Source of the DNA: Bacteroidales bacterium
GTDB lineage: Bacteria; Bacteroidota; Bacteroidia; Bacteroidales; UBA7960
Direction of reading: 5' to 3'
NCBI GenBank assembly: GCA_007118495.1
Contig: SKRM01000019.1
Location: 1 to 63,503, forward strand
DNA: 63,503 nucleotides
In this document: piece after piece, positions 1-63,503 of the stretch
Layout: the number at the start of each line of letters is the position of its first letter
Numbering within the stretch: position 1 is the stretch's first letter
The notes under the pieces: generated by a model
What the model was told of the DNA's origin: nothing
The model's database searches: none
Seen by the model: only the letters and a program-made list of their open reading frames with translations
Made by a program: the position numbers and the translations under genes

Positions 1-1280
1 GCTTTTACCCAGTCATACATTAACCGCCAGTCTCCTCCACCATGACCGGACGCACCAAATGGATCATTTTCACCGGCAGTGTTGTCAAACGTAGTGCTTT
101 CGCGGGTCATGAAATCTGTCAGTATGAACTCCCGCATATCGCCTCTGATGTCTCCCATTGATCCCATAATGCGTGTTTGGCGGCCATGGTATGAGGTGAA
201 GGCCTCCATGTTGAAACTGGCCGTAATGCCGCCATCGAAAGTCATGGCACATACATAATGGTCGGGCTGATCATTTTCCATTCTGTATACACAACGGCCA
301 TAATTGGTCGTTTTCAGGTACTCCATGATGGCGTCACCATGTTTATTTCTGTCATCAGGCAGGTCAAATACGTAAGTCCACTCCCTTTTCCGGTGGTAAA
401 TATGTAAGGCCGAGTACGGACATTCTGGCTCGACCCGGCATCCGTCTGTGCATCGGGCTGTACTTCCTGATGGTGCATTTTCACGCCTGAACCATGTCAG
501 ATTGCCGAAAGCTGCAATTTGCTCTGAAGGTTTGCCAATTAACCATCTCATCATGTCGAGGTCATGGCATGATTTGGCAAGTATGATGGGTGTGGTTTCT
601 TTTGCATTGTGCCAATTTCCCCTCACATATGAGTGTGCCATATGCACATGTTGTATGGGTTCAAAATGCTGCATGCTGACTATCTTACCCATGACATCCG
701 TTTGCAACAAAGCGTGCATTTTCTGAAAATAGGGGGCATACCTGAGCACATGACACACGGCCACCACCCTGGCAGTTCTATTTGCCTTTTCAAGTATGTC
801 GCGGCATTCTTGTTCGGTAGGAGCGATGGGCTTTTCAAGCAGGATGTCGTAACCCATTTCAAGAGCCCTCATACAAGGTGCATAGTGAAGGTCGTCGGGG
901 GTTGATATAATGATGGCATCGGCAAATTTGGGCCTTTCAAATACATGCTCCCAGGTGGTGAAAACATTCCCGGCAAGAATTTCGTGCCGCCGGGCATACC
1001 TTTCTCTTCTGATGGGAATGGGTTCGGCAACACCAACTATATTTAGCATTTCAGGAAAACTGATGCCAAAATTTCCATAGGTATTACCTCTGGCTCCTGC
1101 CCCCAGGGTAATGGCAGTAACCGGCCTTGCAGGTGTGGTCACCGGCTCCCAGATTTCTTTAAAGGACAAACCTTTTGATCCTTTAAGGGTGTTAAAATTG
1201 GCTGGAACCATGAATCCGACCAGTCCGATGCCAAAAGTTTTTAATGCTTTTCTTCTGCTCCAGTTGCTGTTTGCTGACAT
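1..1280 (-). CDS. Gfo/Idh/MocA family oxidoreductase, Tat-exported (3' end cut by window)
   Basis: The reverse-strand reading frame is open from an ATG at 1280 to the window edge (about 426 codons), so the C-terminus is missing. The N-terminus carries a twin-arginine motif (SRRKALK) followed by a hydrophobic stretch (FGIGLVGFMVP), which predicts Tat export. After it come a Rossmann-like start (VTAITLGAGARGNTYG), ISTPDDLHY, the family signature EKPIAPTEQEC, and CHDLDMMRWLIG, all typical of Gfo/Idh/MocA NAD(P)-dependent sugar oxidoreductases. Many Bacteroidota paralogues are periplasmic and act on glycans; Tat export fits folding with the cofactor before secretion. The substrate cannot be told from sequence. 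It diverges from the flavoenzyme at 1392 and has its own promoter (box at 1303-1310). Confidence 0.9.
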   Translation of the reverse strand, partial: MSANSNWSRRKALKTFGIGLVGFMVPANFNTLKGSKGLSFKEIWEPVTTPARPVTAITLGAGARGNTYGNFGISFPEMLNIVGVAEPIPIRRERYARRHEILAGNVFTTWEHVFERPKFADAIIISTPDDLHYAPCMRALEMGYDILLEKPIAPTEQECRDILEKANRTARVVAVCHVLRYAPYFQKMHALLQTDVMGKIVSMQHFEPIQHVHMAHSYVRGNWHNAKETTPIILAKSCHDLDMMRWLIGKPSEQIAAFGNLTWFRRENAPSGSTARCTDGCRVEPECPYSALHIYHRKREWTYVFDLPDDRNKHGDAIMEYLKTTNYGRCVYRMENDQPDHYVCAMTFDGGITASFNMEAFTSYHGRQTRIMGSMGDIRGDMREFILTDFMTRESTTFDNTAGENDPFGASGHGGGDWRLMYDWVK

Positions 1281-1290
1281 ATCGGGTTGT

Positions 1291-1306
1291 TTTGGGTGCA
1301 CCCAAA
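1291..1306. promoter_or_regulatory. Perfect 16-bp palindrome over the promoter (candidate operator)
   Basis: TTTGGGTGCACCCAAA reads identically on both strands. It overlaps the -7 box and covers the expected transcription start of the divergent reverse-strand gene, a position typical for a repressor site. No regulator gene is adjacent. Confidence 0.4.
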
Positions 1307-1331
1307 TGTAGCGAAATTATCTTTTGCCAAA
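1303..1331 (-). promoter_or_regulatory. Bacteroidota-type promoter of the Gfo/Idh/MocA gene
   Basis: On the reverse strand a perfect -7 box TACATTTG (1303-1310) is preceded, after 17 bp, by a -33 TTTG (1328-1331). The start codon lies 22 nt downstream of the -7 box. Confidence 0.6.
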
Positions 1332-1377
1332 AAATCCCAAATAATTAAATGTCCGTTTAATGGATGGCAATTTTGCA

Positions 1378-1385
1378 TACCTTTG
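1378..1385 (+). promoter_or_regulatory. -7 promoter box TACCTTTG
   Basis: This is a perfect TAnnTTTG box ending 6 nt before the ATG at 1392, so the transcript would start at or next to the start codon (near-leaderless). I see no clear -33 TTTG upstream. Confidence 0.5.
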
Positions 1386-1391
1386 CCGTCT

Positions 1392-2462
1392 ATGAAAACT
1401 TTACAAATTGGCAATTACCTGATTCCCGTGCCTATAATACAGGGCGGAATGGGTGTTGGTATATCTCTCTCTGGTATGGCCTCGGCCGTTGCCAATGAGG
1501 GTGGGGTTGGCGTTATATCAAGCGCAGGCCTTGGTTTGATACATCGGAAATTAAGCAAAGACTACCTTGAGGCGAGCATTGAAGGACTGAAAGAAGAATT
1601 ACGCAAGGCCAGGGAAAAGACCAAGGGAGTTATTGGTGTGAATGTTATGGTGGCCATGTCAAATTTTGCTGACATGGTGAGAACTTCAATAGCTGAAAAA
1701 GCTGATATTATTTTTTCAGGGGCCGGCCTGCCATTGGATATGCCGGGCTTTCTAAAGGGTGACAGTACTACAAAGCTAGTTCCCATAGTTTCTTCTGCAC
1801 GGGCAGCCAGGATTATCTGTGAAAAATGGAAATCAGGGTACAACTACCTTCCTGATGCCATCGTTGTTGAGGGGCCTAAGGCCGGAGGACACCTTGGGTT
1901 TAAGGATATCCAGATCGATGATGAGAAATTTTCACTGGAGAATCTGATCCCGGAGGTTGTTGCAGAGGTTGCTCACTTTGAGAAACTCTATGAGGTAAGT
2001 ATTCCGGTTATCGCCGCAGGTGGCGTATATTCAGGAAAGGATATTCATCATATGATCGGTCTGGGAGCGTCTGGTGTTCAAATGGGTACCCGTTTTGTGA
2101 CCACCACTGAATGTGATGCTTCAGACGCGTTCAAGCAATCATATATCAATGCGACAATTGAAGATGTTGAGATCATCAAGAGTCCTGTTGGGATGCCAGG
2201 AAGAGCCATTCACAATAGTTTCCTTGAAAAGGTAAAGATGGGATATAAACAACCCATCCGCTGCCCCTTTAAGTGTATCAAAACCTGCGACATTTCGTCA
2301 AGCCCGTATTGTATCATTAACTCTCTGTACAACGCCTTTAAAGGCAAGATGAACAGCGGGTATGCCTTTGCAGGTACCAATGCTTATCTTGCCAGTAAGA
2401 TTATCAGCATGAAGGAAACCTTCCAGGATATCATACGCGAGTACGGTGAGGTAAAAAACTAA
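1392..2462 (+). CDS. Nitronate monooxygenase / 2-nitropropane dioxygenase-like flavoprotein
   Basis: The 356-residue protein starts at ATG 1392 (MKTLQIGNYL); the open frame extends upstream, but the -7 promoter box at 1378-1385 rules out the earlier start. Features of the NMO/NPD TIM-barrel family are visible: PIIQGGMGVGIS at the N-terminus (FMN phosphate region), GVNVMVAMSNFADMV, VVEGPKAGGHLG, PVIAAGGVYSGKDI and GASGVQMGTRFV. The family oxidises nitronates or acts as NAD(P)H-dependent FMN enoyl reductase; Bacteroidota homologues are uncharacterised, and the substrate is unknown. A Cys-containing stretch near the C-terminus (CPFKCIKTCD) is present, as in the NMO-like subgroup with extra cysteines. 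It is monocistronic; the next transcript is the trp leader. Confidence 0.85.
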   Translation: MKTLQIGNYLIPVPIIQGGMGVGISLSGMASAVANEGGVGVISSAGLGLIHRKLSKDYLEASIEGLKEELRKAREKTKGVIGVNVMVAMSNFADMVRTSIAEKADIIFSGAGLPLDMPGFLKGDSTTKLVPIVSSARAARIICEKWKSGYNYLPDAIVVEGPKAGGHLGFKDIQIDDEKFSLENLIPEVVAEVAHFEKLYEVSIPVIAAGGVYSGKDIHHMIGLGASGVQMGTRFVTTTECDASDAFKQSYINATIEDVEIIKSPVGMPGRAIHNSFLEKVKMGYKQPIRCPFKCIKTCDISSSPYCIINSLYNAFKGKMNSGYAFAGTNAYLASKIISMKETFQDIIREYGEVKN

Positions 2463-2463
2463 A

Positions 2464-2487
2464 TTTTTTTTTGCATGCAAAAAAAAA
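2464..2487. repeat. Perfect 24-bp palindrome, T9-GCATGC-A9
   Basis: Nine T, then GCATGC, then nine A, starting 2 bases after the stop codon of the flavoprotein. It could act as a bidirectional terminator-like element or as an operator; it overlaps the proposed -33 element (TTTG 2470-2473) of the trp promoter. Confidence 0.6.
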
Positions 2488-2499
2488 TGTTTAATATTG
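2470..2499 (+). promoter_or_regulatory. Probable trp operon promoter
   Basis: A TTTG at 2470-2473 is followed after 18 bp by TAATATTG (2492-2499), which matches TAnnTTTG at seven of eight positions. Transcription would begin around 2505, about 12 nt before the leader-peptide ATG at 2518. Confidence 0.5.
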
Positions 2500-2517
2500 C
2501 AAAGAAGAATTAAGCAC

Positions 2518-2601
2518 ATGCATATTTCCATATATACAACTAGCAATTGGTGGTGGCACGGCAACATAAGTTGGTGTGTTAAGCGTTATTGGCATAGTTG
2601 A
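2518..2601 (+). CDS. trpL: trp operon leader peptide (27 aa, five Trp)
   Basis: This small ORF begins ATG 2518 and ends TGA 2599-2601. It encodes tryptophan at residues 11, 12, 13 (tandem TGG codons at 2548-2556), 19 and 25, so 5 of 27 residues are the rarest amino acid. The ATG is preceded by an A-rich stretch (AAAGAAGAATTAAGCAC) as is usual for translation starts in Bacteroidota. It sits between the trp promoter and a rho-independent terminator 86 nt upstream of trpE, exactly where a ribosome-stalling attenuation peptide is expected. Function is inferred from composition and position, and reinforced by the competing RNA pairings annotated below. Confidence 0.85.
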   Translation: MHISIYTTSNWWWHGNISWCVKRYWHS

Positions 2602-2647
2602 TGTAACTAAAATATAACAAGGTATCCGAAAGACCCGCTTAACCACA
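2575..2647 (+). promoter_or_regulatory. Candidate antiterminator pairing of the trp attenuator
   Basis: GTTAAGCG (2578-2585, inside trpL) is fully complementary to CGCTTAAC (2636-2643), the 3' end of the terminator's left arm plus its loop. The pairing extends by TGT (2575-2577) with ACA (2645-2647) if C2644 bulges. It is mutually exclusive with the terminator. A ribosome stalled on the tandem Trp codons would leave 2575-2585 free, favouring this structure and read-through into trpE; a ribosome moving on would mask it. Confidence 0.7.
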
Positions 2648-2662
2648 GGCGGGTCTTTTTTT
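2629..2662 (+). terminator. trp attenuator (rho-independent terminator)
   Basis: A 10-bp perfect stem, AAAGACCCGC (2629-2638) with GCGGGTCTTT (2649-2658), a 10-nt loop, and a T-run to 2662. It lies between trpL and trpE and shares its left arm with the antiterminator. Confidence 0.9.
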
Positions 2663-2686
2663 GTATCCATAGTAAAAACAACACAA

Positions 2687-4111
2687 ATGACATCACAAAG
2701 TAAAACCATGATGCTCCGGGCCAGGTTGAAACACCTTCAGGCTGATACATATACACCAGTGGGTATTTATTTGCGGTTACGAGATCGTTTTCCCCAATCT
2801 ATGTTGCTTGAGTGTGCTGATTATAGTTCACGGCAAGATTCTTTTTCATATATATGTCTGCAGCCCATGGCAGGAATAGCATTGGAGAACGATCAATGGA
2901 AACACTATTTTAAGGATGATAAGTGGCAAAAGGAGATAAGTAATAAGGAGAATCAGGTTACAGCCCTGGTGAAAAACTTTCTTTCGGGGATAACTCTTGA
3001 GAATGAGGTTGACACACGTTACATGCCTGGTGTATTCGGCTATACTTCTTATGATGCTGTCAATTATTTTGACAATGTGGACATCAGTCGTCCTGACCAG
3101 GAAACCGATCCCATACCGGTATTGCGCTATGATCTTTATCAGTTTGTAATTGCCTTTAACCATTTTAACAACACTTTGACAATATGTGAATTGTTGGATG
3201 ATGAATCAACATCAAAAATGAATGAAGTGCTTTCGCTATTGGCCAATCGTAATGCCACTTCTTTTCCCTTTGCCGCAAGGGGAAATGAACGCAGTCTTTG
3301 TTCTGATGAAGATTATATGGAAATGGTTAAGAAGGGCAAGGCGCATTGTGCCCGTGGAGATGTTATTCAGATTGTTTTATCCAGACGGTTTGAGCAGGAT
3401 TTTGAAGGTGATGAGTTTAATGTATACAGGGCCTTGCGTTCGGTGAACCCCTCTCCTTATTTGTTTTACTTTGATTATCTCTCGTATAAGCTGTTTGGAT
3501 CTTCGCCTGAAGCCCAGCTTCGAATACATCAGGGTAAGGCAACAATCAATCCCATTGCCGGGACGGTGGTTCGCACCGGTGATCCAATGGCAGATGCTGC
3601 CCTTGTTGAAGGCCTGCTCAGTGACCAGAAAGAAAATGCGGAGCATTGCATGTTGGTAGATCTGGCCAGAAACGACCTCAGCAAACATACCAGCCAGGTG
3701 ACAGTTGACACCTTCAGAGAGGTGCAGACTTATTCGCATGTAATCCATCTGGTGTCTGCAGTAACAGGTGTATTGGACCGAGAAACAGCCAGCTATCAAT
3801 TGTTTGCCGATACATTTCCGGCTGGCACCCTGTCTGGGGCTCCCAAGCATCAGGCAGTTCGCCTCATAGACAGGTATGAGCCACATGCCAGGGGTTTTTA
3901 TGGCGGGGGTATTGGTTTTATCGGATTCAATGGGTCGCTGAATCATGCCATTATGATCAGATCATTTCTGAGCCGCAGAGGTACTTTGGCCTACCAGGCC
4001 GGAGCTGGAGTGGTTATTGGATCAACCCCTGAAGGAGAACTGGACGAAGTAAATGGAAAGACCGGCGCTTTAAAAAAAGCCATTCAGCTGGCCGGAAGTT
4101 TTATTCAATAA
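2687..4111 (+). CDS. trpE: Anthranilate synthase component I
   Basis: The 474-residue protein is the chorismate-binding subunit of anthranilate synthase: with TrpG-supplied ammonia it turns chorismate into anthranilate, the committed step to tryptophan. The N-terminal part has LLECADYSSRQDSFSY, equivalent to the LLES-type element used for Trp feedback inhibition. The C-terminal catalytic half shows the hallmark blocks HCARGDVIQIVLSRRF, NPSPYLFYFD, PIAGTVVRTGD, HCMLVDLARNDL, TFPAGTLSGAPKHQA and FYGGGIGFIGFNG. Length is normal for TrpE and differs from PabB-like proteins. It is the first structural gene of a seven-gene operon, 11 nt before trpG, and is controlled by the attenuator at 2629. Confidence 0.95.
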   Translation: MTSQSKTMMLRARLKHLQADTYTPVGIYLRLRDRFPQSMLLECADYSSRQDSFSYICLQPMAGIALENDQWKHYFKDDKWQKEISNKENQVTALVKNFLSGITLENEVDTRYMPGVFGYTSYDAVNYFDNVDISRPDQETDPIPVLRYDLYQFVIAFNHFNNTLTICELLDDESTSKMNEVLSLLANRNATSFPFAARGNERSLCSDEDYMEMVKKGKAHCARGDVIQIVLSRRFEQDFEGDEFNVYRALRSVNPSPYLFYFDYLSYKLFGSSPEAQLRIHQGKATINPIAGTVVRTGDPMADAALVEGLLSDQKENAEHCMLVDLARNDLSKHTSQVTVDTFREVQTYSHVIHLVSAVTGVLDRETASYQLFADTFPAGTLSGAPKHQAVRLIDRYEPHARGFYGGGIGFIGFNGSLNHAIMIRSFLSRRGTLAYQAGAGVVIGSTPEGELDEVNGKTGALKKAIQLAGSFIQ

Positions 4112-4122
4112 ACCATCAGATC

Positions 4123-4710
4123 ATGGCAAAGATTCTTGTTTTAGACAATTACGATTCATTTACCTATAACCTGGTACATTATTTAAAGGAATCGGGGGTA
4201 GATGATGTAAGGGTGATACGTAACGATGTGATCGACCTGCCTGCGGTGGGTGCCTATGACGGAGTAGTGCTCTCACCGGGCCCTGGCATACCTGAAGAAG
4301 CAGGCTTGCTTATTCCCCTCATAAAAAAGTATTACTCCACCATGCCCATTTTGGGTGTCTGCCTCGGAATGCAGGCCATCATCAGGGTTTTTGGCGGAAA
4401 GTTGGTCAATATGAAACAAGTATTTCATGGAGTGGCTACTGAAGCAAATATTATTCAGCCTTCACATTATTTGTTTGCAGCGATGCCTCAGAAGATTATG
4501 GTGGGACGATATCATTCGTGGATGGCTGATCAGGAATGTTTTCCGAAAGAGTTGAGAATCGATGCAACAGACATGCAAGGACAGATCATGGCCGTCAGCC
4601 ACAGGATATTTAATGTTTGCGGGGTGCAGTTTCATCCTGAGTCTATTTTAACGCCTGACGGAAAACAGATGATCATAAATTGGGTTTCGGGGCTGGCAAG
4701 TGGTGGTTAA
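4123..4710 (+). CDS. trpG: Anthranilate synthase component II (glutamine amidotransferase)
   Basis: The 195-residue class I glutamine amidotransferase hydrolyses glutamine and passes ammonia to TrpE. Seen: N-terminal DNYDSFTYNLVHYL, oxyanion region LSPGPGIPEEAG, nucleophile motif GVCLGMQAI and the His-Glu pair in QFHPESIL. It is a stand-alone domain (not fused to TrpD or TrpE). The adjacent trpE argues for TrpG, though homologues often also serve PabB. It is separated from trpD by 53 nt without an obvious terminator. Confidence 0.95.
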   Translation: MAKILVLDNYDSFTYNLVHYLKESGVDDVRVIRNDVIDLPAVGAYDGVVLSPGPGIPEEAGLLIPLIKKYYSTMPILGVCLGMQAIIRVFGGKLVNMKQVFHGVATEANIIQPSHYLFAAMPQKIMVGRYHSWMADQECFPKELRIDATDMQGQIMAVSHRIFNVCGVQFHPESILTPDGKQMIINWVSGLASGG

Positions 4711-4763
4711 ATGTCTTCATACAACGGTGTTTGAATGAAAGCTTGATTTAAATAGCATTTTTT

Positions 4764-5759
4764 ATGAAAAATTTACTGGAGAAATTATTGGAGTCGCAGT
4801 ATCTGGATCGCATGGAGGCCGCTGAGTTAATGCGGGGTATTGCCGGGGGCGGGCTGAATGATGCGCAAATTGCGGCGGTATTGTCTGCGTATATCATGCG
4901 GGGGATTAATCTGGATGAATTACTTGGCTTCCGCGATGCCATCCTGGAACTGGCACACAGGGTTGACTTGCTTGATGGAGACACTATTGATGTCTGCGGT
5001 ACGGGAGGTGATCGGAAAAACACCTTCAATATTTCAACCCTGACGGCTTTTGTTGTGGCCGGAGCAGGAATTCCGGTGGCCAAACATGGTAATTACGGCG
5101 TTTCTTCGGGTTCAGGGTCTTCAAATGTCATGGAGTATTTTGGGTACAAATTCTCCAATGACCGTGATCATTTAGACCAGGAAATACACAAGGCTGGCAT
5201 ATGTTTTATGCACGCCCCCCTGTTTCATCCGGCCTTGAAAGCCGTGGGTGGTGTCAGAAAGCAATTGGGTGTCAGAACATTTTTCAACATTCTTGGGCCC
5301 CTTGTGAATCCGGCCTCTCCCAAATATCAGCTTAGCGGGGTTTACAGCGTTGAGGCCGGCCGGATATTCAGCTATTTGCTGCAAAGAGAGAAAAAGAAGT
5401 TCAGGGTGGTATACTCACTCGACGGATATGATGAAGTTTCTCTTACCTCGGCGGTAAAGTTATTCACCCCTGATGGTGAAGACTTGCTTTATGCCAGTGA
5501 TTTCGGATTGGGTACGCTTAATGCCGATGACCTTATTGGAGGGGATAGTGTTGAAGGAGCTGCCGGGATATTCATGGCCGTTTTGGAGAACCAGGGTACC
5601 CTTGCACAACAAGACGCGGTGGTGGCCAATGCTGCGTTGGCGATTCATTGTTACGGCAAATCAGAAAATCTGCATGAAGCCGTGGGCCTGGCAAGAGAAT
5701 CAATTGTTACAGGTGAAGCATTAAAAAAGTTTAAGACGTTAATAGACTTGCAATCATGA
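4764..5759 (+). CDS. trpD: Anthranilate phosphoribosyltransferase
   Basis: The 331-residue enzyme transfers phosphoribose from PRPP to anthranilate. Seen: the PRPP-binding DVCGTGGDRKNTFNIST near residue 75, the KHGNYGVSSGSGSS loop, and ALKAVGGVRKQLGVRTFFNILGPLVNP, which corresponds to the conserved R-LG-RT-FN-LGPL block. The N-terminal helical domain (LLEKLLESQYLDRMEAAELM) is present, so the protein is full length. The stop codon overlaps the trpC start (ATGA at 5756-5759), implying translational coupling. Confidence 0.95.
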   Translation: MKNLLEKLLESQYLDRMEAAELMRGIAGGGLNDAQIAAVLSAYIMRGINLDELLGFRDAILELAHRVDLLDGDTIDVCGTGGDRKNTFNISTLTAFVVAGAGIPVAKHGNYGVSSGSGSSNVMEYFGYKFSNDRDHLDQEIHKAGICFMHAPLFHPALKAVGGVRKQLGVRTFFNILGPLVNPASPKYQLSGVYSVEAGRIFSYLLQREKKKFRVVYSLDGYDEVSLTSAVKLFTPDGEDLLYASDFGLGTLNADDLIGGDSVEGAAGIFMAVLENQGTLAQQDAVVANAALAIHCYGKSENLHEAVGLARESIVTGEALKKFKTLIDLQS

Positions 5760-6589
5760 ATAAACTACAGGAAATACTCGCTGCAAAGCGCAATGAGGTT
5801 GAAAAGAATAAAGCCTTGTATCCGGTAAAACTACTGGAACAAAGTGTGTTTTTCGGGGCTGCACCCGTACCGCTCTCAGCTTATTTGCTCAGAGAAGACC
5901 TTCACGGCATCATTGCTGAATTCAAGCGCCGCAGCCCTTCACGGGGCATGATCAATGAGTTTGCTGATCCGGCAACCATCACACTGCGATATATGCAGGC
6001 TGGTGCATCAGCATTGTCGGTGATTACAGACAAGGACTTTTTTGGGGGCAGCAACAAAGACCTTGTGCTGGCCAGGCAAAATAATTACTGCCCCGTGTTG
6101 CGCAAAGATTTTATCGTGGATGAATACCAGATATTTGAATCACGAAGCATGGGGGCTGATGTGATCTTGTTGATTGCATCTGCCCTGACAAGAAAGGAAT
6201 TATTGCATTTTCACCGCGTGGCAAATGAGCTTGGGATGGAGGTGTTGGTTGAAATCCATGACCCGGTTGAACTTGATAAACTACCGGCAGATGTGCGTCT
6301 GCTTGGTGTCAATAGCAGAAACCTCAATGATTTTAGTGTGAACACTGATCATGCTTTAAAGGTCTGCAACCAGCTTCCTGATCATGTTATAAAAATTGCC
6401 GAAAGTGGCATCGATAGTCCTGAAACATTACTGAAGCTCAAAGAAGCCGGATATAAGGGCTTTCTCATGGGCGAACGTTTTATGCGCGAGGCCGATCCGG
6501 GTAAAGCCTGTTATCGTTTTATCAAACTATTAAAAGGTTTAATACAAGAAAAAACATTTGACCATGAGGGTTCAGAAAAAAATAATTAA
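5756..6589 (+). CDS. trpC: Indole-3-glycerol phosphate synthase
   Basis: The 277-residue TIM-barrel enzyme closes carboxyphenylaminodeoxyribulose phosphate to indole-3-glycerol phosphate. The catalytic and phosphate-binding blocks are visible: IIAEFKRRSPSRGMI (Lys and Ser of the active site), VLRKDFIVDEYQIFESR, GADVILLIAS, LLGVNSRNLNDFSVN, IAESGID and GFLMGERFM. It is not fused to TrpF, unlike in enterobacteria; TrpF is fused to TrpB instead. Its last 26 nt overlap the start of that next gene. Confidence 0.95.
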   Translation: MNKLQEILAAKRNEVEKNKALYPVKLLEQSVFFGAAPVPLSAYLLREDLHGIIAEFKRRSPSRGMINEFADPATITLRYMQAGASALSVITDKDFFGGSNKDLVLARQNNYCPVLRKDFIVDEYQIFESRSMGADVILLIASALTRKELLHFHRVANELGMEVLVEIHDPVELDKLPADVRLLGVNSRNLNDFSVNTDHALKVCNQLPDHVIKIAESGIDSPETLLKLKEAGYKGFLMGERFMREADPGKACYRFIKLLKGLIQEKTFDHEGSEKNN

Positions 6590-8456
6590 AGTCTGCGGAC
6601 TGAAAGACCCTGACAATATGCGGGCGGTAGGCATGCTCAGGCCTGATATGATGGGGTTCATATTTCACAGACCTTCACCAAGAGATGTAACTGATACTAT
6701 CGGTGATCTGCCACTGTTAGATATTCCGGCTTCTGTCACCCGGGTTGCTGTGGTGGTTGACCAAAGCCTGGAGTTTTGTCTTGGAATAGTTGAGAGATTT
6801 GGTTTTGGCGCCATACAACTGCACGGGTACCAGACACCTGAATTTTGCCGGACCCTGCGTAAGCATTGCCTGGTGATAAAGGCATTTGCTTTAAGAAATG
6901 CATTGCCGGTCGATGTTGCCGATTATGAAGGCTGCTGTGATTATTTTCTTTTTGACACAGCTGGTACTGCTGCCGGTGGCAGCGGTATGACTTTTAACCA
7001 CGCTGTCCTCTACAATTATCGTGGCCATACGCCCTTTCTTGTGGCCGGAGGTTTGGATCATGATACTTCGCTTAATATTCTGGATCTTCCCATACCTTAT
7101 ATGGCCGGTGTTGACCTGAACAGTCGTTATGAAATTACACCTGGCATAAAAGATCCGGATAGGGTTAACCGTACCATAACAAGTATTCGCCAGCCCCGGC
7201 CGCATAAACAAGGCAACCCTTTAAAAAACCTTCGCCTACAGAGGGTAAACCAATTGCCCCATCCTGATGAAAATGGGTATTATGGCGAATTTGGCGGTGC
7301 ATTTATTCCCGAACTATTGCAGGCAAATGTGGATGAACTGAAATCGGTATATAAACAATATATAAACGAAGAGGGGTTTAAAAATGCATTTGGGCAACTC
7401 CTGAATGATTATGTGGGCAGGCCAACCCCGCTTTATTATGCTTTAAGGCTATCTGAATTGTTTGGATGCCGTATTTACTTGAAACGTGAAGATTTGTGTC
7501 ATACAGGGGCACATAAGTTGAATAATGTGGTTGGGCAGGCTCTTTTGGCACAAAAGATGAATAAAAAACAAATTGTGGCTGAGACCGGAGCCGGGCAACA
7601 CGGCGTGGCTACGGCAACAGTATGTGCCATGCTTGGATTACCCTGCCGTGTTTTTATGGGAGAAAAAGATACCCGCAGACAAAAAGTCAATGTGTTGCGA
7701 ATGAAAATGCTTGGTGCTGAAGTTATACCTGTAACTTCTGGCAGCCAGACATTAAAAGATGCCACCAATGAGGCCATTCGGTATTGGATCAACCATCCTG
7801 ATGATACATATTACCTGATTGGGTCATCCATTGGTCCGCATCCATACCCGGATATGGTTGCCCGCTTTCAGTCGGTTATCAGCCATGAAATAAAATGGCA
7901 ACTAGCTGAAAAGGAGGGGAGGCAAGACCCTGATTATGTCCTGGCATGCGTTGGGGGGGGAAGCAATGCAGCTGGTGCGTTTTTTCATTTTATCGATAAC
8001 GGCTTTACCCGCCTGGTTGGTGCTGAAGCAGCTGGCAAAGGTGTCAATTCGGGACATACGGCTGCTACCATCTCTGTGGGTAGCCAGGGTGTGCTTCACG
8101 GAACCAAAACATTACTCATGCAAAATGCAGATGGACAGATTGTTGAGGCACACTCTATATCGGCAGGCCTTGATTATCCAGGCATTGGCCCGATGCACGC
8201 ATGGCTGCACCATACAAGCAGGGCCGGTTTTTTGGCCATAACTGACACTGAGGCCATGGAAGCTGCCCGCATGTTAAGCTTGACAGAAGGAATCATTCCT
8301 GCCATTGAATCAGCCCATGCCCTGGCATTGCTAAATAAGCTGTCGCTTAAAGAGACTGATGTGGTGGTTGTAAATTTGTCGGGAAGGGGAGACAAAGATA
8401 TGGAGACCTACAGTGAATACTACCCCCACTATGAAGAGAACAAACAAAAACAATAA
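6564..8456 (+). CDS. trpFB: TrpF-TrpB fusion: phosphoribosylanthranilate isomerase / tryptophan synthase beta
   Basis: A single 630-residue frame carries two enzymes. Residues about 8-205 are TrpF (PRA isomerase): KVCGLKDPDNM with the catalytic Cys, VAVVVDQS, AIQLHGYQTPEF, FDTAG, VAGGLDHDT and PGIKDPDRV. After a basic linker (about 206-230), residues about 231-630 are TrpB: ENGYYGEFGGAFIPELL, HTGAHKLNN with the PLP lysine, ETGAGQHGVATATV, VGGGSNAAG and HALALLNKL. I place the start at ATG 6564 rather than the TTG two codons upstream because it gives the usual short TrpF N-terminus. There is no stop or frameshift between the domains, so the fusion is real in this assembly. TrpB channels indole from TrpA, encoded 3 nt downstream. 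Confidence 0.95.
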   Translation: MRVQKKIIKVCGLKDPDNMRAVGMLRPDMMGFIFHRPSPRDVTDTIGDLPLLDIPASVTRVAVVVDQSLEFCLGIVERFGFGAIQLHGYQTPEFCRTLRKHCLVIKAFALRNALPVDVADYEGCCDYFLFDTAGTAAGGSGMTFNHAVLYNYRGHTPFLVAGGLDHDTSLNILDLPIPYMAGVDLNSRYEITPGIKDPDRVNRTITSIRQPRPHKQGNPLKNLRLQRVNQLPHPDENGYYGEFGGAFIPELLQANVDELKSVYKQYINEEGFKNAFGQLLNDYVGRPTPLYYALRLSELFGCRIYLKREDLCHTGAHKLNNVVGQALLAQKMNKKQIVAETGAGQHGVATATVCAMLGLPCRVFMGEKDTRRQKVNVLRMKMLGAEVIPVTSGSQTLKDATNEAIRYWINHPDDTYYLIGSSIGPHPYPDMVARFQSVISHEIKWQLAEKEGRQDPDYVLACVGGGSNAAGAFFHFIDNGFTRLVGAEAAGKGVNSGHTAATISVGSQGVLHGTKTLLMQNADGQIVEAHSISAGLDYPGIGPMHAWLHHTSRAGFLAITDTEAMEAARMLSLTEGIIPAIESAHALALLNKLSLKETDVVVVNLSGRGDKDMETYSEYYPHYEENKQKQ

Positions 8457-8459
8457 GCC

Positions 8460-9344
8460 ATGAGTACCAAACCGAATGATTCGTTGCTTGAACTTCTTCA
8501 TGATAGCCGGGAGGAAAAGCTGTTGTCTGTATATATTACGGCGGGCTTTCCCTGTCTCGAAGATACCATGCCTGACATGAAGACGCTGGCCCGTTCAGGG
8601 GTTGATTTTCTGGAAATCGGCATGCCGTTTTCAGACCCTCTTGCCGATGGACCCGTTATACAGCAGTCAAGTACAATAGCCCTGCAAAATGGGATGAGCC
8701 TGGGTGTGCTTTTTGAACAACTTTCTGCTTTCAATGGTATAATGCCTGCACCTTCACTGTTGATGGGCTACCTGAATCCGGTGCTGTGTTTTGGTCTTGA
8801 AGCTTTTTGTCAAAAAGCGCGGGCAGTGGGGATTTCAGGGGTGATCCTTCCAGATTTGCCCATGCGGGAGTACCTTGAATCATACCGCAAGGTTTTTCAA
8901 AAGCACAGATTACATTTTATTTTTCTGGTCACCCCCACAACCCCCGAAAGCCGCATCAGGCAGATTGATGAGGTGAGCACTGCCTTTATTTATGTTGTAG
9001 GGTCTTCTTCAACCACCGGAAACCAACATAGCGACCATGGCAGAGAAACCTATCTTAAGCGCCTTCTGGATATGAATCTGAAAACGCCATTGGTGGTTGG
9101 ATTTGGGATCAGCAATGCGACCAGCCTGCAACAGGCCTGGAGGTATGCAAAAGGAGCCATTACAGGAACTGCGTACATCGGGCGCCGCATGAAAGGCCAG
9201 AGCCCTGATAAGGCAGTCAGTGAGCTATTCCATCAGCTTGGCCTAAAGCCTCGCAGCACCTCCGATCGCCAGGCTCAAACCCCGGAGGCAGAAACAACAG
9301 TTGAAGCCTTCAAACCATTAACTTCAAAACTCTATATCCCATGA
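8460..9344 (+). CDS. trpA: Tryptophan synthase alpha subunit
   Basis: The 294-residue TIM barrel cleaves indole-3-glycerol phosphate to indole and glyceraldehyde 3-phosphate. Seen: VDFLEIGMPFSDPLADGPVIQ with the catalytic Glu and Asp, LLMGYLNPVLCFG, GVILPDLPMREY, FIFLVTPTTPESRI, FIYVVGSSSTTG and LVVGFGISNATSL. Compared with typical TrpA (about 260 residues) it has a C-terminal tail of roughly 30 polar residues (PRSTSDRQAQTPEAETTVEA), of unknown role. The stop overlaps the following DAHP synthase start by 4 nt. Confidence 0.95.
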   Translation: MSTKPNDSLLELLHDSREEKLLSVYITAGFPCLEDTMPDMKTLARSGVDFLEIGMPFSDPLADGPVIQQSSTIALQNGMSLGVLFEQLSAFNGIMPAPSLLMGYLNPVLCFGLEAFCQKARAVGISGVILPDLPMREYLESYRKVFQKHRLHFIFLVTPTTPESRIRQIDEVSTAFIYVVGSSSTTGNQHSDHGRETYLKRLLDMNLKTPLVVGFGISNATSLQQAWRYAKGAITGTAYIGRRMKGQSPDKAVSELFHQLGLKPRSTSDRQAQTPEAETTVEAFKPLTSKLYIP

Positions 9345-10369
9345 TCATACAAACCACACCGCATTGTTCAATGCCCGAAATGGAGCAAATATTGCAAGAG
9401 ATCAACAAACTGGGCTACAAACCTGCCCGGGTTGAAACCCAATATGGTTCATATATTGTATGTGTTGGCACAGCTGAATTTGATATCCGACTGCTAGGCA
9501 ACCTTTCTGGTGTCAGAGACATTCATATGGTAAGAGACCAGAGCAAACTGGTGTCAAGACAGTGGAAGGTTAAGTCATCTGAAATTAGCCTCGGCCCTGA
9601 CATGGTAATTTCAAGGAATGATCTGACCCTGGCCATGGGCCCCTGTTCGATAGAAAATGAAGAGCAGGTCGAAGATATGGTTGCATTTTTGAAGAGCCAG
9701 GGTGTCAGGCTTATGCGTGGGGGGGTATTCAAACCCCGCAGCTCGCCATATTCATTCAGGGGGCTTGGCCTGGAAGGACTAAAGATGTTTTATAACAAAT
9801 GCAATGAGGCTGGAATATTTGTGGTTACTGAGGTGATGCAGGTGTCGCAGGTGGCTGAGATGTATGATTATGTTGATGTTTTTCAAGTAGGTACCCGCAA
9901 CGCCCAAAACTTTAATCTGCTTGATGAATTGGGAAAGGTCGACAAGCCAGTTCTGCTAAAGCGGGGGATGTCTTCAACCCTTGATGAATTGCTGGCTTCA
10001 GCTGAATATATTTTTTCAAACGGCAATGAAAAGATCATTCTATGTGAGCGAGGCGTCCGTACATTTGAAAGGGCATACCGCAACACCCTTGATCTGAACG
10101 CCATTCCTTATCTGAAAGAAAAAAGCCACCTGCCTGTTTTTAGCGATCCTTCTCATGGTATTGGCTTAAGGGCATTTGTTGAAACCATGTCATTGGCTTC
10201 GTTAATGGCGGGTGCAGACGGACTAATTATGGAGATACACCGCCAGCCTGAAAGGGCCATGTCAGATGGACAGCAATCATTGAATTTTGACGAAGCCCGT
10301 CGATGCATCCGAAAAATCAGAGAAACCGTAAAATTCAGAAAAGAGTTGGCGCTTCTTGAAGACTTATAG
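9341..10369 (+). CDS. aroF: 3-deoxy-7-phosphoheptulonate (DAHP) synthase, type I-beta with N-terminal regulatory domain
   Basis: The 342-residue enzyme condenses phosphoenolpyruvate with erythrose 4-phosphate, the entry step of the shikimate pathway. Residues 1 to about 75 form a ferredoxin-like (FL) domain like that of Thermotoga DAHP synthase, where it mediates aromatic amino acid inhibition. The barrel shows MGPCSIENEEQVE, RGGVFKPRSSPYSFRG, VFQVGTRNAQNF, PVLLKRGMSS, ILCERGVRTFE, PVFSDPSHGIG and DGLIMEIHRQPERAMSDGQQSL. As the last gene of the trp operon it would be co-regulated by tryptophan through the attenuator, so chorismate supply rises with Trp demand. The gene symbol follows common usage for this family. 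Confidence 0.92.
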   Translation: MIIQTTPHCSMPEMEQILQEINKLGYKPARVETQYGSYIVCVGTAEFDIRLLGNLSGVRDIHMVRDQSKLVSRQWKVKSSEISLGPDMVISRNDLTLAMGPCSIENEEQVEDMVAFLKSQGVRLMRGGVFKPRSSPYSFRGLGLEGLKMFYNKCNEAGIFVVTEVMQVSQVAEMYDYVDVFQVGTRNAQNFNLLDELGKVDKPVLLKRGMSSTLDELLASAEYIFSNGNEKIILCERGVRTFERAYRNTLDLNAIPYLKEKSHLPVFSDPSHGIGLRAFVETMSLASLMAGADGLIMEIHRQPERAMSDGQQSLNFDEARRCIRKIRETVKFRKELALLEDL

Positions 10370-10374
10370 ACCGA

Positions 10375-10407
10375 TTTGGTTTGATGGAGGTCTTTATTTT
10401 ATATTTG
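10375..10407 (+). promoter_or_regulatory. Promoter of the HD-domain gene
   Basis: TTTG (10375-10378), 21 bp, then a perfect -7 box TATATTTG (10400-10407). Transcription would start near 10413, so an ATG at 10409 cannot be the start codon; this decides for ATG 10475 (or 10481). Confidence 0.6.
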
Positions 10408-10474
10408 CATGAGCCTTTGGCAAAATGTTGGGATATTACCTTCAGCTAAACAGAAGAACCAGAGATGTAAAACG

Positions 10475-11038
10475 ATGACTATGAAAAGAACAGAAGCACT
10501 CGATCTGCTTAAATCGTATGTGAAAAATGAGAAAATGATCGCTCACAGTCTGGCTTCTGAAGCCGTGCTAAGGGCTTTGGCAGAACGTCTGGGTGAAGAT
10601 CCTGACCATTGGGGACTGGCTGGCTTGCTGCATGATATTGATGTGGAGATCACCAATGCAGATCCGAGGATACATGCCATGGAGGGAGCAAAAATTTTAG
10701 AACAGAAGGGGATTTCTCCGGATATTGTTGAGGCGGTTATGCTCCACAATGAAGACGCTGCCCACGATCAGGAAAGGCATAAGCCCCTGCATCATGCATT
10801 ATCGGCGGGTGAAACCATCACAGGTTTGATCACTGCCACTGCACTGGTCTATCCCGACAAAAAAGTGGCCAGCGTGAAACCAAAATCGGTTACAAAACGT
10901 ATGAAAGAAAAGGCTTTTGCAGCTTCTGTCAACAGAGAGGCCATCATGGAATGTGAAAAGCTGGGTATTGGGCTACATGAATTTGTTGAGCTATCACTCA
11001 ACGCCATGAAAAAGGTGGGGTCTGAGATTGGGCTGTAA
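10475..11038 (+). CDS. HD-domain (HDIG-type) phosphohydrolase-like protein
   Basis: About 187 residues from ATG 10475 (MTMKRTEALDLL); a second in-frame ATG two codons on (10481) is equally possible. The N-terminal half shows an HD metal-binding core: HSLASEAVLRALAERLGED, then GLLHDIDVE, and later HNED, in the order H...HD...H expected of small cytosolic HDIG proteins. The family hydrolyses phosphate esters of nucleotides or unknown metabolites; the substrate cannot be inferred here. It is transcribed from its own promoter and ends 7 bp before the convergent S41 protease gene. Confidence 0.8.
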   Translation: MTMKRTEALDLLKSYVKNEKMIAHSLASEAVLRALAERLGEDPDHWGLAGLLHDIDVEITNADPRIHAMEGAKILEQKGISPDIVEAVMLHNEDAAHDQERHKPLHHALSAGETITGLITATALVYPDKKVASVKPKSVTKRMKEKAFAASVNREAIMECEKLGIGLHEFVELSLNAMKKVGSEIGL

Positions 11039-11045
11039 CCCAATA

Positions 11046-12713
11046 CTAAAGGTCTTCACCTTGCCTCAGAAGCGAAAGCATCATGCCGTCACGCAGGGCT
11101 TCAATGGCCTTGTCAAGGGTCAGGTCTCTGGTATGCAAGACAGGGTAAAATGCATGGGCGCCAAACATATTTCGGCCAATATAGGCTTTCAAATGGGTTC
11201 TGATCATGGCTTCGCATTCAGGATTCATTTGCCTGGGAAGCTGCAGGCCCTGGTCCTGAACAAACTGCAGGAAGTCACGGAAGATCACATTGTTCAAGGT
11301 GAAGTTCTGTACAAAACCTGCTGCATCGCCAAATCGGGTAAGGTTGCTTCGCTGCCTGTCTACATAGTCAAAGGCGTAAAGATAGATGAAGCCTCTGTTT
11401 GACACCTGGTTAAAGAAAGCGGTTTGACCAACTGTTTCAAGGGGCACAAAAATATCCGGCATGATTCCTCCTCCGCCGTATACAATTCTGCCGGCTGGTG
11501 TTTCAAACCTGAGTGAATCATCAAATTTGATGCTGTCAGGACTGACAAGTTCACCGCTGTGAAATCTTTCAATAAGGTCATTATAATAGGCATCCAGGCC
11601 TTCATCATATGGTTTTTGTATGCTTCTGCCGGTTGGGGTATAATACCTGGCTACTGTGAGACGGAGTGCCGATCCATCACTTAGCTGCACTTGTTCCTGA
11701 ACCAGTCCCTTGCCAAATGATCTCCGACCTACCACAAGACCTCTGTCGTTATCCTGAACTGCACCTGCAATGATTTCGCTGGCTGAGGCAGACCATTCAT
11801 CAATAAGAACTACCAGTGGTTGTGACTCAAAAATTCCATTGCGCATGGAGCGTGCGAAAGTACGTGGTCTCTTGCGACCATCGGTATAGACAATAAGCTG
11901 ACGAGGTTCAAGTAATTCGTCAGCAATATGGATGGCTGCATCCAAAAAGCCCCCTCCGTTTCCGCGCAGGTCAAGGATTAGCTTTTCCATCCCCTGTTGC
12001 TGAAGCTTGTCAATGGCCTGGAGAAACTCCTGGTGGCTGGTGGCAGAAAAACGGCTCAACTTGATATATCCGGTTTCATCATCAGTCATGTAGGCAATAT
12101 CCAGGCTGTAGGAGGGTATCTGGTCGCGGGTGAGTGTAAAACTGAGCAAATCGGGCACACCCAGTCTGTATACCTTTATGTCAACAACGGTGCCTTTTTT
12201 GCCAAGCAACATAGACACTACATCATCGGTTGATTTGTTTACCCCGGCAATCAGGGTATCTCCAACCTGCGTAATTCGGTCGCCAGGCATAATGCCTGCC
12301 CTTTCACTGGGCCCTCCGGGAATGGGCTGAATCACCACCAGGGTGTCTTTCACCATGTTAAACTCAATGCCTATTCCTTCAAAGCTTCCCATAAGGGGGT
12401 CTGTAAGCCTGCGGAAATCTCTTGCAGGTATATAAGATGAATGTGGGTCGAGGTTGTCAAGCAGGCTGCGGATGGTCTCTTCAGTAAGGTATTCTCTTGA
12501 CACACTATCCACATATGAATCATAGACATAATTGATTACATCCCTGACCTTGTCATAACGCTCCATCCCGATTGAAAAAAACCGTCCCTCTGGCTGCCCG
12601 CTGCCAGGTGGTCTGAGGTGAAGGCCAAGGACAAAGCCGGTTATGAGCACCAATGAAAGTACTATGGGAAGATATACTTTAGAAAGGGTGTATTTTTTTT
12701 GCTTGTTTTCCAT
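11046..12713 (-). CDS. S41 family C-terminal processing peptidase
   Basis: The 555-residue protein begins at ATG 12713 (MENKQKKYTLSKVYL), which puts an uncleaved signal anchor (IVLSLVLITGFVLGL) at the N-terminus; it should face the periplasm. A PDZ domain (about 100-180: GSFEGIGIEFN, RAGIMPGDRITQVG) precedes the S41 catalytic domain with LRGNGGGFLDAA, the Ser nucleophile in WSASASEIIAGA and the Lys in RRSFGKGLVQEQ. The family trims C-termini of periplasmic or membrane proteins by a Ser-Lys dyad. A long C-terminal domain of about 170 residues follows, as in Bacteroidota CtpA-like proteases. It is the last gene of the reverse-strand panC-panD-ybhN-rfaE2 block, 103 nt after rfaE2. Confidence 0.93.
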   Translation of the reverse strand: MENKQKKYTLSKVYLPIVLSLVLITGFVLGLHLRPPGSGQPEGRFFSIGMERYDKVRDVINYVYDSYVDSVSREYLTEETIRSLLDNLDPHSSYIPARDFRRLTDPLMGSFEGIGIEFNMVKDTLVVIQPIPGGPSERAGIMPGDRITQVGDTLIAGVNKSTDDVVSMLLGKKGTVVDIKVYRLGVPDLLSFTLTRDQIPSYSLDIAYMTDDETGYIKLSRFSATSHQEFLQAIDKLQQQGMEKLILDLRGNGGGFLDAAIHIADELLEPRQLIVYTDGRKRPRTFARSMRNGIFESQPLVVLIDEWSASASEIIAGAVQDNDRGLVVGRRSFGKGLVQEQVQLSDGSALRLTVARYYTPTGRSIQKPYDEGLDAYYNDLIERFHSGELVSPDSIKFDDSLRFETPAGRIVYGGGGIMPDIFVPLETVGQTAFFNQVSNRGFIYLYAFDYVDRQRSNLTRFGDAAGFVQNFTLNNVIFRDFLQFVQDQGLQLPRQMNPECEAMIRTHLKAYIGRNMFGAHAFYPVLHTRDLTLDKAIEALRDGMMLSLLRQGEDL

Positions 12714-12816
12714 ATGCTGAAATAGACTATTGCGGGCAGAAACCACAATTATTGAACCAAATATGCTAAATTAGTGATAAATGGAGGGGTGAAACGTTAT
12801 TTTTTCTTAAAAACCC

Positions 12817-13332
12817 CTATTGGTGGCGGAACTTTTTGAGTTTGCTGATCAGGGAGGTGGTCGAATAACCTGGTAGTAGCGGAATGCTTATGACCCGGCC
12901 ACCATATTTTTTCACCTCTCCGGATCCCACTATATCATTTTCAGAATAATCACCTCCCTTTACAAGGTAATCTGGTTTGACAAGGCGGATCAGGTTGAGG
13001 GGGGTGTCTTCACTGAATAGAACAACTGCGCTGACAAACCCCAGGCATGCAAGTACAAAGGCTCTGTCTTGCTCGCTGTTAACAGGGCGATCCAGGCCTT
13101 TTAATCTTTTTACTGACTCATCAGTATTCAGCGCGACCAGTAAAACATGGCCAAGATCGGCAGCTTTTGCCAGGTAGTCTGTGTGCCCCCTGTGCAGGAT
13201 GTCAAAGCAACCATTGGTGAACACCAATGTCTGATCTGATGCATGCCATTGCTTAAGCAATGGCTGCAGTTTTTCCCGGTCATGCAAATGGAATATTTTG
13301 TTCTCAATGTGCTGATGTTCTCTGGTTTCCAT
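12817..13332 (-). CDS. rfaE2: D-glycero-beta-D-manno-heptose 1-phosphate adenylyltransferase (RfaE domain II)
   Basis: The 171-residue nucleotidyltransferase transfers AMP to heptose 1-phosphate in ADP-heptose synthesis for LPS inner core. Seen: LVFTNGCFDILHRGHTDYL with the GCFD-x-x-H-x-GH nucleotidyltransferase motif, VALNTDESVKRLKG, RPVNSEQDRAFVLACLGFV, KPDYLVKGGDY and a C-terminal ISIPLLPGYSTTSLISKL, matching the second domain of bifunctional HldE. The kinase domain (domain I) is not encoded next to it. It lies 29 nt downstream of the YbhN-like gene. Confidence 0.9.
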   Translation of the reverse strand: METREHQHIENKIFHLHDREKLQPLLKQWHASDQTLVFTNGCFDILHRGHTDYLAKAADLGHVLLVALNTDESVKRLKGLDRPVNSEQDRAFVLACLGFVSAVVLFSEDTPLNLIRLVKPDYLVKGGDYSENDIVGSGEVKKYGGRVISIPLLPGYSTTSLISKLKKFRHQ

Positions 13333-13361
13333 GTGTTTAAAATCTTAAGAACGCAGTGATC

Positions 13362-14375
13362 TTATGACCGGAGCCTTGATTTGTTCTGCAGGGATAAAAT
13401 AATCCACGAAGCAGTCCCTCCTATGATGTTTACAATGATCTGTGTTGCGTGCGTGATATATGCATAGGAAGTAGCCGGTTCAGATGCAATACTGTAAAGC
13501 TCAGTAAGGGTAATAATGGTTAGGAAGTGGTAAGTTCCGATGCCTCCGGGTACCGGTGCCAGTATGCCCAGGCTGCCAACCGCCAATAAGGTCAGACCGG
13601 CAAACAGACCAAGGTGTGATGTTGCCTGGAGGGCAAAAAAGCACAGGTAAACAGTCATGAAATAAAGCCCCCAGATTAAGAACGTATACAAAACGAACCA
13701 GGCTTTTCCCCTCAGGTGCCTGATGGTCTTGACCCCATCGATAAACCCCCTGAGCTGCCTTTTTATTTTGTAAAAAAAACTGTTTTCGAGGGGGTTGCGC
13801 AACTTATTTCTGACAAAAAACAGAATGGCCAGACCGATTGCCAGCATACCCAGACCTATTGCAAGCAAGGGGATCCAGTTTTCCAGTCCCCTCGATACCA
13901 TGGGCTGCCAGAATAGTTTGTCCAGAAAGTTCTTCAAAAAACCGAATTGGCTGATGATGGTTATAAAGACAATGGCAAAAAGGCTGAATACGTCAAACAC
14001 CCTTTCAGCTACAACTGTTCCTGCCAATGCGTTAAATGGGGTTGCTGTCGACTTGCTCAGCGTGACGCATCGGGTTATCTCGCCCATGCGTGGAATGGCC
14101 AGGTTGGCCAGATAACCTGTCATGACAGCATAAAAGGTTTGGCGGGAGCTTGTGCGATATCCCATGGTGCGAATCAGCATATTCCACCTTACTGCCCTGA
14201 GAAAATGGCTACAAAAGGCGCAAAGCATGGCCAGGAATATTAACCTGTAGTCAGCAGACCTGAATTCGCTCATGATCTGCTCTATGTCCTGTCCGCGGGT
14301 AATGAGCCACAGCAGAAGCAGCCCAAGGCCCAAAGAAAAAGCCACCCTTACATATCGTCTCAGGCGATGGTTCAC
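13362..14375 (-). CDS. YbhN/UPF0104 (lysylphosphatidylglycerol synthase TM region-like) membrane protein
   Basis: The 337-residue integral membrane protein has about eight hydrophobic segments, starting LGLGLLLLWLI, then FLAMLCAFCSHFLRAVRW, and later ending GGTASWIILSL. The stretches SHFLRAVRWNMLI, GYLANLAIPRMGEITRC, VVAERVFDVFSLF and LAPVPGGIGTYHFLT are hallmarks of the YbhN/UPF0104 family. Relatives include the flippase part of MprF; other members are thought to move lipids or lipid-linked sugars, but this protein has no soluble synthase domain. It sits 9 nt after panD and before an LPS heptose gene, compatible with an envelope role. The precise substrate is unknown. Confidence 0.85.
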   Translation of the reverse strand: MNHRLRRYVRVAFSLGLGLLLLWLITRGQDIEQIMSEFRSADYRLIFLAMLCAFCSHFLRAVRWNMLIRTMGYRTSSRQTFYAVMTGYLANLAIPRMGEITRCVTLSKSTATPFNALAGTVVAERVFDVFSLFAIVFITIISQFGFLKNFLDKLFWQPMVSRGLENWIPLLAIGLGMLAIGLAILFFVRNKLRNPLENSFFYKIKRQLRGFIDGVKTIRHLRGKAWFVLYTFLIWGLYFMTVYLCFFALQATSHLGLFAGLTLLAVGSLGILAPVPGGIGTYHFLTIITLTELYSIASEPATSYAYITHATQIIVNIIGGTASWIILSLQNKSRLRS

Positions 14376-14384
14376 AGGATGTGA

Positions 14385-14729
14385 TCAGATTTTGTTATTA
14401 TCGTCAGGAAATATTATTGTCGGTACATGGGTTTTGGCCTCATCAGGTGTCATTTGTGCATAGGCCAAAATGATAACCAGATCGCCAGGCTGTACTTTAC
14501 GGGCGGCAGGGCCATTGAGGCAGATCTTTCCACTTCTCCTTTCGCCCTTGATGACATAGGTTTCAATCCGCTCCCCATTATTGATGTTTACAACCTGCAC
14601 CTTTTCATTCTCCAGAATATTACTTGCATCCATGAGGTCTTCATCAATGGTAATGCTTCCTATGTAGTGCAGGTCGGCCTGGGTGACTACCGCCCTGTGT
14701 ATTTTGGCTTTTAAAAGTTCAATCAGCAT
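14385..14729 (-). CDS. panD: Aspartate 1-decarboxylase (pyruvoyl-dependent)
   Basis: The 114-residue proenzyme makes beta-alanine for pantothenate. The self-cleavage site is visible as YIG-S at residues 22-25, where Ser25 becomes the pyruvoyl group. Other family blocks: [45 protein letters not shown] and [12 protein letters not shown]. Length matches the family. It follows panC by 54 nt on the same strand, so both pathway branches meeting at pantothenate are co-transcribed. Confidence 0.97.
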
Positions 14730-14783
14730 GTTGCCGTTGTGTTTTTGATGAATAGACGTTACGATGTCCGGGCAGTTGCAAAA

Positions 14784-15629
14784 TTACGCATTTAATGACA
14801 GATTATCAATTAGCCTGATCTGTCCGGCAAAGACCGCGGTACAGGCAACTGCCGGAGCGTCTTTCTCCCCATCGTGCAGGGGTAGCAATGTTGAGGCATT
14901 TACAATCTCAAAATATTCAACATCTAATTCAGGCGATGCATTGATCTGTTTCATGAACGCACTGCTTATTTGTTCTGTTGAATGTGATCCGAACATTTCT
15001 CTGGCCCTGATCAACCCCTGGTATATGCGGGGGGCTTCTTTTCGTTGGGCCGGGCTAAGCCTGGCATTTCTGCTTGACAGGGCCAGCCCATCTGCTTCTC
15101 TGACGGTGCGACAACCAACAATCTGCACCGGAATATTTTCCATTCGAACCAATTCTCTGATGATTCTTAACTGCTGAAAGTCCTTTTCTCCAAAATAGGC
15201 ACGATGGGGAGAAATTAAATCAAAAAGCTTTTTGACTACGACGGCAACCCCGTTAAAGTGGCCAGGCCTGAATCTGCCCTCCATGACCTTGTCAAGCTGA
15301 CCAAAATCATATATTGTGGTTTCTTTTTCGGGGTACATTTCATTTTCGTCCGGACAAAATACGGCATGACAAGGTGTTGCTTCAAGAAGAACCAGGTCTT
15401 GCTGCAGGGTCCTTGGGTATTTTTTCAGATCATCAGGGTTGTTGAACTGCATGGGATTTACAAAAATACTGCAAACCACCAGGTCATTTTCACAGCCAGC
15501 TTGTTCTACCAACTCAAGGTGTCCACGATGAAGTGCGCCCATGGTAGGTACAAAACCAATGATTTTGCCGGCTGATTTTTCCTGTTTAACCCAATTCGTT
15601 AATGAAAAGTTGGTCGTGAAAACCTTCAT
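14784..15629 (-). CDS. panC: Pantothenate synthetase
   Basis: The 281-residue enzyme joins pantoate and beta-alanine with ATP, through pantoyl adenylate. The adenylate-forming signature is seen in PTMGALHRGHLELV (HxGH type), followed by FVNPMQFNNPDDLKKYPR, GRFRPGHFNGVAVVVKKLF, YFGEKDFQQLRIIREL and the KMSKS-like LSSRNARLSPAQR. It is the first gene of the reverse-strand block and is divergent from the GT5-like gene at 15794, a common arrangement in Bacteroidota. A clear -7 box for this direction was not seen. Confidence 0.97.
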   Translation of the reverse strand: MKVFTTNFSLTNWVKQEKSAGKIIGFVPTMGALHRGHLELVEQAGCENDLVVCSIFVNPMQFNNPDDLKKYPRTLQQDLVLLEATPCHAVFCPDENEMYPEKETTIYDFGQLDKVMEGRFRPGHFNGVAVVVKKLFDLISPHRAYFGEKDFQQLRIIRELVRMENIPVQIVGCRTVREADGLALSSRNARLSPAQRKEAPRIYQGLIRAREMFGSHSTEQISSAFMKQINASPELDVEYFEIVNASTLLPLHDGEKDAPAVACTAVFAGQIRLIDNLSLNA

Positions 15630-15722
15630 ATATTGATGTAATATGCTTATTTAGAGTTTGTTAAGACCAAATAACTAGCTTTATGTACCCAGAAAACAAA
15701 TCCGCAAAGCTAAAAGGAAAAG

Positions 15723-15753
15723 TTGAAAAATAGCAAAAAAAAGTGTAAATTTG
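15723..15753 (+). promoter_or_regulatory. Promoter of the GT5-like gene
   Basis: TTG at 15723-15725, 20 bp, then a perfect -7 box TAAATTTG (15746-15753); the ATG follows 40 nt later at 15794. Confidence 0.65.
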
Positions 15754-15793
15754 CATAATATTTTAATACCAATACATTTAAGTTCATTCATAT

Positions 15794-16621
15794 ATGGAAA
15801 AGCCCAAAGTTCTATTCGTTCAGCAGGAAATTACCCCTTATCTGAAAGAATCCCACATGGGCCACATTGGCCGCTACCTCCCGCAGGGTATCCAGGAAAG
15901 AAAAAAAGAAATCAGAACCTTTATGCCGCGTTACGGGTGTATCAACGAACGCAGAAACCAGCTTCACGAAGTTATCCGTTTGTCAGGGATGAACCTTGTC
16001 ATAGATAACACTGACCACCCGCTGATCATCAAGGTGGCCTCTATTCAGGCAGCCAGGATGCAGATATACTTTATCGACAATGAAGACTTTTTTCAACGCA
16101 AGTTTACCCTCACTGATAAGTCGGGTCAATATTTTGAAGATAATGATGAGCGGGCAGTGTTTTTTACGCGTGGAGTAGTTGAAACTGTCAAAAAACTTGG
16201 ATGGTCCCCTGATTTGGTTCACTGTAACGGATGGTTCACAAGCCTGATGCCCTTTTACCTTAAAGAGGTACTGAAGGATAATCCAATGTTTGGTGATACC
16301 AAGGTAATCTATTCAATATACAATGATGGGTTTCCCGGGGCATTAAGTCAGTCAATGCCGTCCAAGCTTAAGGTGAAAGGTCTGGACAACGGATTGCTCA
16401 AGAAATTTGACGATCCAAGCTTCTTTAATATCAGCAAGGTAGCTATTGACTACGCAGATGGGATTATTTTTGGCGACCAGAACATCAACCCGGAAGTTGA
16501 GGCCTATGCCAGAGAAAGTGGAAAATCCCTGCTCGAATACCATGATATGGATACATATCTGGATGCTTACAATCAGTTTTATGACGAGGTATTGGTGTCG
16601 GAATCAGTGTTGGAGGAATAA
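15794..16621 (+). CDS. Half-length glycogen/starch synthase-like protein (GT5 N-terminal domain)
   Basis: The 275-residue protein resembles only the N-terminal Rossmann half of GT5 glycogen synthases: VLFVQQEITPYLKESHMGHIGRYLP resembles the ADP-glucose-binding start, with later IRTFMPRYGCINER, DLVHCNGWFTSLMPFYL (the H-x-N-GW equivalent of the synthase HDW motif), VIYSIYNDGF and YADGIIFGDQNI. The C-terminal nucleotide-sugar domain of full synthases (about 200 residues) is absent, and the usual KTGGL motif is replaced (HMGHI). It therefore probably lacks normal synthase activity; the role is unknown. It is followed by a DUF4270 lipoprotein and glmS, and is divergent from panC. Confidence 0.8.
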   Translation: MEKPKVLFVQQEITPYLKESHMGHIGRYLPQGIQERKKEIRTFMPRYGCINERRNQLHEVIRLSGMNLVIDNTDHPLIIKVASIQAARMQIYFIDNEDFFQRKFTLTDKSGQYFEDNDERAVFFTRGVVETVKKLGWSPDLVHCNGWFTSLMPFYLKEVLKDNPMFGDTKVIYSIYNDGFPGALSQSMPSKLKVKGLDNGLLKKFDDPSFFNISKVAIDYADGIIFGDQNINPEVEAYARESGKSLLEYHDMDTYLDAYNQFYDEVLVSESVLEE

Positions 16622-16630
16622 TATTTTTTT

Positions 16631-16669
16631 TACCTTTGCGTTCAGGTAGCACAAAAGATTGCCTGAACG
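16631..16669 (+). promoter_or_regulatory. Promoter of the DUF4270 gene with adjoining inverted repeat
   Basis: A perfect -7 box TACCTTTG (16631-16638) abuts an inverted repeat CGTTCAGG (16639-16646) / CCTGAACG (16662-16669) with a 15-nt spacer. The expected transcription start falls at the left arm, so it is more likely a protein-binding site than an RNA hairpin; no T-run follows it. Confidence 0.5.
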
Positions 16670-16690
16670 TTCATAAAAAGACAATAAACT

Positions 16691-18055
16691 TTGAAAACAA
16701 TATCAAACCCCCGTTTTTACGGGGTTTTTTTCAGCCTTTTCAGTAAAGTAGTTCTGATCCTTTTTACTGTATTTATTATTAAAGGATGTGAAGAGTCAAA
16801 TGAGATTGGTCTTGAACTCATTGATAGTCCGGTCAGGATGTTTTCTCTGGACACCCTGACGGTAAAAGCCTATACCCTTGCCGATGACAGTGTGGCCACA
16901 AATTTTGGAAGCCGCAACATTCTTGGGGTTATCGATGATCCGGTATTCGGAAAAACCAGGGCAAGCATTTATACTGAGACCAGACTGCCGTCAAACAACC
17001 TTTCGCTTGGTGAAAATCCGCGTCTTGACTCCATATTTCTTGTCATGTATTATACAGGATCATACTATGGCATGATTGAAGTTTTCCACGATGTTAAGAT
17101 TTATGAGTTAAGTGAGAATTTCCCCCCAACAGACACCCTGTTTTCAAACATCGATATTGCCCATTATCCTGAACTTATCAACAAAAACCAGGAGCCCTTC
17201 AGGTTGCGACCGGCCCCCCGTGACAGTGTGATGGTTGATACCATCATGCGTCCCCCCCATGTTCGCATACCACTTTCTGAAGCATTTGGACAAAAATATA
17301 TTGAGGCCAATGGAAAACCTGCCTTTGAAAACATACCCAATTACCTTGAAGATTTTAAGGGCTTGTTTATAACCCTGAACGAAAACGTTGATGAACTGGG
17401 TTCGTTATATAGCTTTAACATGGTTAACCCACTCACAACCATAGAACTATACTATACAGATATAACCGAAGAAGATACATTGTCGCGCAAGCAGACATTC
17501 CCGATCAATGAGTTTAGCAAACGGGCAACGCGTATCGATCATTTTGGCTATGACCATGCACACGAGTCGCTCAGGAGACAAGTGGTTGAGCAAGAGATTT
17601 CACTGGGTGACAGCCTGCTGTTTGTGCAGTCACTGGGAAGGGTGCGTGCAGATGTATTCTTTCCATACCTTGATGAACTGGCCGAATTACCCAGGGTTGT
17701 TATCAACAAGGCTGAACTGGTCATACCTGTACAAGACGGATTCTCAACAGAAGATCTACCCGAAGTAAACAATTTGCTGCTCATGCGGCTTGACGATGAC
17801 AGAGACCTGCACTTCATCAGCGATTATTATGTCGGCTCTGGTTATTATGGCGGAGGTCTTGACCAATCGAAGAAACAATACGTTTTCAACATATCTCAGT
17901 ACGTACAGGAGCTGCTTGATGGTTATTATCCCAACAACGGACTTGCATTAATCGTGTCAGGTTCATCAGACAATATGAGCAGGGTTGTGTTGCACGGACC
18001 CGGTCGTAAGGAAAACCCCATGCGCCTTGTTATACATTATAGTGTGTTTGACTAA
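16691..18055 (+). CDS. DUF4270 family lipoprotein
   Basis: The 454-residue protein begins at a TTG codon (16691); no suitable ATG exists upstream in frame. A hydrophobic signal (VVLILFTVFIIKGC) ends in a lipobox with Cys33, so it should be a lipoprotein, probably at the outer membrane. The body is rich in beta-prone segments and fits DUF4270: SNEIGLELIDSPVRMFSLDTL near the mature N-terminus and NRxxxHGPGRKENPMRLVIHY-like ending (RVVLHGPGRKENP). Function of the family is unknown. It lies 11 nt before glmS and downstream of the GT5-like gene, an arrangement repeatedly seen in Bacteroidota. Confidence 0.82.
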   Translation: MKTISNPRFYGVFFSLFSKVVLILFTVFIIKGCEESNEIGLELIDSPVRMFSLDTLTVKAYTLADDSVATNFGSRNILGVIDDPVFGKTRASIYTETRLPSNNLSLGENPRLDSIFLVMYYTGSYYGMIEVFHDVKIYELSENFPPTDTLFSNIDIAHYPELINKNQEPFRLRPAPRDSVMVDTIMRPPHVRIPLSEAFGQKYIEANGKPAFENIPNYLEDFKGLFITLNENVDELGSLYSFNMVNPLTTIELYYTDITEEDTLSRKQTFPINEFSKRATRIDHFGYDHAHESLRRQVVEQEISLGDSLLFVQSLGRVRADVFFPYLDELAELPRVVINKAELVIPVQDGFSTEDLPEVNNLLLMRLDDDRDLHFISDYYVGSGYYGGGLDQSKKQYVFNISQYVQELLDGYYPNNGLALIVSGSSDNMSRVVLHGPGRKENPMRLVIHYSVFD

Positions 18056-18066
18056 AGCATTGAACT

Positions 18067-19905
18067 ATGTGCGGTATCGTTGGATACATTGGCCCGAAAG
18101 ATGCTTATCCCATTCTGATCAAGGGCCTTTACCGGCTTGAATATCGTGGTTATGACAGTGCCGGTGTAGCGTTGCTTGATGGTGATCTGAAGCTCTACAA
18201 AACCCAGGGAAAAGTTGATGATCTGGCCAGATTGGTAAATGGTCAGAATGTTGCAGGCACCATAGGTATTTCGCATACCCGCTGGGCTACCCATGGTGAG
18301 CCCAATGATGTGAATGCCCATCCCCACTATAGTCCTTCCGGCAATATGGCCATTATCCACAATGGCATCATTGAAAATTATGGATCACTAAAAGAAGAGC
18401 TCCTTAACAGGGGATATGTTTTTCGCAGTGATACAGACACCGAGGTGCTTATACATCTGATAGAGGATATTCAGCTCAATGAAAAAACAGACCTGGTCGA
18501 AGCTGTCCGGATTGCTTTAAACCAGGTGGTTGGAGCCTATGCCATTGTAATTGTATCAAAGGAATATCCGGATCATCTGATCGCAGCAAAAAAAGGCAGC
18601 CCGCTGGTTATCGGTGTGGGAAAAGATGAATATTTTCTTGCCTCTGATGCCTCTCCCATAGTTGAGTATACCAAAAACGTGGTTTATCTTGACGATGAAG
18701 AGATGGCCATAGTGCCCCGCCACGGGAAGCTTAAGATCAAGACCATCAGAAACCAGGAAAAAACCCCCTATATTACCGAGCTTGAGATGCAGTTACACTC
18801 CATTGAAAAAGGAGGGTTTGACCATTTCATGCTAAAAGAAATATATGAGCAGCCCCGCAGTATCAGAGACAGTATGCGTGGACGCCTCAATGTAGCTAAA
18901 GGGATTATTTCACTTGGGGGTATCATTGACTATGAGCAAAAGCTGGTCAATTGTCAGCGGATAATCATTGTTGCCTGTGGTACTTCGTGGCACGCAGGAC
19001 TTGTTGGGGAGTATTTGTTCGAAGACCTGGCAAGGATTCCCGTCGAGGTGGAGTATGCTTCTGAATTCAGGTACCGCAACCCGGTCATCACTGAAGACGA
19101 CGTTGTAATTGCCATCAGCCAGTCAGGTGAAACTGCCGACACATTGGCTGCCATTCAACTTGCCAGGTCAAAAGGCGCCACCATTATCGGAATTTGCAAT
19201 GTGGTGGGATCATCCATTGCAAGGGCCACCCACGCAGGTTCGTATACACATGCCGGCCCGGAGATTGGAGTTGCCTCAACCAAGGCTTTTACAGCCCAGG
19301 TAACCATTCTCACACTCATGGCCTTGTCTATTGCAGACAAAAAAGGCACCATCACAAAAACCAGGTACCACCAGCTGATAGCTGAAATGGACGCCATCCC
19401 TGCAAAGGTTGAAAAGACATTGAAGGTGAATGACTGCATTATGGCCATTGCCAAAATATTTCAGTTATCCAGAAACTTCCTGTACCTGGGCAGGGGGTAC
19501 AATTTTCCCGTTGCCCTTGAAGGTGCACTGAAACTCAAAGAGATCTCATATATCCACGCAGAAGGCTATCCTGCTGCTGAGATGAAGCATGGACCCATTG
19601 CGCTTATTGATGAAGAAATGCCCGTAGTGGTTATGGCCACCAGAAAAGGAACTTACGACAAAGTGGTAAGCAATATTCAAGAAGTAAAAGCACGTAAAGG
19701 GATTATTATCGCCCTGGTCACTGAAGGTGATACCATTGTGCGCAACATGGCTGACCATGTGATTGAAATTCCTGACACAGATGAGATATTGGTGCCCCTG
19801 GTAGCGACCATTCCGCTGCAGTTACTCTCTTATCATATCGCGGTGCTCAGGGGATGCAACGTCGATCAGCCCCGCAATCTTGCCAAATCTGTTACCGTCG
19901 AATAA
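18067..19905 (+). CDS. glmS: Glutamine--fructose-6-phosphate aminotransferase (isomerizing)
   Basis: The 612-residue enzyme makes glucosamine 6-phosphate for peptidoglycan and LPS. The N-terminal glutaminase has the Cys2 nucleophile (MCGIVGYIG), YRGYDSAGVAL, HTRWATHGEPNDVNAHPH and HNGIIENY. Two SIS domains follow, with IIIVACGTSWHAG, AISQSGETADTLAAI, STKAFTAQV, LGRGYNFPVALEGALKLKEISYIHAEGYPAAEMKHGPIAL, and the conserved DQPRNLAKSVTVE C-terminus. Full length. It shares a transcript with the DUF4270 gene (11 nt gap); no glmS ribozyme is visible in front of it. Confidence 0.98.
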   Translation: MCGIVGYIGPKDAYPILIKGLYRLEYRGYDSAGVALLDGDLKLYKTQGKVDDLARLVNGQNVAGTIGISHTRWATHGEPNDVNAHPHYSPSGNMAIIHNGIIENYGSLKEELLNRGYVFRSDTDTEVLIHLIEDIQLNEKTDLVEAVRIALNQVVGAYAIVIVSKEYPDHLIAAKKGSPLVIGVGKDEYFLASDASPIVEYTKNVVYLDDEEMAIVPRHGKLKIKTIRNQEKTPYITELEMQLHSIEKGGFDHFMLKEIYEQPRSIRDSMRGRLNVAKGIISLGGIIDYEQKLVNCQRIIIVACGTSWHAGLVGEYLFEDLARIPVEVEYASEFRYRNPVITEDDVVIAISQSGETADTLAAIQLARSKGATIIGICNVVGSSIARATHAGSYTHAGPEIGVASTKAFTAQVTILTLMALSIADKKGTITKTRYHQLIAEMDAIPAKVEKTLKVNDCIMAIAKIFQLSRNFLYLGRGYNFPVALEGALKLKEISYIHAEGYPAAEMKHGPIALIDEEMPVVVMATRKGTYDKVVSNIQEVKARKGIIIALVTEGDTIVRNMADHVIEIPDTDEILVPLVATIPLQLLSYHIAVLRGCNVDQPRNLAKSVTVE

Positions 19906-19921
19906 ATAAAACCCCTTGAAA

Positions 19922-20500
19922 ATGAAAATTGTCAGCGTATCTGCTTTGTCGTGCATGATCATTCTGGCGGCATCAAGCTTTTGCCTGGGTCAAACCCGTG
20001 TGTTAATTACCTATCATAGTAAAACCGGTAATACTGAGGCTATGGCCAGGGCTGTCTATGAGGGAGCAAGCAGTGTCAGTGGTGTGGATGTGGTTATGAA
20101 ACGGGTTGAAAACACAACCGCACTTGATTTGGTTGACGCAGATGCCATTATTCTTGGTAGCCCGGTGTACAATGCCAATGTTACACCTGAGGTTTCAGCT
20201 TTTATAGCTTCATGGCCCTTTGAGGGACAACCCCTGAAAGATAAAATTGGTGCAGCTTTTGTAACAGCCGGAGGTGTCTCTGCTGGCGAAGAGCTGACCC
20301 AGATGAATATTTTGCAGTCTATGCTGATATTCGGAATGATTGTGGTGGGAGGCCCTGACTGGACTTCACCTTTTGGTGCCTCCTCTATTCGTGGTGAATT
20401 GTTTTTCCCTGAAGACCACCCCATACATCCAATGTTTTTGAATAAGGGCAAAGCCCTTGGGCAAAGGGTTGCAGAAACAACTAAAAGAATATGTAAATGA
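19922..20500 (+). CDS. Flavodoxin-like protein with signal peptide
   Basis: 192 residues from ATG 19922. Residues 1 to about 22 form a signal peptide (MKIVSVSALSC, then MIILAASSF), probably cleaved after LGQ. The mature part is a flavodoxin/NAD(P)H:quinone oxidoreductase fold: LITYHSKTGNTEAMARAV is the FMN phosphate loop, and GSPVYNANVTPEV plus AAFVTAGG and MIVVGGPDWTSPFGASS resemble WrbA. Flavodoxins normally act in the cytosol, so a predicted export signal is unusual. The gene is 16 nt after glmS and overlaps the following PfkB gene by 4 nt, implying one transcript. Redox partner unknown. Confidence 0.8.
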   Translation: MKIVSVSALSCMIILAASSFCLGQTRVLITYHSKTGNTEAMARAVYEGASSVSGVDVVMKRVENTTALDLVDADAIILGSPVYNANVTPEVSAFIASWPFEGQPLKDKIGAAFVTAGGVSAGEELTQMNILQSMLIFGMIVVGGPDWTSPFGASSIRGELFFPEDHPIHPMFLNKGKALGQRVAETTKRICK

Positions 20501-21411
20501 GTTTACTGGTTGTAGGCACTGTTGCCTTTGATGAAATTGAGACAGCAGAAGGAAAATCAGGTAAAATCCTTGGTGGTGCCGCAACCTATATAGGCCTTGC
20601 TGCAAGCCAGATAACCAATGATATCAGGCTTGTGTCGGTGGTTGGCGGAGACTTTCCCCATGCATACCTTAATCTGTTTGAAAAGTATCAAATTGACACT
20701 GAGGGCATCCGTATAATTCCTGAGGGAAAAACATTTTACTGGTCCGGGCGCTACCATCAGAATATGAACCACAGGGATACCCTTGTGACTGCATTAAATG
20801 TACTGGCCGATTTTGACCCGGTGCTTCCTCCCGCTTACCGAAACAGTAAATACATTATGTTGGGCAATCTGACCCCTTTTGTCCAAAAGCGTGTTATTGA
20901 ACAGCTTGAATCAAAGCCAGAGCTCATCTGTATGGACACCATGAATTTTTGGATGGACGCATGCTGGGATGACTTGCTTGAGGTCATTTCAATGACCGAT
21001 GTGCTGACGGTTAACGAAGAAGAAGCCAGGCAACTGTCAGGTGAATATTCGCTGGTGAAGGCTGCAAGAAAGATCCAGATGATGGGTCCGGCCTATGTGA
21101 TTATCAAGCGGGGTGAGTATGGTGCGCTGTTATTTTACAGAGAGCATATGTTCAATGCACCTGCCATGCCACTGGCTGAGGTTCATGATCCAACGGGTGC
21201 CGGCGACACATTTGCCGGAGGATTTATGGGGTATCTGGCCAAAGTGGATGACACTTCATTTGAGAGCATGAAAAATGCCCTGATTTATGGCTCGGCCATG
21301 GCTAGTTTTGCCGTTGAAAAGTTCGGGACAGACCGTCTTGTTGAAATTTCACAGGAGGATATACAACAACGACTCATCGAGTTTGTAAAGCTCGTTTCGT
21401 TTGACCTTTAG
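20497..21411 (+). CDS. PfkB family carbohydrate/nucleoside kinase
   Basis: The 304-residue ribokinase-fold protein ends with the PfkB signature HDPTGAGDTFAGGFMGYLA, in which the Asp of GAGD is the catalytic base. The N-terminus has LVVGTVAFDEIE, GGAATYIGLAASQI and VSVVGGDFPHAYL; TVNEEEARQLSG and VIIKRGEYGALLF precede the active site. The substrate (sugar or nucleoside) cannot be set from these motifs. Its start overlaps the flavodoxin stop (ATGA). A T-rich stretch follows at 21428-21437, without a strong hairpin. Confidence 0.88.
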   Translation: MSLLVVGTVAFDEIETAEGKSGKILGGAATYIGLAASQITNDIRLVSVVGGDFPHAYLNLFEKYQIDTEGIRIIPEGKTFYWSGRYHQNMNHRDTLVTALNVLADFDPVLPPAYRNSKYIMLGNLTPFVQKRVIEQLESKPELICMDTMNFWMDACWDDLLEVISMTDVLTVNEEEARQLSGEYSLVKAARKIQMMGPAYVIIKRGEYGALLFYREHMFNAPAMPLAEVHDPTGAGDTFAGGFMGYLAKVDDTSFESMKNALIYGSAMASFAVEKFGTDRLVEISQEDIQQRLIEFVKLVSFDL

Positions 21412-21443
21412 ACTGTTCCGCTCCATTTTATTTTTTTAAATAT

Positions 21444-21475
21444 TGAGGTGGCTTCGGGGTTTTTTCTTAACTTTA
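21444..21475 (+). promoter_or_regulatory. Probable promoter of the EF-G paralogue
   Basis: TTG-like element (21443-21445 region), about 22 bp, then TAACTTTA (21468-21475), one mismatch from TAnnTTTG. It lies 47 nt before the preferred ATG at 21523 and excludes the upstream ATG-less extension of the frame. Confidence 0.4.
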
Positions 21476-21522
21476 GCCGCTTTTTGAATAAGTATACACG
21501 ATTAAAATATTTTGATGTTGCT

Positions 21523-23658
21523 ATGAAAGTATATCAGACGAGTGAATTGAAGAATATCGCCCTGGTGGGCGGGGCAAAGTCCGGAAAAACCACCCTTGCA
21601 GAGGCCATGCTTTTTGAAGGTGGTGTTATCAATCGCAGAGGTTCTGTGGATGATAAGAATTCGGTTTCTGACTACCGTGAAGTAGAGCTGGAAAGGCAGG
21701 CGTCTGTTTTTTCAACCGTGTTATATACAGAACATGCGGGCCAAAAGATAAATATTATAGATGCCCCTGGCTTCGACGATTTTATAGGTGAGGTAATCGC
21801 TGCCCTGAAAGTATCAGATACTGCTTTGATGCTGGTGAATGCCCAAAACGGAGTAGAAGTTGGCACCGAGATTACCTGGCGCCATATACAACGGCTTGAG
21901 AAGCCCGTTGTTTTCGTCGTTAACCAGTTGGAGCATGAAAAAGCCAACTTTGATGAAGCCGTAAGGCAGCTTAAAACCCAATTTGGAGATAAAGCCATTG
22001 TGGCTCAATATCCGGTTAATGCCGGACACGGCTTTGATTCAGTTGTGGATGTGCTGAAAATGAAGATGTATAAGTTTCCCCTTGATGGTGGCAATGCTGA
22101 GATTACAGATATACCTGCCGACGAAGCAGATAAGGCTGAAGAATTCAGGAATGCCATTATAGAAGCTGCTGCAGAAAGCGAAGAGTCACTCATGGAGGCT
22201 TTCTTTGAGAACGGGACTCTGAGTGAAGAAGAGTTGTCAAAGGGAATCAAGCAGGGTATCGCCACCCGTACCATGTTTCCCATTTTATGTATATCAGCCA
22301 AAAACAATCAGGGAATTAACCGCCTGATGGAATGCATCACCGAGAATTTTCCATCTCCTCTTGAGGTGGCTCCTACAACTGACGATGAAGGCAAGGAGTT
22401 CACAATGGATGAGAAGAAGGATACAGTTGCTTTTGTTTTTAAAACTGCTATTGAACCCCATCTTGGCGAACTTTCTTTTTTCAGGGTACTGGAAGGTCAG
22501 GTGGCCGAATCGGCAGACCTTTTAAACTCGCAAACAGGGTCAAAGGAAAGGTTGTCGCAGCTGTTTGTTGTTGCCGGAAAAAACAGGCAAAAGGTTGAAA
22601 AGGTCATGCCTGGTGATATAGCTGCAACCATCAAGCTGAAAGACACCAATACCAATAATACCCTGACCAGCAGCAAGAACCAGGGTGTGAAGGTATCTTC
22701 AATCGATTTCCCTGAGCCTAAGTACCGCACCGCAGTAAAGGCAAAAACCACGGGTGATGAAGAAAAGCTGAGTGTGTTGCTCAAAGAGATGAACAATATT
22801 GATCCTACCCTGATATTTGAACATAGCAAAGAACTCAAACAGGTGATTCTTTCAGGACAAGGTGAGATGCACCTGAACGTAGCCAAGTGGAGTCTTGAAA
22901 CCCTTCACAAATTGCCCATCGAGTTTTATGCCCCGAAAATCCCTTACCGTGAAACCATTACCAAGCCTGCAAAATCAATGTACCGCCACAAGAAGCAATC
23001 AGGCGGTGCAGGGCAATTTGGAGAGGTCCACATGATGATTGAACCCCATATTGAGGGCAAGCCTGATCAGACTGAGTTTCCGGTGCGTAAAAAGGATGTG
23101 CATGAGCTGAGTTGGGGAGGAAAGCTCATATTTAACAATTGCATCGTTGGTGGTTCAATTGATTCGCGCTTTATGCCTGCCATCATGAAAGGCATCATGG
23201 AAAAAATGGAAGAAGGTCCGCTTACCGGATCGTATGCCCGGGATATTGTAGTGAATATTTATGACGGAAAGATGCACCCTGTTGACTCCAACGAAATTTC
23301 ATTCAAGTTGGCCGGTCGTCATGCATTTAAGGATGCTTTTAAAAATGCCGGGCCAAAGATCATGGAGCCCATTTATGATGTGGAGGTAATGGTTCCGGAA
23401 GAGAAAATGGGTGATGTGATGACCGACCTGCAGGGCCGCCGTGCATTGATCATGGGGATGGAGAGTGAAGGCAATTACCAGAAGATCAAAGCTAAGGTTC
23501 CATTGGCTGAACTGAACAGGTATTCAACCAGCCTGAGTTCGCTCACAAGTGGTCGCGCAACCTACGGCATGACCTTTGCCGAGTACCAGCAAGTGCCCAT
23601 GGATGTTCAGGAACAGTTGCTCAAAGCTTACGAAGAAGAGCAAAAAGAAGAAGAATAG
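21523..23658 (+). CDS. fusA2: Elongation factor G paralogue (EF-G2 type) lacking the catalytic histidine
   Basis: 711 residues from ATG 21523 (MKVYQTSELKN). All EF-G domains are present: P-loop GGAKSGKTT (16-24), switch II DAPGFDDF (80-87), G4-like NQLE (134-137), then domains II-V (e.g. QSGGAGQFGEVHMMIEP in domain IV and GRRALIMGMESEG in domain V). Canonical EF-G has DTPGH; here the GTPase His is Phe84, the RGITI switch I block reads RQASV, and NKxD is NQLE. A Bacteroides EF-G2 reported to support translation without GTPase activity during starvation is the closest match I know; this protein probably belongs to that group. A strong terminator follows. Confidence 0.88.
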   Translation: MKVYQTSELKNIALVGGAKSGKTTLAEAMLFEGGVINRRGSVDDKNSVSDYREVELERQASVFSTVLYTEHAGQKINIIDAPGFDDFIGEVIAALKVSDTALMLVNAQNGVEVGTEITWRHIQRLEKPVVFVVNQLEHEKANFDEAVRQLKTQFGDKAIVAQYPVNAGHGFDSVVDVLKMKMYKFPLDGGNAEITDIPADEADKAEEFRNAIIEAAAESEESLMEAFFENGTLSEEELSKGIKQGIATRTMFPILCISAKNNQGINRLMECITENFPSPLEVAPTTDDEGKEFTMDEKKDTVAFVFKTAIEPHLGELSFFRVLEGQVAESADLLNSQTGSKERLSQLFVVAGKNRQKVEKVMPGDIAATIKLKDTNTNNTLTSSKNQGVKVSSIDFPEPKYRTAVKAKTTGDEEKLSVLLKEMNNIDPTLIFEHSKELKQVILSGQGEMHLNVAKWSLETLHKLPIEFYAPKIPYRETITKPAKSMYRHKKQSGGAGQFGEVHMMIEPHIEGKPDQTEFPVRKKDVHELSWGGKLIFNNCIVGGSIDSRFMPAIMKGIMEKMEEGPLTGSYARDIVVNIYDGKMHPVDSNEISFKLAGRHAFKDAFKNAGPKIMEPIYDVEVMVPEEKMGDVMTDLQGRRALIMGMESEGNYQKIKAKVPLAELNRYSTSLSSLTSGRATYGMTFAEYQQVPMDVQEQLLKAYEEEQKEEE

Positions 23659-23678
23659 TCAATATTTTTTGGCACCCA

Positions 23679-23710
23679 AAACCCGGTATCGCAGATGCCG
23701 GGTTTTTTTT
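23679..23710 (+). terminator. Rho-independent terminator after the EF-G paralogue
   Basis: AAACCCGGTATC (23679-23690), 3-nt loop GCA, GATGCCGGGTTT (23694-23705), one G-T wobble, followed by T's to 23710. Confidence 0.9.
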
Positions 23711-23757
23711 ATGTAAAACAAAGGTGTTTTTGGTGAATGATGATTCAATGAAAATGT

Positions 23758-23765
23758 TATTTTTG
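23758..23765 (+). promoter_or_regulatory. -7 promoter box TATTTTTG before the AbgT gene
   Basis: Perfect TAnnTTTG match 90 nt upstream of the ATG at 23856; no -33 at ideal spacing. Confidence 0.4.
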
Positions 23766-23855
23766 CCCTTTACTCACATCAGGCTATTGATTTATAATTA
23801 CTTAGATTGATTCTAAATAGAAACCCATTTTACCAATCACTAACAAGTTTATACA

Positions 23856-25442
23856 ATGGCAGCACAAAATGAACATGATGTACAAAGCGGGGCCGATCCG
23901 TCCGCTAACCAATCAAATGAAGTTATGGATACGGGTTCAAAGGGCATCCTGAAATGGGTGGAAGACATGGGTAATAAGCTGCCCCACCCTTTCTGGATTT
24001 TTGTATGGATCTGTATACTTATCGTTGTTTTAAGTGGGATAACCGCCTTTTTTGGAGTAAGTGCCATCCATCCTGATGACGGAAGCCTGGTTGAGGCACA
24101 GAACCTGATCAGTGGAGAGGGGTTAAGGCGGTTCCTTGAAGAAATGGTCACAAACTTTGCACATTTTGCACCTTTTGGTCTTGTGTTGGTTATGCTCATG
24201 GGGGTATCCATTGCCGAGCGCAGTGGATTGCTGGCCGTAGCATTGAGAACCATTGCCTTTTCTGTTCCAAAGAAAATTGTTTTGCCAGTAATCTTCATCA
24301 TTGGAGCTTGTGGAAATATTGGTTCTGATGCAGGTATCGTCATTGTACCGCCCATTGCTGCCTTGATATTCACCCAGATGGGGCTTCACCCCATTGCCGG
24401 GCTTGTTGCCGGGTATGCAGGGGCCACAGCCGGGTTTACTGCAAACTTTTTTATAGCCGGAACCGATGTGCTTCTGGCCGGGATCAGTACAGAGATTACA
24501 TCACAAATGCCAGGAGGAATGGAAGTCAGTGCCACGGCCAACTGGTATTTTATGATTGTTTCAACCATTATGCTGGGGTTTGGAGGTGCCTTTATTGCCC
24601 GAAAATACACCATACCAAGGTGCGAAAAGTTCCAGCTTCTTGGCACTTTTGACCATGAAATTACTGACGGAAGTCTTTCGGATGTTGAAAGAAAGGGTCT
24701 GAAAAGGGCTGGTATCGCACTACTAATTTACACCATCGCCATTGTTTTATTGGTGGCTCCCTCAGGTGCACCACTCCGAAACCAGTTAACCGGTGGCATT
24801 GTTCCCTCACCATTTCTACGTGGACTGATCCCTATTCTTTTCTTCTTCTTTGCCATACCAGGCTATTTTTATGGAAAGGCTACAGGTGCCATCAAAAAGC
24901 CTAATGATATTCTGAAGCAAATGGAGCACGGGATGAAAGAGCTTTCAGGCTATATTGTTCTCATGCTTGTGGTCGCCCAGTTCATCAACCTGTTTAGCTG
25001 GTCAAACCTTGATACCATTTTAGCTATCACCGGAGCTGACTTTTTAAAATCAACGGGACTAACCGGGCCGGTATTGTTTATATTATTTATGATCCTGGTG
25101 GCTATTCTGAATATTTTTCTGGGTTCAGGTTCAGCAAAATGGGCAATTTTTGCGCCCATTTTTATACCCATGCTTGCACAGCTTAGCTTTAGTCCTGCCT
25201 TTGTGCAGCTGCTCTATCGTATAGGTGATTCAATCACCAACTGTGTTACACCTCTTTATGTTTACTTCCCCTTGTTGTTGGGATGGGTCCACAAGTATAA
25301 CAAGAACATCGGAATCGGTACCATTGTCTCGCTGTTGATACCATATGCTGTTATATTGTTTATCATGTGGGTTGTCTTGTTGTTCGCATGGTACATAATC
25401 GGACTACCCATTGGGGTCGGAGAGTTCATATACATCCAATAG
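23856..25442 (+). CDS. AbgT family transporter
   Basis: The 528-residue membrane protein has about a dozen hydrophobic helices. A soluble N-terminus (to about residue 35) precedes KWVEDMGNKLPHPFWIF, a typical AbgT start; APFGLVLVMLMGVSIAERSGLL, GNIGSDAGIVIVPPIAALIF, GATAGFTANFFIAGTDVLL, NIFLGSGSAKWAIFAPIFIPML and DSITNCVTPLYVYFPLLLGW are the family's conserved re-entrant/helix blocks. Members import p-aminobenzoyl-glutamate (AbgT) or export antimetabolites such as sulfonamides (MtrF, YdaH). Direction and substrate here are undetermined. Single-gene transcript, ended by a bidirectional terminator. Confidence 0.93.
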   Translation: MAAQNEHDVQSGADPSANQSNEVMDTGSKGILKWVEDMGNKLPHPFWIFVWICILIVVLSGITAFFGVSAIHPDDGSLVEAQNLISGEGLRRFLEEMVTNFAHFAPFGLVLVMLMGVSIAERSGLLAVALRTIAFSVPKKIVLPVIFIIGACGNIGSDAGIVIVPPIAALIFTQMGLHPIAGLVAGYAGATAGFTANFFIAGTDVLLAGISTEITSQMPGGMEVSATANWYFMIVSTIMLGFGGAFIARKYTIPRCEKFQLLGTFDHEITDGSLSDVERKGLKRAGIALLIYTIAIVLLVAPSGAPLRNQLTGGIVPSPFLRGLIPILFFFFAIPGYFYGKATGAIKKPNDILKQMEHGMKELSGYIVLMLVVAQFINLFSWSNLDTILAITGADFLKSTGLTGPVLFILFMILVAILNIFLGSGSAKWAIFAPIFIPMLAQLSFSPAFVQLLYRIGDSITNCVTPLYVYFPLLLGWVHKYNKNIGIGTIVSLLIPYAVILFIMWVVLLFAWYIIGLPIGVGEFIYIQ

Positions 25443-25460
25443 GATAAGTGCTCTTAAAAC

Positions 25461-25502
25461 AAAAAAAAGACCGGGTGACATGGAGCACCCGGTCTTTTTT
25501 TT
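25461..25502. terminator. Bidirectional rho-independent terminator
   Basis: GACCGGGTG (25469-25477) pairs perfectly with CACCCGGTC (25486-25494), flanked by A8 on the left and T8 on the right, so it serves both the AbgT gene and the convergent ribonucleotide reductase gene. Confidence 0.93.
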
Positions 25503-25514
25503 CTGAATCAGAAC

Positions 25515-28178
25515 TTATCCGCATTTACTCTCACCACAGGCGGTACAAGTAAGGCAGCCTTCCTGATAGATTACGGAGTCTTCTTGATGGCAGTTGCTGC
25601 AGATGCGGCCTTTGGCCTTGGTACCGTCGGGGATGAATTTTTTCAACGCCCTGACCACGCCGTTTTTCCAGGTGTGCAGTCTGTCACTGTTCAGACTCAG
25701 GTCATCAATGACATCTACCACCGAAGGAATGGGCATGCCATGGCGTAGGATTCCGGATATGAGCTTGGCATAATTCCAGTATTCTTTGTGGAATGAACGA
25801 GATAAACCTTCAATGGTAACCTTGTAGCCATCCTTGTCAAGAAACTGAAAATCATAGCGTTTCTCAGCGTTATCCAGGCGGTTTTTAATAACCCAGCCTT
25901 TATCAACATAGGGGGGGAGATAAAACCCATCAGCCTTTCCCGTAAAAATTTCGTAAGGTCTGTCGTTCAGTACACCCACCACAGCCATCCACTGCTCAGA
26001 GTCGTTATTGAATCTGACAATCTCAGCTTCGAGCACCTTTGGTCGTTTGGGTGCTGTTGTTTCTCTGAATTCATTTTCATCTTCTTTGCTGGTATCTTTA
26101 ACAAGAACACCAGATCTTGACCCGTCACGGTAAACAGTGATTCCCTTGCACCCACTTTCCCAACCAGTTTGGTAAATTTGTCCCACCAGCTCCTCGTCAA
26201 CATCACCCGGTACATTGACAGTAACGCTTATGGAGTGGTCGACCCATTTCTGGACACCTCCCTGCATATGGACCTTGGCTACCCAGTCTACATCATTGGC
26301 TGTAGCTTTATAAAAGGGTGACTGCTGTATAATACCCTGGAGGTCTTTGTCTTTCATGTGTTTAACTTCGTCCACATCATACCCGTTGACAGAAAGCCAG
26401 TCAATGAATTTATGGTGAAAGACGTTGTATTCTTCCCAGTGGTCGCCCACTTCGTCAACAAAGTCTACCCTTGCATTCTTGTCATTTGGATTGACTTTGC
26501 GCCGTCTTTTATAAGCGACCATGAATACCGGTTCAATGCCTGAAGTTGTCTGTGTCAGAATGGACACACTCCCTGTTGGTGCAATAGTAAGCAAGGCAAT
26601 GTTCCGGCGGCCTTTTTCTTTCATTTCTTCATACAGGTCGGGATCGGACTCTTTAAGACGCATTATAAAGGGGTTGCCAGCTTCTCTTTCAGTGTCATAC
26701 AACGGGAATGAGCCCCGGTCGCCGGCCAGCTTTACAGACGATCTGTAGGCTTCAATGGCAAGGGTTTTGTGAACGTTTGTGGAAAAATCAGTGGCTTCTT
26801 GTGTCCCGTACCTGTATCCTAATGCAGCCAACATGTCACCCTCGGCGGTGATCCCAATTCCGGTGCGTCGTCCTTCAATACATTTATCACGGATCTTGTT
26901 CCAAAGGTCTAATTCAACACGCTTGACCTCTTCTTCTTCAGGATCAGATTGAATTTTATTCAGGATGTTGTCAATCTTCTCGAGTTCAAGGTCAATGATG
27001 TCGTCCATGATGCGTTGTGCATACGCCACATGTTTTTTGAACAGGTCAAAATCGAAACTGGCTCTCGAACTGAATGGGTTGTTGACATAGCTGAACAAGT
27101 TGATGGCCAGCAATCTGCAGCTATCATAAGGACACAGGGGAATCTCTCCGCAAGGGTTGGTTGATACGGTGGTGAAGCCCATATCGGCATAGCGGTCGGG
27201 GACTGACTCTCTGATAATAGTGTCCCAGAATAGAATTCCTGGTTCTGCCGATTTCCATGCATTATGGACAATTTTTGACCATAATTCTCTTGCCCTGATT
27301 TTCTTTACATAGGTTGGATTGTCGGCGTTGATGGGATACTGTTGCACAAACTCCTTGTCCTCAACCACTGCCTGCATGAATTCGTCAGTAATCTTCACTG
27401 ATACGTTGGCACCGGTTACCTTTCCCTGTTCAAGTTTGGCGTCAATAAATCCTTCTGCATCAGGGTGTTTAACAGAAACAGTTAGCATCAAAGCGCCCCT
27501 GCGTCCATCCTGGGCCACCTCTCTGGTTGAGTTTGAATAACGTTCCATAAAGGGTACCAGACCCGTTGATGTCAGGGCACTGTTTTTAACGGGGCTGCCT
27601 TTTGGGCGGATATGGGATAAATCATGTCCGACGCCACCACGCCTTTTCATTAGCTGTACCTGCTCTTCGTCAACCTTCATGATCCCTCCATAAGAGTCAG
27701 CATCTCCCTTATTACCTATGACAAAGCAATTTGACAGAGATCCGATTTGAAAAGGATTGCCGATGCCTGCCATGGGGCTACCCTGGGGCACTATGTATTT
27801 AAAGTCTTTGAGCAGGTTGAACAGAATTTCTTCAGAAACCGGATTTGGGTATTTTTGCTCAATCCGGTTGATTTCACGCGCCAGGCGGCGGTGCATATCG
27901 TCGGGTGTTCTTTCGTAAAGGTTGCCATCAGAGTCTTTAAGGGCATATTTGTTTACCCATACACCAGCGGCAAGGCTGTCACCCCTGAAGTACTCCGTGG
28001 CCATTTGCAGGGCCTGGTCATAGTCATATTTTGTCAGGGTATGTCCCAACACCTCTTTTGTCCCGGGAGATTCTTCAGGCATGGTTCTTTTATCCAGAAC
28101 CTGGTTATACAAATTTGTGCCTTCTCCTTGTGGGTTGCTTTCAGTGGTTAGTTCACGCAGTGTAGTCTTTTCGCCCAT
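25515..28178 (-). CDS. nrdJ: Adenosylcobalamin-dependent (class II) ribonucleoside-diphosphate reductase
   Basis: The 887-residue enzyme reduces ribonucleotides to deoxyribonucleotides with coenzyme B12, independent of oxygen. Seen: the radical-barrel elements GSLSNCFVIGN, RRGGVGHDLSHIRPKGS, STNPCGEIPLCPYDSC (the N-C-x-E active site) and IAPTGSVSILTQTTSGIEPVF. The C-terminus carries a zinc-ribbon-like CSNCHQEDSVIYQEGCLTCTACG with redox-capable cysteines. There is no N-terminal ATP-cone, so activity-site regulation is not evident. No class I or III subunit lies in this window, and I see no B12 riboswitch upstream. It points to an organism needing dNTP synthesis with or without oxygen. Confidence 0.95.
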   Translation of the reverse strand: MGEKTTLRELTTESNPQGEGTNLYNQVLDKRTMPEESPGTKEVLGHTLTKYDYDQALQMATEYFRGDSLAAGVWVNKYALKDSDGNLYERTPDDMHRRLAREINRIEQKYPNPVSEEILFNLLKDFKYIVPQGSPMAGIGNPFQIGSLSNCFVIGNKGDADSYGGIMKVDEEQVQLMKRRGGVGHDLSHIRPKGSPVKNSALTSTGLVPFMERYSNSTREVAQDGRRGALMLTVSVKHPDAEGFIDAKLEQGKVTGANVSVKITDEFMQAVVEDKEFVQQYPINADNPTYVKKIRARELWSKIVHNAWKSAEPGILFWDTIIRESVPDRYADMGFTTVSTNPCGEIPLCPYDSCRLLAINLFSYVNNPFSSRASFDFDLFKKHVAYAQRIMDDIIDLELEKIDNILNKIQSDPEEEEVKRVELDLWNKIRDKCIEGRRTGIGITAEGDMLAALGYRYGTQEATDFSTNVHKTLAIEAYRSSVKLAGDRGSFPLYDTEREAGNPFIMRLKESDPDLYEEMKEKGRRNIALLTIAPTGSVSILTQTTSGIEPVFMVAYKRRRKVNPNDKNARVDFVDEVGDHWEEYNVFHHKFIDWLSVNGYDVDEVKHMKDKDLQGIIQQSPFYKATANDVDWVAKVHMQGGVQKWVDHSISVTVNVPGDVDEELVGQIYQTGWESGCKGITVYRDGSRSGVLVKDTSKEDENEFRETTAPKRPKVLEAEIVRFNNDSEQWMAVVGVLNDRPYEIFTGKADGFYLPPYVDKGWVIKNRLDNAEKRYDFQFLDKDGYKVTIEGLSRSFHKEYWNYAKLISGILRHGMPIPSVVDVIDDLSLNSDRLHTWKNGVVRALKKFIPDGTKAKGRICSNCHQEDSVIYQEGCLTCTACGESKCG

Positions 28179-28454
28179 ATCTCTGAGTTGTTTTAGTCGT
28201 TAATCTCTGAAGGAAAGCGCTTCTGGTAAATTGGTGTTGAAGACCTGAGAATTGCGGCCGTAACAACGAAGTTATGAAACATAACAATGAAATCCCTCCA
28301 TAGGTTTTCAACAAAAGCTGAAAGTTATTAACGAACAGGCCCTAACTTATTGAGAGGAAAAAAGATAGGTAAGTTGTTAAAAGTATATCGTGAAGGGATT
28401 GTTTATGTAGTTGAAATTCAAATTAATACATTAATTCAAAACCAGCATCCTCCC
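28179..28454. other. Intergenic region between nrdJ and prfB
   Basis: 276 bp with no supportable gene, RNA or riboswitch. The best nrdJ promoter candidate is a near-match TAACTTTC on the reverse strand at 28320-28327 (one mismatch), 142 nt from the start codon; this is weak. I see no NrdR-like box or terminator. Confidence 0.4.
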
Positions 28455-29538
28455 TTACGAAAACTCAATGAGATAGGCTTTAACAAAGGCATCCAGGTCA
28501 CCATCCATCACTTGTTGCACATTTGAGGTTTCTACTCCGGTACGAAGATCCTTTACCATTTTATAGGGGTGAAAAACATAGCTTCTGATCTGCGACCCCC
28601 ACTCAATTTTCATCTTACTGCTCTCAAGGGCATCTAACTTTTCCCTTTTTTTGCGAAGTTCCAACTCGTACAACTGAGATTTGAGCATGGTCATTGCTTT
28701 ATCTCTGTTCTGTTGTTGTGAGCGGGTCTCCTGACACTCAACTACCAATCCGGATGGTGCGTGTCTGACTCTGACAGCACTCTCAACCTTGTTTACATTC
28801 TGACCGCCCGGACCACTTGACCTGAAAGTATCCCAACTCAGATCGGCCGGGTTGATCTCAATCAGGATGTTGTCGTCAACCATGGGATAGGCGTAAACTG
28901 ATGCAAAAGATGTATGCCGTTTGTGGTTGGCATCAAAGGGTGAGAGCCTCACCAGGCGGTGAACACCGCTTTCTCCTTTGAGATAGCCAAAAGCAAATTC
29001 GCCGTCAAGTTCAATGGAGGCACTCTTTATACCAGCGCCTTCTCCCTCTTGAATATCCAGGACTTTTGATGTGTAGTTGTTTCGCTCGGCCCATCGCAGG
29101 TACATACGCATGAGCATTTCTGCCCAATCCTGACTTTCTGTGCCTCCGGCGCCTGCATTGATGTTGAGGATGGCACTGAGACGATCCTCTTCTTTGTTGA
29201 GCATTTTGCGAAACTCAAGGTCTTCAATGACGGCCAGGGTTTTGTTATATTGGGCCATGACTTCGTCTTCAGTTCCTTCGCCTGCATTGAAGAACTCCAG
29301 CAACACTTTCAGATCTTCCAGTTTCCGGGTTGCTTCGTCGTAGCTTTCAATCCACTTATTGATGGCACTGATTTCACGCAAAATTTTTTCTGCGTCCTGG
29401 GGGTTATCCCAAAAACCCGGAGCTTCTGTTAATTTTTGCTGGTGGTTTACATCGTCTTTCTTTTTATCGATGTCAAAGGAACCTCCTTAAGGCGTCAAGC
29501 CTCTTGTTCAAATCTTTGATGTGGTCTGTGTATATCAT
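28455..29538 (-). CDS. prfB: Peptide chain release factor 2, with programmed +1 frameshift
   Basis: RF2 recognises UAA and UGA. A 21-codon zero-frame ORF runs from ATG 29538 to CTT 29476-29478 and meets TGA at 29473-29475; after a +1 shift the frame continues at GAC (29472-29474) for 339 residues, giving about 360 residues in total. Class motifs: SPF anticodon tripeptide (RLSPFDANHKRH), GGQ catalytic motif (SSGPGGQNVNKVES) and QQQNRDKAM. Without the shift only a 21-residue peptide would be made, so the N-terminal peptide (ending ALRRFL) is required. The frameshift site has the same layout as in Escherichia coli and senses RF2 level through its own UGA. It lies upstream of nrdJ and downstream of recX on the reverse strand. 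Confidence 0.95.
29472..29487 (-). promoter_or_regulatory. prfB +1 recoding site (SD-like sequence, CTT TGA C)
   Basis: On the reverse strand AGGAGG (29482-29487), one codon TTC, then CTT-TGA-C. The P-site tRNA on CUU slips to UUU and GAC is read next. The SD-like hexamer sits 3 nt upstream of CUU, the E. coli spacing. Autoregulation by RF2 availability is established for this arrangement. Confidence 0.93.
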
Positions 29539-29551
29539 GTTTATCTGGTTT

Positions 29552-29631
29552 GGCTCGGCCTTTCAGGCCTCGCAGTTATGCCCTCGGCTTCGCCTCGGGC
29601 GGTTAGGCTCAGCCTTTCAGGCCTCGCGGTT
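29552..29631. repeat. GC-rich tandem-like repeat pair between prfB and recX
   Basis: Two 26-bp copies (29552-29577 and 29606-29631) share 24 of 26 bases, 54 bp apart start to start. Each contains the hairpin-forming GGCCTTTCAGGCC-like core (second copy AGCCTTTCAGGCC). Between them is an imperfect stem of GCCCTCGG / CCTCGGGC. The stretch is far more GC-rich than the flanking DNA. No gene fits; it may be a REP-like or terminator element. Confidence 0.5.
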
Positions 29632-29650
29632 GGCCCTCGCGGAGCGATGC

Positions 29651-30127
29651 CTAACTTGCCAACTCTTTTATCGTTTTCCAGACCAACTCTGATTCAAAAC
29701 CTTTTTGCATCAGGTAGGCGGCTGTTTTTTCCTTTATGTTTTCTTTGCCTTTCAGTTCGTATATTTTCTTTTCTGTGAGGCTTAAAAGTGTTTGCAAATA
29801 TTTGTCTTCTTCTATGTCTGTCAATGCAGACTGTATGTCTTGCGGCTTTATTTTGCGATTTTGCAGCTCCAGGCGAATCCTTATTTTGCCCCAATGGTTT
29901 TGATTGAATTTGCTGCGGGCAAATACCGAAGCAAATCGCTTGTCTTCAATATATCCATCTGCCATTAAGCTGCCCAGGATTTGCTCAGCCAGGTCTTTAT
30001 CCGCACCCAGGGTGCCAAGCTTTTGCAGCACCTCTGTGGAGCATCGCTCCCTGTAAGCGCAAAACTTCCTCGCCTTTTCAGTTATTTCTCTTTTATTTTC
30101 TGCCAGAAACTGCCTGGTGTTACTCAT
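29651..30127 (-). CDS. recX: Regulatory protein RecX
   Basis: The 158-residue helical protein fits RecX, an inhibitor of RecA filaments. It is built of three-helix repeats: KARKFCAYRERCSTEVLQKL, then YIEDKRFASVFARSKFNQNHWGKIRIRLEL and finally KEKTAAYLMQKGFESELVWKTI. The D-x-RFA-x(3) and GxxRIxxEL-like blocks (GKIRIRLEL) are family hallmarks. recA is not adjacent. The gene ends only 112 nt before the prfB start; the space holds the GC-rich repeats. Confidence 0.88.
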   Translation of the reverse strand: MSNTRQFLAENKREITEKARKFCAYRERCSTEVLQKLGTLGADKDLAEQILGSLMADGYIEDKRFASVFARSKFNQNHWGKIRIRLELQNRKIKPQDIQSALTDIEEDKYLQTLLSLTEKKIYELKGKENIKEKTAAYLMQKGFESELVWKTIKELAS

Positions 30128-30170
30128 GGCATTTTCTTTGGGTTATTTTTATGCAAAGATAGAACAAACA

Positions 30171-30212
30171 CCCAAAAAAACAGCGGGAATACATAACCGT
30201 GTATTCCCGCTG
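30171..30212 (-). terminator. Rho-independent terminator of the RNase G gene
   Basis: A perfect 12-bp stem CAGCGGGAATAC (30181-30192) / GTATTCCCGCTG (30201-30212) with an 8-nt loop; on the reverse strand it is followed by G and a run of seven T's. Confidence 0.92.
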
Positions 30213-30228
30213 CCAGTGAGCTAAGCTT

Positions 30229-31779
30229 TCAGAGCTTAATTTCGTCATCCAGTTTGTTAAAAAACCGGTATTCGAGAAAGTGGTAGGATGTGGAAGGGAA
30301 TACCTTTATCCACTTCTTGTACTTAAAGAACCATTTCATTTGTGTTGAAAGCAAACCTTTTGTAAGATAAGCGCTGATAAATGGGTGAACCCTTAGTGTA
30401 AGAGATGGCTCGTTTTGTTCTCTTATCAGGTAGCGAAGGTTGCTTTCAATCTCATCTACCAGAATAATGCTGGGCTTTATCTGGCCACTTCCACCACATG
30501 CAGGGCATTTTTCAAGGATCTCGACACTGGTTTCTGTCCTTACCCTTTGCCTGGTGATCTGAACCAGTCCAAATTTGCTGGGTGGCAGAATGTTGTGCTT
30601 TGCCCTGTCTTTCTTCATCTCTTCTTTCATCCGCTCATACAACTTACGTCGGTTTGCAGGTTGGATCATATCGATGAAGTCGACTACAATAATGCCCCCC
30701 ATATCTCGCAGCCTTAATTGACGTGCAATTTCGCCTGCTGCTTCGAGGTTTACATCCAGGGCGTTATCTTCCTGGCTGTTGTCACCTTTAATCCGTTGTC
30801 CACTGTTTACATCAATTACGTGCAGAGCCTCTGTATGTTCAATAACCAGATAGGCACCGCTTTTTACTGATACCACTTTACCAAAGGAGCTTTTGATTTG
30901 CTTATCTACTCCAAAATGGTCAAAGATCTGATCTCTTCCCTTGAAAAGCTTCAGGATATCCAGCTTGTCAGGGGCAATGGTTTTCATATAATCCCTTAAT
31001 TCTTCAAAAACGAATGGGTCATTTACATGAATGTTGTTGAAGGACTCGTTGAGCATATCCCGCAACATGGCGGACGAACGGTTAATCTCTCCAAGAATAA
31101 TCCTGGGTGGCTTTGCATTGGTGAGTTTTTCAGCGATGCTGTACCATTTTGAAATAAGGTTATTCAAATCTGCATCCAGATCTGCCACCATTTTTCCTTC
31201 AGCAACAGTTCTGATGATGACGCCGAAGTTTTTTGGTTTGATGCTTTGAACAAGCCGTTTCAAACGGTTTTTTTCTTCATTGTTCTGTATTTTCTGAGAC
31301 ACGCTTATGCGGTCAGAAAACGGAACCAGAACCAGGTATCTGCCAGCCAATGATAATTCACTGGTGATTCTTGGTCCTTTTGTTGAAATGGGTTCTTTAG
31401 CAATCTGAACCAATACAGGCTGGCCGGCGGTGAGCACTTCGGTGATCTTACCGGTTTTTTCAATCTCTTTTTCAAGATGAAAATTTTCCATGGCCAGGAC
31501 TTTTGTTTTTCCTGCCATGGCCAACTTGGTGTACTTGTTCAGACTGTTTACCTGGCTTCCCAGGTCAAGATAGTGTAGAAAGGCATCCTTTTCGTATCCC
31601 ACATCCACAAAGGCGGCATTTAAACCCGAAATGATCTTCTTGATCTTTCCGAGGAAGATGTCGCCTACGGAATAGTTGTTGTTTTTTCGCTCGCGGTGAA
31701 GTTCTACTAAACGCTTATCCTCGAGCAAAGCCATGACAACCTCCGTTGTGCCGGAATCAATGATCAATTCTTTGTTCAC
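30229..31779 (-). CDS. rng: Ribonuclease G/E family endoribonuclease
   Basis: The 516-residue protein has the catalytic architecture of RNase E/G without RNase E's long C-terminal scaffold, so RNase G is the better name. Seen: an N-terminal S1 domain (VGDIFLGKIKKIISGLNAAFVDVGYEKDAFLHY), VLVQIAKEPISTKGPRITSELSLAGRYLV, the DNase I-like catalytic part with HVIDVNSGQR, GGIIVVDFIDM and the metal-binding acidic residues, and the Zn-link CPACGGSG. The family cleaves AU-rich single-stranded RNA for rRNA maturation and decay. The start codon is AUG 31779. It follows the HU and small basic protein genes and is separated from them by a hairpin terminator. Confidence 0.95.
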   Translation of the reverse strand: MNKELIIDSGTTEVVMALLEDKRLVELHRERKNNNYSVGDIFLGKIKKIISGLNAAFVDVGYEKDAFLHYLDLGSQVNSLNKYTKLAMAGKTKVLAMENFHLEKEIEKTGKITEVLTAGQPVLVQIAKEPISTKGPRITSELSLAGRYLVLVPFSDRISVSQKIQNNEEKNRLKRLVQSIKPKNFGVIIRTVAEGKMVADLDADLNNLISKWYSIAEKLTNAKPPRIILGEINRSSAMLRDMLNESFNNIHVNDPFVFEELRDYMKTIAPDKLDILKLFKGRDQIFDHFGVDKQIKSSFGKVVSVKSGAYLVIEHTEALHVIDVNSGQRIKGDNSQEDNALDVNLEAAGEIARQLRLRDMGGIIVVDFIDMIQPANRRKLYERMKEEMKKDRAKHNILPPSKFGLVQITRQRVRTETSVEILEKCPACGGSGQIKPSIILVDEIESNLRYLIREQNEPSLTLRVHPFISAYLTKGLLSTQMKWFFKYKKWIKVFPSTSYHFLEYRFFNKLDDEIKL

Positions 31780-31860
31780 AATTGAGATACTTTAAAGTTT
31801 CATGGTCCATCAAATATACATGGAGGGGAGGATGCAAGCACCGGATGAATACCGGCAGCT

Positions 31861-31902
31861 GAAAACAAAATTACATAATACCGGCGGGCATTATGTAATT
31901 TT
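31861..31902 (-). terminator. AT-rich hairpin, probable terminator before rng
   Basis: AAAATTACATAAT (31867-31879) pairs fully with ATTATGTAATTTT (31890-31902) around a GC-rich 10-nt loop: a 13-bp perfect stem. On the reverse strand a GTTTTC tract follows. It would end the HU/basic protein transcript, or attenuate read-through into rng. Confidence 0.6.
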
Positions 31903-31941
31903 TCAGGAAAAGAATGCGGGCAAACTTATCCCTTAAGCGCG

Positions 31942-32031
31942 CTACTTCTTCTTATGCCTGTTTTTCCTCAGACGCTTTTTGCGCTTGTGGGTTGCCATTT
32001 TATGTCTTTTTCTCTTTTTTCCGCTAGGCAT
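31942..32031 (-). CDS. 29-residue Lys/Arg-rich ribosomal-type protein (AURKAIP1/COX24-like)
   Basis: ATG 32031 to TAG 31942. The 29-residue product starts MPSGKKRKRHKMATHKRKK and ends NRHKKK: 18 of 29 residues are Lys, Arg or His-type bases. Homologues between HU and RNase G genes are conserved in Bacteroidota and annotated as AURKAIP1/COX24-domain proteins, the family of the mycobacterial ribosomal protein bS22. I infer a small subunit ribosomal role. It is too short for standard gene finders and lies 69 nt after the HU gene. Confidence 0.8.
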   Translation of the reverse strand: MPSGKKRKRHKMATHKRKKRLRKNRHKKK

Positions 32032-32100
32032 ATCAAGTCTCCTAATTAAATAATAAAATTCTTCATCAAAAATCTTTCTGCCCCGCAGAGAGTTGTAGTC

Positions 32101-32388
32101 TTAAGCTTTTACCGAAGCTTTTACTTCACTTACAAACTCTTTTGCAGGTTTGAATGCTGGGATGCAATGTGCAGGGATGATAATAGTTGTGTTCTTTGAA
32201 ATGTTTCTCCCAGTCTTTTCAGCGCGTTCTTTGATGATAAAGCTACCAAATCCCCTCAGGTAAACATTTTCTCCTTTTACCAGAGATTTTTTCACAGTGT
32301 TCATAAAGGCTTCAACAGTGGCCTGAACAGCTACTTTTTCAATACCAGTCTTATTGGCAATTTCCGTTACGATTTCAGCTTTAGTCAT
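32101..32388 (-). CDS. HU family DNA-binding protein
   Basis: The 95-residue protein fits the HU/IHF fold: MTKAEIVTEIANKTGIEKVAVQA (helical body), then FMNTVKKSLVKGENVYLRGFGSFIIKERAEKTGRN (dimer core with the G-FGSF block) and a basic arm ending AFKPAKEF. The C-terminal extension is short. Role: bends and compacts DNA; it is one of several HU-like proteins usual in Bacteroidota. A clear promoter lies at 32448-32482. Confidence 0.96.
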   Translation of the reverse strand: MTKAEIVTEIANKTGIEKVAVQATVEAFMNTVKKSLVKGENVYLRGFGSFIIKERAEKTGRNISKNTTIIIPAHCIPAFKPAKEFVSEVKASVKA

Positions 32389-32447
32389 AATACTTTATTT
32401 TTTTGGTTATAAGGTAATTATCCTTATATTCTGTTTGTTTCGGGATG

Positions 32448-32482
32448 CAAAGATAACTTTTTTCTTATTATTTGAAAACAAA
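32448..32482 (-). promoter_or_regulatory. Promoter of the HU gene
   Basis: Reverse-strand -7 box TATCTTTG (32448-32455) and TTTG (32479-32482), spaced 23 bp; 59 nt upstream of the ATG. Confidence 0.55.
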
Positions 32483-32516
32483 TTAATTATTTTTACGTCA
32501 ATTGGTTAGCTAAAAT

Positions 32517-33587
32517 ATGGATTTTTCCTACCGCTTACTTTCATGGTATCATAAAAACGGCCGCAGCCTCCCATGGCGTGACACTGAAGATGCTTATCAC
32601 ATTTGGGTTTCAGAGATAATACTGCAACAAACACGTGTAGATCAGGGGATCCATTATTATTATCGCTTCATTGATGCTTTTCCTGATGTTTATTCTCTGT
32701 CTGCGGCAACTGAAGATCAAGTTTTGAGATTATGGCAGGGGTTGGGGTATTATTCCAGGGCCAGAAACCTCCATAAGGCGGCCAGAGAAATTGCAGGCAA
32801 GCATGGCGGGATATTACCAGGTAACAGCAAAGATCTTGAAAAGCTTAGTGGAATTGGCCCTTATACTGCTGCAGCAATTGCCTCCATGGCCTTTAAAGAA
32901 GTTGTACCAGCACTTGACAGCAATGTATACCGTGTCCTGTCACGTTTATTCGCCGTTAGTGAAGCCATAGATACCGTGAAGGGGAGAAAAATATTCAATG
33001 ACCTTTCACGCGATTTAATTTCTCACGACGATCCTGGTGGATTTAATCAGGCTATGATGGATTTTGGATCATTGGTTTGCAAACCGGCCAATCCTGATTG
33101 TATGTCATGTATTTTTCGTCTCGAATGCCTGGCTTATAAGCGAAATGCTATTTCACGCTTTCCGGTGCGCCATCCCAAAAAGGTGCCTGTAAAAAGGTAT
33201 TTTGTGTACGCAGTGCTGGAAGAAGTTTCTGAAACAGGGGAGCAATATTTTTTTGTACAAAAGCGCACCAGGCAGGATATCTGGAAGCATATGCATGAGT
33301 TTCCCCTGCTTGAGAAAAAGGAGAATCCGATTGAAAACACCGAAGCCATAGAGGCATGGCTGACCTCTTTATGTGGAAATAAAAAAGCCTATACGATATG
33401 CGGCTCGCCGCTGTACCTGAAGCACCAACTCACCCACCAGACTATTCACGCATATTTCATCCGCGTGAGAATACATGCGGTTTCAGGCAAAAAATTACAG
33501 GAAAGTTATATGAGAACAACAGCAGAAACGTTCGATAAGCTGGCCAAACCCAGGCTTATCGAACGTTTCCTTGATTGCTGTTTTTAA
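32517..33587 (+). CDS. mutY: A/G-specific adenine DNA glycosylase
   Basis: The 356-residue protein removes adenine opposite 8-oxoguanine. Seen: LPWRDTEDAYHIWVSEIILQQTRVDQG (catalytic Glu in SEI region), LSGIGPYTAAAIASMAF (helix-hairpin-helix), PALDSNVYRVLSR with the catalytic Asp, and the iron-sulfur cluster ligands C-x6-C-x2-C-x5-C in CKPANPDCMSCIFRLEC. A NUDIX-like C-terminal 8-oxoG recognition domain follows (VQKRTRQDIWKHMHEFPLLE). It ends overlapping the convergent lipoprotein gene by 4 nt. In other Bacteroidota I know, ssb usually follows mutY; here five genes intervene. Confidence 0.96.
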   Translation: MDFSYRLLSWYHKNGRSLPWRDTEDAYHIWVSEIILQQTRVDQGIHYYYRFIDAFPDVYSLSAATEDQVLRLWQGLGYYSRARNLHKAAREIAGKHGGILPGNSKDLEKLSGIGPYTAAAIASMAFKEVVPALDSNVYRVLSRLFAVSEAIDTVKGRKIFNDLSRDLISHDDPGGFNQAMMDFGSLVCKPANPDCMSCIFRLECLAYKRNAISRFPVRHPKKVPVKRYFVYAVLEEVSETGEQYFFVQKRTRQDIWKHMHEFPLLEKKENPIENTEAIEAWLTSLCGNKKAYTICGSPLYLKHQLTHQTIHAYFIRVRIHAVSGKKLQESYMRTTAETFDKLAKPRLIERFLDCCF

Positions 33588-34636
33588 AGTTCTATATCAA
33601 ATAAGTCTGCAAGAAAGTCGTAAGTTCCGTCCGCATACACTACGGCAAGTTCGGGATAATTACCCCAGCCGGGATCATTGTACATCCTGTACTCAAGCAT
33701 GCCGATTTTCATATTCTTCGCCGACTGTCTCACTTCAATATCCATATTGTCGTTCATGCAGTCGATGTTTTCGTTACAGTTATCCATGGCCAGTACCTCC
33801 ATAGAACCTGTGAAAAGCAGGGGTGTAATCTGTATGCTGCCGTTTACGCTTTCAAGGTCATCTCCGCTTTGGGTATAGGTTAGTGTGAGATTATTCTGCA
33901 TAAGCGTTTTTGAGCCCTCCTTCAAGGATGCTGTTGCAATATAACTTCCGTTGCTTCCGGTGTAGTTTACATTAAACATATAAGGTGACATTTGCAAATC
34001 CAAAGCCACACTTACGGGAAGCCCCTCCTGGTTATAATTTGCCTGAAATGAAAGGTTCATCACTTGCTGCTGGTTGATTCTAAGTATGATGTTTGCGCTT
34101 ACCGGGAGCATTTCAGTGTATCCGTCAACCGGTACTTCGATGATTACCAGGTCTTGCAACCTGAGAGAAGCGTTGTTTTGTCCGGCTGAAAGTGCTTCAT
34201 AGTTGGCAGGAAAGATAAACTCAATGTAGTTAACGTTGTCGTCGATCAGGTCAAACTGCCCTGTGTTAAAGTTGAACTGAAACACACCTCCACCCATTTG
34301 CTTGCTGTAAGTCAAAGTTCCCAATGTACTGACCAATTCACTTGCCATTCCAAAACCCGGGATATAGGTTTTACCTTTTTTAGTGAATAAGGCATTGGTT
34401 GATGCCATGGGCTCAAATTCCACATCCATCAGACCCATGAAAAAGACCATTGTCTCCATGGCCGGGGTTTGCATCATCATACCCATATTGTACATGATTT
34501 CCTCTCCGGCCTGAATAAGTTCAGCCCTGGCCTCGTCGGCAGTAAATGTTCCACCATTGTCTTCACATCCGGTAAACAGGGTGCCGGCAGCAAAGAACAC
34601 CAGACTGAGAATGATTAGGTTTAGCTTACGTTTCAT
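33584..34636 (-). CDS. Lipoprotein of unknown function
   Basis: The 350-residue protein starts with a lipoprotein signal (MKRKLNLIILSLVFFAAG, lipobox LFTGC, Cys24). The mature part has alternating hydrophobic/polar beta segments, for example NGSYIATASLKEGSKTL and MNLSFQANYNQEGLP, and a Met-rich stretch (MMMQTPAMETMVFFMG). I recognise no family. It shares strand with the barrel/permease genes upstream but has a 113-bp gap and is likely transcribed separately; a -7-like TAACTTTC is present at 34682-34689 (one mismatch). Confidence 0.8.
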   Translation of the reverse strand: MKRKLNLIILSLVFFAAGTLFTGCEDNGGTFTADEARAELIQAGEEIMYNMGMMMQTPAMETMVFFMGLMDVEFEPMASTNALFTKKGKTYIPGFGMASELVSTLGTLTYSKQMGGGVFQFNFNTGQFDLIDDNVNYIEFIFPANYEALSAGQNNASLRLQDLVIIEVPVDGYTEMLPVSANIILRINQQQVMNLSFQANYNQEGLPVSVALDLQMSPYMFNVNYTGSNGSYIATASLKEGSKTLMQNNLTLTYTQSGDDLESVNGSIQITPLLFTGSMEVLAMDNCNENIDCMNDNMDIEVRQSAKNMKIGMLEYRMYNDPGWGNYPELAVVYADGTYDFLADLFDIEL

Positions 34637-34749
34637 GTTTTTATCCGCTTAATGACATTAGATATTTAGATTATTTGTTCGAAAGTTAGTGAATTTAAAA
34701 AAGTCATACGCATATTTATTCTCAAATTGTAAAAAAGTATTGAGAAACA

Positions 34750-35904
34750 TCAATAATCATAAAGTAGGCTGACACTAATTATGTTGGCAGAATAATTTAT
34801 TTTTTCTAATTCGAAATTACTCAGTCGAAAAGATGCTGACAACTTAAGGTTGTTTGATTTACTCCAGTTGATAGACGGGTACACTATCAGCGCGTGGTAG
34901 TCGTGAAAATAGAATGATGAAAAAGCAATGCTGGTTTGCCCTGTCAATGGATAAAGCAAATTTATTGTAGCGCTCCATTCACTGATTGAAAGTTTTTTTG
35001 GGGATGCTGTAGTGGAGTATAGATTAGAAAAAAGTCTGGATGAACTATAGTCATGTAGTTGATTGTAGAGTATTTCGCCCTGGCAAATAAATTTGCTGGC
35101 AAAAAGAAAGTCCACACCAAAGCTGGCCATCAGAGTCTGTTTATTATCACTATTACCAAGTGGCAGATACCAGCCCAACTCAGACCGCATGCCAAGTCCC
35201 CTGATATTTGCTGTGAGTCCGGCACCAAACATCCAGTCTTTTTGTTCAACCAGCCCTGTTTGCCACTGCCACTCAATACCACTGTGATTGAATCTGCCCA
35301 TGACGGCTGCTGTTGCTTCGCCATGACCATTGAGTTTGGCAGCGAATTCCATGACAGACTCCGGTCCTGTGTACCAAATAATGCGGGCAGCGTCGCTGCC
35401 CAGCATGACAGGTCTGTCAGCATCGAGAAGTGAATGTGTGTTGAAAATGTCATTCACATTCCAGATCAGGGTCTGACCCCAGTGAATGAGCTGCCTGCCA
35501 AGTTTGAATTCGAAATCTCCCGTGTAATAGTATATATATGCCCGGTCTATCCGTGACAATATCAGTGAACCGGGCTGATCACTCCAGGTATGTGTCAGGT
35601 TTAGCCAGTCATAGCGGTTATACCTTAAGAAAGAGTAGCCGGGGTATTTTTCAACAAAATTACCGGCATAGGCTCTTGTGAATAAGTTGAAGCGAATGCC
35701 CCAATTGCCGGAATGGCTGAAGTCAAAACCTGTTTTCAGCCTGGAAAGAAAAAGAAAAGATTGGGTGTCAGTATAGCTTTCGCTGATGCCAAAAAGGCTT
35801 ACCTCACCAGAACCGTGAAAAATCAAGTTCCGCTCACGGGCATGAAGACCATCACATATCTGCACGAGACAAAATATAATGGCTATAGTACTGATCGATC
35901 TCAT
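34750..35904 (-). CDS. Predicted outer-membrane beta-barrel protein of the permease cluster
   Basis: The 384-residue protein has a signal peptide (MRSISTIAIIFCLVQICDG). The rest is a series of amphipathic beta strands with aromatic girdles, e.g. FSHSGNWGIRFNLFTRAYAG, EFKLGRQLIHWGQTLIW and INLLYPLTGQTSIAFSSFYF, and ends in an aromatic-terminated strand SVSLLYDY. The GRQxIHWGQ element resembles DUF1302/Wzi-like porins. It starts 3 nt after the permease stop, so it is in one operon with two ABC permeases and a LolA-like protein and may form the outer-membrane end of the same route. Specific function unknown. Confidence 0.78.
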   Translation of the reverse strand: MRSISTIAIIFCLVQICDGLHARERNLIFHGSGEVSLFGISESYTDTQSFLFLSRLKTGFDFSHSGNWGIRFNLFTRAYAGNFVEKYPGYSFLRYNRYDWLNLTHTWSDQPGSLILSRIDRAYIYYYTGDFEFKLGRQLIHWGQTLIWNVNDIFNTHSLLDADRPVMLGSDAARIIWYTGPESVMEFAAKLNGHGEATAAVMGRFNHSGIEWQWQTGLVEQKDWMFGAGLTANIRGLGMRSELGWYLPLGNSDNKQTLMASFGVDFLFASKFICQGEILYNQLHDYSSSRLFSNLYSTTASPKKLSISEWSATINLLYPLTGQTSIAFSSFYFHDYHALIVYPSINWSKSNNLKLSASFRLSNFELEKINYSANIISVSLLYDY

Positions 35905-35907
35905 GTG

Positions 35908-37152
35908 TCAGCCCATTTGTCTGTATATGGATGTAATTTGCTGCTTCAACATCATCCTTGCCGGCCAGATAGAAGCCAATATGGCTGTGAGCGTAACCAT
36001 GATGGCAAACCTGAAAAACTCCACCATTGAAAAACCAGGATAAACCACGGTAACCATGGTGCCAGCCTGGCGGTATTCTCTGCTTTGCTGGTATCCACCC
36101 TCGAGCAGTGGAGTCAGATCAATCCCTGTTATGGATGTCCATCGCAATATAAACCAGCTTATCAACATGGCAATGGCCGCCCCAAGAAGCGTGATAAACA
36201 TGGTCTCAATGGCTATCATAGAGAGCAGGCTGGAGTTTTTCATGCCAATGGCACGTAGCATGGCTGTTTCACGTGATCTTTCCCTGACAGCCATCAGCAT
36301 TGTGTTAACCACCCCCATACTTAATGCAAAAAGTATAATGCCGGCAATGAATGTATTTACTAATCCGGTGTAATCGTGAAAGAAAGCGACTTCGGGACGC
36401 ATTGTTTTCCAGCTGATCACGGAATATCCAGGCAATTCGTGGCTTATTTTTAATGCCATCTGTGTCGCTTCGCCCGGACCGCCGGTCAGTTGTATGCCTA
36501 TTTCGTCGCACTGGCCTTTTTCCATGTTTTTCAATAATACCAACTGATCATGAAGCACGAACACATTTCTTCGCTCAAAAGCGCTATGTTCAGATGAATA
36601 TATTCCTGTTACCTGAAACACAGTACTGAGTATTTCTCCTCCAGGGTTTTGGAATGTGGCCACAAGGCGGGCATTCACAGAAACACCAAGGTCTTTGGCC
36701 AGTGCAGCACCGATCAGAACAGGCTGGAATATGTCTTCTTCAAAGTAACTTCCCTTTGTGATTAACTGTTTAAGATTACTGACAGCTGTTTCGTCATCCG
36801 GAAAAATACCTGTGAGGCGCACATTGGAAGCAGCCGCAGACGATGACATTACGGCATCAACTGAGGTTCTTATCAGAATTTGTGAAATGCCGGCGATATT
36901 TTCAAGTTGCCGGGTAAGTTGGCGGGCATCTGTGATGATTTGTTGACGCCCTGAATGCAGCTGTTCTTCAGGTTTGATTGTTAAGTGTGTATTTTCAATC
37001 CATAGTGCATGATCAACCAGGCGCGCCGAAAAATCACGGGTAAATGAAGCGGCAACCATACCACCTGTAATGCCCGTTATCACAGATAAAAGAACAACCA
37101 GGCTGCGGAGTTTGTTTCTCCACAGATTTCTCCATGCAATTTTTGCTATCAT
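35908..37152 (-). CDS. ABC transporter permease, FtsX/LolCE-type (second of pair)
   Basis: The 414-residue protein has the MacB/LolCE layout: one N-terminal helix (KLRSLVVLLSVITGITGGMVAASF), a large periplasmic domain (about 45-265), and three C-terminal helices (TFIAGIILFALSMGVVNTMLMAV, MFITLLGAAIAMLISWFIL, FAIMVTLTAILASIW). The RERSRETAMLRAIGMK coupling segment is the typical FtsX-domain interface with an ATPase. Its start overlaps the other permease stop by 4 nt (37149-37152). No ATP-binding protein is encoded next to it. Confidence 0.9.
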   Translation of the reverse strand: MIAKIAWRNLWRNKLRSLVVLLSVITGITGGMVAASFTRDFSARLVDHALWIENTHLTIKPEEQLHSGRQQIITDARQLTRQLENIAGISQILIRTSVDAVMSSSAAASNVRLTGIFPDDETAVSNLKQLITKGSYFEEDIFQPVLIGAALAKDLGVSVNARLVATFQNPGGEILSTVFQVTGIYSSEHSAFERRNVFVLHDQLVLLKNMEKGQCDEIGIQLTGGPGEATQMALKISHELPGYSVISWKTMRPEVAFFHDYTGLVNTFIAGIILFALSMGVVNTMLMAVRERSRETAMLRAIGMKNSSLLSMIAIETMFITLLGAAIAMLISWFILRWTSITGIDLTPLLEGGYQQSREYRQAGTMVTVVYPGFSMVEFFRFAIMVTLTAILASIWPARMMLKQQITSIYRQMG

Positions 37153-38366
37153 AGTTTATTTGAATTGGCCGCCCTTATCCATTTTAAACGGATTACCATC
37201 CCCAATGAAAGACCTGACAATATGAGGGTCAACGAAAATACCATCAGGATGTTGGTTAGAAAAACAGAAAAGTGGTTGCTCATTACCAAAAGGGGTTCAA
37301 CATTAAACTGCTCCATGGCGAGCGCCAGCTCACCAGTGAGCCTTATGGGTTTATGGTAAAAAAAACTGACAACAGGCAAAACAGTAAATATGCCTGCCAA
37401 AATTCCAAACCCTGCAACCATAAGCATTTCGAGAAGGAGCATTACGGCAAGTTTGCTTCTTTTCAAACCCATGGCCATCAGCATTCCGCACTCATGCCTG
37501 CGCTCATGATAGGTGAGTAAAATGGCTCCAAGAATGCCAAAACCCAGAATGATATAAAGAATCCCTTTAAACACCATGGTCCCAGCCCTTCTGAACTTGA
37601 ATGCTGAAAGCCTGCCTGAAAGGATATCTTTCCATGTTGTGATTTCAAAACCTGAGTTTACAAGTATGCTGTAAAGGTCCTTTTGTGCCTCATCGGCCAT
37701 TTCCCGGTCATGCATTGTAACCAATATGGAAGTGGCCCCGCCAGGGATGCCCGCAAAATCACCTACAAGTTCGATGGGCGCCAGTATGATGCGTTCATTG
37801 ATGTCTTTTATCGGGACATCGAAAATGTTCGACACTAGAAAAATGTCAGCAGCTATCCTCCCATAATATGACTGTCCGATCAGAACAACAGAGTCGCCCA
37901 GAGACAAACCCAGCTTTTCTGCCAGGCCTTTTCCCATTGAAACTTTGCGCCCTGCAAGAATGTGATCTTCAGATGGTAAAAGCTTTTTCAGGTGCTGGTT
38001 GGCTGCTTTATCAATTCCCACCAGCATTCCAGGCATGCTCTGATCTCCCTGCGACGCAAGTACAAGCATTTCCATACGCCTTGAAATGGTTGATACACCC
38101 CTGAATGAGAGTAAGATTGACCCAAGTTCATGGGTATGTGCAATGGCATGGTCAATATTTCGTTTCTGAAGATATCCTTCACGGTGTACCTCAAGATGTG
38201 CCGTATATAAGTTTATTTCATTGTCTATAAGATAATCAGTAACCCCCTTATTGAGTGATTCAAGCATAACCGCAAAAAACAATGCCGTTACAACTGTGGC
38301 AGCAGTTATGATACTTCGGCGGCTATTGCGCCAGCTATTTCTCCAGGCAAGCTTCAGTAATAGCAT
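37149..38366 (-). CDS. ABC transporter permease, FtsX/LolCE-type (first of pair)
   Basis: The 405-residue protein shows the same architecture as its neighbour: N-terminal WRNSWRNSRRSIITAATVVTAL helix, periplasmic domain, then ILYIILGFGILGAILLTYHERRHECGMLMAMGLKR (coupling helix) and two more helices. YLIDNEINLYTAHLEVHREGYLQ fits the LolC/E-type ABC permease family. The two permeases are probably a heterodimer analogous to LolC/LolE, which extract lipoproteins from the inner membrane, but the cluster lacks LolD; the ATPase must come from elsewhere or be unneeded. 24 nt downstream of the LolA-like gene. Confidence 0.9.
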   Translation of the reverse strand: MLLLKLAWRNSWRNSRRSIITAATVVTALFFAVMLESLNKGVTDYLIDNEINLYTAHLEVHREGYLQKRNIDHAIAHTHELGSILLSFRGVSTISRRMEMLVLASQGDQSMPGMLVGIDKAANQHLKKLLPSEDHILAGRKVSMGKGLAEKLGLSLGDSVVLIGQSYYGRIAADIFLVSNIFDVPIKDINERIILAPIELVGDFAGIPGGATSILVTMHDREMADEAQKDLYSILVNSGFEITTWKDILSGRLSAFKFRRAGTMVFKGILYIILGFGILGAILLTYHERRHECGMLMAMGLKRSKLAVMLLLEMLMVAGFGILAGIFTVLPVVSFFYHKPIRLTGELALAMEQFNVEPLLVMSNHFSVFLTNILMVFSLTLILSGLSLGMVIRLKWIRAANSNKL

Positions 38367-38390
38367 ATTATAGATTTGACCTGGCGCTCA

Positions 38391-39149
38391 TTATCTGAGA
38401 CGCCTCATGTTTTGAAGGGAGAAAAAACCAGGCTCTAGTATGGGGTTAAATTGATAGGTTTCAATCTCAATGATGGTTTTGCTTCCGGATTTGTTCATGG
38501 GTGTCATTTCCATTCTTGAAGGCATTCGCCTGTCTCCGAATTTTTGGAATCCTGAGGCTTGAAGTAGTTGGGCCATCTGCCCGCTGTGGTCATAATATCC
38601 GAGTTGCAACTGGTCAAAATGATCAACATCAATCCACATTCTGATACTTTCCCATACAACAGGGGCTGTCTGGTTGGGCCTGAGTTCAAGAACATGACAG
38701 TAGATTCCGTTCAGGGTATCACTGCCCAGGTCAAAGTGGGCATAATCATTTGCCATTGAACTGTTTCTGATCAATTCATTCAAGCTGAAGTCTGATCCCA
38801 TCCAGGGTTGCGACAGCAGTGCTGCAGACATTTTGATGGTTTTGTCAATGGATGGAATCCAGTGCCACAGATCATCTCCCCGTTTCAGGAATGCTTGTCC
38901 CCTTTCACGGGGGGGGTCAGTTATAAGTACCAGTGCATATTCTTCGGTGTTTGTCCAGACCTTGAAACGCATATCGCTCTCCCATCCGGGGCGTATAACC
39001 TTCATGGTAAACTCAGCATATATGGCGTCTACATCGAATCTTTCAACGGCCCTGCGCATGATTTGCCGTGCAGCCTCATCACCGGCATTATCTTCAGGAT
39101 GGAATAAAAGTAAATTAAACAGAAACAACAGACACAACCCGACACGCAT
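38391..39149 (-). CDS. LolA-like outer membrane lipoprotein-sorting family protein
   Basis: The 252-residue exported protein has a signal peptide (MRVGLCLLFLFNLLLFHP) and the LolA_like signature AEFTMKVIRPGWESDMRFKVWT, DPPRERGQAFLKRGDDLWHWIPS and WMGSDFSLNELIRNS. The fold is an incomplete beta-barrel that carries hydrophobic cargo through the periplasm; in many clusters such proteins accompany MMPL or ABC permeases and a barrel, suggesting lipid export rather than classical lipoprotein sorting. It is the first gene of this reverse-strand operon, divergent from ssb; a promoter-like TACCTTTA (39192-39199) lies 43 nt upstream. Confidence 0.85.
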   Translation of the reverse strand: MRVGLCLLFLFNLLLFHPEDNAGDEAARQIMRRAVERFDVDAIYAEFTMKVIRPGWESDMRFKVWTNTEEYALVLITDPPRERGQAFLKRGDDLWHWIPSIDKTIKMSAALLSQPWMGSDFSLNELIRNSSMANDYAHFDLGSDTLNGIYCHVLELRPNQTAPVVWESIRMWIDVDHFDQLQLGYYDHSGQMAQLLQASGFQKFGDRRMPSRMEMTPMNKSGSKTIIEIETYQFNPILEPGFFSLQNMRRLR

Positions 39150-39291
39150 GGCTGAAACAAATTAAACCCAGGTGACAGCCCCGGGCAGCGATAAAGGTAT
39201 GAAAATATTTTTCTGCCAGCATGTGAATTTTGCAGCTTTTTAACTCTTCGGGTTCACATGATATGCAGATTCCAAAGGCCAATGTAAACGC

Positions 39292-39358
39292 TTTACTGGT
39301 TTTTTTTGCCGCTTGCCATCAACAGGCTTTGACCTGGAGTTTAAAACCAGTAAATTCG
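39292..39358 (+). promoter_or_regulatory. ssb promoter flanked by a 12-bp inverted repeat
   Basis: TTTG (39328-39331), 19 bp, then TAAATTCG (39351-39358, one mismatch from TAnnTTTG), 41 nt before the ssb ATG. A perfect 12-bp inverted repeat TTTACTGGTTTT (39292-39303) / AAAACCAGTAAA (39343-39354) brackets the -33 and overlaps the -7 box, a layout consistent with an operator. The rest of the 39150-39398 gap shows no gene. Confidence 0.5.
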
Positions 39359-39398
39359 CTTAACAAATCAATTATTTATTCACAGAAAAACGCATGTT

Positions 39399-39824
39399 AT
39401 GGCTGGTGTAAACAAAGTAATACTACTGGGAAACCTGGGTAAGGATCCTGACATACAAACACTTGAAAGTGGGGTAAAGGTGGCCCGGTTCCCTCTTGCT
39501 ACCAATGAATTCTATAAAGGGAAAGACGGTGAAATGGTTGAGAAGACAGAGTGGCACCAGGTTGTTCTCTGGAGAAACAGGGCCGAACTGGCTGAAAAAT
39601 ATCTGACCAAGGGTAGTCAGGTTTATGTTGAGGGCAAGTTGCAGACACGTCAATGGGAAGACAAGGATGGGAATAAGAGGTATACCACAGAAATTGTGGG
39701 GGATGTGCTTAATTTTGTTGGCGGAAAACCCGACCAAAGCCAAACCGGATCAGCAGCTGGTGGAGGCGCAAATGATACAACTGCCCCTGATCTCCCTTCA
39801 GAAGAAGATGATCTGCCTTTCTGA
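39399..39824 (+). CDS. ssb: Single-stranded DNA-binding protein
   Basis: The 141-residue protein has the OB fold (MAGVNKVILLGNLGKDPDIQ, WHQVVLWRNRAELAEKYLTKGSQVYVEGKLQTRQW), a flexible G/A/Q-rich linker and the conserved acidic C-terminal tip DDLPF that recruits repair and replication proteins. It is closed by a terminator. In Bacteroidota mutY usually precedes ssb; here the lipoprotein/barrel/permease block lies between. Confidence 0.97.
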   Translation: MAGVNKVILLGNLGKDPDIQTLESGVKVARFPLATNEFYKGKDGEMVEKTEWHQVVLWRNRAELAEKYLTKGSQVYVEGKLQTRQWEDKDGNKRYTTEIVGDVLNFVGGKPDQSQTGSAAGGGANDTTAPDLPSEEDDLPF

Positions 39825-39848
39825 AACCTGGTTAACCCAACCCATATC

Positions 39849-39883
39849 AGGTGGAATGTCCAAAGGGGATATTCCACCTTTTT
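39849..39883 (+). terminator. Rho-independent terminator of ssb
   Basis: AGGTGGAATGTCC (39849-39861) pairs with GGATATTCCACCT (39867-39879, one G-T wobble, 5-nt loop), followed by TTTTATTTG. Confidence 0.88.
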
Positions 39884-39968
39884 ATTTGTTTTTGGTGTTT
39901 TAAGTGTATATATAGTCGATCTGCGGAAGAACAATGCCTGTTCACATGTGGCCTATGGGATATTTGCA

Positions 39969-39976
39969 TAATTTTG
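39969..39976 (+). promoter_or_regulatory. -7 promoter box TAATTTTG of the DUF418 gene
   Basis: Perfect TAnnTTTG, 36 nt before the ATG at 40013. Confidence 0.5.
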
Positions 39977-40012
39977 CGTGTGAAATTATTTTGTGAACCA
40001 TAAACTGAAACC

Positions 40013-41257
40013 ATGGAAACAAATATGACATTCGGCCCAGTTGAGGGTAAAAACCGTGTCTTTATTTTAGATGTATTAAGGGGACTTGCCTTGCTAGGGA
40101 TCTTGATGGTTAATATGCCCGTATTCAATACCCCTTTCATTTTGGTGATCGGAGAGGGAAGGATGTGGACAGATCCATTGAATAAAACCGCCTTTTGGAT
40201 TCTCGATTACTTTTTTCACGGGAAGTTTTATGCGCTGTTTTCTTTCCTGTTTGGGATGGGTTTCTACTTTTTCCTGAAAAAGGTAGATGAGGCTGGTAAA
40301 ACCATGTTAACCATTTTCAGACGACGCTTGTTTGTTTTATTGATTATAGGAGTTTTGCACGTGGTATTGCTTTGGTATGGCGACATCCTTGTGGTTTATG
40401 CCCTCTTTGGATTTATCCTGACCTGGTTCAGGAATAAATCAGATCGCACGGTGTTGATTTGGGCGGGAGTCTTTTTATTGATCCCTTTGGTATTTACAAC
40501 GCTTATGTTGAGCGTAGTCAATCTGGCAATGAGTAGCCCTGAAGCTGCTTCAAAGCTAGAACAGACATTCAGTGGGCAGCAGGCATATTTTGATCAGTTG
40601 GCTGAAAGGGCCATGGTTGTATACAGCACTGGATCTTTTAGCGAGATTATTTCAATGAGGCTTACAGAGTATTCTTATATCTGGGGCGGAATATTGTCTT
40701 TCTTCCCGTTTGTGCTGGCCATGTTTCTTGTTGGGATGTTGTTTGGACGCCGCGGCTACCTGGCAGATATTAAAGCCAATGAGGGGTTTTTCAGGAAACT
40801 TTTCTGGATCAACCTGCCCCTGGCAATCATGTTTAATTATCTGCTGGCCACCAATGCATCTGTGGCCCAGCATGCATTTCCAAGTGGCGAATTGGTATTG
40901 ATGATGCTTGGTTTTGCCATTGGCGGGCCATCCATGATGTTTGTTTACCTCTCGCTTGTGGTCTTTTGCCTAAACCGGGGGTACCTGCAATGGCTGGCCT
41001 CAAAGATAGCTGGGGCAGGTAGAATGGCTTTAACCAATTACCTTACACAGAGCATTATTTGTACTACAATATATTATGGCTATGGGCTAGGTATGTATGG
41101 CAGGGTGGGCATTGTAAACGGAATGCTGTTAACACTGGCCATTTATATTGTACAGCTCATTTGGAGCCACTACTGGCTTCAGTACTTCCGTTTTGGCCCA
41201 TTTGAATGGGCCTGGAGGTCATTGACATATCGCCGCCTTCAGCCCCTGAAGAAATAG
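40013..41257 (+). CDS. DUF418 family integral membrane protein
   Basis: The 414-residue protein has about nine to ten hydrophobic helices. FILDVLRGLALLGILMVNMPVF is the N-terminal signature of the acyltransferase-3/DUF418 superfamily; the C-terminal AGRMALTNYLTQSIICTTIYYGYGLGMYG, followed by a helix and FGPFEWAWRSLTYRRLQPL, is the DUF418 hallmark. Members are annotated only as putative transport or membrane proteins; function is unknown. Single gene, converging with lpxK; 6 bp separate the two stops. Confidence 0.88.
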   Translation: METNMTFGPVEGKNRVFILDVLRGLALLGILMVNMPVFNTPFILVIGEGRMWTDPLNKTAFWILDYFFHGKFYALFSFLFGMGFYFFLKKVDEAGKTMLTIFRRRLFVLLIIGVLHVVLLWYGDILVVYALFGFILTWFRNKSDRTVLIWAGVFLLIPLVFTTLMLSVVNLAMSSPEAASKLEQTFSGQQAYFDQLAERAMVVYSTGSFSEIISMRLTEYSYIWGGILSFFPFVLAMFLVGMLFGRRGYLADIKANEGFFRKLFWINLPLAIMFNYLLATNASVAQHAFPSGELVLMMLGFAIGGPSMMFVYLSLVVFCLNRGYLQWLASKIAGAGRMALTNYLTQSIICTTIYYGYGLGMYGRVGIVNGMLLTLAIYIVQLIWSHYWLQYFRFGPFEWAWRSLTYRRLQPLKK

Positions 41258-41263
41258 CTTATG

Positions 41264-42331
41264 CTACAACCTGTTCTCAGAGAATTGCCTGAGAAAAGTC
41301 ATGATCATCTGGTGAAACTTCTCCATGTCTTTTGTGTGAAAGCCTGTCTGAACAGGTAAGTAGTACACTGGTATGTCAGCCAACAGGTTTTGTAATTTTT
41401 CGTCCTGAAGCCGCATGGCATCCTTTTCGGTGGTAAGCACAATTTTACAGTGACTGATTGTACTGTTGAAATGCTTTACCAGTTTATTGATATCGGTGGG
41501 GACAAACTGGTGATGATCCGGGTATTTGTGCATAAAAAGTTCCTGACAGCGTGTTTTAAGTTCTTCTTCAAGGGCTACAGAATTTGCGATTCCTGTCAGC
41601 AGAAATATGCTCTTGATGTTTTCCGGTTCCTCCTCGGGAGTGTTTGGTGTCAAAGGTTTCATTACACCGTAATTCAGGTAGCTGAAAAAGATGTTATTAA
41701 GTTGGCAGGATGAAAGTTTTTTTAGAAAAAACTGACGGTCAAGTGGAGAAAACACTTCGGGCGTTTTGGTTACAATCAGGGCGTCTGCCCGTCTTGCCCC
41801 TGATTTGGGTTCGCGGAGGCTGCCTACAGGCAACAAGTAGTTTCTGAAAAATGGTTTGTAATATTCTGTCAGCAAAAGGTTGAGGCCTGGTTTTACATAT
41901 CGGTGCTGAAAGGCATCGTCAAGGATAATCAGGTTGATATCCGGGTAAAGGGTCAGGATATTTCGTATCCCCCTTCGCCTTTTTTCGTCAACAGCAACCA
42001 GTATTTTGGGAAACTTTCTATGCATCTGCAAGGGTTCATCGCCCAAATCATTTACTGTTGAATTCTGGTTGGCGACCAGGAACCCCCGGGTTTTTCTCTT
42101 GTATCCCCTGCTTAGCACAGCGACCTTGTAATGGCCGTCAAGCATGCCGACCAGATATTCTACATGTGGTGTTTTGCCTGTACCCCCGGTGCTGAGGTTG
42201 CCCACTGAAATAACCGGAACGGAGAATGATCGGGATGGCAGCAGACCCAAATCAAAAAAAATATTTCTCAGCCAGACGGCTGCGCCATATACGAATGCCA
42301 ATGGCAGCAGAAGTAAGCGGAGATTGTTCAT
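41264..42331 (-). CDS. lpxK: Tetraacyldisaccharide 4'-kinase
   Basis: The 355-residue kinase phosphorylates the lipid A precursor at the 4' position on the inner face of the inner membrane. Seen: an N-terminal hydrophobic anchor (LLLPLAFVYGAAVWLRN), VISVGNLSTGGTGKTPHVEYL with the P-loop, RGYKRKT, DEKRRRGIRNIL, IILDDAFQHRYVKP (the LDDGFQH motif, with A for G) and DYHHxFVPTDI-like YPDHHQFVPTDI. The presence of lpxK implies LPS-producing outer membrane. Its promoter lies only 5 nt from the ATG. Confidence 0.95.
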   Translation of the reverse strand: MNNLRLLLLPLAFVYGAAVWLRNIFFDLGLLPSRSFSVPVISVGNLSTGGTGKTPHVEYLVGMLDGHYKVAVLSRGYKRKTRGFLVANQNSTVNDLGDEPLQMHRKFPKILVAVDEKRRRGIRNILTLYPDINLIILDDAFQHRYVKPGLNLLLTEYYKPFFRNYLLPVGSLREPKSGARRADALIVTKTPEVFSPLDRQFFLKKLSSCQLNNIFFSYLNYGVMKPLTPNTPEEEPENIKSIFLLTGIANSVALEEELKTRCQELFMHKYPDHHQFVPTDINKLVKHFNSTISHCKIVLTTEKDAMRLQDEKLQNLLADIPVYYLPVQTGFHTKDMEKFHQMIMTFLRQFSENRL

Positions 42332-42336
42332 GTATT

Positions 42337-42366
42337 CAAAGGTAAGGTAAAATGATGTAGTGCAAA
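42337..42366 (-). promoter_or_regulatory. lpxK promoter (near-leaderless)
   Basis: Reverse-strand TACCTTTG (42337-42344), 18 bp from TTTG (42363-42366). The -7 box ends 5 nt before the start codon at 42331, so the mRNA would begin at or within a few bases of the AUG. Confidence 0.65.
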
Positions 42367-42376
42367 AAAAATCATG

Positions 42377-42384
42377 TACTTTTG
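42377..42384 (+). promoter_or_regulatory. -7 promoter box TACTTTTG of the nif3-like gene
   Basis: Perfect TAnnTTTG on the forward strand, 22 nt before the ATG at 42407; it diverges from the lpxK promoter in a 75-bp gap. Confidence 0.5.
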
Positions 42385-42406
42385 ATTATACAGCAAAAAA
42401 ACAAAG

Positions 42407-43504
42407 ATGATGTTATTGAAAGAATTAATACATATCCTCGATGCTGAGGCGCCTTTTTCTCTTCAAGAAGACTACGACAATACAGGAATACAACTGGGGT
42501 CGCCAGATCAACAAATTAGCCGGGGCCTGGTTTGTCTGGATGTTACTCCTGAAGTCATACGTGAAGCCATACAGAAAGAATGTGATCTTATTCTTTGTCA
42601 CCACCCCCTTATTTTTAAAGGAATTAACCGTATAACTGGTGAAACAATGCAAGAGCAGGTCATTATAGAGGCCGTCAGGCATGGGTTGGCCATCGTGGCT
42701 CTGCACACCAATTTGGATAATGTATATCAAGGGGTTAACCATGAGCTTGGAATGCGGCTTGGTCTGAAGGAGATGCGCATACTCAAACCGGTTAATGGAA
42801 AACTGAATAAATTGGTTACTTTTTGCCCATCAAGCCATGCAGGCGAGGTTAGAGCGGCACTGTTTGAAGCAGGTGCCGGACATATCGGGAACTATGATTG
42901 CTGTAGCTACAGTACAGAAGGCAAGGGAACCTTCAGGGCCGGAGAGGGCAGTTCTCCATTTGTTGGGAAGCTGCACGATTTTCATGTGGAGGCTGAGGAG
43001 CGAATTGAAACCATCTTCCCGGTGCATTCGCGCAATAATGTGCTGAAAGCACTGAAGGCAAGTCATCCATATGAAGAGGTAGCATATGATATATATCCTC
43101 TTGAAAATGCCTGGGAGGGTGCCGGATCAGGTATGCTTGGCCGTTTAGAAAAAGCAATGAATGCCAGAGACTTCATGGAGCTGGTTAAGCATACTCTGGG
43201 CACACCGGTTCTGAGGCATTCAGATGCAGACGATACCCTGATTGAAACCGTTGCACTTTGTGGCGGATCAGGGGCGTTTTTGCTGAATCAGTCCATAACT
43301 TCAGGAGCGCAGGCATTTATAACATCAGAAGTAAAGTACCACCAATTTTTTGAAGCAAGCAGGAAAATTTTATTGATAGATGCCGGACATTTTGAAACAG
43401 AGCAATTTACAAAAGAAATGCTGCTTAAATTGGTTAAGAAAAAAATGATTAACTTTGCACTCCTGATTTCGGAGACGGGAACCAATCCTGTCCGCTATTT
43501 TTAA
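42407..43504 (+). CDS. Nif3-like dinuclear metal center protein
   Basis: The 365-residue protein belongs to the NIF3/GTP cyclohydrolase I type 2 fold family. Metal-binding motifs are visible: DNTGIQLG, LDVTPEVI, CHHPLIFKG, ALHTNLDNVYQGVNHELGM and, near the end, EVKYHQFFEA and DAGHFETEQF. An inserted PII-like domain lies at about 130-235 (LNKLVTFCPSSHAGEVRAAL to SHPYEEVAYDIY), as in the long Nif3 proteins. The family forms hexamers and has no settled function. It is directly followed by a coiled-coil zinc-ribbon gene, an association seen in many Bacteroidota. Confidence 0.92.
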   Translation: MMLLKELIHILDAEAPFSLQEDYDNTGIQLGSPDQQISRGLVCLDVTPEVIREAIQKECDLILCHHPLIFKGINRITGETMQEQVIIEAVRHGLAIVALHTNLDNVYQGVNHELGMRLGLKEMRILKPVNGKLNKLVTFCPSSHAGEVRAALFEAGAGHIGNYDCCSYSTEGKGTFRAGEGSSPFVGKLHDFHVEAEERIETIFPVHSRNNVLKALKASHPYEEVAYDIYPLENAWEGAGSGMLGRLEKAMNARDFMELVKHTLGTPVLRHSDADDTLIETVALCGGSGAFLLNQSITSGAQAFITSEVKYHQFFEASRKILLIDAGHFETEQFTKEMLLKLVKKKMINFALLISETGTNPVRYF

Positions 43505-43540
43505 TTCATTGTAATCCAACCCAAAAGAGAAGATACGCAT

Positions 43541-44395
43541 ATGGCCAAGAGTTCCAAAACCAAGAAAGAGGAGACCAAGATGATCAATCCCAGTACAGGA
43601 ACTGAAGGATCTCCCGTTTCTGTTCCAGAAACTGCTACCGAAGATAGCATTGAAAAATCCGTACGAAATAAGCTCATCTCACTGTATTCTTTGCAGACCA
43701 TGGATTTTAAAGTTGACAGGCTGCGCAGCGTAAGGGGTGAACTTCCGCTTGAAGTGCAGGATCTGGAAGATGAAATAGAAGGCCTGGCAACAAGGGTAGA
43801 AAAATTCAATCAGGAGATCAAGAATTTGCATGCTGAGATATCCGGAAAGAAAATTGCTGCCCAGGAAAGCCTTGAGCTGATTAAAAAGTATGAAGCCCAG
43901 CAGCAAAATGTACGAAACAACCGTGAGTATGATTCGCTTTCAAAGGAAATTGAATACCAAACCCTTGAAGTTCAATTGGCCGAAAAAAAGATGAAGGAGT
44001 ATTCTGCTGAAGTTGAGATTAAAAGCGAAATGGTTGGCCAGGTTGAAGAAGAACTTGCAGAACGCCGCAAAGACCTGGAAGACAAAAAGGCCGAGCTCAG
44101 CACAATCGTGGCTGAAACAGAGAAGGATGAAGCCATCCTTCTTGAGGAGTCAGAAAAGAGGCGTGCCCAGATTGAGCCCCGCCTGCTTTCGGCTTATCAG
44201 CGTATTCGTGATAATGCCCTAAATGGTTTGGCAGTGGTTCCGGTTGAGCGTGATGCATGTGGAGGTTGCTTCAATAAAATTCCGCCCCAGCGGCATCTGG
44301 ATATTCGCCTGCACAAGAAAATTATAGTTTGCGAATACTGCGGACGTATCCTGGTCGACGAAGAGATTATCAAGGCTGCTGAAGAACAGGCCTAA
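43541..44395 (+). CDS. Zinc-ribbon coiled-coil protein (DUF164/C4-type)
   Basis: The 284-residue protein is mostly a long charged coiled coil (about 50-225: DLEDEIEGLATRVEKFNQEI to EEELAERRKDLED), ending in a C4 zinc ribbon CGGCFNKIPPQRHLDI...CEYCGRILVDEE. The family is annotated as possibly nucleic-acid binding; it typically neighbours nif3. The N-terminal 40 residues are low-complexity Lys/Thr/Glu. The stop overlaps the convergent OMPP1 gene by 4 nt. Confidence 0.9.
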   Translation: MAKSSKTKKEETKMINPSTGTEGSPVSVPETATEDSIEKSVRNKLISLYSLQTMDFKVDRLRSVRGELPLEVQDLEDEIEGLATRVEKFNQEIKNLHAEISGKKIAAQESLELIKKYEAQQQNVRNNREYDSLSKEIEYQTLEVQLAEKKMKEYSAEVEIKSEMVGQVEEELAERRKDLEDKKAELSTIVAETEKDEAILLEESEKRRAQIEPRLLSAYQRIRDNALNGLAVVPVERDACGGCFNKIPPQRHLDIRLHKKIIVCEYCGRILVDEEIIKAAEEQA

Positions 44396-45837
44396 AAACG
44401 CCATCCTACCGTAAGCCTGAATGTGCTGGCATTGAACTCTCTTTCAACTGGCCGGAGGTTATCAAGGGTGTACAAGTAGTAGTCTTCAGAGTGGAACGCG
44501 TATGTGTAGGCAAAATCTACAAAGTAATACTGTTCACGAAATCCTATTCCTGCTGAAAGTGCCGTTTGTGCTCCATCGTTTACGCCTGTAATATATGGAC
44601 TTCCGCTATGGGAAACACCAGCTCTCAAAATAACAGGTGACAATCTTAATTCACCTCCAGCCCTGATGCTATGTTGTGCAGTGAATGACTCGCGGATGGT
44701 TCGGTTTTCATCTGAAAATCCATAAAACTCATTTGACCGAAACCGCATCTTGCTGTAGTCAGCGTATTCATAATCAATGCTTAATATACCGGTGGTTCCG
44801 AATACCAACCCTAAGCTACCCATAGCTCTGAGAGGTGTTGTTACTTCGTATTCAAAACGACCTCTGGGTGATTGGGCCACTTGTGTGTAGTCATCCAGGT
44901 TTAAGTCAGAACGCATGGTTGCATTGTAATAAATGGTGTTTTCGTAAAAGGTGGGCGAATGAAATGCCCCACCAATTCGAATCATATCAGTAATTCTGAA
45001 AATAGCACCAAATTTGAAGTTGATGCCAGTGCCGCCGGTTTCCTGGAACCGGGAGTATGTAAGCGAATTAAAATACTGGCTTGCATTCTGGTTGTCTGAT
45101 TCGCGAAAAATTGATTCTTCTTCATGCCTGAGAGATGGAAATCCGATGGTGGCGCCAATATAAACCCTGTCATTATAGTTAGCTGCCGCAGAAAGTACTA
45201 CTTCGCGAATTGACCCGGCAGAGTTGGTTTCTTGCCTTTGCAAGACCTGGCCATCGGGCATATCTACAAAAAAATCACCTTCGAACATATCCAGCAGATA
45301 AGTATCCCAGGCCAGACCCGTTGAAAAGTCATCAAGATTCTCAACGCTTCCTTCTCTGTTGGCTTGTTCAAGCATACTTGTCATCAATGAGTTTTCTGTA
45401 TTGAAACCTTCAGCAGCCCAACGCTGGTTAAAGTTATTATGTCTGTTTACACCTATCCCCAAATTGAAAAATCTCCATCCGCCTGCCCGGCCTTCATTGC
45501 CGAGTGAAAATGAAAACACAGCACCAATATTATTTAGGTTAAAGTTGTATTTCATGTCATCTTCCCATGATCCAAAATACCTGGTTTCGACCTGATTGTA
45601 GGTGAGTGCAGGTGTAAGTGTAATCTCAGAGCTTCTGTATACACCAAGGCCTGCCGGATTGAGTGAAAGGGTTGAAAAGTCGCCGCCAAGCGCTCCGAAC
45701 GCACCTCCCATTGATGTGAATCTGGCTGTGCCACCGGGGTATAGCTGTGAATACCTCAATGCATGTGTTTCGTTCTGGCTGATAGCAAGTTGAACAGAGA
45801 AAAATATGACGAATAAGGTGAAGATGATTCGTTTCAT
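44392..45837 (-). CDS. OMPP1/FadL/TodX-type outer membrane transport protein
   Basis: The 481-residue protein has a signal peptide (MKRIIFTLFVIFFSVQLAIS) and the FadL-like N-terminus ALRYSQLYPGGTARFTSMGGAFGALGGDFSTLSLNPAGLGVYR, then a barrel of beta strands ending in FRLTVGWRF with terminal Phe. FadL relatives pass hydrophobic compounds across the outer membrane; Bacteroidota homologues are often labelled hemin receptors without evidence. It is preceded on its strand by a terminator (45870-45909) belonging to the upstream lipoprotein gene. Confidence 0.88.
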   Translation of the reverse strand: MKRIIFTLFVIFFSVQLAISQNETHALRYSQLYPGGTARFTSMGGAFGALGGDFSTLSLNPAGLGVYRSSEITLTPALTYNQVETRYFGSWEDDMKYNFNLNNIGAVFSFSLGNEGRAGGWRFFNLGIGVNRHNNFNQRWAAEGFNTENSLMTSMLEQANREGSVENLDDFSTGLAWDTYLLDMFEGDFFVDMPDGQVLQRQETNSAGSIREVVLSAAANYNDRVYIGATIGFPSLRHEEESIFRESDNQNASQYFNSLTYSRFQETGGTGINFKFGAIFRITDMIRIGGAFHSPTFYENTIYYNATMRSDLNLDDYTQVAQSPRGRFEYEVTTPLRAMGSLGLVFGTTGILSIDYEYADYSKMRFRSNEFYGFSDENRTIRESFTAQHSIRAGGELRLSPVILRAGVSHSGSPYITGVNDGAQTALSAGIGFREQYYFVDFAYTYAFHSEDYYLYTLDNLRPVEREFNASTFRLTVGWRF

Positions 45838-45867
45838 ATGTGTATAATTTGCTTTACAATACCTGTA

Positions 45868-45909
45868 ACAAAAAACCCCCCGGCTTAAACCGGTTTTGGT
45901 GCCGGGAGG
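45868..45909 (-). terminator. Rho-independent terminator of the aromatic-rich lipoprotein gene
   Basis: On the reverse strand CCTCCCGGC (45901-45909) pairs with GCCGGGGGG (45876-45884), one G-T wobble, loop with an inner AACCGGTT palindrome, followed by six T's (45870-45875). Confidence 0.85.
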
Positions 45910-45952
45910 TGGAATTATGAATGGAGAAATATGTCATGTAGACAATGGCTGC

Positions 45953-47503
45953 CTACCGCTGCCTGCCACCGGATGATGTGTTTCTGCTTCCTGAATTGGA
46001 AGAAGTTCCGGACGAAGAGCTGCTCGGAGGAGGAGCTGACCTTGTTGTGGTCGTTGTCCTGGAGGGCGGTGGCGTGCTTCTTGTAGGCGGAGCAGTAGTC
46101 CTGGCCGGGGCTGTTGTGGTTCTTGAAGGTGTTGTGGCCCTGGCCGGGGTTGTGGTTGTCCTTGAAGGTGTGGTCGTTGTCCTTGTGGGCTGCTGCTGGG
46201 GCGGAGTGTAAGCCGGCCTTCCCCTCTCATTACGTGAGGGTTGGGTTGTGGTTGCCGGTCTTGCATCTGTACCCGGGGTAGTGGTTGCAGGACGTGCCCT
46301 TTGCGGAGTGCCTGGTTGCTGATAAGACGGGGGTGTGTAAGTTCTTGGCGGGGTAAAACTTGAGGCGCCCCGGTCGAGCTCCCTGTTGGGTGCGCTCTGC
46401 TGTGGCCTTGCATACCGCTCTATATTTGCACCTTCGTACTGTTCCCTGCTTGGGGCCCTGTAATCTTCAGGCCTTCTGGCAGGCTGATAAACCACCCTTT
46501 CTGCATTTGGGTCTGTTGCCTGTGCCGGGCGAGTGGTCACTTCACGTCCACGGCCTTGCTCATCAACCCTGGCGTGTGTCGCAGCACCCTGATCGGCCGG
46601 CCTTGTGGCTGTACGCTCATTGTCACGTGAAGCCAATTCTCTGCCAGACAAGATTCTTTCTTCGGCAATGATCTGCCTTCTGCCAGAATCATCACGAACT
46701 GTCCTCGACTCAAATCTGTCGGCAAAGTTTTCTACATCGCGTGAAGTTGCTCTGCGACCCACCGTGCTGCCACCTGATCCCATATGTCCATATCGGTATG
46801 AATCACGGTCAAAACTGTTGTATATGTAGTTGCTTCCAATATATGGGTTGTAACCGCCGGCCCATAATCCGTGGTGGAATCCGGTGTGGTATCCCATCCA
46901 GTAGCTATGCCTGTAACCATGCGCGTAGGGGAATCCACCATACCAACCCATGCCATAGAGATAATAGTTCATGTGCGGGTAGAAGAAAGCGGGATTGTGT
47001 CCGAAATAGAATGGGTGTGCACCGTATCCGTAATACCTTGGGAATGCACCGTATCCGTAATAAATACTTACACCATAGTACAATGGATGGAAAGTATAAA
47101 AGAACATATTGGTGAAAAACGGATCGTAATACCCAAAGTGTGCATATGAACTGTGGAAACGACGAATTCTTGATGCGTAAGCAAAGTCGTAGTAGTTGTC
47201 AACATAGAAATTATTGATGACTACTTTTTCTTCATCCTGGGCATATACGGCGGTATCATTATCATAGGCATAGGTAGCGCCTTGTTGACCGGAGGTGTTT
47301 TGTACAGGTCTGGCATAGTCTTCCTCAACAACCTCTATGACCCTGGTTTGTCCACGGTCAGCTGTCTGTTGTGGTGCAGCCCTGACAATGCCGGGGCTAT
47401 AATAAATGTCATCCACGTAATCTGTGGTATGGTAAGTGGATGAACAGGCTGTTGCTACCACCACTGTCAGCAGGATGCCGGTAAGTTTTGTTAGTGCTTT
47501 CAT
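45953..47503 (-). CDS. Aromatic- and Thr/Pro-rich lipoprotein of unknown function
   Basis: 516 residues from ATG 47503, chosen because AGGAGG (47511-47516) lies 7 nt upstream and a signal peptide follows (LTGILLTVVVATAC with Cys20). After the lipobox there is an acidic linker, then about residues 100-230 unusually rich in Tyr, Phe, Gly and His (FPRYYGYGAHPFYFGH). A central Arg/Glu-rich region precedes a C-terminal low-complexity tail of Thr-Pro-Ser-Arg repeats (SRTTTTPARATTP, then APPPSSSSSGTSS), about 100 residues. No enzymatic motif. The composition suggests a surface-exposed, disordered, possibly phase-separating or cell-wall-spanning protein. Homologues are known only as hypothetical. Transcribed alone. 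Confidence 0.82.
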   Translation of the reverse strand: MKALTKLTGILLTVVVATACSSTYHTTDYVDDIYYSPGIVRAAPQQTADRGQTRVIEVVEEDYARPVQNTSGQQGATYAYDNDTAVYAQDEEKVVINNFYVDNYYDFAYASRIRRFHSSYAHFGYYDPFFTNMFFYTFHPLYYGVSIYYGYGAFPRYYGYGAHPFYFGHNPAFFYPHMNYYLYGMGWYGGFPYAHGYRHSYWMGYHTGFHHGLWAGGYNPYIGSNYIYNSFDRDSYRYGHMGSGGSTVGRRATSRDVENFADRFESRTVRDDSGRRQIIAEERILSGRELASRDNERTATRPADQGAATHARVDEQGRGREVTTRPAQATDPNAERVVYQPARRPEDYRAPSREQYEGANIERYARPQQSAPNRELDRGASSFTPPRTYTPPSYQQPGTPQRARPATTTPGTDARPATTTQPSRNERGRPAYTPPQQQPTRTTTTPSRTTTTPARATTPSRTTTAPARTTAPPTRSTPPPSRTTTTTRSAPPPSSSSSGTSSNSGSRNTSSGGRQR

Positions 47504-47510
47504 GACTATT

Positions 47511-47549
47511 CCTCCTATCGTTGTTTGTTGTGTCCTTCTTACAAAGTTA
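47511..47549 (-). promoter_or_regulatory. SD-like AGGAGG and promoter of the lipoprotein gene
   Basis: Reverse-strand -7 box TAACTTTG (47542-47549) and, in the same leader, AGGAGG (47511-47516) 7 nt before the start. A full SD sequence is rare in this phylum; it decides the start at 47503. Confidence 0.55.
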
Positions 47550-47582
47550 ACAATAAACACCTGGCTGTGCGTGTTTTTTTGT

Positions 47583-47590
47583 TAAATTTG
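47583..47590 (+). promoter_or_regulatory. -7 promoter box TAAATTTG of proS
   Basis: Perfect TAnnTTTG, 50 nt before the ATG at 47641. Confidence 0.5.
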
Positions 47591-47640
47591 CCGGGTTATT
47601 TCAGTAGTTTAATGCGCAAATATTATACCAAAGACACCAT

Positions 47641-49116
47641 ATGGCCAAAGAATTTTCAACCAGAGAAGAGAACTATTCAAAATGGTATAACGACATCGTT
47701 CAGCGGGCCGGTCTGGCTGAAAATTCAGCCGTCAGGGGCTGCATGGTGATCAAGCCCTATGGGTATGCCATTTGGGAAAAAATGCAGGCGGCACTGGATA
47801 AAATGTTCAAGGATACGGGACATTCAAATGCCTATTTCCCCTTATTTATACCCAAATCTTTTTTCAGCCGTGAGGCAGACCATGTGGAAGGATTTGCCAA
47901 GGAATGTGCTGTTGTTACCCATTACCGTTTAAAGAATTCGGCTGACGGAAAGGGAATAGAAGTTGACAGTGACGCCAAACTTGAAGAAGAACTTATCATC
48001 AGACCTACCTCTGAAACAATTATTTGGGACACCTACCGTCAATGGGTGCAGTCATACCGCGATTTACCCATTCTGATAAACCAATGGGCCAATGTGGTCA
48101 GATGGGAAATGCGTACAAGGATGTTTCTGCGTACCACAGAATTTCTCTGGCAAGAAGGACATACGGCTCACGCGACAGAACAGGAGGCTCTGGAAGAAAC
48201 CCAGCGCATGCTCGAGGTCTATGCGCATTTTGCTGAAAACTTTATGGCTATTCCTGTCCTGAAGGGGGTGAAATCAGAAAATGAACGCTTTGCCGGCGCC
48301 GTCGAAACTTATTGCATTGAGGCATTAATGCAGGATGGTAAGGCGCTTCAGGCCGGCACTTCACATTTTTTGGGTCAGAACTTTGCCAAGGCTTTTGATG
48401 TTAAATTTGCCAGTAAGGAGGGAAAACTGGAATATGTGTGGGCCAGCTCGTGGGGAGTGTCAACCCGCCTGGTGGGAGCCTTGATTATGGCCCACTCTGA
48501 CGATAAAGGACTGGTTCTTCCACCCAAACTGGCTCCGATACAGGTTGTTATTGTGCCCATTTACAAAAGCGCAGAACAATACGAGCTTGTGTGTCAGAAA
48601 GCTGCTGAGATCAAAGAAATGCTTGAAAATAAGAATATTCGTGTGAAACTTGATGACAGAGATACATATAAGCCTGGCTGGAAGTTTAATGAATATGAGT
48701 TCAAGGGTGTACCGGTCAGGCTGGCCATTGGTCCAAGAGATGTTGAAAATGGAACCATTGAATTGGCCCGTAGGGATACACTTGAAAAAGAGATTCTCCC
48801 CATAACCCGGTTGGTTGAAGTGATTGAGCAGCTCATGGAAACCATTCAGAGGGCACTTTTTGACAAGGCTCTGGCTTTTCGTGAGACAAATACGCGAAAA
48901 GCAGATACATGGAAAGAATTCAAACAAATACTGGACGATAAGGGTGGCTTTATCCTTGCCCACTGGGATGGTACAGGTGAAACTGAACAAAAGATCAAGG
49001 AAGAGACCAAGGCCACCGTACGCTGTATTCCCATTGATGACAATATGGAGGAGGGCGTGTGCGTTTATTCGGGAAAACCCTCAGGCAGGAGGGTTGTTTT
49101 TGCAAGGGCCTATTAA
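47641..49116 (+). CDS. proS: Proline--tRNA ligase, short archaeal-type
   Basis: The 491-residue class II synthetase lacks the bacterial editing insertion, as in archaeal/eukaryotic-type ProRS common in Bacteroidota. Seen: [59 protein letters not shown] (motif 2-like), [16 protein letters not shown], the C-terminal anticodon-binding domain ([15 protein letters not shown]) and a terminal Zn-type region ending RRVVFARAY. Enzyme charges tRNA-Pro. The SPOR protein gene follows 29 nt later. Confidence 0.96.
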
Positions 49117-49145
49117 GATGCTTTTTGTATATTTACTGACATAAG

Positions 49146-49664
49146 ATGTCTTTTGTATTTACCATATTCATAGTATTGGCCAGCGTCATCATGCCGACTG
49201 CTGTTATGGAACAGGAGCAGCCCGGAGGCAGGGTGTTGGCGCCTGGTATGCTTATAACAGATACTCTCCGGCATGCTCCCATACAAAGGGATAGTATTCA
49301 ACCTGAAATTCCCCTTTCAAGGGCATACGTAATACAAGATCCAAGAATTGACTATCTGCTTGAAGCCCACAGAGAGGCCATGCAAGCCCAGAGGGGTATT
49401 CCGGGTTACCGTGTTCATTTGTTCATGGATTCGGGCAATCGTGCCCGTCTCAACGCCCAGCGCGAAAGGGCTGAGTTTGAGGAAAAATTCGCAAACATCA
49501 GAGCCTATGTGGTTTATGAGGCTCCCTATTTTAAACTCCGTGTTGGTGACTTTCGCACCAGACTTGATGCCCGCAGATTTCTTGAAGTAGTCAGAAGGCA
49601 GTACCCGGGGGCCTACATCGTCAGAGACCTTATCAACTTTCCCGATCTTGAAACCGGTTATTGA
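49146..49664 (+). CDS. SPOR domain-containing protein
   Basis: The 172-residue protein starts with a signal peptide (MSFVFTIFIVLASVIMPTAV), has a proline/arginine-containing linker, then a C-terminal SPOR domain: GYRVHLFMDSGNRARLNAQRE, EAPYFKLRVGDFRTRLDARRFLEVV and AYIVRDLI. SPOR domains bind denuded glycan strands in peptidoglycan, often at the division septum. In Bacteroidota such proteins are small and numerous. No partner is encoded next to it. Confidence 0.88.
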   Translation: MSFVFTIFIVLASVIMPTAVMEQEQPGGRVLAPGMLITDTLRHAPIQRDSIQPEIPLSRAYVIQDPRIDYLLEAHREAMQAQRGIPGYRVHLFMDSGNRARLNAQRERAEFEEKFANIRAYVVYEAPYFKLRVGDFRTRLDARRFLEVVRRQYPGAYIVRDLINFPDLETGY

Positions 49665-49679
49665 GCATAGTTTGCTGAT

Positions 49680-50759
49680 TTAGTTTCTGTTCAGGGCATT
49701 CAGGTCATCAAAAGCAATCTTAAGCCTTTCACGCATGCTTTCTTCACCTTTACGAAGCCAAACCCTTGGGTCGTAATATTTTTTGTTGGGTTTGTCATCC
49801 CCTTCCGGATTGCCTATCTGATTCTGCAGGTAACCCTCATTGGCGAGATAGAACTGGCGGATGCCATCCCAGAAAGCCCACTGGGTGTCTGTATCAATAT
49901 TCATCTTGATCACCCCGTATGAGATGGCTTCACGGATCTCTTCGCGACTTGAGCCGCTACCACCGTGAAATACAAAATTCACGGGGTTGGGATCAGTTGC
50001 GAACTTATCCATTATGTATTGCTGTGAATTTTTTAATATGACAGGTTCCAGTTTGACATTGCCTGGCTTGTATACTCCATGCACGTTACCAAAAGCAGCA
50101 GCAATAGTAAAGCGTTGGGATACCTCTGAAAGTTGTTTGTACATTTCTGCTACTTCTTCTGGCTGGGTATAAAGCTTTGAGCTGTCAATGTCTGTATTGT
50201 CAACGCCATCTTCTTCTCCTCCTGTTACCCCCAATTCAACTTCAATGGTCATGCCCATTTTTTCCATTCGCCTGAGGTACTCAACTGAAGTTGCAATATT
50301 ATCTTCAAGGCTTTCTTCTGACAAATCAAGCATGTGCGAACTGAACAATGGTTTGCCATGGGTTTTAAAGTGCTCTTCGCTGGCGTCAAGTAATCCGTCT
50401 ATCCAGGGCAGCAACTTCCGGGCTGCATGATCTGTGTGTAAAATAACATGTACACCATAGGCCTCAGCCATCAGATGAACATGTTTTGCACCGGAAATGG
50501 CTCCGGCAACAGCTGGTGCATGGTTTTCACCCTTAAGCGATTTCCCCGCAAAGAACTGCGCTCCGCCAGCGGAAAATTGAATGATTACGGGTGAATTTAC
50601 CTCTCTGGCTGCCTCCAATACTGCATTGATAGAATTGGTGCCCACTACGTTGACCGCAGGCAGGGCAAACTGATTTTCGCGCGCTATGCGGAACACTTCC
50701 TGAACATCATTGCCAGTCAATACACCTGGCCTGATATGTTTCAATAATTCTGTTGCCAT
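49680..50759 (-). CDS. fba: Fructose-bisphosphate aldolase, class II
   Basis: 359 residues from ATG 50759 (MATELLKHIRPGVL); the frame's upstream extension to 50837 overlaps the promoter box and is rejected. Seen: HTDHAARKLLPWIDGLL with metal His ligands, SSHMLDLSEE, EVELGVTGGEEDGVDN, AFGNVHGVYKPGNVKL, FVFHGGSGSS and KMNIDTDTQWAFWDG. This matches the long class IIA aldolase that cleaves fructose 1,6-bisphosphate with zinc. Single gene with its own promoter (50801-50808). Confidence 0.96.
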   Translation of the reverse strand: MATELLKHIRPGVLTGNDVQEVFRIARENQFALPAVNVVGTNSINAVLEAAREVNSPVIIQFSAGGAQFFAGKSLKGENHAPAVAGAISGAKHVHLMAEAYGVHVILHTDHAARKLLPWIDGLLDASEEHFKTHGKPLFSSHMLDLSEESLEDNIATSVEYLRRMEKMGMTIEVELGVTGGEEDGVDNTDIDSSKLYTQPEEVAEMYKQLSEVSQRFTIAAAFGNVHGVYKPGNVKLEPVILKNSQQYIMDKFATDPNPVNFVFHGGSGSSREEIREAISYGVIKMNIDTDTQWAFWDGIRQFYLANEGYLQNQIGNPEGDDKPNKKYYDPRVWLRKGEESMRERLKIAFDDLNALNRN

Positions 50760-50800
50760 ATATATACAGTTTTTCGGTTTGTACAAATTGGTTCTTCTGT

Positions 50801-50829
50801 CAAAAATAAGAAAATAAAACCTAATTTTG
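50801..50829. promoter_or_regulatory. Divergent promoters of fba and the glycosyltransferase gene
   Basis: Reverse-strand TATTTTTG (50801-50808) for fba and forward TAATTTTG (50822-50829) for the GT4 gene, both perfect -7 boxes 13 bp apart. The close spacing would make the two polymerases compete. Confidence 0.5.
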
Positions 50830-50878
50830 TCTGCCAAAGCCTGTTTCCGGCAAGTTAGCTTGTGGACAAACGGCTGAA

Positions 50879-52021
50879 GTGATTATCAATAGATTCATTT
50901 TGAAAATTGCCGTAAATACCCGTTTGCTTTTATCTGGCAGGCTTGAGGGGATAGGATGGTTTACCTATCAAAACCTCAGGCGCATTGTACGTGATCATCC
51001 CGAAGTTAAGTTTTATTTTCTGTTTGACCGACCTTTTGGCGAAGAGTTTGTTTTCGGCTCAAATGTAGAGCCGGTTGTATTGTTTCCGCCAGCAAGACAC
51101 CCATTTCTTTATTACCTGTACTTTGAATGGTCGGTTGCCAGGGTTCTCAAAAGATTGAACCCTGACCTTTTCTTATCGCCGGATGGTTTTCTTTCAAGTC
51201 GCTATCATGGAAACCAATTACCTGTTTTCCACGACCTGAATTTTATGCACAATCCCGGCTTTGTGCCAAGGCTTACAGGGAAGTTTTATAATTATTATTT
51301 CCCGAAGTATGCGGCCATAGCCAGAAGAATTGTGACGGTTTCGGAATTTTCAAGACAAGACATTGCCCGGGTGTTTGATTATCCTGAAAACCGCATTGAT
51401 GTAGTTTATAACGGGGCCCATGAAATATTTGCACCGGCTGATCAGCTGATGATTAAAAACGCAAGGAAATTGCTCACCGGGGGTGCGCCTTATTTTGTTT
51501 ATATCGGAGCATTGCATAAACGAAAGAACATCGGGAATATGCTCAGGGCATTTGAACACTTCAGGGGGCATGACCCCGCAGGACATAAATTACTGATTGT
51601 TGGTGCCCCCATGTTTAATTCACCAGACCTTGAGAAAGCCTACCGGGGCTTAAAGTATAAGGAGGATGTGATTTTTGCGGGCCGTCAGTATAATGAATCT
51701 CTTTCGCAAATTGTATCGGCTGCCTCTGCTTTGATTCTGGTTTCCCATTTTGAGGGATTTGGCATTCCGGTTATTGAGGCCATGCAATGCGATGTACCTG
51801 TGATTGCATCTAATGTAACCAGTTTGCCTGAAGTGGCTGGTGATGCAGCCTTGCTGGTTGATCCGGACTCAGTTGATCAGATTGCATTGGCAATGACCCG
51901 TATAAGCAGTGAACCTTTACTGCGTGAACACCTCATTGAGAAAGGCCGGATTCAGCGTCAAAAATTTTCATGGGACAAAACTGCCGCGTTGTTATGGGAT
52001 AGTGTGGAGAAATGCCTTTAG
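50879..52021 (+). CDS. Glycosyltransferase family 4 protein
   Basis: The 380-residue GT-B glycosyltransferase begins with a GTG codon (50879). Seen: LLSGRLEGIGWFTYQNLRRI, DLFLSPDGFLS, GALHKRKNIGNMLRAFEHF and the nucleotide-sugar signature EGFGIPVIEAMQCDVPVIASNVTSLPEVAGDAALLV (GT4 EX7E motif). It probably transfers a hexose to an envelope polymer or lipid. Acceptor unknown. Alternative later start TTG/ATT codons exist but are less plausible. Confidence 0.9.
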   Translation: MIINRFILKIAVNTRLLLSGRLEGIGWFTYQNLRRIVRDHPEVKFYFLFDRPFGEEFVFGSNVEPVVLFPPARHPFLYYLYFEWSVARVLKRLNPDLFLSPDGFLSSRYHGNQLPVFHDLNFMHNPGFVPRLTGKFYNYYFPKYAAIARRIVTVSEFSRQDIARVFDYPENRIDVVYNGAHEIFAPADQLMIKNARKLLTGGAPYFVYIGALHKRKNIGNMLRAFEHFRGHDPAGHKLLIVGAPMFNSPDLEKAYRGLKYKEDVIFAGRQYNESLSQIVSAASALILVSHFEGFGIPVIEAMQCDVPVIASNVTSLPEVAGDAALLVDPDSVDQIALAMTRISSEPLLREHLIEKGRIQRQKFSWDKTAALLWDSVEKCL

Positions 52022-52048
52022 CGCAGGTCTGTTCTGGAAAATTGTATG

Positions 52049-52056
52049 TATTTTTG
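52049..52056 (+). promoter_or_regulatory. -7 promoter box TATTTTTG before asnS
   Basis: Perfect TAnnTTTG 70 nt upstream of the asnS ATG; no -33 at the usual distance. Confidence 0.35.
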
Positions 52057-52126
52057 TGTGTCTGCAACCAGGTGTTTGTTGTAGAAACATATTGGTTGTT
52101 AATAATTTGAAGAAATAATATTTGTT

Positions 52127-53536
52127 ATGGTCCTATTGCAAAGACAAAGGGTGTTCGATCTGCTGAAAAAGGACAGCAGTAGTTTGTTGAACAAAGAAAT
52201 AAATGTTAAGGGTTGGGTGCGTACCCGGAGAGGCAATAAGAATGTGGCCTTTATTGCACTTAACGACGGATCTGTCATACACAACATCCAGGTTGTTGTT
52301 GACGTAAAGTCTTTCAAAGACGATGAATTGCTCAGGAAGATCACAACCGGATCGTGCATTTCAGTGAATGGTAAACTGGTTCAGTCGCAGGGGCAGGGGC
52401 AGGCTGTAGAAATACAAGCGACTGAGATAGTTTTGTATGGAACCGCAGATCCTGAAAAATATCCCTTGCAAAAGAAAGGACATACCCTGGAGTTTTTGCG
52501 GGAAATTGCTCACCTGCGCCCCAGGACCAATACATTTGGTGCTGTGTTCCGCATTCGCCACGCACTTTCTTTCGCCATACATAAGTTTTTCAATGACAGT
52601 GGATTTTATTATTTGCACACCCCCATTATTACAGGATCTGATGCCGAGGGTGCCGGAGCTATGTTCAGGGTGACCACCCTGGATCTGGAAAACCTGCCAA
52701 AAACTGATGAGGGGAAAGTTGATTATAACCAAGACTTTTTCGGAAAGGAAACCAACCTGACTGTATCAGGGCAATTGGAAGGTGAGTTGGGTGCGCTGGC
52801 CTTGTCAAACATTTATACTTTTGGACCAACCTTCAGGGCAGAGAATTCAAACACATCGCGACATTTATCAGAATTCTGGATGATAGAGCCAGAAATGGCG
52901 TTTTATGATATCCATGACAATATGGATTTGGCAGAATCTTTTCTCAAGTTCCTGATCTCTTATTTACTTGAACATTGTGAAGATGACCTCGCCTTTTTAC
53001 AAAAAATGTATGACAGTGAACTCATTGAACGACTAAAACTTATCGTGGACACTCATTTTGAACGACTAACCTACACAGATGCCATTGATATCCTTATTGA
53101 TTCAGGACATACATTTGAATTTCCCGTACAATGGGGTGTTGACCTGCAGTCAGAACATGAGCGCTACCTGGTGGAGCAGCAGTTTAAAAAACCAGTAATC
53201 CTCACCGATTACCCGCGTGATATCAAGGCTTTTTATATGAAACTCAATGATGACGGCAAGACTGTCAGAGCCATGGATGTGCTTTTCCCGAAAATAGGTG
53301 AGATAGTCGGTGGCTCACAGCGTGAAGAAGACTATGAAAAACTCAGGGGGCGTATCAATGAAATGGGTATCCATGAAGAAGATGTGTGGTGGTATTTGGA
53401 AACCAGAAAGTTTGGGACAGCCCCCCATAGTGGTTTCGGCCTGGGCTTTGAACGTCTGATGCTCTTTGTTACTGGCCTGGGAAATATCCGTGATGTGATT
53501 CCGTTTCCGCGATCACCTCTGAATGCGGAGTTTTAG
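52127..53536 (+). CDS. asnS: Asparagine--tRNA ligase
   Basis: The 469-residue class IIb synthetase has an N-terminal OB-fold anticodon-binding domain ([25 protein letters not shown]) and catalytic motifs 2 and 3 ([55 protein letters not shown]). The long insertion [22 protein letters not shown] is typical of Bacteroidota AsnRS. The presence of AsnRS means the cell need not make Asn-tRNA by transamidation. Confidence 0.97.
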
Positions 53537-53561
53537 GCTGTAAATCATAAAAATTTATTTT

Positions 53562-53569
53562 TATATTTG
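53562..53569 (+). promoter_or_regulatory. -7 promoter box TATATTTG of rpoN
   Basis: Perfect TAnnTTTG 43 nt before ATG 53613; excludes the upstream TTG start. Confidence 0.5.
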
Positions 53570-53612
53570 GGATTAACCGGTTACATTGCCGGCATTGTTA
53601 AAAAGGGTTACC

Positions 53613-55115
53613 ATGCTTAGACAAAGGCTTCAGCAAAAATTTTTGCAAAAGTTGTCGCCGCAGCAAATACAGTTAATGAAATTGCTGCAGGTGCCGGCTC
53701 TTTTGCTGGATCAGCGTATTAAGCAGGAGATTGAAGAGAACCCCGCCCTCGAAGAGGGTGAGGACCAGCTTGAGGAGTTTGAGGCTCAGGATGATGAAGA
53801 TTATGACAGTGCCATGGAAACCGGTGGGGATGATGAAGATTATGATTCAGATGACTCGGAGGTGCAGAAAGAAGATGAATTTGACCTGAGCGATTATGTT
53901 GATGATGATGACATCCCTGACTATAAACTGTCAGCCAATAATACTTCATCAGATGACGAAGCCAGAGACATCCCATTTGCGTCCGGGTCAAGCCCCCAGG
54001 AATTGCTTATGGCTCAGCTTGGCCTCAGGGAAATGACAGAAAGACAGTACCTTATTGCCTCACATATTATCGGAAATATTGATGATTCAGGATACCTGCA
54101 AAGAGATATCCATAGCCTGATTGATGATCTGGCATTCAATATGAATGTCCAGACTAAATTTCCGGAGGTGTTGGATATTTTGCGCATTGTTCAGGAATTT
54201 GATCCCCCCGGGGTTGGTGCCAGAGACCTTCAGGAATGTCTGTTGTTGCAAATCAGGCGGAAACGGCCACGAACCAAGGCAATTGATAACGCCACCCTTA
54301 TATTGGAGAAAAACTTCAACGACTTTACCCGTAAGCATTTTGAAAAGATCAGCAAAAAGCACAACCTTACCGAAGAAGACCTAAAAGAGGCAATTGATGA
54401 GGTACTGAAACTTAACCCCAAACCAGGCAGCGCATTGCAGGAGTCTGGAAAGTCGACCCAGTATGTGGTTCCTGATTTTATCCTCACACACAGTGACGGA
54501 GAACTGGAGCTAACTTTAAACTCACACAATGCACCTGAGCTCAGGATCAATCGCACCTATGCTGAAATGTTCCAGGCCATGGCCGATTCAAAAGGGAAAG
54601 CAGATAAACGCCAAAAAGAGGCTCTGACATTTGTAAAGCAAAAGCTTGATAGTGCCCGCTGGTTTATTGATGCGATCAGGCAGCGCCAGAATACGTTGAT
54701 GATGACCATGCAGGCCATACTTGAGTTTCAGCGGGAATACTTTCTTACTGGTGACGAAACAAAACTGCGTCCAATGATCCTGAAGGACATAGCAGATATG
54801 GTCAGGCTTGATATTTCTACCATTTCAAGGGTCGCAAACAGCAAATATGTTCAAACCCCCTATGGAACCTTCCTGTTGAAAGAATTCTTTTCTGAATCAT
54901 TGCAGACAGATACGGGTGAAGAGGTTTCCACACGAGAAGTAAAAAAAATACTGCAAAACTGCATTGAGGCCGAAGATAAAAAGAAGCCGCTCACTGATGA
55001 CGAACTGGCCGGCATTCTGAATGAAAAGGGGTATAATATTGCCAGGAGGACGGTAGCCAAATACCGGGAACAATTGGATATACCCGTAGCCAGGTTAAGA
55101 AAGGAGCTTACCTGA
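53613..55115 (+). CDS. rpoN: RNA polymerase sigma-54 factor
   Basis: 500 residues from ATG 53613 (MLRQRLQQK). Region I: QKFLQKLSPQQIQLMKLLQVPALLL, rich in Gln/Leu, binds activators; an acidic region II (about residues 50-110, many Asp/Glu) follows; region III ends with the RpoN box ARRTVAKYREQLDIPVARLRKEL, the -24 promoter recognition element. IRQRQNTLMMTMQAILEFQREYFL is the core-binding/HTH part. Sigma-54 transcription needs AAA+ activators, none of which lies in the window. The following PAP2-like gene begins 2 nt after its stop. Confidence 0.97.
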   Translation: MLRQRLQQKFLQKLSPQQIQLMKLLQVPALLLDQRIKQEIEENPALEEGEDQLEEFEAQDDEDYDSAMETGGDDEDYDSDDSEVQKEDEFDLSDYVDDDDIPDYKLSANNTSSDDEARDIPFASGSSPQELLMAQLGLREMTERQYLIASHIIGNIDDSGYLQRDIHSLIDDLAFNMNVQTKFPEVLDILRIVQEFDPPGVGARDLQECLLLQIRRKRPRTKAIDNATLILEKNFNDFTRKHFEKISKKHNLTEEDLKEAIDEVLKLNPKPGSALQESGKSTQYVVPDFILTHSDGELELTLNSHNAPELRINRTYAEMFQAMADSKGKADKRQKEALTFVKQKLDSARWFIDAIRQRQNTLMMTMQAILEFQREYFLTGDETKLRPMILKDIADMVRLDISTISRVANSKYVQTPYGTFLLKEFFSESLQTDTGEEVSTREVKKILQNCIEAEDKKKPLTDDELAGILNEKGYNIARRTVAKYREQLDIPVARLRKELT

Positions 55116-55117
55116 TT

Positions 55118-55741
55118 ATGGCAAGTAAAGACAAAATCGCCAGGGTGATTTCCACCATTTTTCATCCGTTGCTTATGCCCACACTGGGCATATTTCTTTT
55201 GTTTCAGCTTAATACCTTCATGAGTTTTGCTGTATCAACCGAGGCCAGGCGTTTCATTTTTCTTATAGTGTTTATTAATACAGCTATTGTGCCCGTTCTG
55301 GCAGTAGTCATTCTTAAACGGATGGGCTATATTGAAGATTTAATATTGCGTGATCGCGGTGAGCGTATTCTGCCCTTACTCATAAGTTCGGCGCTGTTCT
55401 TTATGACATATTACCTGTTGCGACAGCTTTCGTTGCCCACCTTGCTATATTATTATTTTATGGGTGCTACATTGCTGGTTTTGCTGACGCTGATGATCTC
55501 ATTTGTCTGGAAGATCAGCATTCATATGGTTTCATTGGGCGGCTTGACCGGATTTTTAATTGTCACCTCTTTGCTGTTGGGGATAAATATTGCATTTCTC
55601 ATTGCCCTTGCATTTCTTGCATCGGGTTTGACAGCTGCATCAAGATTGCAGCTCAAAGCCCACACCCCAGCACAGGTTTACACAGGATTCGCTACAGGAG
55701 TTGCTGTTATGTTGATGCTGTTTGTTTACCTGAGGACGTAG
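55118..55741 (+). CDS. PAP2-like integral membrane protein
   Basis: The 207-residue protein has six predicted helices (HPLLMPTLGIFLLFQL, FLIVFINTAIVPVLAVVIL, PLLISSALFFMTYYLL, MGATLLVLLTLMISFVW, GFLIVTSLLLGINIAFLIALAFL, FATGVAVMLMLFVYL). The segment SRLQLKAHTPAQVYTGFATG resembles the last PAP2 motif (SR-x5-H-x3-D), but Asp is replaced by Gln/Val, and the PSGH motif is not evident (HMVSLGG). So it looks like a degenerate PAP2 phosphatase, possibly inactive. It follows rpoN by 2 nt, likely co-translated; the same pairing occurs in other Bacteroidota. Confidence 0.75.
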   Translation: MASKDKIARVISTIFHPLLMPTLGIFLLFQLNTFMSFAVSTEARRFIFLIVFINTAIVPVLAVVILKRMGYIEDLILRDRGERILPLLISSALFFMTYYLLRQLSLPTLLYYYFMGATLLVLLTLMISFVWKISIHMVSLGGLTGFLIVTSLLLGINIAFLIALAFLASGLTAASRLQLKAHTPAQVYTGFATGVAVMLMLFVYLRT

Positions 55742-55771
55742 TATTGACTGATTCAGGTGCAAAAGGAAGAA

Positions 55772-56476
55772 TCAGAACAGTATCACTGAGACACCAAGGG
55801 ATATGGGAAACATATCTTCTGACTGATTATCTTCAAAAATACTTGTAAGGGCATATGAGAGGTATATGTTGACGCTGCCTACACCCAGCATACCGGTCAT
55901 GCTGATCTTGTGTTTGTTGATATTCTCCAGTTTATGTTCCTTGATTTTTATGCTTCTGCTTCCGGGAGAAAAAGGAGTATCGAAATAGATGTTGGTAACA
56001 GAAGATGCCTTGCCGTAATATTTTGTATGGGCATTGACCAGGTAACTAGCCTTGAGTCCGACGTAAATCCTGAAATTGCGTTCAAGATTTCGTGTTCTGT
56101 ACCGTATTTGAACGGGAACATCCAGATAATTCAGGCTCAATTTGTTTTTATCGTAATCACCGCTTAATCGGTAAAAGTCATAATGTCCATTGGGTGTATA
56201 TCCAAAGTAATGATCAGAATATAAGTTATTACTTGTAAAACCGATACCTGTGGCCAGGCTGAAATTGCTCCGCCCCCAGGGCATGTCCTGCATGGCTTTG
56301 AAGCTCATGCCTCTTTGTATGGCTTTTTTATCCATTCTTTCGGGGACGTTTTGCCAGATATCAGAAAAAACCGTGACAATGAAGCGGTCGGTGGGATGCA
56401 TTCTTGGGGGGTCAAAGGCACTGGATACCTGCGCAATGCCCAGGAAGCATGCCACTAGAAGAAGGATGCGTTTCAT
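55772..56476 (-). CDS. Outer-membrane beta-barrel protein (porin-like)
   Basis: The 234-residue protein has a signal peptide (MKRILLLVACFLGIAQVSSA) and about eight amphipathic strands with aromatic ends, including FSLATGIGFTSNNLYSDHYFGY, LNYLDVPVQIRYRTRNLERNFRIYVGLKASYLVNAH and terminal ISLGVSVILF. LDVPVQIRYR is the signature of the outer-membrane beta-barrel PorT-like superfamily in Bacteroidota. Function not predictable. Convergent with the PAP2-like gene. Confidence 0.8.
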   Translation of the reverse strand: MKRILLLVACFLGIAQVSSAFDPPRMHPTDRFIVTVFSDIWQNVPERMDKKAIQRGMSFKAMQDMPWGRSNFSLATGIGFTSNNLYSDHYFGYTPNGHYDFYRLSGDYDKNKLSLNYLDVPVQIRYRTRNLERNFRIYVGLKASYLVNAHTKYYGKASSVTNIYFDTPFSPGSRSIKIKEHKLENINKHKISMTGMLGVGSVNIYLSYALTSIFEDNQSEDMFPISLGVSVILF

Positions 56477-56509
56477 TGTTGCCGGTTTATAACTGTAAAA
56501 GAAGTAAAA

Positions 56510-57457
56510 TTAAGAAAAATCCATGTACTTCTCAAATGAGGCCCAGTATGGAATGGAGACCTTCAACCTTTTTCCGGTATTTAATATATCCAGGTATTGT
56601 TTTTTCTTTTCAGTGGGTCCGTGTTTCATATGGGCTTCCATGGCTGCCTGTACTTCATATGTCATGGAACGTCTGATCATGTGGCTTAAAATAAAAGTCG
56701 GAAAGTATAAACGATTTAAAGGAAATTGTTTGGTAACATTTACACCAAGCTTTTTACAAACACGAACGCCTTCTTTAAGGGCCATAATATATTGCTTTAT
56801 AAGTGTGTTGTTTTTTGCAAAAAGCCTGCTGCTTCCTGCCTTGCTCAGCAAGCCGGGCAGCAATGCATCCATCATGTAACGTGTTCGGAGCAGATCTTCT
56901 ATTTTACTGCAGGGACGGGGTCTTAAGCCTGCTTCTTCAAACTTGGTCAGGGTTGCAAGTAAACGGTCAGTTTTACGTCCCCCGGGTTCACCAATCCAGG
57001 TATAATCGTTTCTGAACAAATAGGTGTTGATGCCATTGTCAAGATGACCTCCTGTAACGATACCAGGGTAGGCAAAAAAGTATCGGCCCCCCGGCAGGTG
57101 TTTGCGTATGAGTTTTATTTCGTCCCATAAGTTGCCCAAAAACAGAATGTGGGCGTTCCCTCCAAATTTGGCTATATAGGGCACAACATCTCCTAATTGG
57201 TGGCTCCTGACAGTAACGATGATCAGATCAAATGCCTGGGATGGTTCGAGCTTGTCAACGATCTTTGGCCTGAACACAGTTTGTCCGTATGATTTTTTTC
57301 CGCTACGCATATCAGTATAGGTAATGGGTACTCCTGAATGACTGTAGCGCACCATGCGTAATTTGCGGACGAGCATGCTCACCTGATGACCTGCCTCGTG
57401 CAGTTGCCAGGCATATGTTGTTCCGATAACTCCTGATCCGAAAATGAGTATGTTCAT
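56510..57457 (-). CDS. Ketopantoate reductase-like (ApbA/PanE) protein
   Basis: The 315-residue protein has an N-terminal Rossmann fold MNILIFGSGVIGTTYAWQL with the GxGxxG signature for NADP, LIIVTVRSHQLGDVVPYIAKFG (the VK-x-Q-like position), and a helical C-terminal domain with AGSSRLFAKNNTLIKQY. The family reduces 2-dehydropantoate in pantothenate synthesis, but paralogues with other substrates are frequent and the catalytic Lys/Glu pattern could not be fixed by eye. panC/panD lie far away at 14-15 kb, so pathway membership is uncertain. Confidence 0.75.
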   Translation of the reverse strand: MNILIFGSGVIGTTYAWQLHEAGHQVSMLVRKLRMVRYSHSGVPITYTDMRSGKKSYGQTVFRPKIVDKLEPSQAFDLIIVTVRSHQLGDVVPYIAKFGGNAHILFLGNLWDEIKLIRKHLPGGRYFFAYPGIVTGGHLDNGINTYLFRNDYTWIGEPGGRKTDRLLATLTKFEEAGLRPRPCSKIEDLLRTRYMMDALLPGLLSKAGSSRLFAKNNTLIKQYIMALKEGVRVCKKLGVNVTKQFPLNRLYFPTFILSHMIRRSMTYEVQAAMEAHMKHGPTEKKKQYLDILNTGKRLKVSIPYWASFEKYMDFS

Positions 57458-57593
57458 AAATTTATTACTATATGGATAAGCTTTTTGGTCTTCCCAAAAT
57501 TAATAACACTTCCGCATTTTTTACATTATTTTTACGCGTTGGTTCAATTGAAGTACAAAAGCGAATTAAATTTCGAAAAAAACAAACACCAGG

Positions 57594-59699
57594 ATGAGGC
57601 AAACATATCTGGACACTCCGATAGAATTCCTCAAGGGGGTTGGACCTCAGCGGGCAGACCTTCTAAAAAATGAGTTGGGTGTGTTTACTTTTGCCGACCT
57701 GCTGCACTTTTATCCCTTTCGCTACATCGACCGCAGCAAATTTTATACAATCAGCGAAATCAATCCTGACCTGCCTTATGTGCAGATCAGGGGTTATATT
57801 TCAGATATTCAGTTGCATGGGCAAAAACGTACCACCCGTATGACTGCCTCCCTGAAGGATGAGACCGGAACCCTTGAACTTATATGGTTCAGAGGGTTTA
57901 AATGGTTAAAAAACCAGTTTAAACCAGGAGTTGAGTACATTGTGTTTGGCAAACCATTGCTTTACGGTAAAAAGTTCAATGTGGCCCATCCTGAAATAGA
58001 ACCAGTTACTCCGGGTGCCATAAGCCAGAGTTCATCCATGCAGCCAGTGTATAATTCAACTGAAAAACTTAAATCAAAGGGGCTTGACAGCAAGGGCATT
58101 GGCAAGCTTTTGAAGACCCTTTTGCCACTTGTCGCTGACCATATTCCCGAAACACTTCCAAAAAACTTACTTGATCAGGTAAAACTTATGCCCGGGAGGG
58201 AAGCGTTGTACCATGTTCACTTTCCTGCCACATCCATTGATCTGAAAAAATCCATAGCCAGACTGAAGTTTGAAGAGCTATTTTATATACAGCTTAATTT
58301 GTTGAGAAACAAGCTGATGCGAAATGAAAAGGTGAAAGGACATGTGTTTCCATCTATAGGAACGTATTTTAATGACTTTTTTCATGACCAACTGGCTTTT
58401 GAGTTGACAGCCGCTCAGAAACGCGTCTTAAAAGAAATCAGGGTTGATACACTCTCGGGCCGGCAAATGAATCGCCTTTTGCAGGGCGATGTGGGGAGTG
58501 GAAAAACCATTGTTGCCCTGATGTCTATGCTTATGGCTCTGGATAATGGTTACCAGGCTTGCCTGATGGCTCCTACCGAAATATTGGCATTTCAACACTT
58601 TGAGTCAGTGTCGGCCATGCTGAAAGACATGGGTATCAGGATTGAGCTACTTACCGGGTCAACTAAATCAGCACACCGTAAACCAATTTTGAAAGGACTG
58701 ATTGAAGGAGATGTCAATATACTTATCGGAACCCATGCCCTGATTGAAGATCAGGTACAATTCAAGTCATTGGGCATGGTGGTTATTGATGAACAACACC
58801 GGTTTGGCGTTGCTCAGCGGGCAAGACTGTGGTCAAAAAGTGAAGTTCCTCCGCATGTGCTTGTTATGACTGCCACGCCCATTCCACGGACGTTGGCCAT
58901 GACTTTGTATGGAGACCTTGATGTCTCAGTAATTGATGAACTCCCTCCTGGTCGTAAGCCCATAAAAACGATTCATCAATATGAGAGGAACAGACTGAAG
59001 GTGTTTGGGTTTATTCGTGAAGAGATTAACAAGCAAAGGCAGGTATATGTGGTATATCCCCTTATTCAGGAATCAGAGAAGCTTGATCTGAAAGACCTGA
59101 CAGACGGATATGAAAGCATTGTCAGAGAATTTCCTGCACCCCGGTATGGCGTAAGCATTGTGCATGGAAAGATGAAGCCTGCCGACAAAGACTATGAGAT
59201 GCAGCGTTTCGTAAAAGGGCAGACCCAAATCATGGTGGCTACTACAGTTATTGAGGTGGGCATCGATGTGCCAAATGCCTCAGTAATGGTCATTGAAAGT
59301 GCCGAACGTTTTGGACTATCACAGCTGCATCAGCTAAGGGGCAGGGTTGGCAGGGGGGCTGACCAGTCTTATTGTATCCTGATGTCAAAAGATGAATTGA
59401 GCAATGATGCCCGTAAACGCCTTGGGGTTATGGTGGCCACCAATGATGGCTTTCGTATAGCAGAAACAGATCTTCAACTCAGGGGCCCGGGAGATATCCA
59501 GGGTACGCAACAGAGTGGGCTGCCCGACCTTAAAATTGCCGATTTGGCAAAAGATGAGGCCATATTAAAGTTTGCCCGGCAAATAGCAAGAGATCTGCTC
59601 GAAGGCGATCCTCATTTGGCGCAACCGGCCAATATCATGGTGAAAAAGCAGCTAAAAGCCTTGTATCACGACCGGCTTTTCTGGAGCCGGATCAGTTAA
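57594..59699 (+). CDS. recG: ATP-dependent DNA helicase RecG
   Basis: The 701-residue protein remodels stalled replication forks and Holliday junctions. It has the N-terminal wedge/OB domain (FLKGVGPQRADLLKNELGVFTFADLLHFYPFRYIDRS), then helicase motifs: Q-TAAQKRV, LLQGDVGSGKTIVALMSM (Walker A), VVIDEQHRFGVAQR (DEQH Walker B), VMTATPIPRTLAMTLYGDLDVSVIDELPPGRKPI, and C-terminal TTVIEVGIDVPNASVMVIESAERFGLSQLHQLRGRVGRG. Full length. ATG 57594 is preceded by A-rich sequence. Convergent with tonB. Confidence 0.97.
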   Translation: MRQTYLDTPIEFLKGVGPQRADLLKNELGVFTFADLLHFYPFRYIDRSKFYTISEINPDLPYVQIRGYISDIQLHGQKRTTRMTASLKDETGTLELIWFRGFKWLKNQFKPGVEYIVFGKPLLYGKKFNVAHPEIEPVTPGAISQSSSMQPVYNSTEKLKSKGLDSKGIGKLLKTLLPLVADHIPETLPKNLLDQVKLMPGREALYHVHFPATSIDLKKSIARLKFEELFYIQLNLLRNKLMRNEKVKGHVFPSIGTYFNDFFHDQLAFELTAAQKRVLKEIRVDTLSGRQMNRLLQGDVGSGKTIVALMSMLMALDNGYQACLMAPTEILAFQHFESVSAMLKDMGIRIELLTGSTKSAHRKPILKGLIEGDVNILIGTHALIEDQVQFKSLGMVVIDEQHRFGVAQRARLWSKSEVPPHVLVMTATPIPRTLAMTLYGDLDVSVIDELPPGRKPIKTIHQYERNRLKVFGFIREEINKQRQVYVVYPLIQESEKLDLKDLTDGYESIVREFPAPRYGVSIVHGKMKPADKDYEMQRFVKGQTQIMVATTVIEVGIDVPNASVMVIESAERFGLSQLHQLRGRVGRGADQSYCILMSKDELSNDARKRLGVMVATNDGFRIAETDLQLRGPGDIQGTQQSGLPDLKIADLAKDEAILKFARQIARDLLEGDPHLAQPANIMVKKQLKALYHDRLFWSRIS

Positions 59700-59703
59700 A
59701 GGC

Positions 59704-59738
59704 AAAAAAAAACCGCATGTACACCATGCGGTTTTTTT
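59704..59738. terminator. Bidirectional terminator between recG and tonB
   Basis: CCGCATG (59713-59719) / CATGCGG (59725-59731), 5-nt loop, flanked by A9 and T7. Confidence 0.92.
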
Positions 59739-59752
59739 ATATAGCGATTTGA

Positions 59753-60430
59753 TTAGTTCAATCTGAACCGGATTGGCATATTAAACTGAACCCTTACTGG
59801 CTGGCCTCTCTGACGGCCTGGCTCCCAGCGTGGCATCATACGTACAACCCTGACGGCTTCTTCATCGCATCCACCGCCAATACCGCGGATTACGCGCACA
59901 TCGGTTACACTGCCATCACGCTCAACTACGAAGGTGATAAATACAGTACCCTGAATACCGGCTTCGCGTGCCATTTGGGGGTACCTGAGGTTATCTTCCA
60001 GAAACTTCTGGCGGGCTGCTTCACCACCCGGGAATTCGGGCTGGTCTTCAACCACGGTAAAAATTACCTCTTCATCTATTGCTTCTTCTTCTTCAAACAC
60101 GATGGGTGTGAACTCCTGAACTTCCGTAAATACGTCAGCATCAATGTCAATGGTGAATTCTTCATCAAGTTCCACGTCATCATCTACAATAATAAGTTCC
60201 TGAGACGGCTCCGGTGGTGGCGGTGGTGGTGGTTGTTCCGGGCGGGTGATTGGGATATCCTCTTCCTCGATGAAATCAATCTCGAGGACACCAAGGTCTA
60301 TCTGCACCCTTTCGTATTGCTTCCATTCAAAAGCAACCAATGCTGCACCTAGCGCCAGGGCAATCCCAATTTGCAAAAAGATGCGCTTTTTGCTCTCAAG
60401 GTCTGCTTTGGGTGTTTTTTTCGCTTCCAT
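59753..60430 (-). CDS. tonB: TonB family energy transducer
   Basis: The 225-residue protein has an N-terminal anchor (RIFLQIGIALALGAALVAF), an acidic/proline spacer with RPEQPPPPPPPEPSQELIIVDDDVELDEEF (short poly-Pro) and the C-terminal TonB domain LRYPQMAREAGIQGTVFITFVVERDGSVTDVRVIRGIGGGCDEEAVRVV, RWEPGRQRGQPVRVQFNMPIRF. It passes proton motive force from ExbB/ExbD to outer-membrane receptors; those partners are not in the window. Shares strand, but not a transcript boundary I can define, with vanZ and gcvH upstream. Confidence 0.93.
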   Translation of the reverse strand: MEAKKTPKADLESKKRIFLQIGIALALGAALVAFEWKQYERVQIDLGVLEIDFIEEEDIPITRPEQPPPPPPPEPSQELIIVDDDVELDEEFTIDIDADVFTEVQEFTPIVFEEEEAIDEEVIFTVVEDQPEFPGGEAARQKFLEDNLRYPQMAREAGIQGTVFITFVVERDGSVTDVRVIRGIGGGCDEEAVRVVRMMPRWEPGRQRGQPVRVQFNMPIRFRLN

Positions 60431-60536
60431 AATTAGTATTTCCTGTTGGTTTTTTGTCCTTCAAAAGAGTCTGCTAATATACAAAGTATTTTATTAATGA
60501 CAACCGGCTATTGAGATTTGATCTGTGCCGGACTTT

Positions 60537-60923
60537 TTATTTTTTGTTTCGGTTGCCGTAAATAATCCCTGAAATGATTACTCCAAAAACCGTTCCAAAA
60601 CCGTTTGCAATTGCATCTGCCATGTTTCCATGCCGGCCTTCCAGGCAGTAAAACTGCAATAGCTCAGTGATAGCGCCATAAAACAATCCAGTGATCAGGC
60701 CAACAGCTGCCGCAGCGAAGGTGAATGTATTTTTGTGCTTTACAGAACCAGATACCGTCAGGAATCCCAGCACTGCAAACATGATAAAGTGTACTGCTTT
60801 ATCAGGATGGGGAATTGGCCAATTTCTGGTGTCAGGCAAATTGGACGGTGGAAGGCTGATTACCACCAAAATCACCAATCCCCACCCAAAAGCAGGCAAA
60901 AATGGTTTCAGGTTTTTGATCAC
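60537..60923 (-). CDS. VanZ family membrane protein
   Basis: The 128-residue protein has about four helices (LPAFGWGLVILVVISLP, KAVHFIMFAVLGFLTVSGSV, FAAAAVGLITGLFYGAITELLQFY, ANGFGTVFGVIISGIIY). The motifs DKAVHFIMFAVLGF, TELLQ and GRHGNMADAIANGFG are the VanZ-like family signature. The function outside teicoplanin resistance in enterococci is unknown. It lies 24 nt downstream of gcvH, an arrangement common in Bacteroidota, and no resistance context is seen. Confidence 0.88.
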   Translation of the reverse strand: MIKNLKPFLPAFGWGLVILVVISLPPSNLPDTRNWPIPHPDKAVHFIMFAVLGFLTVSGSVKHKNTFTFAAAAVGLITGLFYGAITELLQFYCLEGRHGNMADAIANGFGTVFGVIISGIIYGNRNKK

Positions 60924-60947
60924 TTACGTTCTGGTTTTATTCGCCTG

Positions 60948-61328
60948 TCAGGCACCTACCAGTTCTTTGTATTCATCTGCTGAGAGAAGGTCACCGGTTT
61001 CAGATTCGTCATCAATTTTTATCTTGACGATCCAGCCGTCTCCGTAAGGGTCTTTGTTGATGATATCAGGCGCTGACTCCAGGTCTTCATTAAATTCAAG
61101 CACTTCACCGCCCAGGGGCATGAAAAGATCTGATACTGTTTTTACGGCTTCAATGGTGCCAAAGGTTTCTTCTTTGTCAAGGTTCTCACCAACGGTGTCC
61201 ACTTCAACAAAAACAATATCACCCAATTCGTTTTGGGCAAAATCGGTTATGCCAATCGTGGCGGTGTCGCCTTCTATTTTGACCCATTCATGGTCTTTTG
61301 TGTACTTAAGATTGTCGGGGATGTTCAT
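60948..61328 (-). CDS. gcvH: Glycine cleavage system H protein
   Basis: The 126-residue lipoyl carrier shuttles the aminomethyl group between the P and T proteins. The lipoylation Lys63 lies in [53 protein letters not shown] is the conserved N-terminal half and [13 protein letters not shown] the C-terminal. gcvP and gcvT are not adjacent. A clear promoter lies at 61373-61403. Confidence 0.97.
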
Positions 61329-61372
61329 TTTTTTAGTGATTTAGGTGAATAGCTTTATGCCTGTTCAGCAGC

Positions 61373-61403
61373 CAAATGTACATGATTTTTTTTTATGCGC
61401 AAA
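61373..61403 (-). promoter_or_regulatory. gcvH promoter
   Basis: Reverse-strand TACATTTG (61373-61380), 19 bp, TTTG (61400-61403); 44 nt upstream of the ATG. Confidence 0.7.
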
Positions 61404-61456
61404 ATACACAAAGGCGCGTAAAAAAAATATGTGAAAGTGCAGCTGTTTCTTCTATT

Positions 61457-61495
61457 AGCAGACATTATGTATATTTCGTATACAAAATGTCTGCT
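61457..61495. other. Long imperfect hairpin in the gcvH upstream region
   Basis: AGCAGACATT (61457-61466) pairs with AATGTCTGCT (61486-61495); after one A-A mismatch, TGTATA (61468-61473) pairs with TATACA (61479-61484) around a TTTCG loop: 16 pairs. It lies 54 bp upstream of the gcvH promoter and 69 bp past the amidohydrolase stop. No long T-run follows on the reverse strand, so a terminator is uncertain. The remainder of 61329-61563 shows nothing else. Confidence 0.55.
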
Positions 61496-61563
61496 GTTTT
61501 ATAGGTAAAAAATACAATCTTTTACAAAACAAAAAAAGATTTCCTTATCAGGTCTGCTCAAGG

Positions 61564-63333
61564 TCAAAGGTTTTCAAATACAATCTTTCCATCAACCATT
61601 GTTAAAAGGATATTCATATGCAGAATTTCACGCGGATCGCAGTCAATCAGGTTTAGATCGCTCACAGCTATATCGGCGAGCATGCCCTTGCGGATCATCC
61701 CGCGGGTGTCTCCGTCAAATGCTGCAAAGGCATTGTTGACAGTATATGCCCTGAGGGCTTCCTTTACACTGATTTTTTCTTCGGGAAACCAACCTCCTTC
61801 TGGTTCGTGGGTTAGGGTGGTGCGGTTCACCGCTGCGTGTATGGAAGCACGTGGGTGTACAAGGTATTCTGCTGCTGAGGTGCCAGGCCAGTCAGAGCCA
61901 AAAGACAACATGGCTCCGTTGTCAAGCAAAGATTTGAAGGCATAGGCACCCCTGCATCTTTCATAGCCAATTCTTTCTTCCATCCAGCGCATATCATCTG
62001 ATATATGGTAAGGATTGACTTCGGCAATGACATTCAGCTGCTGAAAACGGGGAAAATCTTCAGGCCTTACGACCTGGGCGTGGATTACCCGGAATCCATC
62101 CAGGGGCTTGCCCAGATCTTCCATGAGCCGCTCATAGGTGTCGAGCATGAGAGAAACACCCTTGTCGCCAATGGCATGAACATTTGAAACAAAACCTGCT
62201 TCATAGCCAATTTTGATCAGGTTATACATTTTATCCATGTCGGGAACAAGCAGATCGGGGTCATTGCTGGTATGTGGTCTGTAATGGCCGTAATTGTCAG
62301 GTTGATCATCATAGGGCTCAAAGAACAGGGCGCCATGTGTTCCCATTATTCCGTCAATATATCCTTTGAATGCACCGTATCTGAGGAAGGGATCGGGTTG
62401 TTTGGTAACCGGATGGTCACCCATGGTAAAGCCGGCCTCCTTCATTTCAGATGCCCGTGACAAATCAGGACGCAACCAAACCCTGGCGGTAAGTTCTCCA
62501 TTTAGCTGTAATTTAATGAAGCGTTCAGTCTGGGCAGGGGTGGCAATGTCGTGTATTTCGGTTACCCCGGATTCGGCCAATGCTCTCAGGGCTGCCCTGT
62601 TTTCGTTGAGAAGCCGTTCTTCTGACTTGGGTTTTACCACTTCTCTTATTTGTGCAATAGCCGGAGAGCCTCGGTAGATGAGCCCTGTGGCATTTCCGTT
62701 TTGGTCAGTTTCCATTCCAGGTAAAACCTTATCAATCAGGTCAGCAGCTTCAAGTGCCAGGGTGTTGGCCAGAAACATGGAGTAGTCAAAGTTGTTCAGA
62801 AAGCAAGGGTTGTCAGGAGTGATGTCGTCGATTATGTTCCTTGAAGGCCTCCATCTTTCGGCTCTTCTTGAAGCTGAGGCACTGGCACCCAGTTCCCAAT
62901 CTTCATATGCACCCCATAATCCGCCGGTAATCCACTCATTTGCACCCACTATATCAGTTACCCTTGCAATTTCTGCCCTGAGATCCTCATCTGCTGATAC
63001 CGTCATAAGGTTGGCATCATTGATGAGCTCACCGGCCCGGTTAAAATGCACATGGGCGTCAATAAAACCAGGGGTTACAAATGCACCATTCAGGTCAATG
63101 ACCCTTGTTCCGGATCCGGCATCGCGCAATGCACCGTCAGGGGCTTCATACACACCGGTGATCAGGTTGCCGGTTACCGATAAAGAGCCTGCCCATTGCA
63201 TATCTTCATCCATGGTATAAATGGCACCGTTAATAAAGACAACATCCGCCCGTTTTCTGGCGCAGCCGTTGCAGACAATACCAAGGACGATCACTGCAGG
63301 CAACAGCAATCTTAAACGCTTAATTAAGTTCAT
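61564..63333 (-). CDS. YtcJ-like amidohydrolase (amidohydrolase family 3), lipoprotein
   Basis: The 589-residue protein has a lipoprotein signal (LLLPAVIVLGIVCNGC, lipobox at Cys24), so it is exported and lipid-anchored. The metal-dependent amidohydrolase core shows FVTPGFIDAHVHFNRAGE (HxH zinc ligands), EIHDIATPAQ, SNVHAIGDKGV and MLSFGSDWPGTSA with the metal-binding Asp. YtcJ relatives hydrolyse amide or carbamate bonds in varied small molecules; the substrate is unknown. It is transcribed alone, ending 69 bp before the hairpin at 61457. A -7 match is not clear upstream. Confidence 0.9.
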   Translation of the reverse strand: MNLIKRLRLLLPAVIVLGIVCNGCARKRADVVFINGAIYTMDEDMQWAGSLSVTGNLITGVYEAPDGALRDAGSGTRVIDLNGAFVTPGFIDAHVHFNRAGELINDANLMTVSADEDLRAEIARVTDIVGANEWITGGLWGAYEDWELGASASASRRAERWRPSRNIIDDITPDNPCFLNNFDYSMFLANTLALEAADLIDKVLPGMETDQNGNATGLIYRGSPAIAQIREVVKPKSEERLLNENRAALRALAESGVTEIHDIATPAQTERFIKLQLNGELTARVWLRPDLSRASEMKEAGFTMGDHPVTKQPDPFLRYGAFKGYIDGIMGTHGALFFEPYDDQPDNYGHYRPHTSNDPDLLVPDMDKMYNLIKIGYEAGFVSNVHAIGDKGVSLMLDTYERLMEDLGKPLDGFRVIHAQVVRPEDFPRFQQLNVIAEVNPYHISDDMRWMEERIGYERCRGAYAFKSLLDNGAMLSFGSDWPGTSAAEYLVHPRASIHAAVNRTTLTHEPEGGWFPEEKISVKEALRAYTVNNAFAAFDGDTRGMIRKGMLADIAVSDLNLIDCDPREILHMNILLTMVDGKIVFENL

Positions 63334-63423
63334 GTTGTTAGAGGTTTAGTGGGTTTTGACACCTGAAATATACAAATTGTTTTCATACATTGCACAAGGT
63401 GCTGCCCATCTCTTTTTTTCTTC

Positions 63424-63431
63424 TATCTTTG
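63424..63431 (+). promoter_or_regulatory. -7 promoter box TATCTTTG for the gene at 63479
   Basis: Perfect TAnnTTTG, 47 nt before the ATG at 63479. Confidence 0.45.
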
Positions 63432-63478
63432 CCTCCGATTTTTCTAAAAAACCCAAAACTAACCGTTACTATTCCCCT

Positions 63479-63503
63479 ATGACTTCAGTTACAACTAAAA
63501 ACA
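63479..63503 (+). CDS. Start of an unidentified gene, cut by the window edge
   Basis: ATG at 63479 opens a frame (MTSVTTKN) that continues out of the window. It has a promoter 47 nt upstream and no stop. The eight residues visible do not identify a family. Confidence 0.45.

Follow-up and report, generated by a model that had tools for sequence, protein, structure and literature searches.

A conserved candidate leader-peptide attenuator before the trp operon of a Bacteroidales bacterium, related to a family already predicted in Bacteroidota

The trp leader of Escherichia coli, trpL, carries tandem Trp codons at codons 10-11 of a 14-residue leader peptide, and attenuators have reportedly been predicted in Bacteroidetes/Chlorobi as well, by Vitreschak et al. 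in 2004. For this phylum Rfam holds RF01692, 'Bacteroid-trp', the Bacteroidete tryptophan peptide leader RNA. Its source is Weinberg 2010 (PMC2864571), where the Table 1 row marks it as RNA (y), cis-regulatory (y) and Bacteroidetes; in the accessible part of that paper's main text, the words tryptophan and leader peptide are absent. The accessible text of PMC6414381 places this element upstream of the trp operon of Flavobacterium psychrophilum and states the idea of attenuation, and that of PMC9723704 presents strong clues for leader-peptide attenuation before amino-acid operons in the same species. Small ORFs reminiscent of attenuating leader peptides are described for B. thetaiotaomicron in an excerpt of PMC7366714, and the available portions of PMC4833913, PMC8305728 and PMC2395257 make no mention of trp attenuation in Bacteroidota. 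The literature searched, which covered few subscription papers, yielded no direct test of the attenuation mechanism in this phylum. An earlier interpretation of the present locus from its letters alone (the sequence-only reading) had regarded such an attenuator as undescribed for Bacteroidota. That judgement is refuted by RF01692, which is already an element of this type, so that novelty for the phylum is not supported; the kind is known in Bacteroidota by prediction, and the leader described here is a divergent member of it.

The window, by which we mean the whole stretch of 63,503 nucleotides analysed from a Bacteroidales bacterium, contains trpE as the first gene of the operon (2687-4111, + strand; best match NCBIfam trpE_most, 412 bits, E 3.4e-123, under the 517.7-bit cut-off). 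Next on the + strand come trpG, trpD, trpC, trpF and trpB fused into one gene, trpA and a gene for DAHP synthase (4123-10369), and spacing and strand suggest that trpE through the DAHP synthase gene would form one transcript. The trpF-trpB fusion occupies one ORF (6558-8456), which matches the NCBIfam bifunctional PRAI/TrpB model at 759 bits, just below its cut-off of 819. Judged by TrpE, the closest named relative in the comparison made is the Bacteroidales MAG CSSed10_126 (L033; 78% identity).

The window's leader shares with RF01692 the phylum, the trp operon and a UGG run inside a hairpin, and it answers to that family's description, a Bacteroidota element ahead of the trp genes whose hairpin contains the UGG run. 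A cmscan search placed RF01692 over 2498-2626 (full model, 1-131) with 24.9 bits against a cut-off of 49, and RF00513 (Trp_leader, the family of E. coli trpL) over 2542-2662 with 23.3 bits against a cut-off of 41; the best RF00513 score among 15 loci compared was 28.9 bits (L007). Strict filing under either family was rejected, as the scores are too low. RF01692 had no match in the organism's own genome at E <= 0.001 and none in the 15 loci at E <= 10 for 60 kb, a size at which the window's own match also goes undetected. Among 247 genomes of the order, 19 had an RF01692 match at E <= 0.001, 11 of them over the cut-off, and 17 of the 19 matches lay in genomes with a trpE match. Three of these 17 (G162, G163, G260) stand directly before trpE, like the window's leader; the other 14 are some 1.2-2.0 kb upstream of trpE and presumably precede a different first gene, whereas in the window trpE itself comes first. 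As far as PMC9723704 and PMC6414381 are available, the F. psychrophilum case has the phylum and the proposed mechanism in common with ours; it comes from another lineage of the phylum and has transcript evidence, while the window's leader is predicted from sequence.

A structured 5' region with a terminator would in principle also be compatible with a T-box, a riboswitch or a protein-bound leader that governs termination without translation. However, no Rfam family of the T-box or riboswitch kind was found over the leader (E up to 10 in one search and up to 5 in another) or over the 15 loci (E up to 10), and all three would leave the run of Trp codons unexplained; we find such control very hard to credit.

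The Trp codons lie in an ORF of 27 codons at 2518-2601 on the + strand, with an ATG start and a TGA stop, whose translation is MHISIYTTSNWWWHGNISWCVKRYWHS. As the sequence-only reading had stated, it contains five Trp codons (at 2548, 2551, 2554, 2572 and 2590), of which the first three are in tandem. These three (codons 11-13, 2548-2556) would form the Trp sensor, and 90 of the 110 leaders identified in relatives as described below have a WWW run. The motif itself is not enriched: the genome holds 76 TGGTGGTGG sites, compared with 88 for the backwards pattern. All 76 sites were screened by script. Fifteen of them lie in ATG-initiated ORFs no longer than 60 codons, and only one of the 15 also has a terminator behind it: the window's leader.

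An intrinsic terminator (2628-2662) stands between the leader ORF and the first gene, and its hairpin ends 27 nt upstream of trpE. The perfect 10-bp stem with a T-run that had been proposed at 2629-2658 is present (2629-2638 with 2649-2658), and G-U together with flanking pairs extend it to a 13-bp stem (2628-2659) with a computed energy of -19.3 kcal/mol. Folding of 2505-2687 gave a structure more stable than shuffled sequences (z = -3.4). The antiterminator consists of 11 pairs, in which region 2 (2574-2576 plus 2578-2585, with U2577 bulged), itself inside the leader ORF, pairs with region 3 (2636-2646), the top of the left arm of the terminator plus its loop; this is close to the pairing of 2575-2585 with 2636-2647 suggested earlier. 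The antiterminator and the terminator had been said to exclude each other. They do share the left-arm positions 2636-2640, but the antiterminator occupies only the loop and five of the 13 left-arm positions, so that the exclusion is partial. Region 2 also takes part in a protector hairpin (1:2; 2554-2581) formed by 2554-2560 with 2575-2581 and 2562-2565 with 2570-2573, for which the folded segment 2545-2590 gave -13.7 kcal/mol. The third Trp codon falls within the 5' arm of this hairpin, whose pairing and that of the antiterminator are mutually exclusive; the sequence-only reading contained neither this competing hairpin nor the promoter described below.

The effect of ribosome position was computed by masked folding, in which a ribosome footprint is assumed and folding is confined to the RNA downstream of it. 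Stalls on W1, W2 or W3, with the 3' end of the RNA at 2648-2652, gave a mean antiterminator pair probability of 0.96-0.97; with the ribosome on W4, W5 or the stop codon it was 0.00, and without a ribosome it was at most 0.06. Once the 3' end had reached 2655 or 2662, the terminator won at equilibrium in every stall state. E. coli trpL behaved similarly in the same computation: a ribosome stalled on either of its two Trp codons gave 0.91-0.92 as long as the right arm had not been made and 0.22 or less afterwards, with an E. coli terminator value of 0.86 at most, a figure limited by one non-standard pair among the eight listed. The two differed for a ribosome on the stop codon, where the antiterminator probability was 0.39-0.40 in trpL and 0.00 in the window's leader. 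Equilibrium folding of the full leader was rejected as proof of switching: it always gives the terminator, and largely does so for E. coli too. Since the terminator is favoured at equilibrium in all stall states once its right arm is out, the switch must be kinetic, and the masked folding supports such a switch without proving one.

For the comparison with relatives, trpE homologues were found in 19 of 47 genomes of the family (E <= 1e-80), 79 of 198 of the order and 76 of 247 of the phylum. At the same family threshold, 10 of the 22 genomes with completeness of 90% or more and contamination of 5% or less had a match; some fairly complete genomes of the genus also have none, by loss of Trp synthesis or through assembly gaps. 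Of the 140 upstream regions examined, 19 came from the family, 78 from elsewhere in the order (77 from the search of 198 genomes and one from a separate search) and 43 from the 54 same-class matches of the phylum search. The 135 regions that were at least 200 nt long were scored by a single rule: a short ORF (no more than 60 codons) that starts with ATG and has two or more Trp codons in tandem, with a terminator no more than 220 nt away. This combination was found in 110 of the 135 regions (13/14 in the family, 62/78 in the order and 35/43 in the class), as compared to 1 of 675 dinucleotide shuffles and 1 of 135 reversed strands. Applied to fourteen other six-base motifs, the rule picked out between 0 and 32 of the 135 regions, with most for AAAAAA (32), TTTTTT (18) and the overlapping GTGGTG (16). 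Fifteen of the 25 failing regions were judged by eye, and 14 of these still had a Trp run and a hairpin; in the remaining one (L069), the TGGTGG site shown is not that at -154/-151. In 83 of the 110 leaders the closest ATG in the same frame is 8, 9 or 10 codons upstream of the first Trp codon; in the window's leader it is 10. Twenty more distant matches from the phylum were scanned for Trp runs only; a WWW frame was visible in at least seven, within about 200 nt before trpE (L179, L180, L182, L184, L188, L193 and L195).

The alternative strands of the leader co-vary. In a swap test, pairing energies were computed between each leader's region 2 and either the left arm plus loop of its own terminator or the same segment of other leaders' terminators. 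Over all 110 leaders the cognate mean was -11.27 kcal/mol against -9.42 (sd 0.22) for swapped partners, and none of 5000 permutations was as low; in the dereplicated set of 86 the values were -11.48 and -9.52 kcal/mol (sd 0.26; z = -7.5; 0 of 10,000 permutations as low). The protector arm with region 2 gave -11.16 for cognate and -9.14 for swapped partners in the 86 leaders (z = -9.1). The region before the Trp codons, put through the same test in the 110 leaders, had no cognate advantage (-4.52 cognate, -4.71 swapped). What differs is the mean; for single leaders, the cognate partner ranks first in only 7 of the 110, with a median rank of 33. In 48 of the 86 leaders the first antiterminator pair falls 18-22 nt after the Trp run; swapped pairs reach this spacing in 35%, and the distance is therefore a mild signal only.

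Among the 15 nearest leaders, aligned, the antiterminator was paired in 94.8% of cells, as against 28-44% when slid. Changes on both sides affected 2 pairs in 3 cells, numbers reached by 68 and 85 of 500 shuffles, and the covariation score was reached by 82 of 500. Covariation in this set was rejected as proof of the antiterminator because the helix varies too little; the swap test was therefore run on the larger sets of 110 and 86 leaders. In the terminator of the same 15 leaders, 6 of 12 pairs had changed on both sides and none of 500 shuffles reached the covariation score. The consensus fold of the alignment consists of a protector-like hairpin with the Trp codons in its 5' arm, plus the terminator.

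TnaC is an arrest peptide that senses free tryptophan in the ribosome exit tunnel, and the leader might be a peptide of that type, with no role as a codon counter. The ORF does contain Trp, and the nearest leaders resemble one another in the residues that follow the Trp run (CVKR or CVER). This likeness is, however, accounted for by region 2 and its RNA pairing; apart from the Trp run, the peptides compared diverge across order and class, and WWW runs suit codon starvation in a biosynthetic operon. Sensing by an arrest peptide is thus, in our estimate, extremely unlikely.

Upstream of the ORF lies a predicted Bacteroidota promoter (2471-2499, + strand), with TTG at 2471-2473 as the -33 element, an 18-nt spacer and TAATATTG at 2492-2499 as the -7 element. 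Among relatives, 104 regions were of sufficient length for this test; 75 of them have a TANNNTTG box ahead of the leader (12 in the reversed control), and TTG occurs a further 16-22 nt upstream of the box in 58 (control, 1). We take these boxes to be of the -33/-7 type, with its usual distance to the transcription start. The median distance from the box to the first in-frame ATG is 18 nt, which suggests a leader 5' UTR of near a dozen nt; in the window, transcription would be expected to start near 2504-2507, about 12 nt before the leader AUG. A perfect 26-nt palindrome (2463-2488; T-run, GCATGC, A-run) directly follows the stop of the upstream gene and overlaps the predicted -33 element; it is possibly an operator, or due to chance.

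The hairpin lies 165 nt after the stop of that upstream gene (1392-2462) and might be its terminator, with the Trp-rich ORF a chance frame, all the more as TGGTGGTGG is a common motif in this genome and 14 other sites also fall in short ATG ORFs. Against this stand the promoter motif between the gene and the ORF, which recurs in relatives, the recurrence of ORF plus terminator in 110 of 135 regions, and the co-variation of regions 2 and 3. We regard this explanation as having next to no probability. The sequence-only reading had likewise held chance to be unlikely, and this is upheld by the stability of the fold, by the single site in 76 with both ORF and terminator, and by the contrast between relatives and shuffles (110/135 and 1/675).

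Bacteroidota start translation without Shine-Dalgarno pairing. Only 3 of the 110 leaders have AGGA, GGAG or GAGG within the 15 nt upstream of the start codon, a difference from E. coli trpL; over the 110 leaders these 15 nt are 54% A. The window's leader further differs from trpL in its longer peptide (27 residues), its short predicted 5' UTR and the position of region 2 inside the ORF. The two have in common the tandem Trp codons, the antiterminator, the terminator and the masked-folding behaviour for stalls on Trp codons.

Taken together, these data lead us to conclude with high confidence that the leader is a ribosome-mediated transcription attenuator of trpE-trpG-trpD-trpC-trpFB-trpA-DAHP synthase that would work like the E. 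coli trp leader. RNA polymerase would start about 12 nt upstream of the leader AUG, at which a ribosome would initiate without a Shine-Dalgarno sequence. When Trp-tRNA is scarce, the ribosome would stall on codons 11-13 and cover the 5' arm of the protector; region 2 would then be free to pair with the emerging region 3, formation of the terminator would be delayed and the polymerase would read into trpE. With ample Trp, the ribosome would either proceed and mask region 2, or depart and allow 1:2 to form, and in both cases the terminator would form and transcription would stop. For the stall-based attenuation originally put forward, support comes from the anatomy, the conservation and the pairing tests; the transcription start, the translation of the leader, the stalling and the response to Trp are predictions. 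An additional scenario is that attenuation is real but that its main product is a leader RNA or peptide that is released and acts in trans, as the accessible part of PMC7298713 describes for the Sinorhizobium peTrpL. No pointer to a role in trans was seen in the sequence, and such a role would supplement attenuation, not replace it; we consider it improbable as the main function. The leader is real and conserved, and it is very probably a working ribosome-mediated trp attenuator.

Leaders of a similar design precede the his operon. The hisG gene scored over the cut-off in 39 of 59 genomes, and among the 31 upstream regions compared (30 plus that of the organism's own genome; one measured just 151 nt), 23 contained a short His-rich ORF followed by a terminator, and none did so on the reversed strand. 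Five of the 31 regions, the own genome included, have two His units in series. In the own genome (L297; upstream of hisG at G000:C76, 76643-77188, - strand), the two His-rich leader/terminator units read ...MNFTIHNFHHHTHPPTGC and MTFLNHHTMHVHHLRSRRRTSSGMD. Two Trp leader/terminator units before trpE were seen in 6 of the 140 regions (L015, L075, L120, L143, L150 and L155); the pair in L015 (G040) lies at about 2950-3230 on the - strand, and the first of the two in L143 looks fortuitous. For Salmonella mgtCBR, the accessible part of PMC3641672 describes attenuators arranged in tandem, and none were found for Bacteroidota in the literature searched, of which coverage was partial.

RF01692 exceeds its cut-off in 11 of the 247 order genomes, as against 62 of the 78 trpE regions from order members outside the family for the leader rule, in samples that overlap but differ and with many of the 247 bound to lack trpE (79 of 198 have it in a like sample); this suggests that the Rfam model covers a small part of a wider set of leaders. 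A broader idea, which we put forward tentatively and ourselves rather doubt, is that leader-peptide attenuation is the default for trp and his operons in Bacteroidota, with 5' UTRs of about a dozen nt, and that it has evolved into serial double units (before hisG here and before a few trpE genes) that may give a steeper or two-step switch. If true, attenuation as a default would imply tight coupling of transcription and translation in this phylum, which to our knowledge is not established. Attenuation that needs a ribosome close behind the polymerase, found class-wide and in leaders nearly all of which lack a Shine-Dalgarno sequence, may offer a handle on the question of coupling in Bacteroidota.
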